The notes under the pieces were generated by a model. The model had not been told where the DNA came from and did not search any database. It saw only the letters and a program-made list of their open reading frames with translations. Below, in pieces: positions 1-60,092 of a DNA stretch of 60,092 nucleotides. The translations under genes were made by a program, and so were the position numbers. How positions within the stretch are numbered: the stretch's first letter is position 1; each line of letters begins with the position of its first letter. Source of the DNA: Oxalobacteraceae bacterium (GTDB lineage: Bacteria; Pseudomonadota; Gammaproteobacteria; Burkholderiales; Burkholderiaceae_D); assembly GCA_947464955.1 (NCBI GenBank), contig CANHZI010000002.1:1-60092 (forward strand), given 5' to 3'.

Positions 1-461
1 AAAGAGAGGGAGCGTCCCCAGGTATGCAGAGCCATGAGATAACCAGGCTCAGCGCCAGCGAGTCGCCGCTCATCGTTAAGTAATTCTTGCAGACATTGAC
101 TGGCACATTGAAACAGTAATTCCATCATGGCGGCGGTGTTGAATTGCCATAACGTGTTTAATTCATGGGGGATGGTGAAGATGATGTGATAGTGCGGGCA
201 ATGCAGTAATCGTTCGCGCTGTTGCTGCAACCAACGCGCCATCTGCAAGCCTTTACATTGTGGACAGCTACGATGCTTACAGGAGTTATACCAGACCCGT
301 TCAATATGGCCTTGAGGGCAAGCCTGCACATGACCACCTAATGCAGCAGTACGACAGCGAGAAAGTTTATTCGCAGCGCGATACCAATGCGGCGGTAAGC
401 GTTCAGTAGCAGCCAACTGCGAGAAATGGCGCTGAAAAAGACGCTGCAATGTACTGGCCAT
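1..461 (-). CDS. IS91-family (HUH, Y2) transposase, N-terminal part; 3' end beyond the window
   Basis: The minus strand has an open frame of 153 codons from ATG at 461 (AGGTG ribosome site just upstream) running off the left edge. It shows the zinc-binding domain of IS91/ISCR transposases: a first pair in CRTAALGGHVQAC and a second in SCKHRSCPQC, about residues 35-75. After that come HYHIIFTIPHELN and HTWGRSL, typical of the start of the Y2 rolling-circle catalytic domain. The family moves by rolling-circle transposition from an ori end to a ter end. The catalytic HUH and tyrosine residues lie outside the window, so intactness cannot be judged. It is transcribed divergently from the integrase at 664. 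Confidence 0.88.
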   Translation of the reverse strand, partial: MASTLQRLFQRHFSQLAATERLPPHWYRAANKLSRCRTAALGGHVQACPQGHIERVWYNSCKHRSCPQCKGLQMARWLQQQRERLLHCPHYHIIFTIPHELNTLWQFNTAAMMELLFQCASQCLQELLNDERRLAGAEPGYLMALHTWGRSLS

Positions 462-513
462 TGGTCACCTCTCTTAACGCAAAGAGCCAGTCAGCCGGCG
501 CCTTACGCGTCCT

Positions 514-540
514 CCCGCGCAGCGGGACTAGTGCAACTAG
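514..540. repeat. Two tandem mini-hairpins with identical GCA loops; candidate terIS end of the IS91-like element
   Basis: Two perfect 5-bp stems follow each other: CCCGC-GCA-GCGGG (514-526) and CTAGT-GCA-ACTAG (528-540), separated by one A. They lie about 50 bp upstream of the transposase start. IS91-like elements carry short subterminal palindromes at the end upstream of the transposase (terIS), so this could be that end. The assignment is an inference, because the other end and the target junction are not in the window. Confidence 0.4.
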
Positions 541-614
541 ATATAGAGGGTGAAATGACGGGTGAAAAAGCAACTTGTCGCATAACATTTTTCATAGACA
601 CTCCGAAAAGTCTT

Positions 615-642
615 TTGCACAATAGCTCTCCGTGGATATACT
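615..642 (+). promoter_or_regulatory. Promoter of the integron-type integrase
   Basis: A -35-like TTGCAC (615-620) and a -10-like TATACT (637-642) are separated by 16 bp. Transcription would begin near 649, about 15 nt before the ATG at 664. The -10 overlaps the LexA box starting at 641, so bound LexA would block RNA polymerase. Confidence 0.55.
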
Positions 643-656
643 GTATATTTGTACAG
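641..656 (+). promoter_or_regulatory. LexA (SOS) operator over the integrase promoter
   Basis: CTGTATATTTGTACAG matches the gamma/betaproteobacterial LexA consensus CTGT-N8-ACAG exactly. It overlaps the -10 of the integrase promoter and ends 7 bp before the ATG. SOS control of integron integrases is established for class 1 and Vibrio integrons, and the same arrangement is seen here. Confidence 0.85.
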
Positions 657-663
657 TATTAAA

Positions 664-1662
664 ATGTCTACAGAAAGCGTCATTTTGATGGAACTGCATT
701 CTACCAAGCTTCTTGATCGTGTCAAGGAAGCAATTCGCTATAAGCATTACAGTCTGCGCACTGAGAGAGTTTATGTGTATTGGTGCCGCTATTTCATTAG
801 ATTTCATCAACTACGTCATCCAAAAGACATGGGCGCGCCTGAAGTCGAAGCTTTCTTGAGTTTTTTAGCAAACGAAAAGCAAGTATCCCCTTCCACCCAT
901 CGTCAAGCTCTCTCTGCCATTTTGTTTATGTACAAAGTGGTTCTTTGTATTGACCTACCCTGGCTAAAAGAGATCGGCCAACCGACAACAACGCGACGCT
1001 TACCTGTCGTGTTGTCGGTTGACGAAGTTTGCACGATCTTCTCCCGTTTATCTGGCGAGCACCTCTTATTGGCGCAACTTTTATATGGTACCGGCATGCG
1101 TATCAATGAGGCGCTTCAACTGCGCGTAAAGGACATCGACTTCCTTCATAACACTATCATTGTAAGAGCCGGGAAAGGCAACAAAGATCGCGCTTTGATG
1201 TTACCCCTCAGCTTAATCGATCACCTAAAGGCACAGCTCATAAACTCCAAAACATTATGGGCTAAAGATCGTGCAAATAATGTAGCTGGCGTGGAAATTC
1301 CCTACGCGCTCTCGAGGAAGTACCCTGCTGCAGGGCAAACTTGGGCGTGGCATTGGGTGTTTCCGCAGGCGAGTGTCTCTGTTGATCCGCGCAGTAAAGT
1401 CGTTCGTCGGCATCATCTTTATGACCGAACGTTTCAACGGGCTTTCAAGTTAGCAAAGGAGGCTGCACAGATTCATAAACCCGCTTCACCACATACCTTG
1501 CGACATTCTTTTGCAACCCATTTACTACAATCGGGTTACGACATTCGCACAGTTCAAGAACTTTTAGGGCACGCAGACGTCAGTACAACGATGATCTACA
1601 CCCATGTTCTTAAGGTTGGTGGCGCTGGCGTGAAAAGCCCATTGGATCGCATAGCAATTTAA
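664..1662 (+). CDS. intI: Integron-type integrase (IntI, tyrosine recombinase)
   Basis: This 332-aa tyrosine recombinase resembles class 1 IntI along its whole length. Taking ATG 664 as the start, the catalytic residues fall at R146 (GTGMR), H277 and R280 (HTLRH), H303 (LGHAD) and Y312 (MIYTHV), which is IntI1 numbering. The insertion specific to integron integrases, absent from XerC/D, is present around residues 210-255 ([21 protein letters not shown]). The conserved tail [11 protein letters not shown] is also there. IntI recombines attC cassettes with attI. No attC site or canonical attI (GTTRRRY core) was found within reach; the IS91-like transposase lies where cassettes normally sit. An upstream TTG at 649 is an unlikely start because it lies inside the LexA box. 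Some IS91-type elements carry their own tyrosine recombinase, but the IntI insertion argues for an integron origin. Confidence 0.9.
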
Positions 1663-1767
1663 CCAAACAAATTGTATTGTTATTCGTTCAAAACCTAGAC
1701 ACAATCTCATAGTAGCTTCGCTAACCTCCTGATTTTTAAAATAAAACTGCTTTTTTCCACTTTCTTC
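1663..1767. other. Noncoding spacer between intI and the groESL promoter
   Basis: AT-rich DNA with no open frame, repeat or hairpin that stands out. No attC-like imperfect palindrome and no terminator for intI was seen here. Confidence 0.5.
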
Positions 1768-1795
1768 CTTGAAAAAGCCCTACCCCGCCCATATA
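1768..1795 (+). promoter_or_regulatory. Sigma-32-type heat-shock promoter of groESL
   Basis: CTTGAAA (1768-1774) and CCCATATA (1788-1795) are separated by 13 bp, a close match to the RpoH consensus. The CIRCE operator begins two bases downstream, so positive (sigma-32) and negative (HrcA) control would act on the same start. Confidence 0.75.
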
Positions 1796-1796
1796 A

Positions 1797-1823
1797 TTAG
1801 CACTCAGCGAGAGAGAGTGCTAA
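1797..1823 (+). promoter_or_regulatory. CIRCE element (HrcA operator)
   Basis: Perfect TTAGCACTC (1797-1805), a 9-nt spacer, then GAGTGCTAA (1815-1823). This is the canonical HrcA repressor operator. It is followed by an approximately 160-nt untranslated leader before groES. Confidence 0.97.
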
Positions 1824-1985
1824 CAATGTTTTTTAAACACTTCTGCATTTATCTCTAGCAACAAATTTGGATGTGCTGGCGCTTATGTTAGCGGTGCTTC
1901 TTGGAAACAAGTAGCAAGGCATCACAAGCATCTCACATCGCTTTACTTTGGTATTTTTACTTTTGTAATTTTTTTAGGAGTTAGT

Positions 1986-2276
1986 ATGAATCTTCGTCCC
2001 CTGCACGATCGCATTATCGTTAAACGTTTGGATCAAGAAACAAAAACAGCATCCGGTATCGTTTTGCCTGATGCAGCAGCAGAGAAACCAGATCAAGGTG
2101 AAGTACTGGCTGTAGGTAACGGCAAAGTATTGGAAAACGGTTCTGTGCGCGCTTTGGAAGTTAAAGTGGGCGACCGCGTGTTGTTCGGCAAATATTCTGG
2201 CCAAGCTGTCAAAGTTGACGGCAATGAAGTGTTGGTGATGCGTGAAGAAGACATTTTCGCAATCGTCCAAAAGTAA
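1986..2276 (+). CDS. groES: Co-chaperonin GroES (Hsp10)
   Basis: The 96-aa protein begins [14 protein letters not shown] and has the mobile-loop region ([11 protein letters not shown], about residues 21-31) that contacts GroEL. Its end, [15 protein letters not shown], is typical of GroES. AGGAG sits just upstream of the ATG. It is a heptameric cytosolic lid for the GroEL folding chamber. It is the first gene of the groESL operon, under the sigma-32/CIRCE region. Confidence 0.98.
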
Positions 2277-4125
<1,849 letters not shown>

Positions 4126-4131
4126 TTGCCT

Positions 4132-4163
4132 TGGTAGATCGATTTCCCTAAGCCGATCTACCA
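4132..4163 (+). other. 10-bp stem-loop in the groEL 3' region
   Basis: TGGTAGATCG (4132-4141) pairs perfectly with CGATCTACCA (4154-4163), starting 6 nt after the groEL stop. It has no T-run. With the terminator 35 bp further on it forms a double-hairpin 3' end that could protect the groESL mRNA (inference). Confidence 0.55.
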
Positions 4164-4195
4164 GCCCGCTGAGTACCTCAGCAAAGTTTCAAAGA

Positions 4196-4228
4196 AAAGC
4201 CTCGCAATTTTATTTGCGAGGCTTTTTT
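4196..4228 (+). terminator. Intrinsic terminator of groESL
   Basis: A 10-bp stem AGCCTCGCAA / TTGCGAGGCT with a 6-nt loop is followed by a run of T. It lies 70-100 bp after groEL. Confidence 0.9.
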
Positions 4229-4295
4229 ATTTGCGCCCGATGCCTTGAGCTTTCACGGAGAGCGCATAGTACTTGCCGATGACGCGATTGATCGC

Positions 4296-5099
4296 CTACT
4301 TCCCTCGCAATCCCGCACTGATTTCAGTCAAATCATTGCCATCAACATCATCATTTTGATGTAGCCGCACACAGAAGCGGACTTTAAGATTGTTCATAGG
4401 CTGACCAGGTTCTGAGCGTGCTGGGACCTCAATCCAACGTCCAGGTTCACGGATAATTTTTCCGTTGGCCATTCTCGCTTGGTAGATACATTCCAAGGTG
4501 CCTGCCGCTTTTGCAAATAACTCGCTCTTCGTCAATTTGGGGCTATTGGATCGTACGTCGATCGCAGCTTGTTGTGCGGGAGTTAGCGGCACTTGTGCAT
4601 CGTTTCCTAATTGTTTAGGCACCTGCACACCGTAGCGGTGTTGTGCGCTATCGAGACGAGAAACATCAGTCGGAACGGCGAATGGGTCAGCCAGATCGAC
4701 ATTCTTATTTGACGAGCCACGACTACTATCCGTTGTGCTTGTTTGCGTATTTATACTCTCACTCTGTTGCGTGCGTTCCTGCATCTGCCGTGTTTCTTGT
4801 GAATTCAACGGTCGCACAGACTTTGTCTCGCCCTGCAGCGGCTGCAACTTTACCGGCGACCGCTCGCTTGATTTACTTGTCGAATTCTCGGTTTGATTTA
4901 TTCGTACTGAAACCCAGCGCATCAGCGATCTGAATTCACTCTGCGGATGATGGGAAGAACTCAATGGTCGTGTAGTCATTAGCGCATAGATCAAACCCAG
5001 ATGTACAAGCAAGATCCACGTTCCATGAAGAGGACGAAACGTAAATTGATAAGGCCGAGTTGGAAAAGAAGAGAGATTGAAAAAATAGTTGGCGCGCAT
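4296..5099 (-). CDS. Hypothetical membrane-anchored protein
   Basis: The family of this 267-aa protein was not recognised. It has a basic N-terminus, one likely membrane helix (WILLVHLGLIYALM, about residues 28-42) and a long Ser/Thr/Gln-rich low-complexity stretch (about 45-150). A conserved-looking C-terminal domain (about 165-267) contains two Cys (LECIYQARM and RFCVRL) and the phrase GRWIEVPAR. The layout, a short cytoplasmic tail, one helix, a flexible linker and a small periplasmic domain, recalls TonB/TolA-like proteins, but no TonB motif was found. It stands alone between groEL and the OPT transporter. Confidence 0.7.
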   Translation of the reverse strand: MRANYFFNLSSFPTRPYQFTFRPLHGTWILLVHLGLIYALMTTRPLSSSHHPQSEFRSLMRWVSVRINQTENSTSKSSERSPVKLQPLQGETKSVRPLNSQETRQMQERTQQSESINTQTSTTDSSRGSSNKNVDLADPFAVPTDVSRLDSAQHRYGVQVPKQLGNDAQVPLTPAQQAAIDVRSNSPKLTKSELFAKAAGTLECIYQARMANGKIIREPGRWIEVPARSEPGQPMNNLKVRFCVRLHQNDDVDGNDLTEISAGLRGK

Positions 5100-5284
5100 G
5101 TCAGCAAATTCAGAGTGGTTTGAGCTAAAGACCCCTCCTTGGCTCGCGACGTTTTTGAGCGCATCGCACCCGCAGATTAAACATAAAAAAACATCAAGTC
5201 AACTTCGCTATAGTTTCTCGCTTTATTTCAAGTTATGATGATGCCTCACTCTTGAAACTGAAACCAACATCTGCATGCTTATCG

Positions 5285-5335
5285 CTTTACATGTAAAGTT
5301 TTTTCTTGACACGTGATTTCCGGTGCAAGGATACT
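5285..5335 (+). promoter_or_regulatory. Promoter of the OPT transporter with an upstream palindrome
   Basis: TTGACA (5306-5311) and GATACT (5330-5335) are 18 bp apart. Immediately upstream lies the perfect 14-bp palindrome CTTTACATGTAAAG (5285-5298), a plausible regulator site. No regulator gene is adjacent. Confidence 0.5.
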
Positions 5336-5374
5336 GACTACACAAAAAACATAAGCATCAAACGAGGGGAAACT

Positions 5375-7363
5375 GTGGCGATTCAGCAATTGACGGACGA
5401 GCAGGTCAAGACTTGGTCACGACAGCAAAAAGATCAGTGGTGGCATGATCATGTATATCGTGGCGACATGGCGCAACTCACATTGCGTTCGGGTCTCACC
5501 GGATTTCTGCTCGGCGGCCTACTCTCTTCGACCGCCATGTACATCGGTGCCAAAACAGGGATCTCGATTGGCGTCAATCTCATTTCCGTTATCCTCGCTT
5601 TTGCCCTATTCAAAAGTTTAGAGAACGCTGGCATCTGCAAGCACTTCACTATACTCGAAAATAACTGTTCGCAATCAATTGCCACTTCGGCTGGCTACAT
5701 GACCATGCCCTTGGTCGCCGCTCTGCCCGCTTATATGATGATCGCCGATACGATTCCAGCTTGGTGGCAAATGCTGATCTGGATACAAATTATCGCCATC
5801 CTCGGTGTGCTATTAGCCTTTCCATTTAAACGTCGTTTCATCAATGAAGAGCAACTTCCTTTTCCGGAAGGGAATGCTTGTGGCGTTGTCCTTGATAGTC
5901 TGTATTCAGGCAATGCCGCAAGCGGGATGCTCAAAGCCAAGCTCTTAATCAAAGTCGCTGCAGCGTCTGCTTTCTTACAGCTCTTGATGAGCGATGGTTG
6001 GATGAAGTTAATTCAGTTCAAAATTTTGATGATGGATAAGTGGGCTGACCTAGCCGAACCTTGGTACTTGAAGGAGCGCCTCGATACTTATTATTATCTG
6101 GCCGCAGTGAAATACGAATTATGGATCCCGAAAATCCTTGGTATCGACTTTCGTACTTTAGGTTTACGCCTTACGCTCGATCTTGCATTGACTGGTGTCG
6201 GCGCCATGATGGGCATACGCATTGCTACGAGTTGCTTAATCGGTGCGCTATTTAATTTTGCAGTGCTTGGCCCCTTGATGATACAAGCGGGTGAGATTGC
6301 GCCGCGGGTTGGTCTTGACGGCAAACTGATCCCACTTTCCCGTATCGAAATTTTGAATCAATGGTCACTCTGGTGGTGCATTGTGATGATGGTAGTCGCT
6401 TCGATTATCAGTGTGTTTGCTAAACCAGAAATTTTTAAACGCTTGTTTAATCTGTTCAAAGCTAAACAAGAACCGATTGTTCAGCATGATGTTCTTAAAG
6501 ACATCGAAGTGCCTCTTTGGATTTCGTATATCGGTGTGCCCGTATTTAGTTTGCTCGGTGTGTGGACCACGCACGCGTTTTTCGGCGTGCCCCTGATGTT
6601 GGCTTTTCTGTCTTTGGGCTTGGTCTATTTATTGACGATGATCTGTATTAATTCTATTGCCCTCACCTCTTGGGTACCCACCAGTGGCTTAGCAAAGATC
6701 ACGCAATTCTCAATTGGTAGTTTGGATCGCAGCAATCCAGCAAGCAATCTCATTCCCGCAGGGATGTCTGCAGAAGTCGCCTCCAGCGCCGCCGTGCTTC
6801 TTTCCGATATTAAACCTGGCTATATGCTTGGGGCCAGACCACGACATCAAGCCATCGGCCATATGATAGGCATTTTTTCAGGCACACTCGCCTGTGTTCC
6901 GGTTTTCTTTTTATTGTTTTTGCCAGCCGATAGTAATGGTGTGCGCCATACCGCCAATATCGTCAGCGATCAATTCGCTTTCCCCGCTGCCATGCAGTGG
7001 AAAGGCGTGGCAGAATTAATTGCACACGGCTTCAATAATTTATCGCACAGTGCGATTATCTCTATCATCGTTGCGGCGGTTGTCGCTATCGTGTTTGAGT
7101 TTGCTGCGATTTTCAGCAAGGGTAAATTCCCCCTATCGGCGATATCGATTGGACTTGGCGTGGTACTTCCACCAGAATCTGTTTTAGCGATGTGGATAGG
7201 TGCCTTCTTCTTCTGGGCTATGGAAAGCAAGCATAGAAACAAGCCCAAAGAAAGTGTTGAGTATCAAACCTGGGTCGAGGGGACGCAATCCATCGCCGCC
7301 GGCTTGCTGGCAGGCTCGGCCTTAATTGGCATTGGAAATGCCTTCATCAATGTCTTGATGTAA
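5375..7363 (+). CDS. OPT family oligopeptide transporter
   Basis: This 662-aa polytopic inner-membrane protein takes its start at GTG 5375 because of the good ribosome site CGAGGGGA about 5 nt upstream; a TTG at 5306 is part of the promoter. The N-terminal region LTLRSGLTGFLLGG followed by MYIGAKTGISIGVN is characteristic of OPT/YSL transporters. Roughly 14-16 hydrophobic segments follow, as does the conserved phrase TSWVPTSGLAKITQF. Bacterial OPT proteins are thought to import small peptides with protons; substrates here are unknown. It is monocistronic and ends 17 bp before the converging tapT-like gene. Confidence 0.93.
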   Translation: MAIQQLTDEQVKTWSRQQKDQWWHDHVYRGDMAQLTLRSGLTGFLLGGLLSSTAMYIGAKTGISIGVNLISVILAFALFKSLENAGICKHFTILENNCSQSIATSAGYMTMPLVAALPAYMMIADTIPAWWQMLIWIQIIAILGVLLAFPFKRRFINEEQLPFPEGNACGVVLDSLYSGNAASGMLKAKLLIKVAAASAFLQLLMSDGWMKLIQFKILMMDKWADLAEPWYLKERLDTYYYLAAVKYELWIPKILGIDFRTLGLRLTLDLALTGVGAMMGIRIATSCLIGALFNFAVLGPLMIQAGEIAPRVGLDGKLIPLSRIEILNQWSLWWCIVMMVVASIISVFAKPEIFKRLFNLFKAKQEPIVQHDVLKDIEVPLWISYIGVPVFSLLGVWTTHAFFGVPLMLAFLSLGLVYLLTMICINSIALTSWVPTSGLAKITQFSIGSLDRSNPASNLIPAGMSAEVASSAAVLLSDIKPGYMLGARPRHQAIGHMIGIFSGTLACVPVFFLLFLPADSNGVRHTANIVSDQFAFPAAMQWKGVAELIAHGFNNLSHSAIISIIVAAVVAIVFEFAAIFSKGKFPLSAISIGLGVVLPPESVLAMWIGAFFFWAMESKHRNKPKESVEYQTWVEGTQSIAAGLLAGSALIGIGNAFINVLM

Positions 7364-7379
7364 GCACCAATTTGCTTCT

Positions 7380-8027
7380 TTATTTCGCGCGATGTAAGCG
7401 CTGTACGCCGAAATCAATCTGCATTTGATTAAAGGCGTCGAAGGCGTGTAGTAAGGGTTGAAACTTGTTCTCGTCTTCTTCTAATCGCATCAAGGCGTAG
7501 GTACAGGCTTCAAGGCTCGATAATTGATCGACTTGATGCGCTTGCCGAATCCGGTAACGCGATTTGGGCATCTCGCTCAATGAATACCGCGGTAGGCTTT
7601 CAAGCAGCGGATTGTCACGCAACATCTGGCGACTTTGACGCCAACTTGCATCGATTACCACCAAACGGATGCTCTCCGCAACATTGCTCTTAATCCCATC
7701 GCTTTGGGCAATTGGTGGTTGAAGGCTTGATTTGTTTTCTGGATAAAGCAAGTACGCTTGCGCATGGTCGGCCTGCAACCAAGAAGCCAATTGCGTTTGT
7801 TCGAACTGTTGGGCGATTTCGATGCGACTTTGTTTGAGACAAAGATGCAATAAGCGACCACTACTCTTGATGTGCTTAGCTTCTTGAGGATGCTGCAGAA
7901 TAAGCACCTCAACCCCATTATCGATCGCATGAACGCAGCCGCAAATACAAGCGACCTGCGCACGCAAGCACTGCGCGCACACAGGTCGTTTATGTTCGAG
8001 GTCGTAGGAAGGGCTAAGCGTAGACAT
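7380..8027 (-). CDS. tapT: DTW-domain tRNA-uridine aminocarboxypropyltransferase (TapT-like)
   Basis: This 215-aa protein of the DTW family (formerly YfiP) has an N-terminal Cys cluster, CAQCLRAQVACIC, that probably binds zinc. The family signature appears as VVIDASWRQSRQM (about residues 130-142), a DASW variant of the DTW motif, followed by RYRIRQA. E. coli TapT transfers the 3-amino-3-carboxypropyl group of S-adenosylmethionine to uridine 47 of tRNA. ATG 8027 was preferred to a TTG 18 nt upstream. It follows the TIGR01777 gene by 28 bp, so the two are likely cotranscribed. Confidence 0.85.
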   Translation of the reverse strand: MSTLSPSYDLEHKRPVCAQCLRAQVACICGCVHAIDNGVEVLILQHPQEAKHIKSSGRLLHLCLKQSRIEIAQQFEQTQLASWLQADHAQAYLLYPENKSSLQPPIAQSDGIKSNVAESIRLVVIDASWRQSRQMLRDNPLLESLPRYSLSEMPKSRYRIRQAHQVDQLSSLEACTYALMRLEEDENKFQPLLHAFDAFNQMQIDFGVQRLHRAK

Positions 8028-8055
8028 GGCAAATCTTCTCAACAACAGCCAATTC

Positions 8056-8976
8056 TCACTGCAAAATATCCACTAATGCGGCACTTAACTGAGGATATTC
8101 AAATTGAAAGCCACATGCTTCTAACGCACGCGGAACAACATGCTGCCCACGCAATATTAAGTTCGCACGCTCGCCTAAAATGGTGCGCAAGACCCATGCG
8201 GGCGTCGTAAAAAATGCGGGGCGATGAAGCGTGCTTGCAAGCGTTTGAGAAAATTCTGCGTTACTGACCACATTCGGCGCAACCAAATTAAATGGGCCAC
8301 GACAATTTGCGTCATCTAACAAACGCAGTAGCGCACGTAAACAATCAGCATGATGAATCCAACTCATCGTTTGACGTCCATCACCTAATTTGCCCCCTAC
8401 GCCAAGTTGAAAAGGAAGTAGCATTTTCTTGAGCACGCCACCACGCGGATCAAGCACTAACCCAGTGCGTAAAAACACAATACGTGGAGCAACATGAATC
8501 TTATTCAGAGAAGCTAATTGGGCGCTATAGTGGTTCGCTGCCGCTTCCCAATCACGACATAAAAGCGCTGAAAAGTCTTTCCCTGCCGTCTTGGTTTCAT
8601 CAAGTTCGCCCGTTTCCTCGTCGCCGTAAAACCCAATCGCTGAACCACTCAGAAAAACCGACGGGGGATTTGGCATGGAAGCCATCTTCGCAACCAAATT
8701 TTGCGTGAGTCCGACACGGCTCGCAATAATCTCCTGCTTACGGGCAGGTGTCCAGGCTGCATCAACAATCGGGGCTCCAGCAAGATTAATCACCGCATCA
8801 AAATCTTGGCTCGTCCAATCCTGCAGCGACGCCATCGTTTGTACTTGAGAGCCGCAAAGAGCCGCCACTTGCTGCGGCCGACGGCTCAATACTGTTACGT
8901 GATCGCCTCGTGCGGTCAGTGCTTTACATAGGCGTTGGCCGATCAGGCCTGTTCCACCGGTGATGAGAATACGCAT
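8056..8976 (-). CDS. TIGR01777 family NAD(P)-binding oxidoreductase (YfcH-like epimerase)
   Basis: The 306-aa protein starts with a Rossmann fingerprint, ILITGGTGLIGQRL, and has AVINLAGAPI at about residues 60-70. The motif FLSGSAIGFYGD (about 105-117) and a C-terminal DUF1731-type tail (ILGERANLILRGQHVVPRALE) define the TIGR01777/YfcH group. The reaction is unknown. It is the first gene of a probable operon with the tapT-like gene. Confidence 0.9.
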   Translation of the reverse strand: MRILITGGTGLIGQRLCKALTARGDHVTVLSRRPQQVAALCGSQVQTMASLQDWTSQDFDAVINLAGAPIVDAAWTPARKQEIIASRVGLTQNLVAKMASMPNPPSVFLSGSAIGFYGDEETGELDETKTAGKDFSALLCRDWEAAANHYSAQLASLNKIHVAPRIVFLRTGLVLDPRGGVLKKMLLPFQLGVGGKLGDGRQTMSWIHHADCLRALLRLLDDANCRGPFNLVAPNVVSNAEFSQTLASTLHRPAFFTTPAWVLRTILGERANLILRGQHVVPRALEACGFQFEYPQLSAALVDILQ

Positions 8977-9060
8977 TTTCCGTTCCTCTATTTGGATTTT
9001 TGGAGTATTTGTTTTAAGCCGAGCGCGAACTAACTCTTGCTTGTTTTTTGCTTGTTCAAT

Positions 9061-11127
9061 TTAGAACTGGGGCAGATCATCCAAGATGCGAAGTCTATCG
9101 CCAAACACCCAGAAGTGCTTGAGCTCAATGACATCATACTTCGCGGCAAGCGCGGGAGGAAACGCAGAATACGGTGCATTGGTCATGGCAATATTGCGTG
9201 CGCGCTCATCGATCGAACGATTTCCACTGCTTCGCAAAATGCTAACTTCTTCAAGGCTACCATCGCTCTTGATCACGATACTTAGGATTACCGCATATTC
9301 AGCACTACTGAGTGATCGTTTTTCGTAAATCAGATTACCGTTACGCTCTGCCTTCGCTTTGACGCTGTCGATATACATGCGCAAGGGCACTTCCTTGTCA
9401 TAGGCACCGAGGAAACTGCGTCGACGCGCTCTTTGGTTATCCTCTACACCTTTTGTCGGGGGCATACGCGGTTTCAACAGGTCGCCGCCCCTTGCTTGAT
9501 CGCGTAAGCGCGAAGTGAGGTCGCCGCTGCTTAAATTTTGACCCAGATTATTTGTCGCGTTGCCAGCATTACCTGTACCGGTGCCGTTCGCAGTTGTAGC
9601 GCTACCGTTACTGTTACCACTGGAATTATTACCATTGCCGCTGCCCTGCGTACTCTGCGCCGCTAAACGCTCAGCAATGGCTTTCGCGACGGCTGCTTCT
9701 GCCGCTGCTTTTTCACTCGCGGCTCTCTCAGCTGCGCGCCTTTCTGCCAGTTTCTGATCAGCCAAGCGCTGTTCCGCTAGTTTTTGTTCGGCAGCACGTT
9801 GCTCAGCAAGCCTTTGTTCTTGTGCGCGTTGTTCAGCAAGTCGTTGTTCTGCCAATTTTTGCTCTTGGATTCTTTGCTCAACGAGCTTCTGCTCAGCGAG
9901 TTTTTGCTCAGCGAGCTTTTGCTCAAGCTGTTTTTGTTCCTGAGCTTTTTTCTCCGCTAATGCCAGTGCTTGTAACTTCTCTAGCCGCTCTTGCTCCGCC
10001 AACTGCTGCTGGCGCAGTTGTGCCGCAGCCTGCCTTTGCTGCTCTTGCTCAAGCGCCAACTGACGTTGCCGTTGCTGTTCCGCCTGGCGTCTTTGCTCTT
10101 CCTTCCTCAAGGTCTCTTGCGCCAAAAGCTCTTGGCGTTCGGCCTCTTTCAATGCCTCTTCCAGTGCCTGTTCTTGTTCACGCTTGGCCAACTCTTGGGC
10201 AGCTCTTTGCTTAGCGAGCTGTTTTTGCTCATTGACTTCTCTTACCGGCTCGATCGGCACGATATCAGTTGGCTTACGGGCATTATCTTCAATCAGCTTC
10301 GCTAATTTTTTCTGCTGCTCTTCATTGGCCTTCGCAATTTCTTGCTGCACTCGTAATTCTTCTTGGCGTTTCTGCTCCGCTAGTTGGCGCTGTTTCTCTT
10401 CCTGCTTCTTGAGCTGTAACTCTTCCTGCACTTTTTTGGCAGCCAATTCAGCGCGTTTCTGCTCTTCGATCAGTTGAGTCTCAGCATCTTTATCAATCAT
10501 TGCATCAGCAGGGACAGGCTCAACCTGACGGTTGTTATCTTTTCTGTCTTCGCGTTTACGTTCAAGTTCTTCCTCCGAGGTCAGTGGCACCACAAACTCA
10601 TCATTCTTTACTTGATCTTGGGCGATGATACGGACTGGCGCTTCTGGCGGAGGCAATACTTTCTTGACCGGCGGCGGAGCACTCGGCACGACACGTGGCA
10701 TGACCGCGCGAGCTTGTTTTACGCTAGGCTTATTTTGTCCCTTCGGCGGCACCGCTGGTGGGGGGCTAGGAAGCACCACAAGTCCGCCATTCGCCTTAGG
10801 CACTGGATTTGGAAGAATAGGTTCGGGTAATTTGAAAAGTTCTGTGACCGTTACAGCAGGCGCTGCCGGTGCTGGTTTAGCCGCCGGTGCGGGATTCGCA
10901 ATCTGCACTTGCAAAGCCTCTACCGCATTTCGACGCTCTTTCCAAGGCAGTTCCAAACTCGGCAAATCTAAACCTGGAATACCAAATTGCAAGGATAAAA
11001 TCAGCGCATGCAATGCAAGTGAGACCATAATCCCGCCCCACAAACGACGATTTGCTATGTCGCGAGGCTCCCCCGGCTCAAACTCTTCCGGTAGATTCAA
11101 TTGCGGGGGTAAGGAATCAAAATGCAT
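9061..11127 (-). CDS. TonB/TolA-like energy-transducer protein with a long repeat coiled coil
   Basis: The 688-aa protein has one membrane helix near the N-terminus (about residues 31-52) and a Pro/Ala-rich stretch (about 85-170). A very long Gln/Glu/Lys/Arg/Ala coiled coil follows (about 190-470) with many AEQKL/AEQRL repeats, then a Gly/Asn/Ser linker. The TonB C-terminal domain (about 595-680) shows YAVILSIVIKSDGSLEEV and NRSIDERA. It probably spans the periplasm and transmits proton-motive force or a structural link to an outer-membrane partner. No ExbB/ExbD genes are adjacent. ATG 11127 was chosen over an upstream TTG. Confidence 0.88.
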   Translation of the reverse strand: MHFDSLPPQLNLPEEFEPGEPRDIANRRLWGGIMVSLALHALILSLQFGIPGLDLPSLELPWKERRNAVEALQVQIANPAPAAKPAPAAPAVTVTELFKLPEPILPNPVPKANGGLVVLPSPPPAVPPKGQNKPSVKQARAVMPRVVPSAPPPVKKVLPPPEAPVRIIAQDQVKNDEFVVPLTSEEELERKREDRKDNNRQVEPVPADAMIDKDAETQLIEEQKRAELAAKKVQEELQLKKQEEKQRQLAEQKRQEELRVQQEIAKANEEQQKKLAKLIEDNARKPTDIVPIEPVREVNEQKQLAKQRAAQELAKREQEQALEEALKEAERQELLAQETLRKEEQRRQAEQQRQRQLALEQEQQRQAAAQLRQQQLAEQERLEKLQALALAEKKAQEQKQLEQKLAEQKLAEQKLVEQRIQEQKLAEQRLAEQRAQEQRLAEQRAAEQKLAEQRLADQKLAERRAAERAASEKAAAEAAVAKAIAERLAAQSTQGSGNGNNSSGNSNGSATTANGTGTGNAGNATNNLGQNLSSGDLTSRLRDQARGGDLLKPRMPPTKGVEDNQRARRRSFLGAYDKEVPLRMYIDSVKAKAERNGNLIYEKRSLSSAEYAVILSIVIKSDGSLEEVSILRSSGNRSIDERARNIAMTNAPYSAFPPALAAKYDVIELKHFWVFGDRLRILDDLPQF
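9740..9960 (-). repeat. In-frame ~15-bp tandem repeats encoding AEQ(K/R)L units
   Basis: Degenerate 15-bp units (coding strand, alternating CAAAAGCTCGCTGAG-like and CAACGACTTGCTGAA-like) encode successive five-residue AEQKL/AEQRL/AEQRA blocks in the coiled coil of the TonB/TolA-like gene. Such in-frame repeats can change copy number without breaking the frame. Confidence 0.75.
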
Positions 11128-11276
11128 GCAAAGCAATTCTCTTTAGAAACACATTGCTCGCATTATCCCAGATTTTTGCTACCAGACTGTATGTGATTGT
11201 CGCATATTCGCTAGTCATCTCCGGATACCAACAAGAATCCTTGCACCAAACTTTACGAACAACCATCAAACTAGGA

Positions 11277-11948
11277 TCAAACAACAACGCTGGCATCTCG
11301 CTTAACAAAAAACAAACTAGCACCGACTAGCATCAGTACTGAGCCAAACAGCCGATTCTGTATAGTTTGCGCCCTAGGATGTCGCATCCAACGTTGTAAG
11401 GAAGCCGCCAAAATCGCATAACCGTGCATGACTGAGGTATCAACTACAACCATAGTGACGGCCAGAATGCTTAATTGAGGAAGGATGGCCGCGCGACTAT
11501 CAATGAAATTCGGGAGAACCGCCACCATAAACACGATGCCCTTAGGATTGCTGGCATTGGTCAAAAAACCCGTCAACACACGACTAGCGAAGCGAGGAAT
11601 GGCAATGGTCGATGGCGCATTGGATAGATCACCCATGACTTGCTGATCGACTTGCTTATCGACAGGTTTAGCAAAAAATTGTTGAAGGCCTAGATAAATC
11701 AAGTAGCTCGCACCGAGTATCTTGACGATAGAAAAAGCAGTCTCTGAGGCCAGCAGTAAAGATCCAACGCCTGCCCCAGCAATCAATAAGACCAACAGCA
11801 AACCCAACTGTAGTCCCAAAATCGTGACACTGGCGCGTTTCACTCCATAGGCCAAACCATGCGACATCGACAAAATCGCCCCAGAACCAGGAGATATCGC
11901 GATTAAACAAGCCGCGCAAAAAAAAGAAAACCAGGTCGCAAAACTCAT
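11277..11948 (-). CDS. LysE/RhtB family amino-acid exporter
   Basis: This 223-aa inner-membrane protein has about six hydrophobic segments. The family signature SPGSGAILSMSHGLAYGVKR lies at about residues 18-37. LysE/RhtB proteins export amino acids or related metabolites; the substrate cannot be read from sequence. It lies 54 bp downstream of the GST gene on the same strand, so the two may be cotranscribed. Confidence 0.92.
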   Translation of the reverse strand: MSFATWFSFFCAACLIAISPGSGAILSMSHGLAYGVKRASVTILGLQLGLLLVLLIAGAGVGSLLLASETAFSIVKILGASYLIYLGLQQFFAKPVDKQVDQQVMGDLSNAPSTIAIPRFASRVLTGFLTNASNPKGIVFMVAVLPNFIDSRAAILPQLSILAVTMVVVDTSVMHGYAILAASLQRWMRHPRAQTIQNRLFGSVLMLVGASLFFVKRDASVVV

Positions 11949-12002
11949 GTCAGTCCTATGGCAATCGAAAGTATTCGATTATCGCATGCTAGACATCTAT
12001 CG

Positions 12003-12629
12003 TCAGGGAATACCGTTGGCTCCATAAGTGAGAAATCCCTCACGTTGACATAAACGATCAAAATAAGCCTCAACTGCTGGCAAAACCGCGTGTTGCATGG
12101 GAGTTGCGCGCCATCGATTAATCGAAACACCGGTCACGATATCCGCAAGCGTCAATTGATCGCCTGTCATAAAAGCATTGGTGCGATCTAATTGCGCTTC
12201 GATTATCTGCATATGTCGATTCCAAGAATTTTCACTGGCAAGGATTTTTGCCGCATCTTGAAATTCACCGTGTTGGCGTACTCTGGCCATAAACACATAG
12301 CGCCACGCATTATTGAGTTCGGTCGCTTGCCAATCCATCCATTTTTCGACTTGCGCACGTTCCATGGGATCGATGGGCAATAAGTCGATTCGCTGGTATC
12401 GATTGGCAAGGTAACGGCAAATCGTATTGGACTCCCACAAAGTGCCAAATTCGTCTCGCAACACCGGTACCATGGCGTTCGGATTGAGTGCAAGAAAATC
12501 TGGGCTATGAACATCATTTATGGTGCCAGATCCATAGTCGATTTGCTCGAAATTGAGTCCAATTTCGGTGCAAGTCCAAAGTACTTTCCGAACGTTGATT
12601 GAAGATGCCTTACCAAAAATTGTAATCAT
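12003..12629 (-). CDS. Glutathione S-transferase family protein
   Basis: The 208-aa protein has an N-terminal thioredoxin-like domain beginning MITIFGKASSINVRKV, the cis-Pro motif MVPVLRDE and the glutathione-binding ESNTICRYLA (about residues 66-75). The all-helical C-terminal domain has the N-capping motif LTLADI. It is presumably a cytosolic glutathione-dependent detoxification enzyme, with unknown substrate. Confidence 0.93.
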   Translation of the reverse strand: MITIFGKASSINVRKVLWTCTEIGLNFEQIDYGSGTINDVHSPDFLALNPNAMVPVLRDEFGTLWESNTICRYLANRYQRIDLLPIDPMERAQVEKWMDWQATELNNAWRYVFMARVRQHGEFQDAAKILASENSWNRHMQIIEAQLDRTNAFMTGDQLTLADIVTGVSINRWRATPMQHAVLPAVEAYFDRLCQREGFLTYGANGIP

Positions 12630-12807
12630 GTTGATTTTTATAGCCTTGAGGAGGCTTGAGCATAGTGCGGTTATTGAATGCTACTTAGTATAAATCTCTT
12701 GTGAGGCAAGAAACATGATCTCGCCAATAAGACAATACTTCTTAAAAGTTAATACTGGGGCAGTAAGCCCAGATACTTTTGATAAACCCACCCCGCTGAT
12801 CGAGCGA

Positions 12808-12840
12808 AAAAAAACCGAGTGATCTCTCACTCGGTTTTTT
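12808..12840 (-). terminator. Intrinsic terminator after the chalcone-isomerase-like gene (T-runs on both strands)
   Basis: An 8-bp core stem CCGAGTGA / TCACTCGG with loop TCTC is flanked by A-runs and T-runs, so it would act on either strand. It sits about 20 bp after the stop at 12859. The rest of the gap, 12630-12807, holds nothing recognisable. Confidence 0.88.
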
Positions 12841-12858
12841 GTCAACGTATAGCGCGGT

Positions 12859-13467
12859 TTAACCTTTATCGCCGAGCAGCCTTTCCTTGAGCGTACTATC
12901 AACTGCACGATCACCCAACCAAATCTTCAACACAGCATTGAAAAACAATGGCTCTGGGATGGTCTGGCCCACTTGTTTGCCGTTCAAGAACGATTGCATT
13001 CCGGTACCTGGTGTGAAATCTAACAAGAGGATGTCACCTTTTTTTAAGCTTGGTACTGATGCGAACAGCTCACCAAACAACACTGTTTGATTCACTAATT
13101 TCGACTTTTCTGCTTTGTCTGAATTGTCGTTCAAGCCCTTCATGAAGGCATCGCCAAAATCCTCTGAACTAATTTCACGCTGCATCACAATTTGCACACG
13201 TTTCGGACCACTCAATGCCAGAATATCGGCGGTCGTCGTCTTTTTCTCAGGGAGATATAAACCAGCGACATACAACTTGAAGAATGCTGCTTTTACTCGC
13301 ATGCCAGCGCCATTGAGTTTCAACTCTTTGCCACCCACTTTCGCCGTATCTTCAAACTTAACACCATTCACTTCTGTCGACGCAATACTCTGACCACAAG
13401 CGAGAAGCAAACTAAAGGCAGTCAGAAACATTTTGAAACCTGATTTGATGCTTGATGAGTGGCGCAT
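12859..13467 (-). CDS. Secreted chalcone-isomerase-like protein
   Basis: The 202-aa protein starts at ATG 13467, chosen for the GGGAG site 7 nt upstream. It has a signal peptide (hydrophobic MFLTAFSLLLACGQ, cleavage likely after QSIA). The mature part matches the bacterial chalcone_isomerase-like domain: VNGVKFEDTAKVGGKELKLN, KAAFFKLYVAGLYLPEKK and ALSGPKRVQIVM. These periplasmic proteins have no established reaction, and flavonoid chemistry should not be assumed. Confidence 0.88.
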   Translation of the reverse strand: MRHSSSIKSGFKMFLTAFSLLLACGQSIASTEVNGVKFEDTAKVGGKELKLNGAGMRVKAAFFKLYVAGLYLPEKKTTTADILALSGPKRVQIVMQREISSEDFGDAFMKGLNDNSDKAEKSKLVNQTVLFGELFASVPSLKKGDILLLDFTPGTGMQSFLNGKQVGQTIPEPLFFNAVLKIWLGDRAVDSTLKERLLGDKG

Positions 13468-13548
13468 ATTAACTCCCAGTAGTTTAATTAAAGAATTTAA
13501 AAGCAAACTAATCAATTGCAAGTATGCTTACACATTAGATCATATCAA

Positions 13549-15279
13549 TCAAAACTCTTCCATATCATCTTCTGATGCTGGAGTGCTTGCTCTATTTGTA
13601 TCTCTATTGCCACGCAACAGAGGCGTATTCGATCCAACCGAAGAATTTCTCGACACATTAGCACGACGCGGCGCAGGCTTCACTTGACGTGAGGCTGCAT
13701 TCGAATCTGTTGTATCCACTTGCACCACGTAATCATCTTTCAATTTAAAGACAGTCACGACTTGCGCCAAATTGCTCGCTTGATTTTGCATCGCCTCAGC
13801 GGCCGCCGCGGCTTCCTCGACCAAAGCTGCGTTTTGCTGAGTTACGTCATCCATTTGGGCGATCGTACGGTGCACCCGTTCAATTCCAGCGCTTTGTTCC
13901 TGGCTCGCAGCGGTAATGTCGGCCATGATGTCTGTCACGCGCTTCACGCTGGCAACTACTTCATCCATCGTGACGCCGGCTTGTTCTACTAACTTACTAC
14001 CCGCGGTTACCTCATCAACCGAGGCACCGATCAAGGTCTTAATTTCTTTTGCCGCAGCAGCAGATCGTTGTGCCAAGCTACGAACCTCAGAGGCGACCAC
14101 CGCGAAACCTCGTCCCTGCTCACCAGCACGAGCCGCTTCAACTGCCGCGTTCAAGGCGAGAATATTGGTTTGAAAAGCGATGCCATCAATCACACCAATA
14201 ATGTCGACGATTTTTCGCGAGGACGCATTAATCGATCCCATGGTGTCGACCACTTGTGAGACAACAGCACCACCTTTTTCTGCGACCTCAGAGGCAGACA
14301 AGGCCAAACGATTGGCTTGTGCCGCATGCTCGGCGTTTTGCTTCACGGTATCTGTCAAATCACGCATCGATGTTGAAGTATCTTGCAGCGAATGCGCCTG
14401 TTCTTCGGTGCGATTAGATAAGTCCAGATTACCGCTCGCAATTTCCATCGAAACTGAAGCAATATTATCGGTACCGGCACGCACTTCACCGACAATTTTC
14501 ATCAGGCTATCATTCATATCGCGCAAAGCCTGCATCATCTGCCCTGTCTCGTCATTATTAATGACTTCGATATCACTACTCAGATCACCTTTTGCAACCC
14601 GCTTAGCCACCCTCACAGCATCAATCAGCGGACGTGTGATGCTCTTGGTTGCAAGGAAAGCGACAATAATGCTAATGCCACCCGCGGCTAAAGCAAGAAA
14701 CAAAATGAATGCACCGGTTTGAGTGGCAACCACTTCAGAATCTTTGCCCGACTGTTCCATTTGGCTGTTCTGATAGGCGATAAAGTCATCTAAGGCGGCG
14801 AAGTATTTGCCTTGAATTGGACGAATCGCAAACAGGAATTTCAACATCGCTTCGTCTTTGCGATCTTCGTTGACCAGCGCAATGAACTTCGTTTGCAAAG
14901 GGATAAATTTATCGCGAATAGCGGTAATCGCTGTCAGTTGCTCTTTGCCTTTGGCTTCGGTAATCGTTTTATTTAAAAGCGCGAGAGCTTCTTCATTACT
15001 CGTATTTTCTTTGGCAATGTTAGCCAGTTCTTTCTTGATTTGCTCAGGGTCAGTCATGATCAAGACATTGAGCATATTGCGCGACACTTCGTTGAGTTGC
15101 GCCTTAATTTGATTCGCGACCACGGTCTTGGGATAACGATCCTTGACCATTGTCGAAATTTCTTTGTTCAATCCACTGATGCGGTAGTAAGAGAGCCCCG
15201 CTAAAAGCACCAACAATGCGATAACAACACCGAAACCAAGTGCCAGCCTTTGACCGATTCGAATATTTTGGAGATTCAT
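13549..15279 (-). CDS. Methyl-accepting chemotaxis protein
   Basis: The 576-aa chemoreceptor has a first membrane helix (about residues 10-32), a four-helix-bundle periplasmic sensor (about 33-190) and a second helix (about 192-215). A HAMP domain and the signalling domain with tip GIAFQTNILALNAAVEAARA follow. The Glu/Gln-rich methylation helices include QEQSAGIERVHRTIAQMD. The ligand is unknown. ATG 15279 was preferred to an in-frame start upstream. The tail ends DDMEEF, which lacks the Trp of the usual CheR/CheB tether. No other che genes are in the window, so it is an orphan receptor. Confidence 0.95.
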   Translation of the reverse strand: MNLQNIRIGQRLALGFGVVIALLVLLAGLSYYRISGLNKEISTMVKDRYPKTVVANQIKAQLNEVSRNMLNVLIMTDPEQIKKELANIAKENTSNEEALALLNKTITEAKGKEQLTAITAIRDKFIPLQTKFIALVNEDRKDEAMLKFLFAIRPIQGKYFAALDDFIAYQNSQMEQSGKDSEVVATQTGAFILFLALAAGGISIIVAFLATKSITRPLIDAVRVAKRVAKGDLSSDIEVINNDETGQMMQALRDMNDSLMKIVGEVRAGTDNIASVSMEIASGNLDLSNRTEEQAHSLQDTSTSMRDLTDTVKQNAEHAAQANRLALSASEVAEKGGAVVSQVVDTMGSINASSRKIVDIIGVIDGIAFQTNILALNAAVEAARAGEQGRGFAVVASEVRSLAQRSAAAAKEIKTLIGASVDEVTAGSKLVEQAGVTMDEVVASVKRVTDIMADITAASQEQSAGIERVHRTIAQMDDVTQQNAALVEEAAAAAEAMQNQASNLAQVVTVFKLKDDYVVQVDTTDSNAASRQVKPAPRRANVSRNSSVGSNTPLLRGNRDTNRASTPASEDDMEEF

Positions 15280-15582
15280 TTTATGTGTTCCATGCAAAGC
15301 GTTAAACCAAAGCAAAACAGAACAAGAAAGCGGCAATCCAATTTCACTTCAATATTCTCAAACTGGTATTACCTTGTGAACATTTTAGTTGCTTTCAGAA
15401 AACTTTGAAGCATTAATTTCATGATCTTTCACAAAAAAGACACTATTTAACAATTAAGCCTAGAGTGGACCTTCAAACTAGGTAGGGAATCACATAAAAA
15501 TAAGCAAAATATCTCAAAACTACTTTATCTTTGAAGAAAATCACTCATTTTCCGCATTGCAGCAAAAACCAAGTATTTCGAG

Positions 15583-16608
15583 TCAATGCACACTGCCGCG
15601 CATAAATTGTGCAAACAAACTCACAAAGACTTCGATATCGCTTTCATCAATATCCAGATGCGTCACTAAACGAATACGTTTTCCAGCGGAGATCAAGACG
15701 CCTCGCGCTTTAAGATATTCCCCCAAGGCGACGCCTTGCTCACGACTACTTAACTCCACATACAACATATTCGTATGCGCTTGTTCGACCTTCAGGTCAT
15801 CAATTTTCGATAACTTTTCTTGCAGCAAAATGGCATTGTCATGGTCGACCTGCAACCGCACCACATGATGATCGAGGGCATACGAAATTCCAGCGGCTAA
15901 GATTCCCGCTTGACGCATACCACCGCCCACCATTTTTCGCCAGCGTTTGGCCTCTTCAATAAACTCTTTGGGTCCACATAGCACACTTCCGACTGGCGCC
16001 CCTAAACCTTTGGAGCAGCAAATCGAAACAGTATCAAATTGCGATGTGATTAAATCCAAAGAGACGCCTTGCGCCACACTTGCATTGAACACACGGGCAC
16101 CGTCTAAATGCGTTCGTAAGGAGTAATGCCGTGCCCTTGCTATGGCAGACGCTAAGTAATCGTTGCCCAATACTTTGCCCAAATGCGTATTCTCTAAACT
16201 TAATAATGTTGATTTTGCGTAGTGAATGTCATTCGGTTTGATCACTGCCTCAATTGAACTCAGGGCGAGACTTCCATCGGCTTCCACCGCAATCGGCTGC
16301 GGCACAATACCGCCCAAACTCGCTGCGCCCCCCGATTCATACAAGTAGGTATGGTACTGCTGTCCAACGATATATTCATCGCCGCGACCACAGTGTGTCA
16401 GCAGAGCGATCAGATTACTCTGCGTACCACTGGCAACAAACAAACCCGCTTCATGCCCAGCCATTTCCGCTAGGCGTGCCTGTAGGTGATTTACTGAGGC
16501 GTCGTCGCCATAAACATCATCGCCCACTTCTGCTTGCATCATGGCGCGACGCATACCATTTGTCGGTCGGGTTACGGTATCGCTACGAAAATCAATGATC
16601 TTTTGCAT
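15583..16608 (-). CDS. ltaE: Low-specificity L-threonine aldolase
   Basis: This 341-aa fold-type I PLP enzyme begins IDFRSDTVTRPT and has the early conserved block GDDVYGDD. HLDGARVFNA (about 167-176) and the PLP lysine K200 in CSKGLGAPVGS are also present. It cleaves L-threonine/allo-threonine to glycine and acetaldehyde in the cytosol. It is divergent from the hydroxyproline epimerase gene across a 277-bp spacer; a metabolic link is not evident. Confidence 0.95.
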   Translation of the reverse strand: MQKIIDFRSDTVTRPTNGMRRAMMQAEVGDDVYGDDASVNHLQARLAEMAGHEAGLFVASGTQSNLIALLTHCGRGDEYIVGQQYHTYLYESGGAASLGGIVPQPIAVEADGSLALSSIEAVIKPNDIHYAKSTLLSLENTHLGKVLGNDYLASAIARARHYSLRTHLDGARVFNASVAQGVSLDLITSQFDTVSICCSKGLGAPVGSVLCGPKEFIEEAKRWRKMVGGGMRQAGILAAGISYALDHHVVRLQVDHDNAILLQEKLSKIDDLKVEQAHTNMLYVELSSREQGVALGEYLKARGVLISAGKRIRLVTHLDIDESDIEVFVSLFAQFMRGSVH

Positions 16609-16885
16609 GCCTTATCCTTTTGTTCCATCTTAACTTTTGTGGTGTGCGGAAGCACGATTGCCATATTCTGACAGCTTGGACGACGAACTGCTGTGATTAG
16701 TTCCTAGGCGGGTCTTCTCGCACAAATGTTGTCGAAATTTCGAGAACATCTCACTATGCTGAATTCTGCATTTGAACTTGGCAAAATCCGCAAGACAAAA
16801 GCTTTCGGGCTCCGGTACACTCAAGTCTGAACAGCATCATTCACATTACTTCACTAACGGCTAGATCACACATCACACAAGGATT

Positions 16886-17836
16886 ATGGCTATGCAAAAA
16901 ATTCATGTAATTGATTCGCATACGGGCGGTGAACCGACTCGACTGATCGTCGCAGGTGGGCCGGATTTAGGCAATGGCCCGCTATCAGAACGGGTCAATA
17001 TTTTTCGGGACAAATTTGATCACTACCGTACTGCTGTGGTGTGCGAGCCACGTGGTTCTGATGTATTGGTCGGTGCGCTACTCTGCGCGCCCCATGATCT
17101 TAGTTGTAGTGCCGGTGTAATTTTCTTCAACAACGTGGGTTACCTAGGCATGTGTGGTCATGGCACTATTGGTTTAGTCGCGACACTCGCTTATCAAGGA
17201 GTTCTCTCGATTGGCAAACACAAAATTGATACGCCGGTTGGCGCTGTCCAGGTTGAACTCCATGAAGATCATAGCGTCAGTGTTCACAATGTCCCTGCCT
17301 ATCGTTCACAACATGCGGTCACGATCGAAGTCGAAGGTCACGGCAAAGTGAGCGGTGACGTCGCCTACGGTGGTAATTGGTTCTTCTTGGTGGCCGATCA
17401 TGGTCAAGACATGCGCCTCGCCAATGTAGAAGCGCTCACCAGTTTTAGTTGGCGTGTGCGTGAAGCACTTAACGCTGCAGGCATTACCGGTGACAATGGT
17501 GCAGAGATCGACCATATTGAATTATTCGCCCCACCCTCTTCGCACGATAATGATAGTCAGAACTTTGTGCTGTGTCCCGGTAAAGCCTACGATCGCTCGC
17601 CATGCGGAACTGGAACCAGTGCCAAGCTTGCTTGTCTTGCGGCTGACGGCAAACTAAACGAGGGCGAGAGCTGGCGCCAAGAAAGTATTATTGGCAGTGT
17701 GTTTGAAGGTAGTTATCGCGCCTCAAGTGAGCATGGAAAAATTCACCCCACAATCAAAGGCACGGCCTTTGTTAATGCAGAATCGCACTTGATTCTCGAT
17801 GAGAATGATCCATTTGTATGGGGCATTCGCACATGA
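16886..17836 (+). CDS. lhpA: 4-hydroxyproline 2-epimerase (proline racemase family)
   Basis: This 316-aa enzyme has two catalytic cysteines, in GMCGHGTIG (C90) and [11 protein letters not shown] (C240). A Cys pair is the hallmark of proline racemases and hydroxyproline epimerases (a Thr at the second site would indicate a dehydratase). It converts trans-4-hydroxy-L-proline to cis-4-hydroxy-D-proline. It has a good AAGGA site and overlaps the next gene by ATGA at its stop. It heads the operon with the three dehydrogenase subunits, which supports the epimerase role over simple proline racemization. Confidence 0.93.
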
Positions 17837-18960
17837 CACAAAACCCGGCTTCCAAGTTTGATATTGTCATCATCGGCGGTGGCATCATTGGCTGCGCTTG
17901 CGCCGCCAGTTTGGCGCGGCATAATCTAAGTATTGCTGTGATCGAACCAAACACAATAGGAGGCGGTACCACAGCGGCGGGAATGGGCCATTTGGTCGTG
18001 ATGGACGATAACCCAGCAGAGCTCGCTTTAAGCCGATACAGCTTGGAGCTATGGCGGCGATTGGTGTCGCAACATGGTGGCGACTTTTCACTCCATGAAT
18101 ACAGCCAGTGCGGCACCATCTGGGTCGCCGCGGATCAAGAAGAAATGGATGTCGCTGTACAAAAAAACAGAATTCTCAATGAACATGGCGTCACTAGTGA
18201 ATTACTGACGGCATCGCAACTCTATGCAAAAGAACCACAACTACGAGCTGGCTTAGCTGGAGGCGTATTAGTTCATGATGACGCTTTAGTGTATCCGCCT
18301 AAAAGCGCACAAATTCTTCTCGACCAAGCAATGAGCTTTGGCACTCAACTCCTCCGAGAAACCGCTGTTTCCATCGAAGACGATGGCGTCACACTCGCTT
18401 CTGGCACACGGATTCTGGCCAAAGAAATTATCGTCGCCAATGGCATTGCTGCAAGCTCTCTTGTCCCTGATCTGCCTTTGCGTCACAAAAAAGGGCACCT
18501 TCTGATTACCGATCGCTATCCGCATTTCATCCACCACCAATTAGTTGAACTTGGTTACATCAAGAGCGCGCATGCAGCAGATGGCGATTCTGTCGCCTTC
18601 AATTTACAACCGCGCCCCACGGGCCAAGTTTTTATCGGCTCATCGCGACAATTTGATGTCACCCACAAAGAAATCGATCTGCAGATTTTGCGCAGAATGC
18701 TAGCACGCGCGGCGGAATATGTGCCGGCGATACGAGACCTCAAGGCGATACGCAGTTGGACCGGATTTCGCGCTGCAACGCCAGATGGTATGCCCTATAT
18801 CGGCCCCCACCCCGATCGAAAAAACCTGTGGATGGCGACTGGACACGAAGGATTAGGAATTACAACATCGCTGGCAACGGCCGAGTTGATCAAAGATTCA
18901 ATCTGCCAACAAACGAGTCAGATCGACATTCGCCCATATTTACCAGCGCGTATGTTTTAA
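17833..18960 (+). CDS. lhpB: D-hydroxyproline dehydrogenase, FAD-containing DAO-fold subunit
   Basis: The 375-aa protein starts at an ATG overlapping the epimerase stop (ATGA), implying translational coupling. It has an N-terminal FAD-binding motif, [14 protein letters not shown], and a C-terminal [17 protein letters not shown] typical of D-amino-acid-oxidase-like flavoproteins (HcnC/glycine oxidase group). With the [2Fe-2S] protein and the second flavoprotein downstream it matches the three-subunit D-hydroxyproline dehydrogenase described in Pseudomonas aeruginosa. That enzyme oxidises cis-4-hydroxy-D-proline to 1-pyrroline-4-hydroxy-2-carboxylate. The symbol follows lhp usage and is assigned by context. 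Confidence 0.87.
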
Positions 18961-19007
18961 GCCGGTTTAACGAACACCTTCTCTATGCATTTCACTCTTG
19001 ATTGATA

Positions 19008-19262
19008 ATGAAGCCTCTAATCAACATACAAATTAATGGAAAAACCCATCAGGTGGAACCCGGCATTAGCGTTGCGGCGGCGCTCGCACGTTGCGGTCAA
19101 TTGAGTACGCGTGTTTCCGTCAGTGGCGAGAAACGGGCGCCCTTGTGTGGAATGGGCGTGTGCCACGAATGTCGGGTAATGATTGACCAACGCTTGCATC
19201 AACTCGCCTGTCAAACCATGTGTACCCAAGGCATGGTCATCGCCACAGGAGACGCACCATGA
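19008..19262 (+). CDS. D-hydroxyproline dehydrogenase, small [2Fe-2S] subunit
   Basis: The 84-aa ferredoxin-like protein has CGMGVCHEC (C-x4-C-x2-C, about residues 45-53) and a fourth Cys in LACQTMC, giving a plant-type [2Fe-2S] cluster. It resembles HcnA-type subunits. ATG 19008 was chosen; a TTG two codons upstream is possible. Its TGA overlaps the next ATG (ATGA), so the two chains are probably made in a fixed ratio. It likely passes electrons between the two flavoprotein subunits. Confidence 0.87.
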   Translation: MKPLINIQINGKTHQVEPGISVAAALARCGQLSTRVSVSGEKRAPLCGMGVCHECRVMIDQRLHQLACQTMCTQGMVIATGDAP

Positions 19263-20593
19263 AGACAGATCTGTTGATAATCGGCGCTGGCCCAGCTGGG
19301 CTCGCTGCTGCATTTGCCGCATCAAAGTCGGGATTAAACATCGACATCGTTGATGATAATTTTCAGTCGGGTGGACAAATCTGGCGTGGCGGCGCGCCGC
19401 AGCAAAGCGATGTACGCGCCCGTGATATGTGGCTTGCGCTATCACAAGCAGAAAACGTCCGCTTCCATTTTCAGTCAAAGTTGATACAGTTGGAACGCAG
19501 TGAAGAAAACTTGATCGCAACTGTTGAGCATAATGATCAACAAAGATCGAGCCAGATTGCCGCACGGCGCCTCATCATCGCCACCGGCGCTCGTGAACTC
19601 TTACTCCCCTTCCCTGGTTGGACGCTTCCTGGTATTACAGGTGCTGGTGGCCTACAAGCGCTCGCCAAGAATGGTTATCCAGTTAAAGGAAAAAAAGTCG
19701 TGGTAGCAGGTACAGGCCCTTTATTGTTGGCTGTCGCTGCGACCTTGACCGAGCGTGGGGCGATCGTCACACACATTCTGGAGCAAGCATCACTTGCCTC
19801 GTTGAGCCGATTTGCACTTGGCTTACTCAGAACGCCGACTAAGCTTAAACAAGCTTTCGCACTGGGTTGGAAACTCAAGGCTACGCGCTACCTCGCAAAT
19901 AGTTTTGTTATTGCTGCTGAAGGCAAAGAACAAGTAGCGACGATACGTGTTTCCAATAATGGCGATATCCAAGAGTTCAATTGTGATCTGCTCGCCTGTG
20001 CCTATGGCTTGCTTCCTAATTTGGAAATCGCTGCTGCATTGGGCTGCGCAATCGAGAACGACGATGACATGCCCAGGATTAAGGTCGACCAGTGGCAACA
20101 AACCAATCTAAACCAAGTGTATTGCGCAGGCGAGACCACTGGCATAGGCGGAGTTGATCTAGCGATTGCCGAAGGCAGCATTGCAGGCTATGCCGCCAGC
20201 GATCAACGAGATTTGGCAATTGATGCGATCAAACAACGAGCGATTTGGCAAGGTTTTGCAGAACGCCTTAAACAAGGCTTCGCGCTTCGATCAGAATTAC
20301 GTCATTTGTGCCAGAAGGATACGATCGTATGCCGCTGCGAAGATGTGCGATATGCGCAGTTACAAGACCATGCGGATTGGCGTAGCGCCAAACTCCATAC
20401 GCGCTGTGGCATGGGGGCATGTCAGGGACGTATTTGCGGCAATGCTAATCGCTTTCTGTTTTCATGGGAGCGCGACCTCGGTCGTTTGCCTCTACACAGC
20501 TGCAACATCGGACATTTGATCGACACCCATATCGAAAAAGCCGACAGCATAACTTCGATGAATATCGCATCCCGCAATGAACAAGAAATCTAG
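19259..20593 (+). CDS. D-hydroxyproline dehydrogenase, FAD/NAD(P)-fold subunit with BFD-type [2Fe-2S] domain
   Basis: The 444-aa protein begins with the dinucleotide motif LLIIGAGPAGLAAAFAAS and has a second nucleotide-binding segment, VVVAGTGPLLLAVAATL (about residues 153-169). IYCAGET-like VYCAGETTGIGG precedes a C-terminal bacterioferredoxin-associated type [2Fe-2S] domain (VCRCEDV, then RCGMGACQGRICG). This is the HcnB-like architecture. It is the last gene of block 1 of the hydroxyproline pathway. No terminator is evident in the following 120 bp. Confidence 0.88.
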   Translation: MKTDLLIIGAGPAGLAAAFAASKSGLNIDIVDDNFQSGGQIWRGGAPQQSDVRARDMWLALSQAENVRFHFQSKLIQLERSEENLIATVEHNDQQRSSQIAARRLIIATGARELLLPFPGWTLPGITGAGGLQALAKNGYPVKGKKVVVAGTGPLLLAVAATLTERGAIVTHILEQASLASLSRFALGLLRTPTKLKQAFALGWKLKATRYLANSFVIAAEGKEQVATIRVSNNGDIQEFNCDLLACAYGLLPNLEIAAALGCAIENDDDMPRIKVDQWQQTNLNQVYCAGETTGIGGVDLAIAEGSIAGYAASDQRDLAIDAIKQRAIWQGFAERLKQGFALRSELRHLCQKDTIVCRCEDVRYAQLQDHADWRSAKLHTRCGMGACQGRICGNANRFLFSWERDLGRLPLHSCNIGHLIDTHIEKADSITSMNIASRNEQEI

Positions 20594-20716
20594 CTAGATC
20601 AGTCTATCGTCAACCCATTTTGAAAGAAATCGTTACAACTTCTTACAGCTGAACGAATCTTATTTTACTAAGATGCGGGCTAACAGGTAATCCTCAGACC
20701 TTGTAAGGAGTTGATC

Positions 20717-21115
20717 ATGCCCTACCTAAACCTCACCAAATTTTTTGCCTTTGCTGGCCTTGCATCTAGTGTTCTATTGAGCGCCTGCACTGTGGTTACG
20801 CCAGCACCAATCTACCACCGAAGTAATGCGCAATATCCTGCACCAAGCAGCTATCCTGTACAGAATGAAGTGATGGTGCAAGATGTCGTCGCCGATATCG
20901 AACCGCCAGCGCCCTTGCAGGAGGTCGTTACACTTGCTCCTGCCCCGGGTTATTTATGGATCAATGGTTTTTGGTATTGGAGCGGTGGTCGCCACGTCTG
21001 GCGTGCTGGCTATTGGGCTCCACCCAGAGTCGGTTTCAGCTGGGTTCCCCATCGTTGGGAAAGAGTGGGTGTGCGTTGGCACTTCCGAGCAGGTCATTGG
21101 GGACGCCGCCATTAA
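20717..21115 (+). CDS. YXWGXW-type repeat lipoprotein
   Basis: The 132-aa protein starts at ATG 20717, 6 nt after AAGGAG. It has a lipoprotein signal with lipobox LLSAC (about residues 21-25). The C-terminal half is rich in Trp/Tyr/Gly with repeats such as GYLWINGFWYW, WRAGYWAPPR and FRAGHWG, which fits the YXWGXW repeat family found in many Burkholderiales envelopes. Function unknown. It is probably attached to the outer membrane. Confidence 0.85.
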   Translation: MPYLNLTKFFAFAGLASSVLLSACTVVTPAPIYHRSNAQYPAPSSYPVQNEVMVQDVVADIEPPAPLQEVVTLAPAPGYLWINGFWYWSGGRHVWRAGYWAPPRVGFSWVPHRWERVGVRWHFRAGHWGRRH

Positions 21116-21181
21116 ACCGGCCAACATCTCTCACCAAGCACCTCTCGTGCCCAGAGGCACAACAAGATTCTTGACCGAGGA

Positions 21182-21610
21182 CTAGCTTCGTTTGAGGCTG
21201 TCCTCTTTTACGAGTTTCTCAGCCCAAGACTTTGCTTCTTCTAAGTCTTCAAAAATGTGCTCTAAGCGTATCTTTTCATATAAGAAACGAACAAGATCAC
21301 GTCCATCAACATCACTTCCCGCCACCACACAATGGCCCAAACAGGGTAAGTGATCATTAGCATATTGAGTCGCAAGAGCGATCTTCTCCAGCGCTTCTGG
21401 CGGACACAAAATAGATTCATGGACTACCGTAATTGACACATAAGGCCGTTCTTTGGAAAACTGTCTAGCCAAGGCCAAAGCTTGATGGGACCAGTAATCC
21501 ACTAATTCCACATTCCATGGCCCTGTCACTTCAGTCAATAGAAACTGCCCCTCTATCCAAGTTTCAAATTTCCCGTGGGGTCGAAAAACAAAGTTCGCTG
21601 TTGTGTTCAA
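21182..21610 (-). CDS. Hypothetical protein, possibly STAS/SpoIIAA-like
   Basis: The family of this protein was not firmly recognised. The open frame extends to 21691, but TTG 21610 is the best start because AGGAAAGA lies just upstream and the conserved-looking part begins there (142 aa). It appears soluble, alternating strands and helices, with a Trp-containing first strand (GKFETWIEGQFLLTEVTGPWN). Its end, FEDLEEAKSWAEKLV, resembles the last helix of SpoIIAA/STAS-like domains. The two Cys near the middle (LPCLGHCVV) are notable. It lies between the lipoprotein and an alpha/beta hydrolase with no clear link to either. Confidence 0.65.
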   Translation of the reverse strand: MNTTANFVFRPHGKFETWIEGQFLLTEVTGPWNVELVDYWSHQALALARQFSKERPYVSITVVHESILCPPEALEKIALATQYANDHLPCLGHCVVAGSDVDGRDLVRFLYEKIRLEHIFEDLEEAKSWAEKLVKEDSLKRS

Positions 21611-21717
21611 AATCTTTCCTATTCTCTTTTCTGCATTTTTCGCTGATTTACTTTTGAACTTCACCCTACATCCATTACCCAGACTCACCAAGGGTCACCG
21701 AGTCGCCTGCAATCGAA

Positions 21718-22482
21718 TCAAAATGTGGTTCTCAAAGCATTCAAATAGTCTGGGCTATTCGATATGCCATTGTGCCAAGCTCGCTTAACAACCACCATTT
21801 TACTCAGCCCCGGTTTAAATTTCTTTTGCAGCGCTAAACTTCCATCCATAGGCGTGAGTTGATCCCATTCCGCCACAATCAACAAAGTAGGTGTATCAAT
21901 CTGGGGAACGTATTTATACGACTCAAATTTATCGATCAGCAATATGTTCACGGGTAAATAAGGGTATTGACTCCATGCGACATTCTCTAAGCTGTAAAAA
22001 GGTGTAATCAAAATAAGCTTTTCAGCCTGACGCTTACTGGCAAGAAAACTGGCGCCCCCACTTCCCAAACTGCGTCCCACAATCATGATTTGCCTATGCT
22101 TAGACTTCACCATATCAAACATTGCGACAGCATCAGCAAATAAATTTGCCTCGTTCGCTTGCCCAGTACTTCCTCCATAGGAACGATAATGCATCATAAA
22201 AATGGCACGATTGGGAAAAGCCTGCTTTAGTTGAGGTAAAGATAGAGACACATCTTCGGCATTTCCACCGAAATAAACGATGGCGTCTTCGGCCTCAGTT
22301 TGCGAAGTCGTGATGACCAAGGTGGCCTGTGGAACCTCAAGTTTGATGCTGTTGACATCATTCGCATGTGATAACTTCACCGGGTAATAAATCAGGGATC
22401 TTTGAGCGAAATACATCACAACACAAAGGCCTGTATAGACCAATACCAAGAAGCCCAAGAAGCGAAAGATAAATCGTTGCAT
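21718..22482 (-). CDS. Membrane-anchored alpha/beta hydrolase
   Basis: The 254-aa protein has one N-terminal membrane helix (RFLGFLVLVYTGLCVVMYFA) followed by an alpha/beta-hydrolase domain of the FrsA/BEM46 type. The nucleophile elbow is GRSLGSG, the acid probably D in VAEWDQLTP, and the base H in RAWHNGI. The oxyanion region is IVYFGGNAEDV. The first in-frame ATG (22482) was used; an upstream TTG is less likely. The substrate is unknown. It lies 65 bp from the ClpP-fold gene on the same strand. Confidence 0.87.
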   Translation of the reverse strand: MQRFIFRFLGFLVLVYTGLCVVMYFAQRSLIYYPVKLSHANDVNSIKLEVPQATLVITTSQTEAEDAIVYFGGNAEDVSLSLPQLKQAFPNRAIFMMHYRSYGGSTGQANEANLFADAVAMFDMVKSKHRQIMIVGRSLGSGGASFLASKRQAEKLILITPFYSLENVAWSQYPYLPVNILLIDKFESYKYVPQIDTPTLLIVAEWDQLTPMDGSLALQKKFKPGLSKMVVVKRAWHNGISNSPDYLNALRTTF

Positions 22483-22546
22483 AGAGTAGGTTTGGATTAC
22501 CGGTTTTTCCAATGAATGAGAGGCCAAGTTCCAGCGTCACATGAGA

Positions 22547-23266
22547 TTATGGCGCCACTTCTATACCCAAGCTTTGAGGTCTCAATCCCGGCACTGGTTC
22601 ACAGGTATCCATGATACCAAACACTGCATTGGCACAAATGAAGACATGCTGAGGGCCAAGAATAGAGCTTTGAGGATCGCGGTAAATATAAATTTCGCCA
22701 TCCGCTGTCCCTTTCTGATCATCAAAAATACGATTAAGTAGCACCAAGGGAAACTTGCCTTCACTTCTGGCGGCGATCTTACGGTGAATTTTCTCAGTGT
22801 TTCCGTAATCGACCTCACGTGTTGTGTGTTGGCGCGTCGCATGCAACATTAAATACGTTGCTTCATTACGAATACCAGGCAGCAAAGTCCTGGTCTCCCC
22901 TAATAAGAATGCTGCCGCACACGCGGATGCGCAAACGCCCCTCGCTTCTGTATCGAAGTGATAAGTATTAATTAACTGCTCTACATTCTCAACTATGATC
23001 CCTGCTGACGAACTGGCACCGGGAGAATTGCGAAACTGAATCACGTTATATTGCTGAGGATGATGAGTCACTAAGTTCTGCAATTCAAGCAAGCTCGGGC
23101 GGGTAAGCTCGCCACGCCAGATCAAGCGAGAATGATCACTGATAATTTTGCGGGGGACTAAGACTAGGATCAAAATGACTGTAACCCAAACCAAAGGCTC
23201 CGCCAACACCGTCAGCAATTCAGTCAATCGTCTCAATAGCTTTTTCTTCAACACAGGATTTCTCAA
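22547..23266 (-). CDS. Membrane-anchored ClpP/crotonase-fold protein (COG3904-like)
   Basis: This approximately 239-aa protein has one N-terminal membrane helix (LVWVTVILILVLVP) and a periplasmic domain. The sequence GVCASACAAAFLLGETRTLLPG (split here as GVCASACAAAF and LLGETRTLLPG) is typical of COG3904 proteins related to ClpP/SppA. In these the Ser between the two Cys sits at the nucleophile position. Whether it is an active protease is unknown. No ATG is available near the N-terminus, so it starts at TTG 23266 or GTG 23254. It is possibly an operon with the hydrolase. Confidence 0.7.
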   Translation of the reverse strand: MRNPVLKKKLLRRLTELLTVLAEPLVWVTVILILVLVPRKIISDHSRLIWRGELTRPSLLELQNLVTHHPQQYNVIQFRNSPGASSSAGIIVENVEQLINTYHFDTEARGVCASACAAAFLLGETRTLLPGIRNEATYLMLHATRQHTTREVDYGNTEKIHRKIAARSEGKFPLVLLNRIFDDQKGTADGEIYIYRDPQSSILGPQHVFICANAVFGIMDTCEPVPGLRPQSLGIEVAP

Positions 23267-23742
23267 ACCAAATTCGGCTTTAATCAGCCACGGCCAGCAA
23301 ATAAACGAATCGATCAGGGAATTGATGATCGCAAGAAGTTTCTATTATTACTGTGAACCAGCGAATTGACGCGAAGTTTTATCAAAAAACAATCGACTAA
23401 AATCGATATCCGAACGAAACCCACAAAAAAACGACATTTTTTTTAATCCTATCTATCGCACCAGGTTCGTGCAATTAGGTTCCTGCGGGGTCTACCCGCA
23501 CTCATCCTTGCACACTAAAAGTGAAAACACGAACACCTACTGCGATCGACTTGCACCACAATATTGCACTAAGAAAGATATGTTTTTGCGTGATGGCGAG
23601 CATATGAAATGACAATTTCATTTCTACTTCAGCGCTACGTATAGTGACTCCAACGGCAAAGCATTTGACACAATTAAATGGCCATCACTTTCTGCGAAAA
23701 CGCCGACCAAAGTTTTCGTTTTTCATTTTTTCAGGAGGTTTT
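23267..23742. other. 476-bp intergenic region with inverted repeats and a likely promoter
   Basis: Between divergent genes. Three inverted repeats are visible: GCAC-N7-GTGC near 23459-23473, TGCGGG-GTCTA-CCCGCA (23484-23500), and ATGAAAT-GACA-ATTTCAT (23604-23621). A -35-like TTGACA lies at 23665-23670 upstream of the small TonB-domain gene, but no good -10 follows. The hairpins have no T-run. They may be operators or part of a small RNA; no open frame is convincing. Confidence 0.4.
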
Positions 23743-24075
23743 ATGAACACGACAGCTCGCTTCTCAATCGCCCTTTCCGCTGCAGTTTTTGCTGCTACTA
23801 GTTTTTGCGCAAACGCAGCTGAGATCGTTAATCCATTCAATACGAATGCCTGTTCTGCTCCCGCTTACAATGACCAACTTTTGCGTCAAGATGTGAGTGG
23901 CGCCGTCAAATTACGTTTTGCCACTGATGCGAAAGGTAAGGTAGTCGATGCTCGTATTGAAGAATCAAGTGGCAACCGTGAACTTGATAATGCGTCGATT
24001 AGTGCATTGAAAAACTGTCAGTTCAAGAATCAAGTCGAATCAAAATTAATCGTGTTCAACTGGAAGATTCAATAA
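23743..24075 (+). CDS. Small secreted TonB-C-terminal-domain protein
   Basis: The 110-aa protein starts at ATG 23743 after a strong AGGAGG. A signal peptide (SIALSAAVFAATSFCANA) is followed almost directly by a TonB C-terminal fold: GAVKLRFATDAKGKVVDARI, SSGNRELDNASI and LKNCQF. Two Cys (NACSAP and LKNCQF) may form a disulphide. It has no membrane anchor or linker, so it is not a classical energy transducer. Such stand-alone domains occur in Oxalobacteraceae; function unknown. Confidence 0.82.
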   Translation: MNTTARFSIALSAAVFAATSFCANAAEIVNPFNTNACSAPAYNDQLLRQDVSGAVKLRFATDAKGKVVDARIEESSGNRELDNASISALKNCQFKNQVESKLIVFNWKIQ

Positions 24076-24092
24076 TCACCGAGAATTTGTAT

Positions 24093-24130
24093 AAAAAAGC
24101 GGCCCGAGAAAAAATCTGGGCCGCTTTTTT
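24093..24130 (+). terminator. Bidirectional intrinsic terminator
   Basis: A 13-bp stem of A6-GCGGCCC / GGGCCGC-T6 with a 12-nt loop lies between the stop of the small TonB-domain gene and the converging amidohydrolase gene. The A-run and T-run let it serve both strands. Confidence 0.92.
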
Positions 24131-24171
24131 AGGTCTACAGAATAAAACAAGCGAAGTAAATTGGAAGTAAA

Positions 24172-25560
24172 TTATTTTCCTGCTTCTTTTTTCTGCAAGT
24201 ACTTTTGTTGATACTTATCAGTCAATCTCGATTGCTTCGTCGAGCCATCAACAACTCTACCTTGAATATAAATTTGCTCGATCTTCGTCATCGTTTCTAG
24301 CGGGTTACCGTCGCTGACGAAGAAGTTTGCCAATTTACCTGTTTCAAGCGAACCAATTTTGTCCGCCACACCAAGAATTTGGGCTGGGTACAAAGTAATT
24401 GCCTTTAATGCCTCATTGGCATCGAGACCGAAGGTCGCGGCGACAGCAGCTTCATAAGGCAAATTTCGTTCATTATGGGCATCATCGTCTGCACCACCAC
24501 GTGCGATGCAAAACTGTACACCCGCTGCCGCCAGCTTCGCAGCTAGGCTATAAGAAGCGTCATATTCAGCACCACGACGTGATGGCAGTTTATGAATACC
24601 AGTGACTACTACAGGGATTTTTCGTTCACGCAAAATTTCAGCAAATGCGGGTGCATCCATTCCTCCGACCAACACCATCTTGAGCTGGTAGCGCTGCGCG
24701 AAATTGAGAGCGAAACGAATTTGTGACGCATCTTGCGCATGGAAGAATACGGGACGAGCACCAGACAAGACCGGTAACATTGCCTCCCAGCGCACGTCAA
24801 TTTGCGTGCCGTCTTTGTTTGCCCTTGCATCTCGATAAGCGATCGCAGAATCAAAAGCATCTTCTAGCATTTTGACTCTTTGCGCCGAAGTTTTTCGTAA
24901 TTCGTCTAATCGTGTATCCAGCGGTGGCGGGAATAATTCAGGATTGAATCGCAAAAACGGCACACTAATATGCAAACCTACTTCAGCTTGCACTGTCATG
25001 TCTTCCCAAGTCCAGCCATCCAGTTGAATCAAGGATGAAATACCATTGATCATTCCCACTGGACCCGGTGTTGGCACGCTTAAAGCAGCCAAAACACCGT
25101 TGGTACGGGCAGTCGGAATAAGTTCGCTATCTGGATTAACTGCCACAATAGCGCGTGCATTTGGATTGATCGAACCCGCTTCAGCAAAATCTGCCGTTGC
25201 GCGCACGGACTGCACTTCGGCCAAACCAATCACCGTATTGGCTGCAATCATTCCGGGGTAAATGTGTTTACCATTGACATCGATTACTTTGGTATCCGCT
25301 GGCGCATTTACATTAATGCCAATCGCAGTAATTTTTCCTTTCTCGACCAGCATCTGTCCATTTGCGATATTTTCACCGCTCACGGTGTGTATGGTTGCAC
25401 CTTTAAACAAAAGTGGTGTTTTTTGTGCCGGCGCTGGTACGTTGTCTGAAGCCAATGCCATTGTCGAAAAGAGCATGGAAACAGCGCAGGCAGACACAGT
25501 TTGTACCAAGATTCTCGTCCTAGGCATGGCGATTTTGCTTGTCTTGATTAATTGATTCAT
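24172..25560 (-). CDS. Secreted amidohydrolase-like protein lacking the HxH metal motif
   Basis: The 462-aa protein starts at ATG 25560, overlapping the upstream TAA and preceded by GGAGG. The signal peptide ends near TMALA. It has the amidohydrolase composite domain (LFKGATIHTVSGENI, KHIYPGMI) and the closing pattern YPAQILGVADKIGSLETGKLANFFV. The usual HxH after PG(L/M)ID is missing: the sequence reads PGMIAANTVIG. Later ligand-like residues are FHAQDAS, GIHKLPS and GGADDDAH. It may bind metal differently or be a partner for the larger protein encoded just upstream, with which it is cotranscribed. Confidence 0.85.
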   Translation of the reverse strand: MNQLIKTSKIAMPRTRILVQTVSACAVSMLFSTMALASDNVPAPAQKTPLLFKGATIHTVSGENIANGQMLVEKGKITAIGINVNAPADTKVIDVNGKHIYPGMIAANTVIGLAEVQSVRATADFAEAGSINPNARAIVAVNPDSELIPTARTNGVLAALSVPTPGPVGMINGISSLIQLDGWTWEDMTVQAEVGLHISVPFLRFNPELFPPPLDTRLDELRKTSAQRVKMLEDAFDSAIAYRDARANKDGTQIDVRWEAMLPVLSGARPVFFHAQDASQIRFALNFAQRYQLKMVLVGGMDAPAFAEILRERKIPVVVTGIHKLPSRRGAEYDASYSLAAKLAAAGVQFCIARGGADDDAHNERNLPYEAAVAATFGLDANEALKAITLYPAQILGVADKIGSLETGKLANFFVSDGNPLETMTKIEQIYIQGRVVDGSTKQSRLTDKYQQKYLQKKEAGK

Positions 25561-28500
25561 TATTGATCCTCCGTGCACTCGTGTGCTTCAGCACCGGCCC
25601 AATATCCGGTGCGGTGTTGACTCATCCTATGCAGCCAGTGTTGTAACTCAAGGTAAGCTTGATTGGCTTCCAACATTTCGGCCTGAGTTTTTGGTGCGTT
25701 CGTTTTCTCTGCATCGCTAGGCTTGTTTGGTACCGCCGCTGCGTTTGCATTACTGCTGCGACCAGCAATCACTTTCGCTGCAATACGTTGACGTTCAGCC
25801 TGAGCTTCTTGGCGCAATCGTGCATCGCTTGCCAAATCAAAATATAAGCGTCCTTCGATCCATGTTTGTTCAGCTCGGCTGAAGGTCGATAAAGGGCTAG
25901 TATTCCAAATCACGAAATCAGCATCCTTCCCCACTTCCAAAGAACCCGTGCGATGGTCGATCTTTAACTGCTTGGCCGGATTTAAAGTCACGAACTTAAA
26001 GGCCTCAGTGTCTGACAAGCCACCATACTTCACTGCTTTCGCTGCTTCTGTATTGAGATGTCGTGCCAATTCATCGCTATCAGAATTAAAGCTCGTTACT
26101 ACACCCGCGTTATGCATCAACGCACCGTTAAATGGAATAGCATCTGCCACTTCCATCTTATACCCCCACCAATCGGAGAATGTAGAGCCACCAGCACCCA
26201 GTCCTGCAATGACATCAGCAACCTTGTAGCCTTCCATTACGTGCTGGAAGGTACCAACCATGAGATTGAATTCTTGTGCAATGCGCGCGAACATCAAGAT
26301 TTCATCTTGGCGATACGAGTGAATATGTATCATGCGTTTGCGATCCAACAGTTCAACTAAGGTATCGAGTTGTAAATCACGGCGAGGCTCAATTGAGTTC
26401 GAAGGCGATTTCTTCCATGCCTCACGCTCTTCTTTATAGGCACGAGCCGCTAAAAAGCCACTTCGCAAAATCTGCTCTACACCCATACGCGTTTGCGGAT
26501 AACGACCTGTTGATTCGTTGCCCCAGTTAGCCTGCTTTACGTTCTCGCCCAAGGCAAACTTAATCCCTGGAAACGCACCATCAAACTTTAGGCCTTCCGC
26601 ATCGGATCCCCAACGCATTTTAATTACTTGATTTTGTCCGCCAACAGTATTTGCAGAGCCGTGCAAGACGTTCGCTGTTGTGACACCACCAGCTAACTGG
26701 CGATAGATGTTGATACTGGTCGCATCAATGATATCGCCGACACGAACTTCGGCGGTAATCGAACTGGTTGCTTCATTGATTCCCTGCATCATTGCAGTAT
26801 GCGAATGGGCGTCAATAATGCCTGGGCTCAGATGTTTGCCACTGGCATCGATGATCTGCGCGTTCACAGGTGCTTTGAGATCTTTACCTATCGCGCTAAT
26901 TTTGCTATCGATCACGAGCATGTCTGATTGCTCGAGTTTTCCAGCTTTAGCGCTAGTCCAAATCGTCGCATTCTTAATCAAGATCGCATTTGGACGTTCC
27001 GGACTAGCGATCGCAAAGGGGCCGGCTGGATAGGTGTTGGTCAAGGACGCTGGCATTTTTTCAGGTTTCGCAGGCGTCGTATCGGCAACAACAGCTTTGC
27101 TGCGAATTGCACTCCACGCTTTACTATTGCCTTGGGCATCTTGTTCAGTTCCTTGCAAGCTATTTTCACGTCCATCTGCAAGTATCGAACGAGAACCTGA
27201 TTTATCCGTATACTTAATTAACACCTGATTATCTTTAAGAGTAATTTCAGCGCTAACTCCATCGATACTCAAGCTAGGTTTGGCTGTCGTCCCTGTAATA
27301 TTCCACACCGCCGTCTTACCGCCAGTGAGCACATTCCAAGTGCCACGCAATTCAAAACGATTATAGTTTTCAGTGGTGTAGGGTTTGCCCTCAACGAAGG
27401 TAATTTCAACATTCGCTTTATCATCACTAAATAAATCGCCGGAAGCCACCACGATGTTCGCCATTTGTCCTGCAGCGATGGTGCCTAGGCGTTTTTGCTC
27501 ACCGAGCAATTTTGCTGGCACGGTCGTCAAACTCGCCAAAGCTTGTTCGATACTCAAGCCTCGACGAATCGCTTGACGCAAACGCGACCAAAACTCTTTC
27601 TTTGCATCTTTCAAACCAGCTGGCGTTACTGCAAACTCGACCCCAGCCTTTTCTATATAAGATAAATTCGAAGGAGCTTGTTCCCAATGTTGCAGACCTT
27701 CAAGTGAGGTATCCAAGATTAAATCCGGATTATCTACTTCGGGGGCATTCGGAAATAGCAGAGGCACGATCACTGGCATACCGCCAGATTTCAAATGATT
27801 GGTACGACGATACTCATAACCATTGCCCTGCAAAATAACTTTCAAGCCAAATTCATCTCGAATTTTCGCGATACGTTGATACGCTTGTTCATTATCGGCG
27901 ACATACACCACTGCCTGTTTGCCATTGATCACGGGTTTTAAGGCTTCAAGCGAATCATTAACTTGCGGCCGCGCCGTTTTCAATTTCGTGTCAGTTGCAC
28001 GCTGATACCATTGTGCATCGTAAAAAGTTTGACGCACTTGCGCGATCACACCCATTAAAGAATTCGGATAAGCGCCACGTGCGCCAGCATCCAATTCATT
28101 GGCCATATGCTGTGCCACACGTGAATTAATCACCATGTTCTTGGGATTGTCATTTGAATTGAGACTCAACAGTGCACTTTGGCCACGGAAAATACCATGT
28201 GTTGGGGCAGACAAAACCGTTGCAAAACCGAGCTCACGATAATTTTTTACGTCATCCGACTTCAGCTCTAATTGTTTAGCGACATCTTGCTCTGGATGAA
28301 CCCGCAGATTCTCCGCCGAAATTGCTCTGCCATTGATCAAGCGAGGACTGGAGGGGCGCCCAGGAACAGCGGTTGGGGTCGCGGCAAGTGAAGACGGCAC
28401 ACCCACAGAACTCGCCATATCGATAAAGCCAGGGTAAATGGTGCGCCCATCGAGCTTCCACAGTTTGGCACCAGCGGGCACTGGGGCATTTGCAGCAACT

Positions 28501-28721
28501 GAAATGATGACACCGTCTTTGACGATAACTGTACCGTTCTCAATCACTTTACCTGGTGCGAGGACCACACGAGCCCCAGTCAATGCATGCCAGCCTGGGT
28601 TGTTTTCACGTAGTCCCTCGACCCGTGTCGTACTAGTTTGCGCTTGTGCCATCGCTGATACCAAACTAACGGTACCAACGAGAATTGAAGCAAGTGGCCT
28701 TGGCTTCCATCTAACTTGCAT
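25560..28721 (-). CDS. Large secreted tandem amidohydrolase
   Basis: The 1053-aa protein has a signal peptide (ILVGTVSLVSAMAQAQ) and an AGGAG ribosome site. It carries two amidohydrolase-like halves. The N-terminal half (about residues 35-450) lacks the metal motif (IYPGFIDMASSVG). The C-terminal half (about 580-1000) is complete, with PGIIDAHSHTAMM, HIHSYRQDE, FQHVMEGYK and SFNSDSDEL supplying HxH, two His and the Asp. The class includes imidazolonepropionase/prolidase-like enzymes. A dipeptidase or cyclic-amide hydrolase role is possible but unproven. First gene of a two-gene operon. Confidence 0.88.
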   Translation of the reverse strand: MQVRWKPRPLASILVGTVSLVSAMAQAQTSTTRVEGLRENNPGWHALTGARVVLAPGKVIENGTVIVKDGVIISVAANAPVPAGAKLWKLDGRTIYPGFIDMASSVGVPSSLAATPTAVPGRPSSPRLINGRAISAENLRVHPEQDVAKQLELKSDDVKNYRELGFATVLSAPTHGIFRGQSALLSLNSNDNPKNMVINSRVAQHMANELDAGARGAYPNSLMGVIAQVRQTFYDAQWYQRATDTKLKTARPQVNDSLEALKPVINGKQAVVYVADNEQAYQRIAKIRDEFGLKVILQGNGYEYRRTNHLKSGGMPVIVPLLFPNAPEVDNPDLILDTSLEGLQHWEQAPSNLSYIEKAGVEFAVTPAGLKDAKKEFWSRLRQAIRRGLSIEQALASLTTVPAKLLGEQKRLGTIAAGQMANIVVASGDLFSDDKANVEITFVEGKPYTTENYNRFELRGTWNVLTGGKTAVWNITGTTAKPSLSIDGVSAEITLKDNQVLIKYTDKSGSRSILADGRENSLQGTEQDAQGNSKAWSAIRSKAVVADTTPAKPEKMPASLTNTYPAGPFAIASPERPNAILIKNATIWTSAKAGKLEQSDMLVIDSKISAIGKDLKAPVNAQIIDASGKHLSPGIIDAHSHTAMMQGINEATSSITAEVRVGDIIDATSINIYRQLAGGVTTANVLHGSANTVGGQNQVIKMRWGSDAEGLKFDGAFPGIKFALGENVKQANWGNESTGRYPQTRMGVEQILRSGFLAARAYKEEREAWKKSPSNSIEPRRDLQLDTLVELLDRKRMIHIHSYRQDEILMFARIAQEFNLMVGTFQHVMEGYKVADVIAGLGAGGSTFSDWWGYKMEVADAIPFNGALMHNAGVVTSFNSDSDELARHLNTEAAKAVKYGGLSDTEAFKFVTLNPAKQLKIDHRTGSLEVGKDADFVIWNTSPLSTFSRAEQTWIEGRLYFDLASDARLRQEAQAERQRIAAKVIAGRSSNANAAAVPNKPSDAEKTNAPKTQAEMLEANQAYLELQHWLHRMSQHRTGYWAGAEAHECTEDQ

Positions 28722-28931
28722 ATGCTCTCCTCTTATTAAACATTCTTAAATGCCGATCAACCATCGTCTAGAATCAGTGTGCCCACCTGAACCAACGAGA
28801 GCTTCGCGATCGTAGCCTTCTATGACTTCAGTGTGGACAAAAAATTCCCTAGAAAACCAAGATACTGCGTAATTAATGGAATGGAATCGATGATTTGTGG
28901 GAAGTGTGACTGTAAAGCGAATTTTTGGGTT

Positions 28932-28958
28932 AAAAAAAACCCGGGACTAATCCCGGGC
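28932..28958 (-). terminator. Intrinsic terminator of the AraC-type regulator gene
   Basis: On the minus strand a 7-bp GC stem (CCCGGGA with TCCCGGG, loop TTAG) is followed by eight T. It lies 40 bp after the regulator stop. The remaining spacer to 28722 shows nothing recognisable. Confidence 0.9.
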
Positions 28959-28997
28959 GTGAAGAAAGTGTTGTCTGTATTTGACGCGAGTCGGTCT

Positions 28998-29876
28998 CTA
29001 ATGGGCGCGTGTTTGCCTTTTCAATAAGACTTCGCGATACTCGCTTGGGGTAACACCAACGGTCGCCTTAAACATTCGACTGAACGCGCTATGATCTTGG
29101 TATCCACACGATGCAGCGATATCCGTGATACTACGACTATGATCTGCCAACAAATTAGTAGCCGCATCGAGCTTTACTTTGGTCATGAATTGACGGGGCG
29201 TGAGCGAAAAAATCTTTTGAAAATAACGTTCGATCTGGGCGACGGATAAGCCTGTGATTTTCTCGAGTTCAGCCATATGTACATTCTCAGCATAATGCGT
29301 ATGGATATGACGAACTGCGGCAGCGATGCGGTGATATACCGGATGTCGTTGATCTGGCATCCCTAAATCACGAGAAGTGCCACTCAAACCAATGATGCGT
29401 TGAGCGCCATCACGCAATGCGATTTTATTTGTTAAGCACCAACCAGGATCACGATCTGGGTACAAATGGAGTTCAAGTTGATCTCGAACCTCATGACCAC
29501 CACTCAACACCAACTGGTCTTGTTGCTCGAAGGTTGCAGCTAAACTAGGCGGGAATACTTCATTGACGGTGCGACCGACCAACTCATATTTATCTTTCAA
29601 ACCACAGCGCGTAACCAAGGTTTGATTCACCACCACATATCGCCCCTCAATGTCCTTCACAAAGAACACGACGTCAGGCATCGCATCAAACAATGGTTCA
29701 GCAAAAAACACATTGTCGATCGCACTGGCCAAATGTACTCGCGTCGCCCCTGCCGTGTCACTGGTCTCATTGGTCTTCGCGCTAAGAATCATGTCTAGCA
29801 TCTCTAACTTATTTCTTTTGGTTAAATATTTAACAACAATCTTACCTGATTTTGACTTTTTTTCAAATCGCACCAT
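28998..29876 (-). CDS. lhpR: PAS-domain AraC family regulator, probable hydroxyproline-pathway activator
   Basis: This 292-aa (or 267-aa) protein has a PAS domain (about residues 60-165: MPDVVFFVKDIEGRYVVVN, ELVGRTVNEVFPP, IIGLSGTSRDL). A C-terminal AraC HTH pair follows (about 185-285: HMAELEKITGLSVAQIERYF, ITDIAASCGYQDHSAFSRMF). ATG 29876 has no ribosome site, so ATG 29801 is an alternative start. It is divergent from the deaminase gene across 205 bp. AraC regulators called LhpR control hydroxyproline genes in Pseudomonas, and the position here suggests the same role (inference). Confidence 0.87.
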   Translation of the reverse strand: MVRFEKKSKSGKIVVKYLTKRNKLEMLDMILSAKTNETSDTAGATRVHLASAIDNVFFAEPLFDAMPDVVFFVKDIEGRYVVVNQTLVTRCGLKDKYELVGRTVNEVFPPSLAATFEQQDQLVLSGGHEVRDQLELHLYPDRDPGWCLTNKIALRDGAQRIIGLSGTSRDLGMPDQRHPVYHRIAAAVRHIHTHYAENVHMAELEKITGLSVAQIERYFQKIFSLTPRQFMTKVKLDAATNLLADHSRSITDIAASCGYQDHSAFSRMFKATVGVTPSEYREVLLKRQTRAH

Positions 29877-30001
29877 TAAGTTTTTTTAAATGTGTGGTTT
29901 TTCCGAGCTCGAATTCAAAAATGCTAAAAGAAATGCATTTTTGACTTGGCGATAAAACAAAACTCCAAAATAATTGAATACTTTCGATAAAAACCAAAAT
30001 C

Positions 30002-30020
30002 AATATATTGTGAATATATT
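30002..30020. promoter_or_regulatory. Inverted repeat in the lhpR-lhpC divergent region
   Basis: AATATAT-TGTGA-ATATATT is a perfect 7-bp inverted repeat with a 5-nt spacer, about 60 bp before the deaminase ATG. It may be a regulator site. The region is very AT-rich, so chance is possible. Confidence 0.35.
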
Positions 30021-30081
30021 AAATTGAGTTTACACTTGTATTCAAGCTGTTGTTCAATCTAATTTACAAAAGAAAACGAAG

Positions 30082-30993
30082 ATGAATCTCCCCAAATGGC
30101 GAGGTATTTTTCCTGCGGTTACTACTAAATTCAAAGCAAACGAAGAACTTGATCATGCACAGATGGAGAAACACTTTGCATTTCAACTCGATGCTGGTGT
30201 TCATGGTTTAGTCACTTGCGGCTCCTTAGGCGAAGCAAGTACCCTATCCTTCGAAGAAAAACTCGAGGTTACTAGCGTCGCGATCAAAGTCGCCAACAAC
30301 CGTGTCCCAGTATTGGCAAATGTATCGGAAACACGTACAGCGAACGCTCTGCGCTTTGTAGAACAAGCTGCGAAACTCGGCGTTCAAGGTTTCATGGTGA
30401 TGCCATCTGTTCTTTATGCTGCAGATGCTCGCGAAGCTAAAGACAATCTACGTGCTATCGCCGATGCTGCGCAGTTACCGATCATGGTCTACAACAATCC
30501 AGTGACCTATAAAGTCGATCTAACACCTGAAGACTTCCAAGATCTCTCTGATTGCAAATGGATCACAGCGATCAAAGAATCGACTGACAACATTCGTCGT
30601 GTGACCGACCTGCGAAATGCAGTAGGCGACCGCTACCAAATTTTTATGGGTGTAGATGATCTATCATTTGAAGGCTTGGCTGTCGGCGCTGATGGTTTAT
30701 TGGCTGGTTTAGTCGTCGCATTCCCAAGAGAGACCGTCGCGCTGTACAACTTAATGCAAGCGAAACGCTATGATGAGGCATTGGCGCTGTATCGTTGGTT
30801 CATGCCATTGATGCATCTCGACGTCTCCACCAAGCTAGTACAAAACTTAAAACTAGTTGAGACGCTAGTTGGTGTTGGCAATGAATTCGTACGTCGCCCA
30901 CGCCAACCGCTGGTTGGTGCTGAACGTGAACGCGTCACCGCAATTGTTCAGAAAGCTTTAGCGACTCGTCCGAACGTCAGCGCATACTTGTAA
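30082..30993 (+). CDS. lhpC: 1-pyrroline-4-hydroxy-2-carboxylate deaminase (DapA/NAL family)
   Basis: This 303-aa TIM-barrel protein of the dihydrodipicolinate synthase family has the Schiff-base lysine K165 (TAIKEST) and Tyr in VYNNP (Y137). GSLGEASTLS (about 47-56) replaces the usual GTTGE motif. In hydroxyproline catabolism this family member deaminates 1-pyrroline-4-hydroxy-2-carboxylate to 2-oxoglutarate semialdehyde and ammonia. The next enzyme gene uses that product, supporting the call over a lysine-biosynthesis DapA. Confidence 0.88.
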   Translation: MNLPKWRGIFPAVTTKFKANEELDHAQMEKHFAFQLDAGVHGLVTCGSLGEASTLSFEEKLEVTSVAIKVANNRVPVLANVSETRTANALRFVEQAAKLGVQGFMVMPSVLYAADAREAKDNLRAIADAAQLPIMVYNNPVTYKVDLTPEDFQDLSDCKWITAIKESTDNIRRVTDLRNAVGDRYQIFMGVDDLSFEGLAVGADGLLAGLVVAFPRETVALYNLMQAKRYDEALALYRWFMPLMHLDVSTKLVQNLKLVETLVGVGNEFVRRPRQPLVGAERERVTAIVQKALATRPNVSAYL

Positions 30994-31040
30994 TCATTAG
31001 TTTTGGCTTTTAGCTTGGCCGTAACACCGAGCATAAATCG

Positions 31041-31181
31041 ATGAAAATCATGACGCTTGGTCTTGCAGTCTTCTGCTTTGTACTGAAATGGAAAACATCC
31101 AACTCCTCACTAGCAATGCCAAATGACACCCTAAGCCACGAACTTAACAATAAACTCTGTTACGCTACCCAACAATTTTAG
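31041..31181 (+). CDS. Possible small protein between lhpC and the aldehyde dehydrogenase gene
   Basis: An ATG-started frame of 46 codons has a hydrophobic N-terminus (MKIMTLGLAVFCFVLKW) and two Cys. It fills most of the 202-bp spacer and ends 14 bp before the next gene. No ribosome site is evident, and such a frame can occur by chance. Confidence 0.2.
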   Translation: MKIMTLGLAVFCFVLKWKTSNSSLAMPNDTLSHELNNKLCYATQQF

Positions 31182-31195
31182 TTCAAGGAATATTC

Positions 31196-32620
31196 ATGAG
31201 TATCTTCCAACATTACATCAATGGCGAATGGCTCGCTTCCGATAAAACACGTTTGAATATCAATCCCTCTAATCCTGATGAGGTGGTCGGTGAATACGCA
31301 GAAGCAAGTACGAGAGAAATGGAATTTGCGGTTGCAGCAGCCGTCGATAGTGCAAAGGTGTGGAGTCGTTCAAGCCCACAGCAGCGTTTTGACGTTTTGG
31401 ATTTCATAGGCAGCGAGATTCTCGCCCACAAACAGGAGCTAGGTTTGCTTCTAGCAAGAGAAGAAGGAAAAGTTTTGCCAGAAGCCATCGGTGAAGTGGC
31501 CCGTGCAGGATTCATCTTCAAATTTTTTGCCGGTGAAGCCTTACGTATTGGTGGTCAAGCAATTGCCTCCGTGCGCCCGAATATGGAAGTTGTCACCTCT
31601 CGCGAAGCGGTTGGTGTCGTTGGGCTTATCACACCATGGAATTTCCCGATCGCCATCCCTGCATGGAAAGCGGCACCTGCGCTCGCCTGTGGTAACGCCG
31701 TCATCCTCAAGCCCTCTGAACTAACACCTGCCTGCGCTTGGGCACTCGCTGAAATTATCTCCCGCTCAGGTTTGCCCAAGGGCGCATTTAACTTAGTCAT
31801 GGGCGATGGTGTTGCCGGTAAAACTTTAGTTGAACATCCCTCGGTTGACGCAATTAGTTTTACTGGATCGACGCAGACTGGAAAACTAATCGCACAACAT
31901 TGTGCTCTGAGTCTGAAGAAATATCAGCTCGAAATGGGAGGAAAAAATCCCTTGCTTATTCTCGACGATGCAGATCTCAATGTTGCCGTCGAATGTGCTG
32001 TCAACGGCGCATTTTATTCCACTGGTCAACGTTGTACGGCATCCAGCCGCACCATCGTCACCGAACAGATTTATGATCGTTTCCGAGACGCTATGCTTGC
32101 CAGAACCAGTGGCTTGAAAGTTGGCGATGCGATTGAGGCGTCAACACAAATCGGTCCCGTCGTGGATCAACGCCAGCTCGATAAAAACTTGAGCTACATC
32201 CAAATCGGCAAAGACGAAGGCGGCTCACTTTTAACCGGCGGCGAACGACTATCGGGCCGTGGATTTTTCTTCAGCCCCGCAATTATTGAAAATCACAACC
32301 CCCAAGCACGCCTCAATCAAGAGGAAGTGTTCGGGCCTGTGAGCACACTCGTAAAAGTGAAGAACTTTGAAGAAGCGATCGCAGTGGCAAACGCAACTCC
32401 CTATGGTTTGTCTGGTGGGATTTGCACCACCTCACTCAAGTATGCCAGCCAGTTTCGACGTGAAATGCAGGCGGGCATGGTCATGGTTAATGCTCCAACT
32501 GCGGGAGTCGATTACCACGTCCCGTTTGGTGGCACGAAGGGATCTAGCTTTGGACCACGTGAACAAGGCGGTATGGCACTTGAGTTTTATACCAAAGTAA
32601 AAACACATTATTTAGCTTAA
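31196..32620 (+). CDS. lhpG: 2-oxoglutarate-semialdehyde (2,5-dioxopentanoate) dehydrogenase
   Basis: This 474-aa aldehyde dehydrogenase has catalytic C280 (GQRCTASS), general base E246 (LEMGGKNP) and the cofactor segment SFTGSTQTG (about 221-229). PWNFPIAIPAWK (about 149-160) is also present. It oxidises 2-oxoglutarate semialdehyde to 2-oxoglutarate with NAD(P)+, the last step of hydroxyproline breakdown and also of sugar-acid pathways. Its position after the deaminase selects the former. Ribosome site CAAGGAAT. Confidence 0.9.
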   Translation: MSIFQHYINGEWLASDKTRLNINPSNPDEVVGEYAEASTREMEFAVAAAVDSAKVWSRSSPQQRFDVLDFIGSEILAHKQELGLLLAREEGKVLPEAIGEVARAGFIFKFFAGEALRIGGQAIASVRPNMEVVTSREAVGVVGLITPWNFPIAIPAWKAAPALACGNAVILKPSELTPACAWALAEIISRSGLPKGAFNLVMGDGVAGKTLVEHPSVDAISFTGSTQTGKLIAQHCALSLKKYQLEMGGKNPLLILDDADLNVAVECAVNGAFYSTGQRCTASSRTIVTEQIYDRFRDAMLARTSGLKVGDAIEASTQIGPVVDQRQLDKNLSYIQIGKDEGGSLLTGGERLSGRGFFFSPAIIENHNPQARLNQEEVFGPVSTLVKVKNFEEAIAVANATPYGLSGGICTTSLKYASQFRREMQAGMVMVNAPTAGVDYHVPFGGTKGSSFGPREQGGMALEFYTKVKTHYLA

Positions 32621-32654
32621 GTTTGCTTTAAGTATTGGTAAGTTTCCAATTATT

Positions 32655-32684
32655 AAGCGGCAGTTGGGCAACTGTCGCTTTTTT
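32655..32684 (+). terminator. Intrinsic terminator after the aldehyde dehydrogenase gene
   Basis: Stem GCGGCAGTTG / CAACTGTCGC (one G-U pair) with a GG loop is followed by T6, 35 bp after the stop. The GntR gene downstream therefore has its own promoter. Confidence 0.88.
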
Positions 32685-32717
32685 CATGTGGAATTTCACA
32701 TCTAACGCAAAAGAAAA

Positions 32718-32775
32718 TTGAGCCAAATCTATCGAATAACTTATAATCCAATGATAAATTTCACAACAATCATTG
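32718..32775 (+). promoter_or_regulatory. Promoter and candidate autoregulatory operator of the GntR gene
   Basis: TTGAGC (32718-32723), an 18-bp spacer and a perfect TATAAT (32742-32747) form a promoter. Over and beyond the expected start lies the inverted repeat CAATGAT (32749-32755)-N13-ATCATTG (32769-32775), ending one base before the ATG. GntR regulators often repress their own gene through such sites (inference). Confidence 0.55.
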
Positions 32776-32776
32776 T

Positions 32777-33439
32777 ATGCAATCGCCAAAAGTTACATCG
32801 CCCAATAAAATGCGCGCCGCTGACGTCGCCTATGATGCGATAGAAAGCATGATCGTCACGCTCCAGCTCAAGCCTGGCGCGCCTATCGTCGAATCTGAAC
32901 TGATCGAGATTACGGGTCTCGGCCGAACGCCGCTCAGAGAAGCACTGATGCGCATGTCTTCCAATGGTCTGATCGTGCAACTGCCACGACGTGGCCTGAT
33001 TGTAAAAGACATCGAAGCCGCTGAACACGTCACGTTAATCGAAACACGCCGCGTGATCGAGCGCCTTATCGCAACTAGTGCTGCTCGACGGGCGACGCCA
33101 CAATTGCGGCAAGATATTTTTAGTTGTGGCGAACAAATGGTGGCAGCTGCAAATAACGGTAAATTAGAGGAATTCATGGCTGCAGATCAGGCTTTGGATC
33201 ATGTGGTACATGAAGCCTGTCGTAATCCATCTGCCGTAGCGGCAGTGATACCCCTAATCATCAAATGTCGTCGCTTCTGGTATGCCTATCAACACGAGGG
33301 AGATATGCACGAAGCTGCACGATGCCACATGCTGCTCGCGAAAGGCATTGCTGACGGCAATGAAGAAGCGGCAGCACACGGTGCCGATAACTTAATGAAC
33401 TACCTCGAGTCTTATACCAGAAAAGTAATTAATGGCTAA
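32777..33439 (+). CDS. GntR/FadR-type (FCD domain) transcriptional regulator
   Basis: The 220-aa protein has an N-terminal winged helix (DVAYDAIESMIVTLQLKPG, IVESELIEITGLGRTPLREA, QLPRRGLIV). An all-helical FCD ligand domain follows (IETRRVIERLIATSAARRA, ADQALDHVVHEACRN, CHMLLAKGIADGN) with His residues fit to bind metal and an organic acid. No clear ribosome site precedes ATG 32777 or ATG 32810. Coming after the hydroxyproline genes, it may sense a pathway intermediate (inference). Confidence 0.9.
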   Translation: MQSPKVTSPNKMRAADVAYDAIESMIVTLQLKPGAPIVESELIEITGLGRTPLREALMRMSSNGLIVQLPRRGLIVKDIEAAEHVTLIETRRVIERLIATSAARRATPQLRQDIFSCGEQMVAAANNGKLEEFMAADQALDHVVHEACRNPSAVAAVIPLIIKCRRFWYAYQHEGDMHEAARCHMLLAKGIADGNEEAAAHGADNLMNYLESYTRKVING

Positions 33440-33511
33440 GCGATAGCGATGTCGGGCAGATGGCAGTCACAAGTAGATCAGCCCCCCCCTCTGAACAAAG
33501 TTCTAAAAAAC

Positions 33512-33552
33512 AAAAATGCGGTGCTCACCAATTGGCGATCACCGCATTTTTT
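33512..33552 (+). terminator. Bidirectional intrinsic terminator
   Basis: Stem AAAATGCGGTG / CACCGCATTTT with an internal loop and T-runs lies between the converging GntR and M28 peptidase genes. A run of eight C (33482-33489) precedes it. Confidence 0.88.
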
Positions 33553-33566
33553 CAGAACGCCGCCAA

Positions 33567-35195
33567 TTAGCGCTTTATCAGTCCATACGGATCGCCTGTT
33601 TTCCACTGAGGTTGTTTCGCATCATTCGCAAGCAAATAACCTAAACGAAGCGTAAATTCGGCTTGTTGTACCATACCGCTAAGATCCCAGTTAGGATCAT
33701 ACCGATCTCGCACCGTATGATAGTCTTGCTTGAAGTGTTTCATCTTCTTTTCTGAATTCACATGATCATGTTCGAAGTCGAAGTAACCATCTCCGGAGAA
33801 TACGGCTGATCCGACATTAAATGCAGGCACACCGGCACGCGCGAAATTGAAATGGTCTGCTCGGTAATAAGCACCGCCAAGATCGGGCACTGACTTTGCG
33901 ATCCGCAACTTCATCACCTCAGCCACTTTCTTAGAAGAGGCAAACAAGCTCGTTCTCTCACTTCCTGCCACACCAATATCTTTCGTCTTGGCGACAAAGT
34001 TCATACTATCCAAATTCAAATCTGCAATTGTTTTCGCCAGCGGCCAGACTGGATTTTTAGTATAGGCAAGACTACCAATCAGACCTTGTTCTTCAGCCGC
34101 GGGCCATAAAAAAATCTGCGTGCGCTTGGTTGGATGCTTCACTGCATACTCCGCCATGGCTAACAATGCTGCCGCGCCACTCGCATTATCAACCGCACCA
34201 TTCCATATCTGAGCAGCTTTTCCGGGTTCTTCAATTTTCCCCAGATGATCCCAATGCGCGGAATACACCAGCGCCTCGGATTTCAACTTAGCATCTGTAC
34301 CAGGCACAACGCCTAGTACATTGAACTGTTCTACCTGACGCACTTGCGAACGAAGATGTACTGTCGCTTGGAAATTTAAGTCTACCGGAACGAAATCGCG
34401 CTGTTCTGCCTTTGCACGTAAAGCATCGAGATCGATACCTTGCTTCTGCAAATAGGGCTTGATGCTATGCTCCGCCCACCACCCTTCCAAGGGGTTACCG
34501 CCGCCAGCCAAGCTGAATCGTTCACGGGTGAAGCTGGTATAAGGAACATTCCAGCCATAGCTTGCCGAAGCGTCTGTATGGATCAACAAAACACCGGCAA
34601 CACCGTGGCGTGCGGCTTCTTCAAATTTGTAAGTCCAACGCCCGTAATAGGTCATCGCTGCGCCGCCAAATCGATTGGGTTCTGCCGAAGTCGGCTGAGG
34701 GTCATTGGCTAACATAATCACTAACTTGCCGCGCACATCGACGTTTTTATAATCGTCCCAATTTTCTTCTGCTGACTTAATGCCATAGCCGACGAATACA
34801 ACTGGCGCAGAAAAATCTGCAGACTCTTTGCCATTTGAGCCGCCAATTAAGATTTCTGACCCAATCTGCGGCATGAAAGCGCCATCAGTAGAGTCAAATT
34901 GTATCTTCGAAGTATTGAGATTTCTTGAACCGAGAATACTTACTCGATGCAAATAAGGATTAGCTGGATCTGATGACAGACTCTGGAGTCCAATAACCTG
35001 AGCTTGAGCCGCCAAGTAACGAGCCGCCAAATCACCGCCCCGCTGCCCCGTGCCACGGCCTTCCAATAAGTCATCGGATAAATAGGCAAGATGTGCCCTC
35101 AAAGTTTGTTCTCTTAATTGAAATTTCTGCGCCATCACTCCGCTTGAAGACACCAGCAGCAAAACGCCCATTAAACCCTGACACAAGAACTTCAT
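33567..35195 (-). CDS. Secreted M28-family zinc aminopeptidase
   Basis: The 542-aa protein has a signal peptide (LMGVLLLVSSSGVMAQ), a PA-type insert (about residues 130-250) and an M28 di-zinc domain. Metal ligands are recognisable in SAHWDHLG (His), GAVDNASG (Asp), PAAEEQGLIGS (Glu pair), NLDSM (Asp) and the later His (ADHFNFARAGVPAF or DFEHDHVNS). Such enzymes trim N-terminal residues from peptides outside the cytoplasm. It is the third gene of a likely operon after ylqF and a membrane protein gene. Confidence 0.92.
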   Translation of the reverse strand: MKFLCQGLMGVLLLVSSSGVMAQKFQLREQTLRAHLAYLSDDLLEGRGTGQRGGDLAARYLAAQAQVIGLQSLSSDPANPYLHRVSILGSRNLNTSKIQFDSTDGAFMPQIGSEILIGGSNGKESADFSAPVVFVGYGIKSAEENWDDYKNVDVRGKLVIMLANDPQPTSAEPNRFGGAAMTYYGRWTYKFEEAARHGVAGVLLIHTDASASYGWNVPYTSFTRERFSLAGGGNPLEGWWAEHSIKPYLQKQGIDLDALRAKAEQRDFVPVDLNFQATVHLRSQVRQVEQFNVLGVVPGTDAKLKSEALVYSAHWDHLGKIEEPGKAAQIWNGAVDNASGAAALLAMAEYAVKHPTKRTQIFLWPAAEEQGLIGSLAYTKNPVWPLAKTIADLNLDSMNFVAKTKDIGVAGSERTSLFASSKKVAEVMKLRIAKSVPDLGGAYYRADHFNFARAGVPAFNVGSAVFSGDGYFDFEHDHVNSEKKMKHFKQDYHTVRDRYDPNWDLSGMVQQAEFTLRLGYLLANDAKQPQWKTGDPYGLIKR

Positions 35196-35202
35196 ACAAT
35201 TT

Positions 35203-35757
35203 TCACGACTTTACATAAGGTTGATTAATAGCAGATCTAGGCATACGTTTTACGTTCACTAGCGCTTCATGCATAAGCCAACGTTTAAACCGAATCATTC
35301 GATAGCTGGCGCGTCGATCTCCAGTACGAGATTCCAAAATTTGCATTAGGCCTGCTTCGGTCAGCCCCTGAATCTGCGTTTCGGGAATCTTACCAAACTC
35401 ACCAGCGAGCGCTTGCAATTCCCAAGCTGCGATTTTTGGATCTATCACTTTTTTTAAGTCTTTCAGCGGAATCCATACGACATCATCGAGCCAAAAGAAA
35501 CGTATTTGTCTACCGTCAAAACTATAGTACTTTCCATGCCATTGAAAAACGGCTGACTTTTCACCCCAGTGCTTAAACAGCAGTACAAACTCAAGCAGCT
35601 CACGCGAAAACAAACGACCGCAAAAGCCAAATGAGATCAGGAAACCAATAATGCCAAGACCCTTTTGTATACTTTCAAAAAAGCGAAAGGATCCATAACA
35701 AAAGAGGACACTGAACATAACTTTGAAGAGAAAGTCAAAGATGATGCGCCAGCTCAT
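35203..35757 (-). CDS. Hypothetical membrane protein
   Basis: The family of this 184-aa protein was not recognised. It has a strong GGAGG ribosome site. Two adjacent hydrophobic segments (FLFKVMFSVLFCYG and GIIGFLISFGFCG) form a probable helical hairpin. A cytoplasmic domain follows with FFWLDDVVWIPLKDL and an Arg-rich C-terminus. It lies 30 bp after ylqF and 8 bp before the M28 peptidase gene on the same strand. Confidence 0.78.
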   Translation of the reverse strand: MSWRIIFDFLFKVMFSVLFCYGSFRFFESIQKGLGIIGFLISFGFCGRLFSRELLEFVLLFKHWGEKSAVFQWHGKYYSFDGRQIRFFWLDDVVWIPLKDLKKVIDPKIAAWELQALAGEFGKIPETQIQGLTEAGLMQILESRTGDRRASYRMIRFKRWLMHEALVNVKRMPRSAINQPYVKS

Positions 35758-35787
35758 GCCTGCCTCCCACGTCGGAAAACGATGTAC

Positions 35788-36723
35788 TCAATCTCGTTCT
35801 TGTTCGTCTATCGTATCCATGCCAGTATCGACATTTTTCCCTTGTCCCAGCAGCACCGGTGGCACATAGGTCGCCAGTAAATGTTCCCGACTTTGTGGTG
35901 TTTCAAGGCTAATCCTGCCAAGAGCACCACTACGATAATCGAGTAACAAGGTATGGGCGGCCTTTTCGAAATCCCAGTCACCACCCTTCAAGCGATATGC
36001 ACGTTTTTTGGCCACGCCCTCGATCACACTCACCGCGTCAATGCCTTCGGTAGGTAGGCCGTAACGTGTGGTCAAGAACTGCGGATATGTTTGTAGCAGC
36101 AACTCAGCCAAAAATGTCGCGACTTCCTCTTCGATCAGGGCATTGACCCCTATCGCATGACTAGCCGCTAACATTAAGCCGTCGGTTGGATGTGCAATTT
36201 TGGGCCACAGCATACCTGGCGTGTCAGTCAAAATCATGTTCTTACCTAAGTACAAGCGTTGCTGCACTTTGGTCACAGCAGGTTCATCCCCCACATTCGC
36301 CACGCGCTTTTTGAGTAAGGCATTCATCAAGGTCGATTTTCCGACATTGGGAATGCCCATAATCATCATTCGCAAAGGTTTGGTCGGCACGCCCCGGTGT
36401 GGCGCCATTTCTAAAGCGAATCCAGGTACTTTGGCGACATCAGCAGGCTTTTTACAGCTCATTGCCACAGCCTTTACACCTTTTTGTGCATTGTAAAACT
36501 CAAGCCATTGTTTGGTTGCATGCGGATCTGCCAAGTCACTCTTATTGAGAATTTTCAGGCAAGGACGCTGGCGAAACAAACGCAACTGTTCAACCATAGG
36601 GTTACAGCTCGCTTGGGGGATGCGGGCATCCAGCACTTCAATCACCAGATCGGTGTTCTCCATTGTTTCCGCTGCTTTCTTGCGAGCAGCGTTCATATGA
36701 CCGGGGAACCATTGTATAGACAT
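35788..36723 (-). CDS. ylqF: Ribosome biogenesis GTPase YlqF/RbgA
   Basis: This 311-aa circularly permuted GTPase has its motifs in the order G4 NKSD (60-63), G1 GIPNVGKS (123-130), G3 DTPG (167-170). It begins with the family-typical IQWFPGHMNAARK. RbgA-type GTPases act in late assembly of the 50S ribosomal subunit in the cytosol. An AGAAG site lies upstream. It appears to be first in an operon with a membrane protein and an M28 peptidase. Confidence 0.95.
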   Translation of the reverse strand: MSIQWFPGHMNAARKKAAETMENTDLVIEVLDARIPQASCNPMVEQLRLFRQRPCLKILNKSDLADPHATKQWLEFYNAQKGVKAVAMSCKKPADVAKVPGFALEMAPHRGVPTKPLRMMIMGIPNVGKSTLMNALLKKRVANVGDEPAVTKVQQRLYLGKNMILTDTPGMLWPKIAHPTDGLMLAASHAIGVNALIEEEVATFLAELLLQTYPQFLTTRYGLPTEGIDAVSVIEGVAKKRAYRLKGGDWDFEKAAHTLLLDYRSGALGRISLETPQSREHLLATYVPPVLLGQGKNVDTGMDTIDEQERD

Positions 36724-36912
36724 ACTTATTCTTCTTTTGTAATCGTCGGGCTGATCAACTCCGAATAATGCCGAAGTTCAATTCATGCCAACGCATAATT
36801 GGATAAACCGCTATTTTACGGACTAAGTGAGGCAGAATCCGAGTTTCTTCTAAAAATCTCAGAATTCGGACCGGAAAAAAAGATGCTGAGTTCGAATTCT
36901 TTTGCAATATGC

Positions 36913-36932
36913 ACAAAAAAGCTAGCTTTTTA
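36913..36932 (-). terminator. Weak candidate terminator of the msh operon
   Basis: An AT-rich palindrome, AAAAAGCTAGCTTTTT, is followed on the minus strand by a further T. It lies about 70 bp after the mshN stop. The stem is only six pairs with a CTAG loop, so this is tentative. The rest of the 277-bp spacer to ylqF shows no gene. Confidence 0.35.
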
Positions 36933-37000
36933 GGAAACCATCGCAAAATCTACAGGCTTTTGCTCGGCACGCAGAATCGGACTAAAGCAGCTTGATGTCA

Positions 37001-38212
37001 TCACTGCAATTGCGCAATTTTCTGATCAACGAAAGCCAGTAAATCAGCGCCAAGCCCTGGTTGGACTTTGGCTTGGCGAAATGCCTCAAGCGCCTCATTG
37101 GTGGCACCATCCGCCTGAAGAGAAATGCCAAGACCCATCCACCAAACACCATTTTGCGTATGTTTGCTCAAAGCCGACCGATACGATTGCACCGCTTCCT
37201 TATGCCGACCTAGTTTTTGTAGCAATGCTGCTAAGAAAGCGATGTAATCCGGTCTATCCTGAGCGTAGGCAAGACTCTTCTGCAAGACATCGGTTGCCTC
37301 TTGCAATTTGGCGCGCTCCACCAAAAGGCGGGCTAACATCATGGCAAAGTTAAGTTGATGACTATCTACGGCCAAACCCGCACGCAATTCGCGAATGGCC
37401 TCATCTTGGCGCTTACTTTCCAAAAGCAGCGATATCATTAACTGCCTAGCTGGTGCATGGGTCTGATCGAGTTTTAAAGCTTGCTCAAGGCTCAAAATGG
37501 CTTCATTCACTCGGCCTTGTTGCTGATAGATAGTCGCTTGTTTGTATTCACCTTCCGCCCTTTGCATAGGCGAAACTTCCTTTATCACCAACGCTGTCGC
37601 AGGCGGTTTGGACGAGGTATTTTCTTTCGCTTTTTGTTCAGTCTTAGTCAAGCTTTGATTATCCGAGCTCATGATTGACTCGGTAGATGACTTAACACTG
37701 GCCACCGAGTTTATGCTTTTCCCCATACCACCTGCAGCCTCAGCACTTGGGGGCATCTCGAGCAAATTGGTCAAACTTTTTTTCTCAGCAGTTTTTGAAT
37801 CACTGATGCCGTCGCGCGCGCTGCTACTGCTGATTGTCTCAGTCGACTTAATGGCCGCTGGCCTTGTTTCCTGAACGCGCTCAGCTCCTGTTGCGACATT
37901 GATTTGCTTTGATAACTTAAAGAGAAAATCTGGCGATCGAGAATTGTTATTCGCTTGGGCGTGTATCAAATCACCTTCTTCATCTTTATTCATAGGATGA
38001 TTAGTCGAGGCATCTTTGTTCCGGAAAAAGAAGCCGTAACTAAGCACTGACACTAGAACCAACAAACCAACTAACACTAGAGTTAATCTGATCGACAAAG
38101 AGCGACGAATGGTGGAGCCATACTGCACATATTGCTTAGTATGATTCAACGATGAATCAGGATCCTCTCCACGCTTCTCAAGATCCTGCAGCATTTGATT
38201 AATAAGACTCAT
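37001..38212 (-). CDS. mshN: MSHA biogenesis TPR protein MshN
   Basis: The 403-aa protein has the family-typical start MSLINQMLQDLEKRG and one membrane helix (about residues 39-59, LTLVLVGLLVLVSVLSYGFFF-like). A Ser/Lys/Thr-rich linker leads to four or five tetratricopeptide repeats (about 215-395, e.g. GRVNEAILSLEQALKLD, GRHKEAVQSYRSAL). It is likely an inner-membrane assembly factor of the pilus. Last gene of the operon, 3 bp after mshM. Confidence 0.9.
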   Translation of the reverse strand: MSLINQMLQDLEKRGEDPDSSLNHTKQYVQYGSTIRRSLSIRLTLVLVGLLVLVSVLSYGFFFRNKDASTNHPMNKDEEGDLIHAQANNNSRSPDFLFKLSKQINVATGAERVQETRPAAIKSTETISSSSARDGISDSKTAEKKSLTNLLEMPPSAEAAGGMGKSINSVASVKSSTESIMSSDNQSLTKTEQKAKENTSSKPPATALVIKEVSPMQRAEGEYKQATIYQQQGRVNEAILSLEQALKLDQTHAPARQLMISLLLESKRQDEAIRELRAGLAVDSHQLNFAMMLARLLVERAKLQEATDVLQKSLAYAQDRPDYIAFLAALLQKLGRHKEAVQSYRSALSKHTQNGVWWMGLGISLQADGATNEALEAFRQAKVQPGLGADLLAFVDQKIAQLQ

Positions 38213-38215
38213 GCG

Positions 38216-39115
38216 CTAGTGTATTTCACGAAAAAAGACGGCAAGCAGAATACTGACGAGCCCAATTAAACCAATCCAAAACAAAGAACGCATCCCTTTA
38301 AATACAGGAGCTGCTTGAGTATCACGCAAAGCAGATAGCACTTGAATCGCTTTCACACTCCGATGACCCGCACCGTAAGCTAGCATCATCGACTTATTGG
38401 CCAAGATATTGATCATCCTCGGTATTCCAGCGCTACCCAACCACAATAGAAAAATCGCAAGGCGACTAAACAAGCTTATCTCGCTATAGCCTGCGACTCT
38501 CAGCCTATGATTGAGATAAAACGCCGTTTCATCAAAACTCAAAGCCCGCAGATGATAATGAAAAGTAATCCGTTGCGCGAGTTGTCGAATTTCTTCACGA
38601 GCAAGGCGACGATCTAACTCAGGTTGGCCAAACAAGACGATCTGCAGTAACTTTCGCTTTTCCGTTTCGAGATTACTCAAGAGTCTTAGCGCCTCTAATG
38701 TTTCTATCGGCAATGCTTGCGCTTCATCGATACAGAGTAATACTCTTTTTCCCTGTTTGGCATAATCAAGCAGACGTAAATTGATTGCCTTTAGTACTTC
38801 ATGTTGTGCTGAATTTTTCTTATGCGAGATGCCAAGATCGTCAGCTAAACAGCGCAACAAAGTATCTGGCTCCAAGAATGGATTCGGAATAAATGCTGTG
38901 ACAAATTCGTCGCTGAGCGACTTTAAGAACTGGCGACATAATAAGGTTTTACCGGTACCGACTTCGCCCGTTATCTTGATGAAGCCTTCACCACTTTGGG
39001 CGGCGATCATCAACGTGTTTAAGGCTTCGCGGTGACTGCCGAAGGAAAAAAAGAAACTTGTATCTGGGGTGATACCAAAAGGTGCATCATGCAATCCGAA
39101 ATGGGATTGGTACAT
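38216..39115 (-). CDS. mshM: MSHA biogenesis AAA ATPase MshM (ExeA-like)
   Basis: The 299-aa ExeA/GspA-like ATPase begins MYQSHFGLHDAPFGITPD. Walker A is GEVGTGKTLL (about residues 47-56) and Walker B is VLLCIDEAQAL (about 122-132). A C-terminal membrane helix (IGLIGLVSILLAVFF) is present instead of the peptidoglycan-binding domain of full GspA. It probably helps insert the secretin MshL in the envelope. Confidence 0.92.
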   Translation of the reverse strand: MYQSHFGLHDAPFGITPDTSFFFSFGSHREALNTLMIAAQSGEGFIKITGEVGTGKTLLCRQFLKSLSDEFVTAFIPNPFLEPDTLLRCLADDLGISHKKNSAQHEVLKAINLRLLDYAKQGKRVLLCIDEAQALPIETLEALRLLSNLETEKRKLLQIVLFGQPELDRRLAREEIRQLAQRITFHYHLRALSFDETAFYLNHRLRVAGYSEISLFSRLAIFLLWLGSAGIPRMINILANKSMMLAYGAGHRSVKAIQVLSALRDTQAAPVFKGMRSLFWIGLIGLVSILLAVFFREIH

Positions 39116-39200
39116 AGCGATCCCAACTCAAAAAATTCTAAACAAGACAAGCAATAGACGGTATTTCCAAAAATGGATAAGGGAGGAACCCTAGCCTAAA

Positions 39201-40946
39201 CTACTTCCTTTCGAACCTTGTTCGAGGCACCATTTCTTCGATTCTTCTTTGACTTTCTAGTAAGTCTGTATCCCATCCTTGGTCTCCATCAACGATAGTC
39301 GGGCGAATCAAAATGACCAACTCCCGCTTTTGAGATACTTGTTTCGTGTTACGGAATAAACCACCCAAAATTGGCACCTCTCCAGCACCAGGAATTTGAG
39401 AACGATCATTCACATTCGCTTGTCGCATCAAACCACCGATAGCTACGATGCGACCATTCTGTCCACGCACTACGCTGTCCGTCTCAGAAACATCGCTCGA
39501 TGCCAAAGGCAGTACGATAGTGCCCGCTGCACCAGCGTTAATGGTTTTTTCTATCGTCGATACCTTGCTTACTGAAGGATGAACATGCAACAGGATATTT
39601 CCACCATCGTCGATCTGAGGTGTGACGTCTAGTGCAACCCCAGAGAAAAATGGCATCACATCCACACTGACAGTCGGTGCTGTATTGCCAGCGGTGCTCG
39701 TCGTTCCTGGTGTTGATTTCAGATTAGTCACAAAAAACTCATCTTTACCAACCTTCAACACAGCTTTTTGATTATTCAAAGTAGCGATTCGAGGGCTAGA
39801 CAATACATGCACATTACCTTGCGACTCCAAAAATGAAAGTAAAGCGGAAAAATTGGAGGTCTGAAACGCTAAACCAAATAAAGAACCAGCAGCTCTAGAT
39901 GCTGCTCCAAGACTCAAACCTGTCGTCGCAGTGATCCCCGTATCATCAGCGGTAAGTCGGCTTGTGGTGAGGTTGGTGCCTGGCGATACAAATCCTAGGG
40001 ATGCTGCACTATTTGGAGAAGACTTTAGCGATGCAAATGAAGACCAGTTAATACCTGTTTGATATTCATCACTGAGCTCAACCTCTAAAATTTTGGCCTC
40101 TAGAATAACTTGGCGATCAACAGAGAGTTGTGTCGCTTTTAAATAAGCAGCGACGTTTCTAATTTCGTCGGACATCGCCCGCACAACGACTACGCCAGAT
40201 TGTGGATTAATCACCACTTGTTTTCCATCTTGTCCGCTACCTATCAGAATATCAAGCGAAGCTTTCAATTCAGACCAAAAGTCACTATTCGTTGTCGTGT
40301 TGATTTTGCTCGAACTGACAGACTGTCGTCCTCCATTATTTCCAGCAGCACCCGCGCCGCCGGCGGTATCACCCGTTGAGTTACTGTGCTGCCCACCGCC
40401 CGCGCCCCCCTGCGAATTCACAACATCGGCTACTGACCCAGAAGTCACACGAATATCGGAAGTACCCTTTCTGACGGACGCTAAATAATTGATTTGAAAT
40501 ACCCTTGTTTGCATCGTCAAAGGTTTGACGTAAATTTTGGTACCTTCGACCCTATACTCATAGCCATACAGTTCACGAATAGCATCTAAAGCCTCAAACA
40601 AGGTCACGTCTTTTAAGTTCGCTGAAATATTGCCATTGACATCTGGGTGCACCAACATATTGTAGGGAGTACCAGCCACAATACCCATGAAAAACTGGCT
40701 TGCTGGCGCATTACTAAAATTGAGGTTAAACCGTTCATCTAGAGGCTTACGAACTGGTGGTAGGTCGGTCTTTAATGCAGGTAACAAAGATGCAGAAACA
40801 GTTTCCGCGTCGGCAGCTTTCACCTTCGACGCAGAGGCTTTACTCATCTCACTTTTAATCAAGTCATAGGTTTCTTGACGCGAAGGTGGCATTGCGCACC
40901 CCGCGATCACCATGACAAGCAACACTAAACCAGATAACTTTTTCAT
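39201..40946 (-). CDS. mshL: MSHA outer-membrane secretin MshL
   Basis: This 581-aa lipoprotein secretin has the lipobox VIAGC (Cys about 17) and an N-terminal secretin/TonB short domain (NLKDVTLFEALDAIRELYGYEYRV). N1-type modules are interrupted by a Gly/Asn-rich linker. The C-terminal secretin domain contains NVHVLSSPRIATLNNQKAVLKVG and VPILGGLFRN. It forms the outer-membrane channel for the pilus. It lies 85 bp from mshM. Confidence 0.94.
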   Translation of the reverse strand: MKKLSGLVLLVMVIAGCAMPPSRQETYDLIKSEMSKASASKVKAADAETVSASLLPALKTDLPPVRKPLDERFNLNFSNAPASQFFMGIVAGTPYNMLVHPDVNGNISANLKDVTLFEALDAIRELYGYEYRVEGTKIYVKPLTMQTRVFQINYLASVRKGTSDIRVTSGSVADVVNSQGGAGGGQHSNSTGDTAGGAGAAGNNGGRQSVSSSKINTTTNSDFWSELKASLDILIGSGQDGKQVVINPQSGVVVVRAMSDEIRNVAAYLKATQLSVDRQVILEAKILEVELSDEYQTGINWSSFASLKSSPNSAASLGFVSPGTNLTTSRLTADDTGITATTGLSLGAASRAAGSLFGLAFQTSNFSALLSFLESQGNVHVLSSPRIATLNNQKAVLKVGKDEFFVTNLKSTPGTTSTAGNTAPTVSVDVMPFFSGVALDVTPQIDDGGNILLHVHPSVSKVSTIEKTINAGAAGTIVLPLASSDVSETDSVVRGQNGRIVAIGGLMRQANVNDRSQIPGAGEVPILGGLFRNTKQVSQKRELVILIRPTIVDGDQGWDTDLLESQRRIEEMVPRTRFERK

Positions 40947-40994
40947 TTTCCAACCTTCTTTACTGACGCATGCACTTCAGGGCAAATGGCCAAT

Positions 40995-41363
40995 TTACTT
41001 TGTTTGATTGCTCCGCACTATTTTCTTATCAATATTCGGGAACAACTTTAAGGTTTGCAACTCTTTTCCTCGTTTCAACACGGCTTCAGACTCGGTCAAC
41101 TTCACTAATAACTGATCACCATACTTACCATTTAACTTCACTGTTTTTCCATTGATGATCGCGAATTTACGATCTGGCCCAATCAAAATAGATTGTAGAA
41201 CTGGTTGATCGATCACTTCGACAGCACCATTTGCAACAAGATGTGGCGGACGCGTCGGATCTCGCAAATCTTGGAACTGTGCAAAAGCTGGGCTCAGCAT
41301 GCAAAACCACATGATCGGCAAACTTAATCCCACACCCACAAAATTTTTCACAGCCCCATCCAT
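40995..41363 (-). CDS. mshK: MSHA biogenesis protein MshK
   Basis: This 122-aa exported protein has a signal-like N-terminus (VGLSLPIMWFCMLSPAFA). The following DPTRPP motif and SILIGPDRKFAIINGKTVK resemble PilP/MshK periplasmic proteins that link the inner-membrane complex to the secretin. It overlaps mshJ by 16 bp, implying coupling. Confidence 0.85.
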   Translation of the reverse strand: MDGAVKNFVGVGLSLPIMWFCMLSPAFAQFQDLRDPTRPPHLVANGAVEVIDQPVLQSILIGPDRKFAIINGKTVKLNGKYGDQLLVKLTESEAVLKRGKELQTLKLFPNIDKKIVRSNQTK

Positions 41364-42061
41364 TTTCGTTCCAAACTTAAAGTATACACATGCAGGCTCA
41401 AACGCGACTTCGGATATTCAATAACTTCAAGGCCAACCTGGCTCCAATATAATCGTTCCCGCATCGTTTCTAAGCTTTGTAAGTAGGCAAGCATATCGAA
41501 ATAACTGCCTTCCACAACAATTTCAACCTCATGCTTAAATAAGCCTTTGGTTTGGTTCACAACTGCGGCCTTACTACTTCCACCCTCTGTCGAGGCAAGC
41601 GAGGAAGCAGCACTTTCGACTTTTCCACTCACACCAACCAGATCAACTACTGGGAAATTTTGCAAAGACACCAAGCGTAGGTTTTTATTTTGCTTAAGCA
41701 AACTCTCCAAAAGAACATCAATTCGTTCCGCTGGGACCAAACCATCCTGAAACTGCTTTAATTTTTGTTGGCGAAATTCAAGCATCTTTCGATGTTCAGC
41801 AATTTGTTTCTTTACATTTGCATTGACATCCGCACTTTGAATCGTTTGTAGGTTGCTCAGTTCTAAGGTCAAAGTTTGCGTTTGTTCTGCATTTGTTTGT
41901 AATTGACGATTTAAGACTTCTTGTTCCTTTAACATAGGTGAAACAATGAAATTAACGCCGAGCAAAACGATTACCGCTAGCACGGCACAAAACAATAGCA
42001 CCCGTTCACGTTCAGAGCGGGAGTCGATCTTTTTCTTCCATGTTTCCCACTGAGAACTCAC
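41348..42061 (-). CDS. mshJ: MSHA biogenesis protein MshJ (PilO/GspM-like)
   Basis: The 237-aa protein has an N-terminal membrane helix (VLLFCAVLAVIVLLGVNFIV), a coiled coil (about residues 50-115) and a small ferredoxin-like periplasmic domain (VEIVVEGSYFDMLAYLQSLE). This is the bitopic layout of PilO/GspM-type alignment-complex proteins. Its ATG overlaps the upstream stop by 4 bp. Confidence 0.88.
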   Translation of the reverse strand: MSSQWETWKKKIDSRSERERVLLFCAVLAVIVLLGVNFIVSPMLKEQEVLNRQLQTNAEQTQTLTLELSNLQTIQSADVNANVKKQIAEHRKMLEFRQQKLKQFQDGLVPAERIDVLLESLLKQNKNLRLVSLQNFPVVDLVGVSGKVESAASSLASTEGGSSKAAVVNQTKGLFKHEVEIVVEGSYFDMLAYLQSLETMRERLYWSQVGLEVIEYPKSRLSLHVYTLSLERKWMGL

Positions 42062-42738
42062 CGCAAACTCCCTATCGTTTCTTTCTTTTCTTTTTGTTCT
42101 ACCGTATGCAAATCAAACTCGACGTATGGTGCCAACTCAACGACCTTCTTCTCATTGGAATTGACGAGCGAGGTACTGGTGTTTTCAAGTTGCGGTCTTT
42201 GCATTTTCAACGCGGAAAATGCTCGTCCTTGCATAATTTTTTCACGTTTCAGTTGATTCACAAAAATCGGCACTTGTTCCGGCAAGCTTGCGCGACCACT
42301 AATACTCATGCTGGTGCCATCACCATCAATTTGAAATCCTGTAATCCATAATTTATCTGGCACTTGTCTGGCTAGCGCTTTAAAGAATTCGGAATAACCC
42401 TGAACATTCCCAGATTGATCATTACCAAGAAATAGCTCTACGCGATCGGTATCGGCCAAATCACGGCGCAGTTGTTCAAGTTCCGCAAGCAACTTGGGGT
42501 CTTCAGTCCGAGGGACGACCTTCGTTTGCGCAAGTTGCAATTCGCTTTGCAAAGCCTTGAGGTGCGCATCGCTTTGAACTGCAGTTTGCTTCAGTTTCGT
42601 GGCTTTCCAAAAAAACACTGCACCAAACCCGGCAAAAACGACCACCAGCAACACAACTAACACGACTAGGTTCGTTGAAGTCAGCATGGACCTCTTTTTT
42701 ACTAGCGCTGGATTAAAAAGATTGATTTGCTGACTCAT
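42058..42738 (-). CDS. MSHA alignment-complex protein, PilN-like (second MshI)
   Basis: The 226-aa protein begins MSQQINLFNPALVKKR, the cytoplasmic motif by which PilN-like proteins bind PilM. A membrane helix (about residues 22-46), a coiled coil and a periplasmic domain (LWITGFQIDGDGTSMSISGRA) follow. It is often annotated MshI2. It starts on the last bases of the mshI stop (TAATG). Confidence 0.87.
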   Translation of the reverse strand: MSQQINLFNPALVKKRSMLTSTNLVVLVVLLVVVFAGFGAVFFWKATKLKQTAVQSDAHLKALQSELQLAQTKVVPRTEDPKLLAELEQLRRDLADTDRVELFLGNDQSGNVQGYSEFFKALARQVPDKLWITGFQIDGDGTSMSISGRASLPEQVPIFVNQLKREKIMQGRAFSALKMQRPQLENTSTSLVNSNEKKVVELAPYVEFDLHTVEQKEKKETIGSLR

Positions 42739-43685
42739 TATTCGTCCCCACCAAGCCTGAGTGCAGCACCAATAATGCTAAAAAACTTTCGTTGTTGATC
42801 TAAATCTTTGAGTTCAGGGATCGCGTCAAAATTAAGTGCGACACTTAGATCCATCACTTCCACTGGCATGTACATATTTGTAGAAAGAAAGCTCTGTAGA
42901 GGCCCTGAAACTTTACCGAGAGGTGAAATGACGAGTTTAGCGGTGGTAATGTAATTATGCTGACGATCGAAATGGTCGAGTGAACGCTGCAATTCGAGCG
43001 AAATACGCTCGAATACAGTTCTTTGCGCTTCCTCATCAACTTGGTTCAACTGCTCGAAATTGATGTCGATGCGGCGCGACAAGTAAAGTTCACCGGCAAA
43101 AGTGACCGTCAGTAGCCCCCCCGTATCATCAAAGGAAAGCATGGCTAAACCACGACCACTGACTTCGAGAAGTGCAGAAAAATTTCTTTGTGCAGTTTCA
43201 GGAATATCAATAATGCTCAAGGGCAGTTTTGCGCTCTGGAAGCTGTCTTGATATTCTTGAATCAAGTGATTTTTCGCAACCACTACGATCAGGCTTTGAT
43301 TTCTTCCGCCAGTACTAACGTCACCCGGAACCTTCAGGTATTCGATTGTCGCTGTGTTGACTGGATAATCAAGCATATCCTTGATTCGCCACTGAAGCGC
43401 TGACTTCAGTTCAGTATCAGGAACGTTCATCGCCTCAATGGCCAGAAGTTGGTACTGACCATGTTGCAAACAAAGTGCCCGTTTTTTATGGCGTGCGGGA
43501 GACTCTTTCGCCAAGCGCTCGATTAAGACATTATCAGATACACCATCATTGGGATAAAAAGACAGAAATTTAAGGCTAGGGCGTCCTGCTGGCTCTCGCT
43601 GAACCGATGCAGAATACAGGCCATCATGCCCCAAACTGATCGCCATTACTGCGGCATTTTTATTATTCTTAGAGAAGAATCCCAT
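42738..43685 (-). CDS. mshI: MSHA biogenesis protein MshI (PilM-like)
   Basis: This 315-aa actin-like ATPase-fold protein has PilM-type segments: MAISLGHDGLYSASV near the N-terminus, LKSALQWRIKDMLDYPV (about 100-116) and DRQHNYITTAKLVISPLG. It is cytoplasmic and expected to bind the tail of the PilN-like protein encoded next. Confidence 0.88.
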   Translation of the reverse strand: MGFFSKNNKNAAVMAISLGHDGLYSASVQREPAGRPSLKFLSFYPNDGVSDNVLIERLAKESPARHKKRALCLQHGQYQLLAIEAMNVPDTELKSALQWRIKDMLDYPVNTATIEYLKVPGDVSTGGRNQSLIVVVAKNHLIQEYQDSFQSAKLPLSIIDIPETAQRNFSALLEVSGRGLAMLSFDDTGGLLTVTFAGELYLSRRIDINFEQLNQVDEEAQRTVFERISLELQRSLDHFDRQHNYITTAKLVISPLGKVSGPLQSFLSTNMYMPVEVMDLSVALNFDAIPELKDLDQQRKFFSIIGAALRLGGDE

Positions 43686-43800
43686 GCATCAAACCCAATT
43701 TTCTGATCTTGCTTGACGTTAAGATAATAAGAGCTTGTTGTCAATGATTCTTCGCCGATTTGTGGTCTGTTTGCCGTTTTTAGTGAAGTCCGTGACCTAA

Positions 43801-46800
43801 TTAATGATTCTCTCGTAAGTAAATGAATTCATTGCCTTTTTTGTAAATACCAAATTTCATCCTAGCTTTCGGATCTGTATTTCTAACATTAGGGTCGAGA
43901 TTAGTCGAACCCCTCCAATTAAACTTAAGCCAAGGTTTGTTCAAACTCACGGCAGCGGGCCCCGCCCCCCCCACTGCACTGCACTGACTTCCACTCGCTG
44001 ATCCAAGGTTGAGCGTAATGTCTGTAAATCCACTATTCCCGACACCAGGCGCACGTAAGCTTAAAGGCGAAACACTGACCGCGGTTTCACATGCCGCTAG
44101 ATTATTTGATCCACTGGGGAAGTCGAAAGAAAAACTATTGGCATAATTGAACGCAACTGGGAACGTACAACTGCTATCAAGACTATGTTGAGCCCAACCA
44201 ACACTTGATCCTGCCCAGTACTCGACCCGCAATGGGATGGGCAAAGGCAGTTTTTCACTCCCGTAGGCATTGCTCAATTTAATCCGACCGTGCCTCATGA
44301 CAGTCGTCGCCACGTTTTTCGCTGTACAAGTCCCATTACTCAAGCCAGCGCTATCTACGGTACAAGTTGTCGTGCTCGCTTGCATATTTCGGTCGACCAA
44401 TTTAGGGCCATCGATATCGGTTGCCGAAAGACCAATTGCCAAAGAATCATAAGGTCCATCTGCTGGTTCGGCGCGAGAAAACTGAGTGGCCGAAAACAGG
44501 TACTGCCCCCCAACCCAAGCTGAGCTTGCGGTGGCTAAACGAGCTGAGCCGATTGCGACGCCACTATTGGCATTTTCAATTTCTGTCGAAATAGTCGCCT
44601 TACCAAAAGTGCCGCTATAGTTGTAAGTACGCACATTATTTGTGTTACGAGCCTCGATCGTTGAGTTCAGCACAAAGGGTTGATCCATATAGATAAAGCC
44701 TGTACACGGTTCGGCAAAAGTATTGGCAGCCAAACTAAAGTGGTCAGGTATAAAACGTCCAAAATAAGTGGTCGCAGCAGTGTTACCAAAGCGGCATCCA
44801 TACTTACCGCCGACAAGAACGTTCGATGCATCATTCGTACAATCGTTGTTGGCAATATCAGCCGAGTTGGCAGCAAAACTATCGTCATAGACACCGAGTG
44901 TTTTGAAACGGAAGTAGCCTACTTCACTATAGGTGAAAGCGGCACCACTTGCGCCATTGCCGGTTGCCGGGGATGCAGGAACTGAGAACACGCCAGCAAT
45001 TGTGCCTGTGCCTGGGGTAGACAAACCACCGACAGGTGCATTTAACCATTCGAGCTTACTCGCATCGACCTTAGGCGTTCCGTTATAACCTATCGTTGCG
45101 GTGTCCGCATTTAAACTAAAATTTGCACCTGCTTTGATAACGGTGGCGCTACTGATACTAAGACCATTGCCATCGCCATTCGCATTCGAAGATACCGCGC
45201 TGAAGTCTGTCGGGCGCACCGTAAATGCATCAGATGAACAACCTGCCACAGGTGTGGGAACTGCTCGTTCTCGCACCCGACATCGCAACTTCCCATACGC
45301 TTGGTTAAGCAGCATATTGGCGGTTAAAGTCTTGCGTCCATTGTCGGCCGCAGCGAACGTCAAGGTTTGCGCTCCGCTTAAAGCCGCTGCTGAGGTGCAA
45401 GCTGATGGGGTGCTATCATGATAAAGTTCAACATCGACACTACCGGCGTAGGCGGTCGATACACTACCACCGACGCCAACCGCTACCACGTCGAACCTAA
45501 AACCTGTATTGACTAGTTTGGTATATAGCGGATTGCGATTAACAGCGGTGACCGGATTATTGTAGGGCAAATCCGTTTCAACACATTCGAAGCCGGTCAC
45601 ACAAGGTGTATTCGCAATCGTAAAGGTACAACTACTCGAGGCGTTACCTGCGGCATTGGTACACCGCGTGCCGTTCAATGGTGCAACGCTCAATCCTGTC
45701 GCAGTTAGCGTGTAAGTACCCGCCGATGCAGCAGTCGCTTGCAGTACTAGGTTGGCCGTCGTGCCACTTCCCCCTATAGAAAAGGTCGGGGGTGTGATCG
45801 TCGCGCCGCTCGCGGCTGGAACCAAAGAAACACTTCCTGTTAAGGTTCCAGTATTCACAATACTCAAAGGTGGACATGGCACTGTTGAAGAAGTGCATGC
45901 CAATACCACGAAATTTTCAGGACATAGAGTTGCGCTACCATCATGACGTATTTCTATATGATCATAAGGGGGAACCGTCGTTGTACCAATCACGAAATCA
46001 TAACTAAAGGTATAGGTCCCTGGTGCTGTAAAGTTATAAGAAATACCGATCCCTGTATCTTGCAACGTGGTGGTAATCGTATTGCTCATCGGTGCTGCTT
46101 GTAGAACAGAGCAGTTCGAGCCGCCATTCACAAAAAAACTGCTCCACCCTGCTGCACAGTAACTACTAAATGTGCCGGTACGCTCACGAAACGATTCAAC
46201 CACGGTACCCGAAGTCGGCAAGGCTGTGCTGGTAGGACAAGGTGTTGCCCCGCCCAAACTGGAATAGGTGCCCACGATGCGCTGAGCACCCGCGACATTA
46301 ACACCACACCCACTATCGCTGCCACCGAGATAAGTATCGAACACATGATAATAACGAACAGGATTTGCTGCGCTAATTGGATAAGCAGGCGGGATGACTA
46401 AGGTAACTTCTGCTGTCAAGAAATTCAAAGGCGTTGTGTATTTCCAAACGATGGTCACTTGGGGACCACTGGTAATTCCAAGAACATTGGTAGCAGACTG
46501 TTGAACGCCGGAGGAGCTTGGATTGGCTGGCGAGGCTGCCGTTATCGTCGCGGTGTTATACATACCTCCGGTTGGATTGAAAGTTGTTACGGTATGCGAT
46601 GGACCATATACCAAACCATTACCACGAATAAAAACACCGTTATCCAGATTCGCACTCGGAGGAATCGCCCCCGGGTTATACACTTGCCCCGTGTTATTCA
46701 AACGACGCACCTGCATCTTCGAAGTGTTTTCAATGTAAAAATGAAGGCCGTCGGTCGCCGTATTTCCACCGGTACTATTGAATTCAATCACTTGGCCGTA

Positions 46801-46872
46801 AGCGTAGGATCGCACCAACAGCAATGAAACAAGAATAAAAGACCAAACACCAAACTTAAAAATAGATCTCAT
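43801..46872 (-). CDS. mshQ: MshQ-like secreted pilus-associated protein (DUF6701)
   Basis: The 1023-aa protein has a signal peptide (VWSFILVSLLLVRSYAYG). The beta-rich, Cys-rich exported region ends with the block FKIYK-like MKFGIYKKGNEFIYLREN typical of MshQ/DUF6701 proteins. Repeated Cys-containing segments (TGFECVETDLPYNNP, CRVRERAVP, KYGCRFGNTA) suggest disulphide-bonded domains. It is thought to be a pilus-linked surface protein or tip adhesin; function is not proven. Near the 3' end the coding strand has a run of eight G (43965-43972), see findings. Confidence 0.88.
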   Translation of the reverse strand: MRSIFKFGVWSFILVSLLLVRSYAYGQVIEFNSTGGNTATDGLHFYIENTSKMQVRRLNNTGQVYNPGAIPPSANLDNGVFIRGNGLVYGPSHTVTTFNPTGGMYNTATITAASPANPSSSGVQQSATNVLGITSGPQVTIVWKYTTPLNFLTAEVTLVIPPAYPISAANPVRYYHVFDTYLGGSDSGCGVNVAGAQRIVGTYSSLGGATPCPTSTALPTSGTVVESFRERTGTFSSYCAAGWSSFFVNGGSNCSVLQAAPMSNTITTTLQDTGIGISYNFTAPGTYTFSYDFVIGTTTVPPYDHIEIRHDGSATLCPENFVVLACTSSTVPCPPLSIVNTGTLTGSVSLVPAASGATITPPTFSIGGSGTTANLVLQATAASAGTYTLTATGLSVAPLNGTRCTNAAGNASSSCTFTIANTPCVTGFECVETDLPYNNPVTAVNRNPLYTKLVNTGFRFDVVAVGVGGSVSTAYAGSVDVELYHDSTPSACTSAAALSGAQTLTFAAADNGRKTLTANMLLNQAYGKLRCRVRERAVPTPVAGCSSDAFTVRPTDFSAVSSNANGDGNGLSISSATVIKAGANFSLNADTATIGYNGTPKVDASKLEWLNAPVGGLSTPGTGTIAGVFSVPASPATGNGASGAAFTYSEVGYFRFKTLGVYDDSFAANSADIANNDCTNDASNVLVGGKYGCRFGNTAATTYFGRFIPDHFSLAANTFAEPCTGFIYMDQPFVLNSTIEARNTNNVRTYNYSGTFGKATISTEIENANSGVAIGSARLATASSAWVGGQYLFSATQFSRAEPADGPYDSLAIGLSATDIDGPKLVDRNMQASTTTCTVDSAGLSNGTCTAKNVATTVMRHGRIKLSNAYGSEKLPLPIPLRVEYWAGSSVGWAQHSLDSSCTFPVAFNYANSFSFDFPSGSNNLAACETAVSVSPLSLRAPGVGNSGFTDITLNLGSASGSQCSAVGGAGPAAVSLNKPWLKFNWRGSTNLDPNVRNTDPKARMKFGIYKKGNEFIYLRENH

Positions 46873-46929
46873 ATTTTCTTCATCAAATTGAGGTGATTTT
46901 CGTTCTCAAATAAACACTATGCGACACCG

Positions 46930-47424
46930 TTAAGTACATACAGGCGATGCACCAGCGCCCGTTCTACAGGTGGCCACTTTAGCAGCAATTTGTCGTTCCA
47001 CATAATCAGGCGAAGGCGCGGTAGAGAAAGTGGCAGTCGCGGTCACTTGATAGACTCGAATGTTATTTGCGCCCTCGGTCGTGGCTGTCTGACTACATGA
47101 TACTGATACATTGAAGCCTTGCAGAGTACCTGCAAAAACAGGTGTTCCCATTACTCCAGTGCAGACGTAGGGCGCACCCGCTGGGCTTGTATTTTCTGGG
47201 CTCATAATTTGGTAAGTACCCCACTCAATTCCTGCCTTTGCAGCTTGATAGGCGCGTGCTCCCATCAAGTCTTGACTTGAGTTAGTTTGCTGCGCTGAGT
47301 ATAGCGACAGCATATAAACACCCAACCCTGCGATGACAACCAGCAGAAAAATGGCGGCTACAATTGCGAAGCCCTTGGCTCTTAAACTGCTGGTCGATCG
47401 AATTGCTCTCATGCTATGGGACAT
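46930..47424 (-). CDS. mshP: Minor pilin-like protein MshP
   Basis: This approximately 164-aa protein has a PilX/MshP-type N-terminus, LRAKGFAIVAAIFLLVVIAG, without Glu at position 5 of the mature part. A pilin-like body with C-terminal cysteines (ATCRTGAGASPVCT) follows. The start is ATG 47424 (overlapping mshO) or ATG 47412 (directly after its stop). Confidence 0.85.
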   Translation of the reverse strand: MSHSMRAIRSTSSLRAKGFAIVAAIFLLVVIAGLGVYMLSLYSAQQTNSSQDLMGARAYQAAKAGIEWGTYQIMSPENTSPAGAPYVCTGVMGTPVFAGTLQGFNVSVSCSQTATTEGANNIRVYQVTATATFSTAPSPDYVERQIAAKVATCRTGAGASPVCT

Positions 47425-48259
47425 TGTTAACATTCACATCGTGATAAAGTGAAATCGATTCACCAGACTTCAAAAGACTCAGTTTAATACTGACCAAGCC
47501 CACCCTCTCTAGTACGCCGGTTGTATAAGCAAACTGACAAGAGCTAATATTTTGCGCCAATATCACCCCTGAACTCACATTAGCGCAAGTGCCTGGTTCT
47601 GGTGAATCAAAGCCATAGTTCGATACGCGATACAAAGTACCTGTACCGTTACCAGCAGCGGTTCCAGCCCCTGTACAAACATAAGAGACCGCTTTCTCGG
47701 CATTCGAGACTAACTGAAATCTATTTCCTGGCGACGCAAATGGAAATTTCGCGCCAGCAAAATTAAGCTGACTCAAACTCAGTGGCGTGGTTACAGCGAA
47801 TCGATTTTCCGCTGGCGTATTAGCGTAAGCATCAGCACCCGGGATCCCCAAATTATAGATGACGGCAAAATCACCTGAAGTTGGTAAAGTATTTAAATTA
47901 CCAATGACGTCAAAGCTATTAATCGTTTGATCCGGCAAAAATACGTTTCCTGCGCCACTTGAATCGGCCGCTGCGCGATATCTTCCACCATCGTAAGAAG
48001 GAATAAATTCTACACATTGTTTATCAGAGGATCGCATTCGAATCGAATTGGGGACAGCAAGATGCAGCTCGCGCGAGATTCGTCGAATCGCGGTGTCTGC
48101 GCTATCGCTTAGCTGAGTTCGCACGGTCAGATCGCGATACTGCTGAACAGGACGGCTGAGAAAAATTCCCACCATACCACCAACGATGGCAAGAATCACA
48201 ATCACAAGAATCATTTCGATTAGCGTGATGCCAGCTTGGGTTTTTCTGAGGGCATTCAT
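47414..48259 (-). CDS. mshO: Minor prepilin MshO
   Basis: This 281-aa prepilin has the cleavage site KTQAG/ITLIEMILVIV (mature Glu5 kept) and a GspJ-like long body (QYRDLTVRTQLSDSADTAIRRISREL). ATG 48259 follows the mshD stop by one base. It probably belongs to the pilus-tip minor-pilin complex. Confidence 0.9.
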   Translation of the reverse strand: MNALRKTQAGITLIEMILVIVILAIVGGMVGIFLSRPVQQYRDLTVRTQLSDSADTAIRRISRELHLAVPNSIRMRSSDKQCVEFIPSYDGGRYRAAADSSGAGNVFLPDQTINSFDVIGNLNTLPTSGDFAVIYNLGIPGADAYANTPAENRFAVTTPLSLSQLNFAGAKFPFASPGNRFQLVSNAEKAVSYVCTGAGTAAGNGTGTLYRVSNYGFDSPEPGTCANVSSGVILAQNISSCQFAYTTGVLERVGLVSIKLSLLKSGESISLYHDVNVNNVP

Positions 48260-48260
48260 C

Positions 48261-48830
48261 TTACGGTAGCGTCCTTGGTGCATATCGGTATCGGTAACCC
48301 GTTAAGGTAATCGACGTTTTGCCAGAACTGACAGTAACATCAATGCGTATTTCATCACCACCAAGACCGCTGGTTTCCTGGACAACTGCGACATACTCCT
48401 TAAGCGCTGGTGTCACCTGTCCTTGAATATCGGCAACCGCATTCGGAAAAGCCCCAATTGGTGGGGTCAGCGGCGGAGCCATCTTATGGTAATCACCCAC
48501 GTTGTCGAACCTCGGCTCCGCATATCTGGACTCCCCAGAAGTCGGCCCGAGGCCTTGCGGTGCGCCCGCACAACCACTCGGTGAAGTCGCCGTACTCGCA
48601 TTTGCATCATCTGGGTCGCAATAAGTAAATGCTTGCGACTGAATTTCCTCAAGCAAGGATTCTGCGATTGCAAGCGCTTGTTTGTCTCGCATGGGATCGG
48701 TACTACCAACCGTCGTGATATTCATCACGGCAAGCAATCCAGCAAGCCCCACGCCAATGATCATGATAAAGATGATCAATTCAATGAACGTGAAACCACT
48801 TTGCTTTGTCCTTAGAAATTTATCGTACAT
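48261..48830 (-). CDS. mshD: Minor prepilin MshD
   Basis: This 189-aa prepilin has the site TKQSG/FTFIELIIFIMIIG with mature Glu5. GspI-like features include GSTDPMRDKQALAIAESLLEE. ATG 48830 lies inside the end of mshC (11-bp overlap). Confidence 0.9.
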   Translation of the reverse strand: MYDKFLRTKQSGFTFIELIIFIMIIGVGLAGLLAVMNITTVGSTDPMRDKQALAIAESLLEEIQSQAFTYCDPDDANASTATSPSGCAGAPQGLGPTSGESRYAEPRFDNVGDYHKMAPPLTPPIGAFPNAVADIQGQVTPALKEYVAVVQETSGLGGDEIRIDVTVSSGKTSITLTGYRYRYAPRTLP

Positions 48831-49290
48831 ACCCAGTTTCTCTTTCAACCACGATGGTGCCACCGCCATTAATCACAATCGTTTGAGATATGTTTGGATT
48901 TGGTCGTCCGATAGGTGTAAAACGAAAGCTGGAGGATGCTCCAAAACTGACGCCAGCCGGCGCTTTTCGTTTAATCCACGTTAAATCGCTAGGGTCGAGT
49001 ACCGCGTTCGGGGAAGTATTGACATTGCTCGTGCAATTCGCATCAACGGCAACATAGGTTAGACAAATGTTGCCAGTGCTTTGATCGATTTGGACGAATA
49101 CATCGCGCCGCTGCGCTATCGCAGTTTTTTGTGCATAGCGCAGCGTTGACACAGTTTGATCAAAAAAGCCGCGCGCATCGAACTCGGTCCGCTCTGAAAA
49201 ACGAGGAAGCGCGATCGCAGCCAACACGCCCATTAGCACGATCACCGTAATTAATTCAACAAGAGTAAAACCTCGCTCAATGAGTTTCAT
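48820..49290 (-). CDS. mshC: Minor prepilin MshC (GspH/FimT-like)
   Basis: This 156-aa prepilin has the site MKLIERG/FTLVELITVIVLMG. The body resembles GspH/FimT: ALPRFSERTEFDARGFFDQT, LRYAQKTAIAQRRDVFVQI and a late FRFTPIGRP. ATG 49290 was chosen because it gives the short prepilin leader. Confidence 0.9.
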   Translation of the reverse strand: MKLIERGFTLVELITVIVLMGVLAAIALPRFSERTEFDARGFFDQTVSTLRYAQKTAIAQRRDVFVQIDQSTGNICLTYVAVDANCTSNVNTSPNAVLDPSDLTWIKRKAPAGVSFGASSSFRFTPIGRPNPNISQTIVINGGGTIVVERETGYVR

Positions 49291-49400
49291 GTCATACGAC
49301 TGGTGTATATAGGTCACGCTAAATTTCCCCAATCTGCACCAACGAATCTCTATTGATCTGTTCCAAAACTAAATTAGCCGTCGGAACGGCTAACTGTTGA

Positions 49401-49859
49401 TCAAGAGCAGTTAGCTGCGGTCAAGCCCGCATTGCTGTACGTCGGTGGAAAACCTAAGGCACTTGGGACAGTATACGTTATTGCGCATGCAGTATGTCCA
49501 GCATCAGCAGCGACGGTAAACACAGTTGCGGAAGTTTGCGTTAACTGAAATTCATTCGCATCCAAGCCTGCAGCCACCGGAATTGAGGTCAGATCTGTGG
49601 TTGGAAAGCCATTTGCCATCGGTATAACTGAACCTTCCATCGTCACCGAAGCCGATGCCGCCAATTGCTGCGTCAATTGAATTGAATGTGCCAAAGTTGC
49701 ACCAGCTTTGAGTGATGCCAATGCACCATTCATCTTCGCGATTCTAGCCTCAGTTTGGAGCGCTGCAAATTTTGGCAAAGCGGTTGCTGCAAGCAAACCC
49801 AAAATTGTAATGACAACCACTAACTCGATTAATGTGAAGCCGCTTTCTTGTTTTTTCAT
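49401..49859 (-). CDS. mshA: MSHA major pilin subunit MshA-like
   Basis: This 152-aa type IV prepilin starts at ATG 49859 after GGGGGA. It has the short leader KKQESG and mature FTLIELVVVITILGLLAATALP. The small body ends with a Cys pair (HTACAITY and TAANCS) giving the usual C-terminal disulphide loop. It is the only pilin of this class in the operon, so it is taken as the major subunit (mshB not seen). Confidence 0.88.
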   Translation of the reverse strand: MKKQESGFTLIELVVVITILGLLAATALPKFAALQTEARIAKMNGALASLKAGATLAHSIQLTQQLAASASVTMEGSVIPMANGFPTTDLTSIPVAAGLDANEFQLTQTSATVFTVAADAGHTACAITYTVPSALGFPPTYSNAGLTAANCS

Positions 49860-50000
49860 CTTATCCCCCGTTATTGATTTGCGTAAAAATAGAAGACTAA
49901 CTTGAGCGTTAAATCTCCTGTTTTCAGCAATCATAACAAACAATCACTACTATAGTTGTCGAAGCGTCGCAGAATGCAACACCGTGCTCAAGTATCTTTG

Positions 50001-51230
50001 CTATTTTTTCAAAGCAACTTTACCCAAATCCCAAATAGGAACGAAGATGCCAAGCGCCAAGATCAAGACCATTACCCCGAGCGCTACGATCAAAATTGGC
50101 TCAATATTTGAGGACAAAGTTTTGAGCTCGTACTCGACTTCCCCCTCGTACATAGACGCAATTTCATCCATGAGTTCATCGAGCGCGCCCGTTTCCTCTC
50201 CAACTGCAATCATCTGTAACACTACAGGGGTAAACACGCCAGCATTTGTTGCTGTTCGAAGTATGCTATCACCACGCTCTACGCCCTCACGCATGTTTTC
50301 AACATGCGATGCAATATAAGAATTATCAACCGTACTTGCAACCACGGTGAGCGCTTGCACAATTGGCACGCCACTTTTGCTAGACAGCGCAAAACTTCGG
50401 GCAAATCTTGCCAATGTCGCCTTCAAGACGATACGACCAAACAGAGGAAAATACAAAATCTGGCGGTCCCACCAGTAACGCCCCTCTTTCGTGGCAATAA
50501 AGCCGCGAAATAAAAATAAGCCCCCCGATATGCCGGCCAACAACAAATACCAATAGTTCACAAAGAATTCTGACATTCCCAACAGAAATCTAGTGACCAC
50601 TGGCAGTGGCGCATTAAAACTCGCGAACACTTTAGCAAACTGAGGAATGACCATCACATTTACGACAACCATTGCGGCTGTCATCACCAACATTACGATC
50701 ATCGGATAACGCAGCGCCGTCTTGATACGGTTGCGCATTTCACGCTCGAACTCAAGATGCTCTGAGAGACGCAACAGAATAGTATCGAGTCTGCCGGTCA
50801 TTTCACCCACCTTAACCATGCTCACATAGAACATGTTAAATGCACCGGGATGTCGCCGCATTGCGGCAGATAGTTCTCGACCAGAATCGAGGGATTCACG
50901 TAAATCTTGAATCACACGGCGAAACGCGCGATTCACAGCAGATTCCTGCAAACCGGAAAGGCCACGCATAATAGGTACACCGGCTCTAATCAACGTGTAA
51001 AGTTGTCGGCTAAACAGTTGTACATCAAGAGATTTAACACTACCTTCTCGAATTCTCTGCCACAAAGACAATCCGTTGTCTGCCGTAGGGCCTTTTGCAG
51101 CTTCGATCAGTGTTGGCATCACACCCATTGCAACTAACTGGCGTGCCACTCCATCTGCATCGGGGCTTTCAAGCACACCCTCGATCAATTCACCGTTGGT
51201 ATTTCGTGCTTTGTAGGAGAAAAACGGCAT
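50001..51230 (-). CDS. mshG: MSHA inner-membrane platform protein MshG
   Basis: This 409-aa GspF/PilC-like protein has two F domains (about residues 65-190 and 270-395), each followed by membrane helices, and begins MPFFSYKARNTNGELIEG. It has the conserved phrase MRRHPGAFNMFYVSMVKVGE and its second-domain counterpart GVFTPVVLQMIAVGEETG. It lies 8 bp downstream of mshE. Confidence 0.94.
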   Translation of the reverse strand: MPFFSYKARNTNGELIEGVLESPDADGVARQLVAMGVMPTLIEAAKGPTADNGLSLWQRIREGSVKSLDVQLFSRQLYTLIRAGVPIMRGLSGLQESAVNRAFRRVIQDLRESLDSGRELSAAMRRHPGAFNMFYVSMVKVGEMTGRLDTILLRLSEHLEFEREMRNRIKTALRYPMIVMLVMTAAMVVVNVMVIPQFAKVFASFNAPLPVVTRFLLGMSEFFVNYWYLLLAGISGGLFLFRGFIATKEGRYWWDRQILYFPLFGRIVLKATLARFARSFALSSKSGVPIVQALTVVASTVDNSYIASHVENMREGVERGDSILRTATNAGVFTPVVLQMIAVGEETGALDELMDEIASMYEGEVEYELKTLSSNIEPILIVALGVMVLILALGIFVPIWDLGKVALKK

Positions 51231-51238
51231 GGTCTGCT

Positions 51239-52942
51239 CTATTCATCAATTTGGTTACTGATACGCATCGCTTCGCTCACTGTGGTTATCCCGTTCAACA
51301 CCAAATCGATCGCGTATTTGCGTAATGTGTTTCCTGCCATTTGCTGTTTTGCGGCCTCGATAAATTTTGCATTATCATCTGCATGGGCAGCATCGACTAC
51401 AGACTTCGTCATTTCCAATAATTCGTAAACACCCATTCGACCTCGGTAACCTGTGCCATTGCAATGACCGCAGCCGCGTCCTGCTTGATATTGATGTTCA
51501 TCGATACGAGTGCCCATATCAGCAGAGAGCCATTCACGTTCTGACGAAGAAAGCGTGTGTTCTTGGCGACAACTCTCACAAATCACCCTCACCAACCGTT
51601 GAGCTAACACGGCTTGCAAAGAGCTCCCCATCATGTACCTCGGCACCCCCATGTCAAGAAGACGTATCGGGGTACTAATGGCGTCGTTAGTATGCAGTGT
51701 TGAAAGAACCAAGTGTCCTGTCATTGCAGCGCGCATACCGATTTGCGCAGTCTCTTGATCACGCATTTCACCTAATAACAGAATGTCAGGATCTTGCCGC
51801 AATGATGCGCGCAAGACTTTAGCAAAAGTCAGGTCAATCTTATCGTTCACCTGCACTTGATTAATGCCAGGCAAACGATATTCCACTGGATCTTCAACGG
51901 TAATCAATTTGCACTCTTCGCGATTCAGCTCTGAAAGCGCTCCGTACAAAGTCGTTGTCTTACCGCTACCCGTTGGACCAGTTACTAAGACCAAGCCATT
52001 GGGTTTTTGAATAATGGCTCGAAAGCGGGCTAACATTTCTGGCGGCATTCCAATTTTGTCCAAATTCAAAATTCCGCCACTCTGATTTAATAAACGCATG
52101 ACTATCGATTCGCCATACTGAGTCGGCATAGTCGAGATACGAACGTCAATTTGCTGCTGCCTAACTTTAATGATGAAACGCCCGTCCTGCGGCAACCTCT
52201 TCTCGGAAATGTCCATCTCTGAGATGAGTTTAAGACGCAATGCCAATGCACTCGCAATCTTAATGTCAGCCTCGGTCTGCAGATGCAACATGCCATCAAT
52301 ACGAAACCGAATTTGTAATCGTTTTTCTTGCGGCTCGATGTGAATATCTGACGCTCGTACCTGTGTCGCATCATTGAAAACAGACTGCAGTAATTTGACG
52401 ACCGGCGCATCTTCGGTTGCGGTATCGCTCACCAAAGATTCGATGTCGACATCGGCATCGCTCAATTCTTGTTCAAGCTCACGCGCGAGATCAGTGATTG
52501 TTTCGGTATGGCGATACAAGTTATCAATCGCAGCCAACAAGTCGTTTTCGTTCACGACCGCGAGATAAATCGTACTTTTTAGGATACGACTAATCTCGTC
52601 ATACGCGAACAAATCGGTGGGATCAACCATCGCCACCAAGAAACCATTGTCACGTTGCTCCAGTACGATGGCCCGAAAACGCCTCGCTTGTAGCTCCGGC
52701 ATTTTCTTCACGACATCTGGTTTTATATTGTATTGACGCAAATTGACAAAGCTAATATTGAGCTGCTTCGCCATTGCCTGCGAAATCTGATCTTCGGTGA
52801 CATAACGATTTTCGACAAAAACTCGCCCAAGCTTGCGGCCAGTGCGTTTTTGCTCGGCCAAGGCAAAATGTAATTGCTCTTCGGTGATCAGCTTTTGCTG
52901 AACCAAAATTTCACCTAAACGAATTTTCTCTGGCCTCGCCAT
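51239..52942 (-). CDS. mshE: MSHA assembly ATPase MshE
   Basis: This 567-aa GspE/PilB-type hexameric ATPase has an N-terminal MshEN domain (two copies of the RLGEILVQQ/KLGRVFVEN pattern, about residues 7-60) that binds cyclic di-GMP in Vibrio MshE. Walker A is GPTGSGKTTT (about 315-325), the Asp box is ITVEDPVEY and Walker B is DPDILLLGEMRD. A zinc-type cluster CESCRQEH / CGHCNGTGYRG follows. ATG 52942 was chosen for the AGGGG site. First gene of the msh operon. Confidence 0.95.
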   Translation of the reverse strand: MARPEKIRLGEILVQQKLITEEQLHFALAEQKRTGRKLGRVFVENRYVTEDQISQAMAKQLNISFVNLRQYNIKPDVVKKMPELQARRFRAIVLEQRDNGFLVAMVDPTDLFAYDEISRILKSTIYLAVVNENDLLAAIDNLYRHTETITDLARELEQELSDADVDIESLVSDTATEDAPVVKLLQSVFNDATQVRASDIHIEPQEKRLQIRFRIDGMLHLQTEADIKIASALALRLKLISEMDISEKRLPQDGRFIIKVRQQQIDVRISTMPTQYGESIVMRLLNQSGGILNLDKIGMPPEMLARFRAIIQKPNGLVLVTGPTGSGKTTTLYGALSELNREECKLITVEDPVEYRLPGINQVQVNDKIDLTFAKVLRASLRQDPDILLLGEMRDQETAQIGMRAAMTGHLVLSTLHTNDAISTPIRLLDMGVPRYMMGSSLQAVLAQRLVRVICESCRQEHTLSSSEREWLSADMGTRIDEHQYQAGRGCGHCNGTGYRGRMGVYELLEMTKSVVDAAHADDNAKFIEAAKQQMAGNTLRKYAIDLVLNGITTVSEAMRISNQIDE

Positions 52943-53099
52943 CGGCAACCCCTAAATCGATTTCTGCATGAATCAATGCAATCTATGCCATCTTCATATA
53001 CGATGACCCAACTTTGCTGTCTACAGTGCTTGGTTATTCATTGAGTTTCAATATAAACTTGATTTACAGCACTTTTTATTGATTCTATGGGAAAAACAT
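52943..53099. promoter_or_regulatory. Divergent promoter region of the msh operon and the moxR operon
   Basis: This 157-bp spacer must hold the promoters of both long operons. It is AT-rich with TTGA and TATA-like blocks, but no promoter is strong enough to assign by eye. Confidence 0.4.
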
Positions 53100-54020
53100 A
53101 TGTTTTCAAAAGTCCATGAGGTGGCAAAACAACTCAATCAGGTGATTATCGGTAAAGAAAAGCAGATTCAGCAGTCTCTAGTCTGCCTTCTGGCCGGTGG
53201 CCATCTATTGATTGAAGATGTGCCTGGCGTCGGCAAAACGACCCTCGCGCATGCCTTGGCCATTTCTCTGGGCCTGCGTTTCAATCGCCTGCAGTTTACC
53301 TCAGATCTGTTACCGACTGACGTGATTGGTGTTTCTATTTTTGAGCGAGAAAAAGCGCAATTCGTTTTTCACCCTGGTCCGATCTTCACCCAAGTCTTGC
53401 TCGCTGACGAAATTAATCGTGCCACCCCAAAAACACAATCGGCGCTATTAGAGGCGATGGAAGAGCAACAAGTCAGTGCCGAAGGACAAACGAGAGAACT
53501 CCCACACCCGTTCTTTGTCATAGCCACCCAAAACCCTACGCATCAGGTTGGCACTTTCACCTTACCAGAGTCACAGTTAGATCGTTTCTTAATGTGCCTA
53601 TCACTCGGCTACCCAGACGCAAAGGCAGAACGCGCGCTGCTGCTCGGCGAAGACAGACGTAGTCTGTTAAGAACAATGTCCGCCATTATGCAAGCCGATG
53701 AGCTCGTCGATATTCAAAGTAAAGTCAGGACTATACATGTCTCAGCCTCTTTAGTTGACTACATTCAAAAACTTGCGCAAGCAACCCGAGAATCTAAACA
53801 CTTTGCAGAGGGAATGAGTCCGCGCGCAGCAATCGCCCTACTGCAAGCTGCACGGGCATGGGCAGCACTGGAAGGACGAGATCATGTCTTACCGGAAGAT
53901 GTGCAGGCTGTACTTCTGCCGGTAATCGCCCATCGTTTACGCCCTTTGAAAGCAGTGAGCTCTAAGGCGAATGCCAGTCAAGAGCTCCTTTACCAACTCA
54001 TGCTAGAAGTTCCAGTGTAA
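53100..54020 (+). CDS. MoxR family AAA+ ATPase
   Basis: The 306-aa protein has Walker A VPGVGKTTL (41-49), Walker B LLADEINRATPKTQ (about 104-117) and sensor FVIATQNPT. Its AAA lid ends LRPLKAVS. MoxR ATPases act as chaperones for metal- or VWA-type client complexes. With the DUF58 and transglutaminase genes it forms a conserved three-gene module. ATG 53100 was chosen over a TTG 21 nt upstream. Confidence 0.93.
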   Translation: MFSKVHEVAKQLNQVIIGKEKQIQQSLVCLLAGGHLLIEDVPGVGKTTLAHALAISLGLRFNRLQFTSDLLPTDVIGVSIFEREKAQFVFHPGPIFTQVLLADEINRATPKTQSALLEAMEEQQVSAEGQTRELPHPFFVIATQNPTHQVGTFTLPESQLDRFLMCLSLGYPDAKAERALLLGEDRRSLLRTMSAIMQADELVDIQSKVRTIHVSASLVDYIQKLAQATRESKHFAEGMSPRAAIALLQAARAWAALEGRDHVLPEDVQAVLLPVIAHRLRPLKAVSSKANASQELLYQLMLEVPV

Positions 54021-54035
54021 TTGATCGACTTTTAG

Positions 54036-55043
54036 ATGAAACTTATCCAAGCCCTACGCCTTCGCGTGCGTCGAAATCTGTTTCTAGAGAAATCACCGGA
54101 AATCGGTGAAGTTACTTTGACGCAGCGCCGAGTTTTCACCCTACCAAGCAAAGCGGGCTTGGTTTTTTTGTTCGTCCTCATCATCTGCTTCTTAACAGCC
54201 ACAAACTATAACCTCAATCTTGGCTTCGCCATGACTTATCTGCTGGCGGGATTAGTTGTCGTCAACACGCTATTCACTTTCCGCAATCTAGCCTACTTAA
54301 CATTAAGTGCACGAAGCGGTGCACCGGTCTTCGCTGGCGACCCAGCCGAGTTTGTTTTTAAAGTTAATAATACCCATGCACTAGAACGATTCGCAATTCA
54401 CGTTCAATTCCAGAAGAGCCAAGGTCTAGAACATATTCTCGATTTGAAAGCACATGAGGAAACCACTTTCAAGCTCAGTTACCCAAGCTCGACCAGAGGT
54501 TTCCTTGCCTGCCCTCGAATTCAACTTCAAACGTGGTTCCCACTCGGCTTATTACGAGCCTGGAGCACTTGGCTACCCGATGCACAAGTCTTGATCTATC
54601 CTGCACCAGAACCTACACCACCACCTTTGCCATTTATTGGGCAATCGACGGAATCAGGCCAATCGACTAGTGGTCAAGAAGACTATTCAGGAGTTCGCAG
54701 CTATCAGCAAGGAGATCCACTCAAGCATTTATCTTGGAAGCACATTGCCAGGATCGATCTAGATGCCGGAGGCAACTTAGTATCGAAACATTTCACCGGA
54801 ACCACCGCAGGTGCACTATCGATAGACTTCAGTCATTTATCACCGCAACTCGATCTTGAACTTCGGCTATCACGCATGACCAGTTGGATACTCGAGGCCG
54901 ATCGCCTCAGCTTGCCATATGATTTTCGCTTGGGTGCTATTTATTTTCCCAGTTCAAGCGGTGACAATCACCGGCAAGCTTGTTTGAGTGCACTAGCCGT
55001 CTATGGATTGCAAGAACAAGCACAGGGAGCAAGCAATGACTAG
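54036..55043 (+). CDS. DUF58 domain membrane protein
   Basis: The 335-aa protein has two adjacent membrane helices (AGLVFLFVLIICFLTATNYN and LGFAMTYLLAGLVVVNTLF, about residues 43-85). The DUF58 signature appears as YSGVRSYQQGDPLKHLSWK (about 210-228). It is the usual partner of MoxR ATPases, and its biochemical role is unknown. Its end overlaps the next start by 8 bp. Confidence 0.92.
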   Translation: MKLIQALRLRVRRNLFLEKSPEIGEVTLTQRRVFTLPSKAGLVFLFVLIICFLTATNYNLNLGFAMTYLLAGLVVVNTLFTFRNLAYLTLSARSGAPVFAGDPAEFVFKVNNTHALERFAIHVQFQKSQGLEHILDLKAHEETTFKLSYPSSTRGFLACPRIQLQTWFPLGLLRAWSTWLPDAQVLIYPAPEPTPPPLPFIGQSTESGQSTSGQEDYSGVRSYQQGDPLKHLSWKHIARIDLDAGGNLVSKHFTGTTAGALSIDFSHLSPQLDLELRLSRMTSWILEADRLSLPYDFRLGAIYFPSSSGDNHRQACLSALAVYGLQEQAQGASND

Positions 55044-57063
55044 CTCCAAACTCCTCGTGCGGACTCCAAGATTTCAAGTGCGTTCACTTCGAAATCTCAG
55101 TCGCGAAAAAACCGACACGCTGCTGCTGATTCTCGCTTGCTTTCTAGCGATCAGTAATCACTTTAGCTCCGCGCCAGTATGGGTAATCGGCAGTTCGATA
55201 ACCGTAATGATTTGGCGCACATGGCTCACCATGACCGGCCGCGAGCTACCGGCGAAGCTGATTTTAATACCGGTTGCGATGCTCTTGATGGGTGGTATCT
55301 TCTTGCATTTTCGAAGTTTCTTCGGTCGCGAAGCGGGTGTATCGATGCTACTGATCCTGATCGCCTGCAAGATGCTAGAGATGCACGCCAAACGCGATCT
55401 TTTTGTCATCGTCTTTCTCGCTTTATTTTTGATACTAACTAGCTTCTTTGATTCACAGAGCCTCGTTAGTGCAATGCAAGTCAGCCTCAGCGCGATTGCA
55501 ATTCTGCTGGCACAAATTTCCTATCAATTTGCTGCGCGCACGACCAGCATCTGGCAACGCCTCAGAATTATCTTCAAGATGATTGGTCTTGCTATTCCGC
55601 TGACAGTCATCTGCTTTTTCCTGTTTCCACGAATTCAAGGTCCATTGTGGGGCTTACCAAGTGACGCTAACATCGCTCGCAGCGGCCTATCAGATTCGAT
55701 GTCACCCGGCAATATTAGCAAGCTCGCGATGTCTGAGGAGCTCGTGTTCAGAGTGAAATTCCTTGATGGTGCACCAGAAAAATCCCAGCTATATTGGCGC
55801 GCGATCACACTCGACGATTTCGATGGCCGCACCTGGACAGCATCAAATAAAGGTAAGGACTCAAGGCCTATAGAAAGCACTCAAGTGAGGGTTGGGGGTA
55901 AGGCAATTCGGCAAGAAATCACTTTAGAACCGAGCGGAAACTACACTCTATTCGGTCTCGACCTCACAGTGAAAGCGCCAGAAGTGCTGGGGGGTACAGC
56001 CTATCTTAACCGCAATGCGGAATTACTTTCCTCATTCCCATTGCAAAATCGTTTGCGCTACCAAGTGATCTCATATCCGCAATATCTCTTTGGTACAGAA
56101 GCAGACTCCTCCGCCTTAAGGCAAGCACTGACACTTCCTCGTCGCTTTAACCCGCAAACAGCAGCATTTGCAGAACAGATTAAGCGTCAATTCTCAACAC
56201 CAAAAGAACGAATTACGGCACTACTTTCCCATTTTCGAAACGAGTCATTTTTCTACACTCTAGAACCGCCACCACTAGGCAGAAACACCATAGATGACTT
56301 CTTGTTTCGCACTCGCGCTGGATTCTGCGAGCACTATGCGAGCAGTTTTGCCATCGTAATGCGCTACCTAGATATCCCATCAAGAATTGTCACTGGGTAC
56401 CAAGGAGGTAGTTTAAACACTCAAGATGGCTATTACGAAGTACGCCAATCCGATGCCCATGCCTGGGTTGAAGTTTGGCTCGATCAATCAGGATGGGTCC
56501 GTATTGATCCAACGGCAGCAGTTGCGCCTGACAGAATATTAAAGAATCTCAACGCAACCCAACAAAACTCTGGTATTAACGGTTTGGTCAATCAAATGAT
56601 GGGGGCAAATGGATTCATCAACGAAATCCGCATGCGTTGGAGTGCGCTGAACAATACGTGGAATCAATGGGTCCTGAACTACAATGAGAATAAACAAAAT
56701 GATATTCTAAGATCACTCGGGCTAAAGGATGTTGACTGGCAAAAAGGTCTTATCAATTTATTCTTGATTGGTCTTGCAATTCTTGGACTAATGGCGATGC
56801 CATTGCTCAAACGCCGAGCAAAGCCTGTACCAATCGACGAACTATATTCTCGATTTTGCAAAACTTTGTCAAAGAAAGGATTAATTAAAGCAAACTCAGA
56901 AGGGCCACATGATTTCTTGGCACGCCTGCGTACACAACTCAGTCAGGAAGACTATCTGATCGCCAAAGAAATAATTCATTATTACATCGATCAAAAGTAT
57001 GGAAAGCAGTCAGATGCCCGACGTCTCAACGATATAATGCAGAGACTCAAGCAATTAAAATAG
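55036..57063 (+). CDS. TgpA-like membrane transglutaminase (DUF3488)
   Basis: The 675-aa protein has five or six N-terminal membrane helices (DUF3488), a periplasmic transglutaminase domain and a C-terminal helix with a cytoplasmic DUF4129-like tail. Catalytic residues are visible: Cys in RAGFCEHYASSF, His in DAHAWVEVWL and Asp in RIDPTAA. Pseudomonas TgpA, of the same layout, is reported as important for growth. ATG 55036 overlaps the DUF58 stop. Confidence 0.92.
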   Translation: MTSSKLLVRTPRFQVRSLRNLSREKTDTLLLILACFLAISNHFSSAPVWVIGSSITVMIWRTWLTMTGRELPAKLILIPVAMLLMGGIFLHFRSFFGREAGVSMLLILIACKMLEMHAKRDLFVIVFLALFLILTSFFDSQSLVSAMQVSLSAIAILLAQISYQFAARTTSIWQRLRIIFKMIGLAIPLTVICFFLFPRIQGPLWGLPSDANIARSGLSDSMSPGNISKLAMSEELVFRVKFLDGAPEKSQLYWRAITLDDFDGRTWTASNKGKDSRPIESTQVRVGGKAIRQEITLEPSGNYTLFGLDLTVKAPEVLGGTAYLNRNAELLSSFPLQNRLRYQVISYPQYLFGTEADSSALRQALTLPRRFNPQTAAFAEQIKRQFSTPKERITALLSHFRNESFFYTLEPPPLGRNTIDDFLFRTRAGFCEHYASSFAIVMRYLDIPSRIVTGYQGGSLNTQDGYYEVRQSDAHAWVEVWLDQSGWVRIDPTAAVAPDRILKNLNATQQNSGINGLVNQMMGANGFINEIRMRWSALNNTWNQWVLNYNENKQNDILRSLGLKDVDWQKGLINLFLIGLAILGLMAMPLLKRRAKPVPIDELYSRFCKTLSKKGLIKANSEGPHDFLARLRTQLSQEDYLIAKEIIHYYIDQKYGKQSDARRLNDIMQRLKQLK

Positions 57064-57075
57064 TAATCAACCATT

Positions 57076-58212
57076 TTGGCGCAGAACATTTTGAAAATTT
57101 TACGAAGCTCGCTCACACTCGCTTTGCTCACGACAATTTTATTGCACAGTGCAGATGCAAATAGCGGAACGAATAGTAAGCATAAAAAAAAGAAGCAGAC
57201 AGCGAAAGTAATCAACTCTCAGATTATCAAAGAAAACGTCCATTTTCTTGAATGGAAGGGTATTCAAGAATTGAAGCAAGTCATGCTGACTCAACATCAA
57301 TTTGATTCGGCAGAATTTGATCGCATCTTCGAGAAAGTACGCTTTGTCGAAGCTGCAGTCCAATCTATGAAGCCAATGCCCATTGGCAAACCCAAAAATT
57401 GGAAAGTATATCGATCACGATTTGTGGAAACCGCTAGAGTCAATGCGGGTCTCTTGTTCTGGGAGAGGAATGAGCCAGTATTACAACAGGTGGAATCAGA
57501 ATTTGGCATTCCAGCTGAGATCATCGTCGGCTTGATTGGTGTTGAAACCATCTATGGCAAAAATATGGGCAAATTCAATGCGATTGATGCCATCACCACC
57601 CTCGCTTTTTCTTACCCTGACACACCGAACAAAGAACAACGTAGCGCTTTCTTCAAGAATGAACTGATCCAATTGTTACTCTGGTCCAGAGAATCGAAAA
57701 TTGATCCACTAGAAATCAAAGCGTCTTACGCAGGAGCAATTGGACTATGTCAATTCATGCCTTCAAGTCTTCGTAGCTATGCGATCGATTTTGATCATGA
57801 TGGAAAAATTGATCTTCGTGGTTCAGAAACAGATGCAATTGGTAGCGTCGCGAACTACCTCGTGCGGCACGGATGGAAAAAAGGCCTGCCATATGCGTTC
57901 CCAGCTTCGCTATATTCAACGAATTTGTCACAGGAGACTGAAAACAAAGAACTCCTGGATATTTTAGGGAAAGGCTTAAGAGCAAGCTTCACGCTCGATC
58001 AGTTGAAACCTCGGTTCACAACACCTGATGCAAATGCGCCAACGAACATCATGTATGGAGTTATTGATTTACAGAATGGTGATGACCCAACTGAGTATTG
58101 GTTAGGAACAGAAAACTTCTTCGCTATTACTCAATACAATCGGAGTTATTTTTACGCGATGTCAGTAATTGACTTAGGGAAAGCAATCAATTTAGCCCGT
58201 ACAAAAAACTAG
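57076..58212 (+). CDS. mltB: Lytic murein transglycosylase B (MltB)
   Basis: This approximately 378-aa SLT-fold (GH103) enzyme has catalytic Glu in GLIGVETIYGKNMG. The family blocks ASYAGAIGLCQFMPSSLR, FDHDGKIDLRGS and GSVANYLVRHGW are present. It cleaves peptidoglycan to 1,6-anhydromuropeptides. No ATG is available: the start is TTG 57076 or TTG 57091, ahead of the signal-like SSLTLALLTTILLHSADA. It has no lipobox, so it is probably soluble in the periplasm. It follows the transglutaminase gene by 12 bp. Confidence 0.92.
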   Translation: MAQNILKILRSSLTLALLTTILLHSADANSGTNSKHKKKKQTAKVINSQIIKENVHFLEWKGIQELKQVMLTQHQFDSAEFDRIFEKVRFVEAAVQSMKPMPIGKPKNWKVYRSRFVETARVNAGLLFWERNEPVLQQVESEFGIPAEIIVGLIGVETIYGKNMGKFNAIDAITTLAFSYPDTPNKEQRSAFFKNELIQLLLWSRESKIDPLEIKASYAGAIGLCQFMPSSLRSYAIDFDHDGKIDLRGSETDAIGSVANYLVRHGWKKGLPYAFPASLYSTNLSQETENKELLDILGKGLRASFTLDQLKPRFTTPDANAPTNIMYGVIDLQNGDDPTEYWLGTENFFAITQYNRSYFYAMSVIDLGKAINLARTKN

Positions 58213-58482
58213 ATAAAATACCATTGCCCAAATGTTATGGCTTTTTTGCCGACATTTACGATAAAAAATATTGCAAATAAGAATTTTTTGTACTAGAGTA
58301 ATGTTATCTAATGATACATTTATGATGGTTTCGAGGAAAGTGTCAATAGATTTAACAATTTTCTTTATTGTTTTCTTGCTTAAAAAGTAGATAATTTTGT
58401 TTTAAAGATATAGTATTACTGTTTAAGTAATTTATTACAGTGCCCTCCTGCAACATAAATAAACATCAATAACGAGGTAATG
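58213..58482 (+). promoter_or_regulatory. Very AT-rich spacer with overlapping inverted repeats before the HTH gene
   Basis: About 270 bp of unusually AT-rich DNA. Close to the HTH gene lie ATTACT-GTTTA-AGTAAT (58415-58431) and, sharing its right arm, GTAAT-TT-ATTAC (58427-58438). These could be an operator, perhaps for the small HTH protein itself (inference). Confidence 0.4.
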
Positions 58483-58791
58483 ATGCCAAACTTGACACAA
58501 CTTGAATCAGATGAAATCGACTACGATCCAAATAACCTTTTGGATACTTTGATCAAACAATTGCATCTGAAAAATGATGCGGCTCTCTCTAGAGCGCTAG
58601 AAGTTGCACCACCGGTCATCAGTAAGATTCGTCACCGTCGTTTGCCAGTGGGCGCATCATTATTGATCCGTATGCATGAAATTAGTGACGTCAGCATCAA
58701 AGATTTGCGAGGCTTGATGGGCGATCGTCGCGCTAAGTTCCGTATCAGCGACAAGCAATTTAAACCAAAAGATCCGAGCTCAAACTCTTGA
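58483..58791 (+). CDS. Small helix-turn-helix regulator
   Basis: The 102-aa protein has a Cro/CI-like HTH: LLDTLIKQLHLKNDAALSRA followed by LEVAPPVISKIRHRRLPVG (about residues 19-57). A basic tail (GDRRAKFRISDKQFKPKDP) follows. ATG 58483 is preferred to the adjacent ATG 58480 because the GAGG site is then 5 nt away. It appears to be a chromosomal regulator with its own promoter and terminator; targets unknown. Confidence 0.85.
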   Translation: MPNLTQLESDEIDYDPNNLLDTLIKQLHLKNDAALSRALEVAPPVISKIRHRRLPVGASLLIRMHEISDVSIKDLRGLMGDRRAKFRISDKQFKPKDPSSNS

Positions 58792-58810
58792 TTTTTTCGT
58801 GAGTACGAAC

Positions 58811-58852
58811 AAAAAAAATCGAAGTTTAGTCTTGGACTAGCTTCGATTTTTT
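58811..58852 (+). terminator. Bidirectional intrinsic terminator
   Basis: A stem AAATCGAAG / CTTCGATTT continues into an inner TAGTC/GACTA stem with one bulge and is flanked by A8 and T6. It lies between the HTH gene and the converging cysM. Confidence 0.9.
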
Positions 58853-58909
58853 AGTATTTAAGGCCAGATACTTGTCTAGCCTAGAGGAAATTGTTGTTTT
58901 TTGGCACGT

Positions 58910-59812
58910 CTATGCTGGAAAAACTCCTGTCGATAAGTAGCGGTCGCCACGATCACAAACGATAAATACTATCGTTGCGTTTTCCACTGTTTCTGAAATT
59001 CTCAAAGCTACCTCGCATGCACCTGCAGCAGAGATACCACAGAAGATTCCTTCTTCAACAGCCAAACGTCTAGCCATAACCTCAGCAGCAGATTGCGTTA
59101 CATATTCCAAAGCGTCGACCTTTGCTTTGTTATAGATCTTAGGTAGATAGGCTTCTGGCCATTTGCGAATGCCCGGAATTTGTGATCCTTCATCTGGTTG
59201 CACACCAACCACCTGCACTTCTGGATTCTTTTCTTTCAAAAATGAAGAAACGCCCATGATAGTACCGGTCGTGCCCATCGCGCTGACAAAATGGGTGACG
59301 CGACCATCCGTATCACGCCAAATTTCAGGCCCAGTTCCTTCGTAATGCGCTAAGGGATTATCTGCATTGGCAAATTGATCTAGGATCAGTCCTTTGCCCT
59401 CTTTTTGCATTTGTTCTGCAAGGTCACGTGCTGTCTCCATGCCCCCTGCTTGCGGCGTCAAAACGATCTGAGCACCGTAGGCAGCCATACTCTGACGACG
59501 TTCTACGCTCAAATGTTCAGGCATCAACAAGATCATCTTGTATCCGCGCATCGCAGCCGCCATCGCCAAGGCAATACCAGTATTGCCACTCGTCGCTTCA
59601 ATCAAAGTATCACCAGGTTTGATTTGACCACGCTCTTCCGCGCGCTTTATCATCGACAAGGCCGGACGATCCTTAACAGAACCTGCTGGATTATTACCTT
59701 CGAGTTTACCGAGAATTATGTTGTTGCGGCGCCGCGCTTCTTCGCTTGGAAGGCGTTGTAAACGCACAAGTGGCGTGTTGCCAATCGTGTCTTCAATCGT
59801 GAGATAGCTCAT
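58910..59812 (-). CDS. cysM: Cysteine synthase B (O-acetylserine sulfhydrylase B)
   Basis: This 300-aa fold-type II PLP enzyme has the PLP lysine K47 (PAGSVKDRPA) and the substrate loop ATSGNTGIALA. The phosphate-binding glycine loop is SAMGTTGTIMG. ARRRNN and the overall length favour CysM over CysK. It makes cysteine from O-acetylserine and sulfide or thiosulfate. ATG 59812 gives the family start MSYLTIEDTIGNTPLV. Confidence 0.94.
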   Translation of the reverse strand: MSYLTIEDTIGNTPLVRLQRLPSEEARRRNNIILGKLEGNNPAGSVKDRPALSMIKRAEERGQIKPGDTLIEATSGNTGIALAMAAAMRGYKMILLMPEHLSVERRQSMAAYGAQIVLTPQAGGMETARDLAEQMQKEGKGLILDQFANADNPLAHYEGTGPEIWRDTDGRVTHFVSAMGTTGTIMGVSSFLKEKNPEVQVVGVQPDEGSQIPGIRKWPEAYLPKIYNKAKVDALEYVTQSAAEVMARRLAVEEGIFCGISAAGACEVALRISETVENATIVFIVCDRGDRYLSTGVFPA

Positions 59813-59947
59813 ATGGAATTTGCAAAGAATATTGCAACGAGAATGCAAAGCCACATTTTAATCGGTTCAGGATTTTCCCGCTTAGATGAAAATGTAGTTT
59901 GTTTATACCAACAAGCGATAAAAAGAAAAATCCCCTACGTTGAGGTA

Positions 59948-59981
59948 ATGCCGTTCAGTTAAGACTGAGCGGCATTTTTTT
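59948..59981 (+). terminator. Orphan plus-strand intrinsic terminator
   Basis: Stem ATGCCGTTCAGT / ACTGAGCGGCAT (one G-U pair) with loop TAAG is followed by T7. No plus-strand gene precedes it (cysM is on the minus strand), so it may end a small RNA, see findings. Confidence 0.8.
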
Positions 59982-60027
59982 ATTTGGGACTTGTAAACGT
60001 TCCACTATCCTGTTAACCTTCGTCGCC

Positions 60028-60092
60028 ATGCTCGACGAACCCATTCATTTCTTAGCCAATCATCTTGAATTGCCCGACTGGAGGCGACTTGG
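60028..60092 (+). CDS. Start of an unidentified protein, cut by the window edge
   Basis: An ATG at 60028 opens a frame for at least 21 residues (MLDEPIHFLANHLELPDWRRL), truncated at the right edge. No ribosome site is clear. The piece is too short to name. Confidence 0.4.
   Translation, partial: MLDEPIHFLANHLELPDWRRL

Follow-up and report, generated by a model that had tools for sequence, protein, structure and literature searches.

The window analysed here, a stretch of 60,092 nucleotides that constitutes an entire contig (C2, one of 274) of an Oxalobacteraceae genome, carries a chromosomal integron whose integrase gene has a LexA-type box at its promoter. The IS91-type transposase DNA lying beside this gene is likely the first gene cassette of the integron, captured by the integron integrase (IntI), and to this reading as a whole we assign a probability of roughly 85%.

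The integron integrase gene

The open reading frame (ORF) at 649-1662 on the plus strand, with TTG 649 as its listed start, was assigned as intI by both profile and residue matches. It scores 510 bits and 464 bits against the integron-integrase profiles NF011946 and TIGR02249, respectively, and in a comparison with IntI1 (67% identity) its product retains the IntI1 catalytic residues R146, K171, H277, R280, H303 and Y312, as well as the additional domain. The IntI1 numbering asserted in the preliminary description of this DNA is exact once the ATG at 664 is taken as the start. A predicted LexA-type SOS box, CTGTATATTTGTACAG, lies at 641-656 at the intI promoter and follows the CTGT-N8-ACAG pattern, which occurs twice across the 60 kb window; the same box sequence is present in locus L010. 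The earlier identification of an SOS-type integron integrase holds. Among named proteins, its best matches (91%) belong to Undibacterium baiyunense and U. fentianense, and genomes of that genus show, by eye, the same two attI and first-cassette starts (L157, L158), so that we take the host to be Undibacterium. Downstream of the gene lie groES/groEL-like ORFs, named from sequence, of which groES is matched in sibling loci.

A transposase gene joined to attI at the recombination point

Divergent from intI, the ORF at 3-461 on the minus strand encodes the N-terminal 153 amino acids of an IS91-family transposase, including its zinc-binding domain (NF033538, 175.8 bits; PF14319). The gene is interrupted by the contig edge, and the region of the HUH and tyrosine motifs falls past that edge. 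We assign positions 1-536 (minus strand) as the 5' part of a transposase gene cassette whose remainder also lies past the contig edge, with a hairpin (CCCGC-TGC-GCGGG) at 514-526 on the minus strand, just within the cassette start. By eye, this left-end hairpin is also present in L129, L128, L175, L176 and L178 among the relatives described below, and is absent from L177 and L179.

The intI-proximal attI region spans 537-640 (minus strand) and ends in ATCTAG, and the recombination core G|TTGCAC occupies 531-537 (minus strand). The transposase DNA starts exactly at the attI crossover, which lies between positions 537 and 536 in the minus-strand reading; as first described, an IS91-type transposase occupies the place of attI and its cassettes. 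A search for GTTRRRY between 462 and 663 had earlier been reported as negative, but the junction does hold a core, GTTGCAC, which was missed because it is one base off that consensus. The GTTAAGA formerly offered as the nearest core, near position 470, actually lies at 472-478, immediately ahead of the transposase ATG, and is not the junction.

Comparison within the genus, where integrase matches at 1e-60 occur in 12 of 43 genomes, delimits this attI. Six loci share an attI ending in ATCTAG|TT, namely the window, L156, L157, L158, L159 and L161 (the intI of L161 contains stops). The first cassettes of the five siblings all start differently (TTCGAC, TTAGGC, TTAAGC, TTAGAG and TTAGGT, with TTGCAC in the window), such that one constant attI end is followed by five different first cassettes in the siblings, and the transposase cassette starts at the G|TT crossover. 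Arrays of attC sites follow the ATCTAG|TT point in L010 and L011, at the same locus as in the window, as judged by a covariance model whose training sites include two from L010 and one from L011.

The genome contains a second junction of this kind. Contig C195 carries another integrase, 64% identical to that of the window and located beside a threonine-synthase-like ORF, and its attI is of a different type that is common to L160, L167 and L169. After this type of attI, cassettes start with TTAGAG, TTATGC or TTAGCC in the three other loci (the TTAGCC locus has AAG instead of ACG ahead of the crossover), versus TTGCAC in C195, where the crossover likewise leads into the same transposase DNA. C2 and C195 are identical over 138 bp (window 400-537), up to and including the core G, and their flanks diverge from there. 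We observed separately that the second integrase (L089, 7180-7280) has no CTGT-N8-ACAG box and, by eye, only a half-matching one.

Because the transposase DNA is joined exactly at the capture point in two different integrons, it is likely a captured cassette, and the integron has not been split. The preliminary description had stated that the integron holds no cassettes, which is contradicted by transposase DNA that is itself joined at the attI recombination point, and had proposed that a rolling-circle element landed in and separated the integron, which does not fit a junction that falls exactly on the crossover.

The probable 3' end of the cassette

It counts against the cassette reading that the core departs from the GTTRRRY consensus and that the cassette's own 3' end lies outside the window. 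C2 and C195 both stop within the transposase gene, and consequently the far end of the transposase DNA is missing. The attC covariance model gave no match at E <= 10 in the window, as expected if the cassette 3' end lies past the contig edge.

Contig C57 opens with an attC (33.3 bits) situated 137 bp ahead of a junction, and its R'' sequence, GTGCAAC, is the exact complement of the window cassette start. This attC is probably the 3' end of the window cassette, as judged from sequence. The link consists solely of the matching 7-mer and a near-equal overlap length: the 137 bp in C57 and the 138 bp in C195 suggest that both contigs stop at equal depth within a repeat. The 7-mer match is not specific, since the core that follows the C57 attC is GTTGCAC as well; the first 137 bp of C57 occur once in the assembly. 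Comparison with L180, L010, L011 and five genus loci did not assign C57 to either integron.

Relatives of the transposase reside at integron sites

We identified eight relatives with readable surroundings (L128, L129, L154 and L175-L179, from six genomes and two plasmid types), each adjacent either to recombination sites of an integron or to an integron integrase, and all of which keep the HPHxH and YLxRY motifs. In a tree, the window and these relatives form one clade of nine rows with 100/100 support, separate from an IS91 group that carries a tyrosine recombinase and from the remaining IS91 rows; the window row is short in this tree (37% of columns), and the branches of L154 and L178 are long. 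Loci L099, L104, L105, L107, L108, L111, L114, L115, L118 and L119, from the search of family genomes, were excluded from the tree; L099, L111, L115 and L119 belong to one genome.

Such relatives were sparse at every taxonomic level searched. Among 392 family genomes there was no close relative, and besides the genome of the window 17 carry only distant IS91 matches, at 1e-15. Four others among 399 order genomes match at 1e-30, two of them within the clade, and the one other match among 398 phylum genomes falls outside it. With the L129 protein as query, 340 class genomes yielded four matches at 1e-60, all in the clade. Surroundings were inspected for every hit of the order, phylum and class searches. 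The 12 genomes of the family to which G419 belongs gave no further relatives, and a scan of viral contigs found no close ones. Among plasmids, the window part has matches at 1e-5 in 3,329 of 72,556 records; the plasmid relatives used here come only from the 12 records that match the L129 protein at 1e-55, which are of two types (the In1547 type and pTBH10). The relatives of highest identity, among the best 120 of 302, are metagenome protein fragments with up to 59% identity over nearly the whole query and with unreadable surroundings.

The attC covariance model was built from 20 of 25 attC sites found in other integron loci, with L071 excluded. The palindrome rule that chose these sites is not strand-specific, given that it returned 48 opposite-strand hits (repeats counted), compared with 25 distinct cassette-strand sites. 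With this model, a relative's own attC is found at the 3' end in seven of seven cases with an intact 3' end, at 19.5-35.2 bits: 23.5 in L129, 23.6 in L154 (detected only with filters off), 35.2 in L175, 19.5 in L176, 30.9 in L177, 28.3 in L178 and 26.9 in L179. The model found no 3' attC for L128, which has a short frame; the L128 transposase adjoins its own intI, 54% identical to that of the window, at an attI without a reference site for comparison.

On the other side, the attC of a preceding cassette ends at the cassette start in L129 (42.6 bits), L154 (49.7), L177 (32.1) and L179 (35.6). The upstream attC is weak in L178 (9.9 bits), and in L175 (13.6 bits) it is truncated at the contig edge. 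A different site in L178, at 2366-2452, was rejected as the attC abutting the transposase cassette because it belongs to another cassette. To the left of L176 we recognised neither attI nor intI nor attC, and its attC matches lie downstream.

Five of these seven relatives (L154, L175, L177, L178 and L179) have a cassette start that is perfectly complementary to R'', and L129 and L176 show one mismatch. In the five, the variable position of the core (GTTGNAC) pairs with its counterpart in R'' (GTNCAAC), in three versions (A-T, G-C and C-G). Such covariation of start and R'' is expected if both pair in the excised circle.

A proposed route of capture

We propose that IntI would pair the attC hairpin of the cassette with attI and thereby insert the cassette, that the same capture would have occurred at both integrons, C2 and C195, and that the attC opening C57 would be the missing 3' end. 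Damage signals of the SOS response may induce IntI. The cassette would encode a working IS91-type transposase with HUH and two-tyrosine motifs, and IntI may shuffle this cassette like others, whether or not the transposase still mobilises anything.

A sister group and alternative explanations

The ends of the tyrosine-recombinase IS91 group are conserved (GTTGAACTAAACCGC ... CTATTC). On the right, 11 copies (L090, L133, L071 and L134-L141) are flanked by GTTA, as found with a search pattern that itself required GTT; the right flank of L130 is GTTG. An ATG often lies within about 25 bp of the right flank. Members of the group lie at attI in L090 and L071, beside intI in L134 and L141, and at an attC end in L137 and L140, and L130 sits between ORFs that by eye read as ordinary genes, in surroundings where no intI and no attC were found. 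An attC carried by the group itself was considered but found no support from the model in the one copy tested (L090), whose right end reached only 4.1 bits with filters off.

Several further observations concern individual members. L090 (contig C235, 1863-4340) comprises an IS91 transposase and a tyrosine recombinase on a contig without intI, and the sequence to its left matches attI in L164 and L165. Three attI are thus recognised in the genome, the third type via L164/L165, and all of them carry IS91-type DNA. In Thauera propionica, L071 is located at the attI1 crossover of class 1. L133 (contig C199, 3855-5330) is a 5'-truncated IS91 transposase followed by cassette-like ORFs, by eye, and it stands directly after a gcvP-like gene without intI; the model found no attC at this remnant. 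The left end of the element in L136 (4309) lies within an apparent copy of an intI promoter (TACTGTATTTTTATGCA|GTT), not in attI.

The behaviour of this sister group bears on the possibility that an IS91-type element inserted itself by its HUH transposase, with a preference for GTT targets picking out integron cores and the likeness to a cassette arising as a by-product. IS91 elements prefer short targets, such as GTTC/CTTG, which fits GTT-targeted insertion, and an insertion of IS91 type just 5' of a GTT would give the identical left junction. Moreover, the sister group reaches attI and attC ends, and once (L130) DNA without integron parts. Nevertheless, we consider self-insertion unlikely. 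The window clade, unlike the sister group, has a 3' attC in every intact case, its start and R'' change jointly, and further GTTs within ~70 bp of the window attI crossover (GTTATGC and GTTGCTT) are unused. Capture by IntI is preferred for the window for the reason that its clade has attC whereas the right end of the sister group, in the copy tested, does not.

An assembly artefact, in which repeated transposase DNA was misjoined to one integron, would be in keeping with C2 and C195 both ending within a repeat. It is very improbable, given that both contigs have their junction right on the attI crossover, that the window includes 537 bases of transposase DNA, and that relatives elsewhere are joined at integron sites too, one of them (L177) in a single-contig genome. 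Least credible of all is the earlier suggestion of a single new mobile unit made up of integrase and transposase: the divergent pair is present in C2, C195 and L128, but the integrases differ (those of C195 and L128 showing the 64% and 54% identity given above), the transposase DNA of the window recurs beside the other integrase in C195, the integrases have different neighbours (groES in the window, as in L156-L158 with other first cassettes, and threonine synthase in C195), the DNA common to C2 and C195 ends exactly at the core, L129, L154, L177 and L179 sit behind the attC of other cassettes and away from intI, and seven relatives have their own 3' attC, as gene cassettes do.

Comparison with known systems

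One member of the window clade is the ISVsa10-type transposase cassette (L154) of In1547, a blaIMP-6 integron. This cassette is complete, lies between the aadA2 attC and qacEdelta1, starts with GTTGAAC and ends with R'' GTTCAAC in its 23.6-bit attC. Its transposase is 46.7% identical to the window part. The In1547 type, carried on drug-resistance replicons, accounts for 11 of 72,556 plasmid records, and 13 of 5,426 E. coli genomes carry it, with surroundings viewed for one plasmid and one chromosome. PMC11049973 describes a transposase (ISVsa10) insertion downstream of aadA2 in In1547, which by our own match of position is this cassette.

Other mobile elements also exploit integron sites, and ISCR28 and ISShvi3 are likened to the present clade by description only. 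The IS1111-attC elements and group IIC-attC introns insert into attC by means of other enzymes, whereas the window-clade unit has its own attC. Both are presented as mobile elements that target integron cassette sites in PMC9229058, which also reports ISShvi3 beside an attC in a Shewanella integron, as a new cassette structure, with one case of this kind noted. PMC12772301 reports that every ISCR28 (with sul4) has an attC at its end or immediately behind it and discusses passive shuffling within cassettes; our 12 plasmid matches to the L129 transposase at 1e-55 comprise the In1547 type and pTBH10. Single IS91/ISCR elements next to attC are already in print. Among the literature matches listed, where subscription journals are thinly covered, no title or abstract opening concerned an IS91 clade living as cassettes.

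Implications

Integron cassettes and IS91 elements both operate via folded single-stranded DNA. In this analysis a divergent transposase clade with preserved catalytic motifs turned up nowhere but at integron sites, which suggests an enduring association with integrons. It is even conceivable, though we regard this as a long shot, that this clade of IS91-type HUH transposases has become integron-bound, with attC doubling as a rolling-circle origin and the element moving itself, and perhaps neighbouring cassettes, from integron to integron independently of the integrase. One clade member already resides within a carbapenemase integron. For annotation pipelines the warning is that what they label as IS91 inserted into an integron may be a cassette. 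The clade also opens to test the question of whether cassettes can bring along their own machinery for movement.
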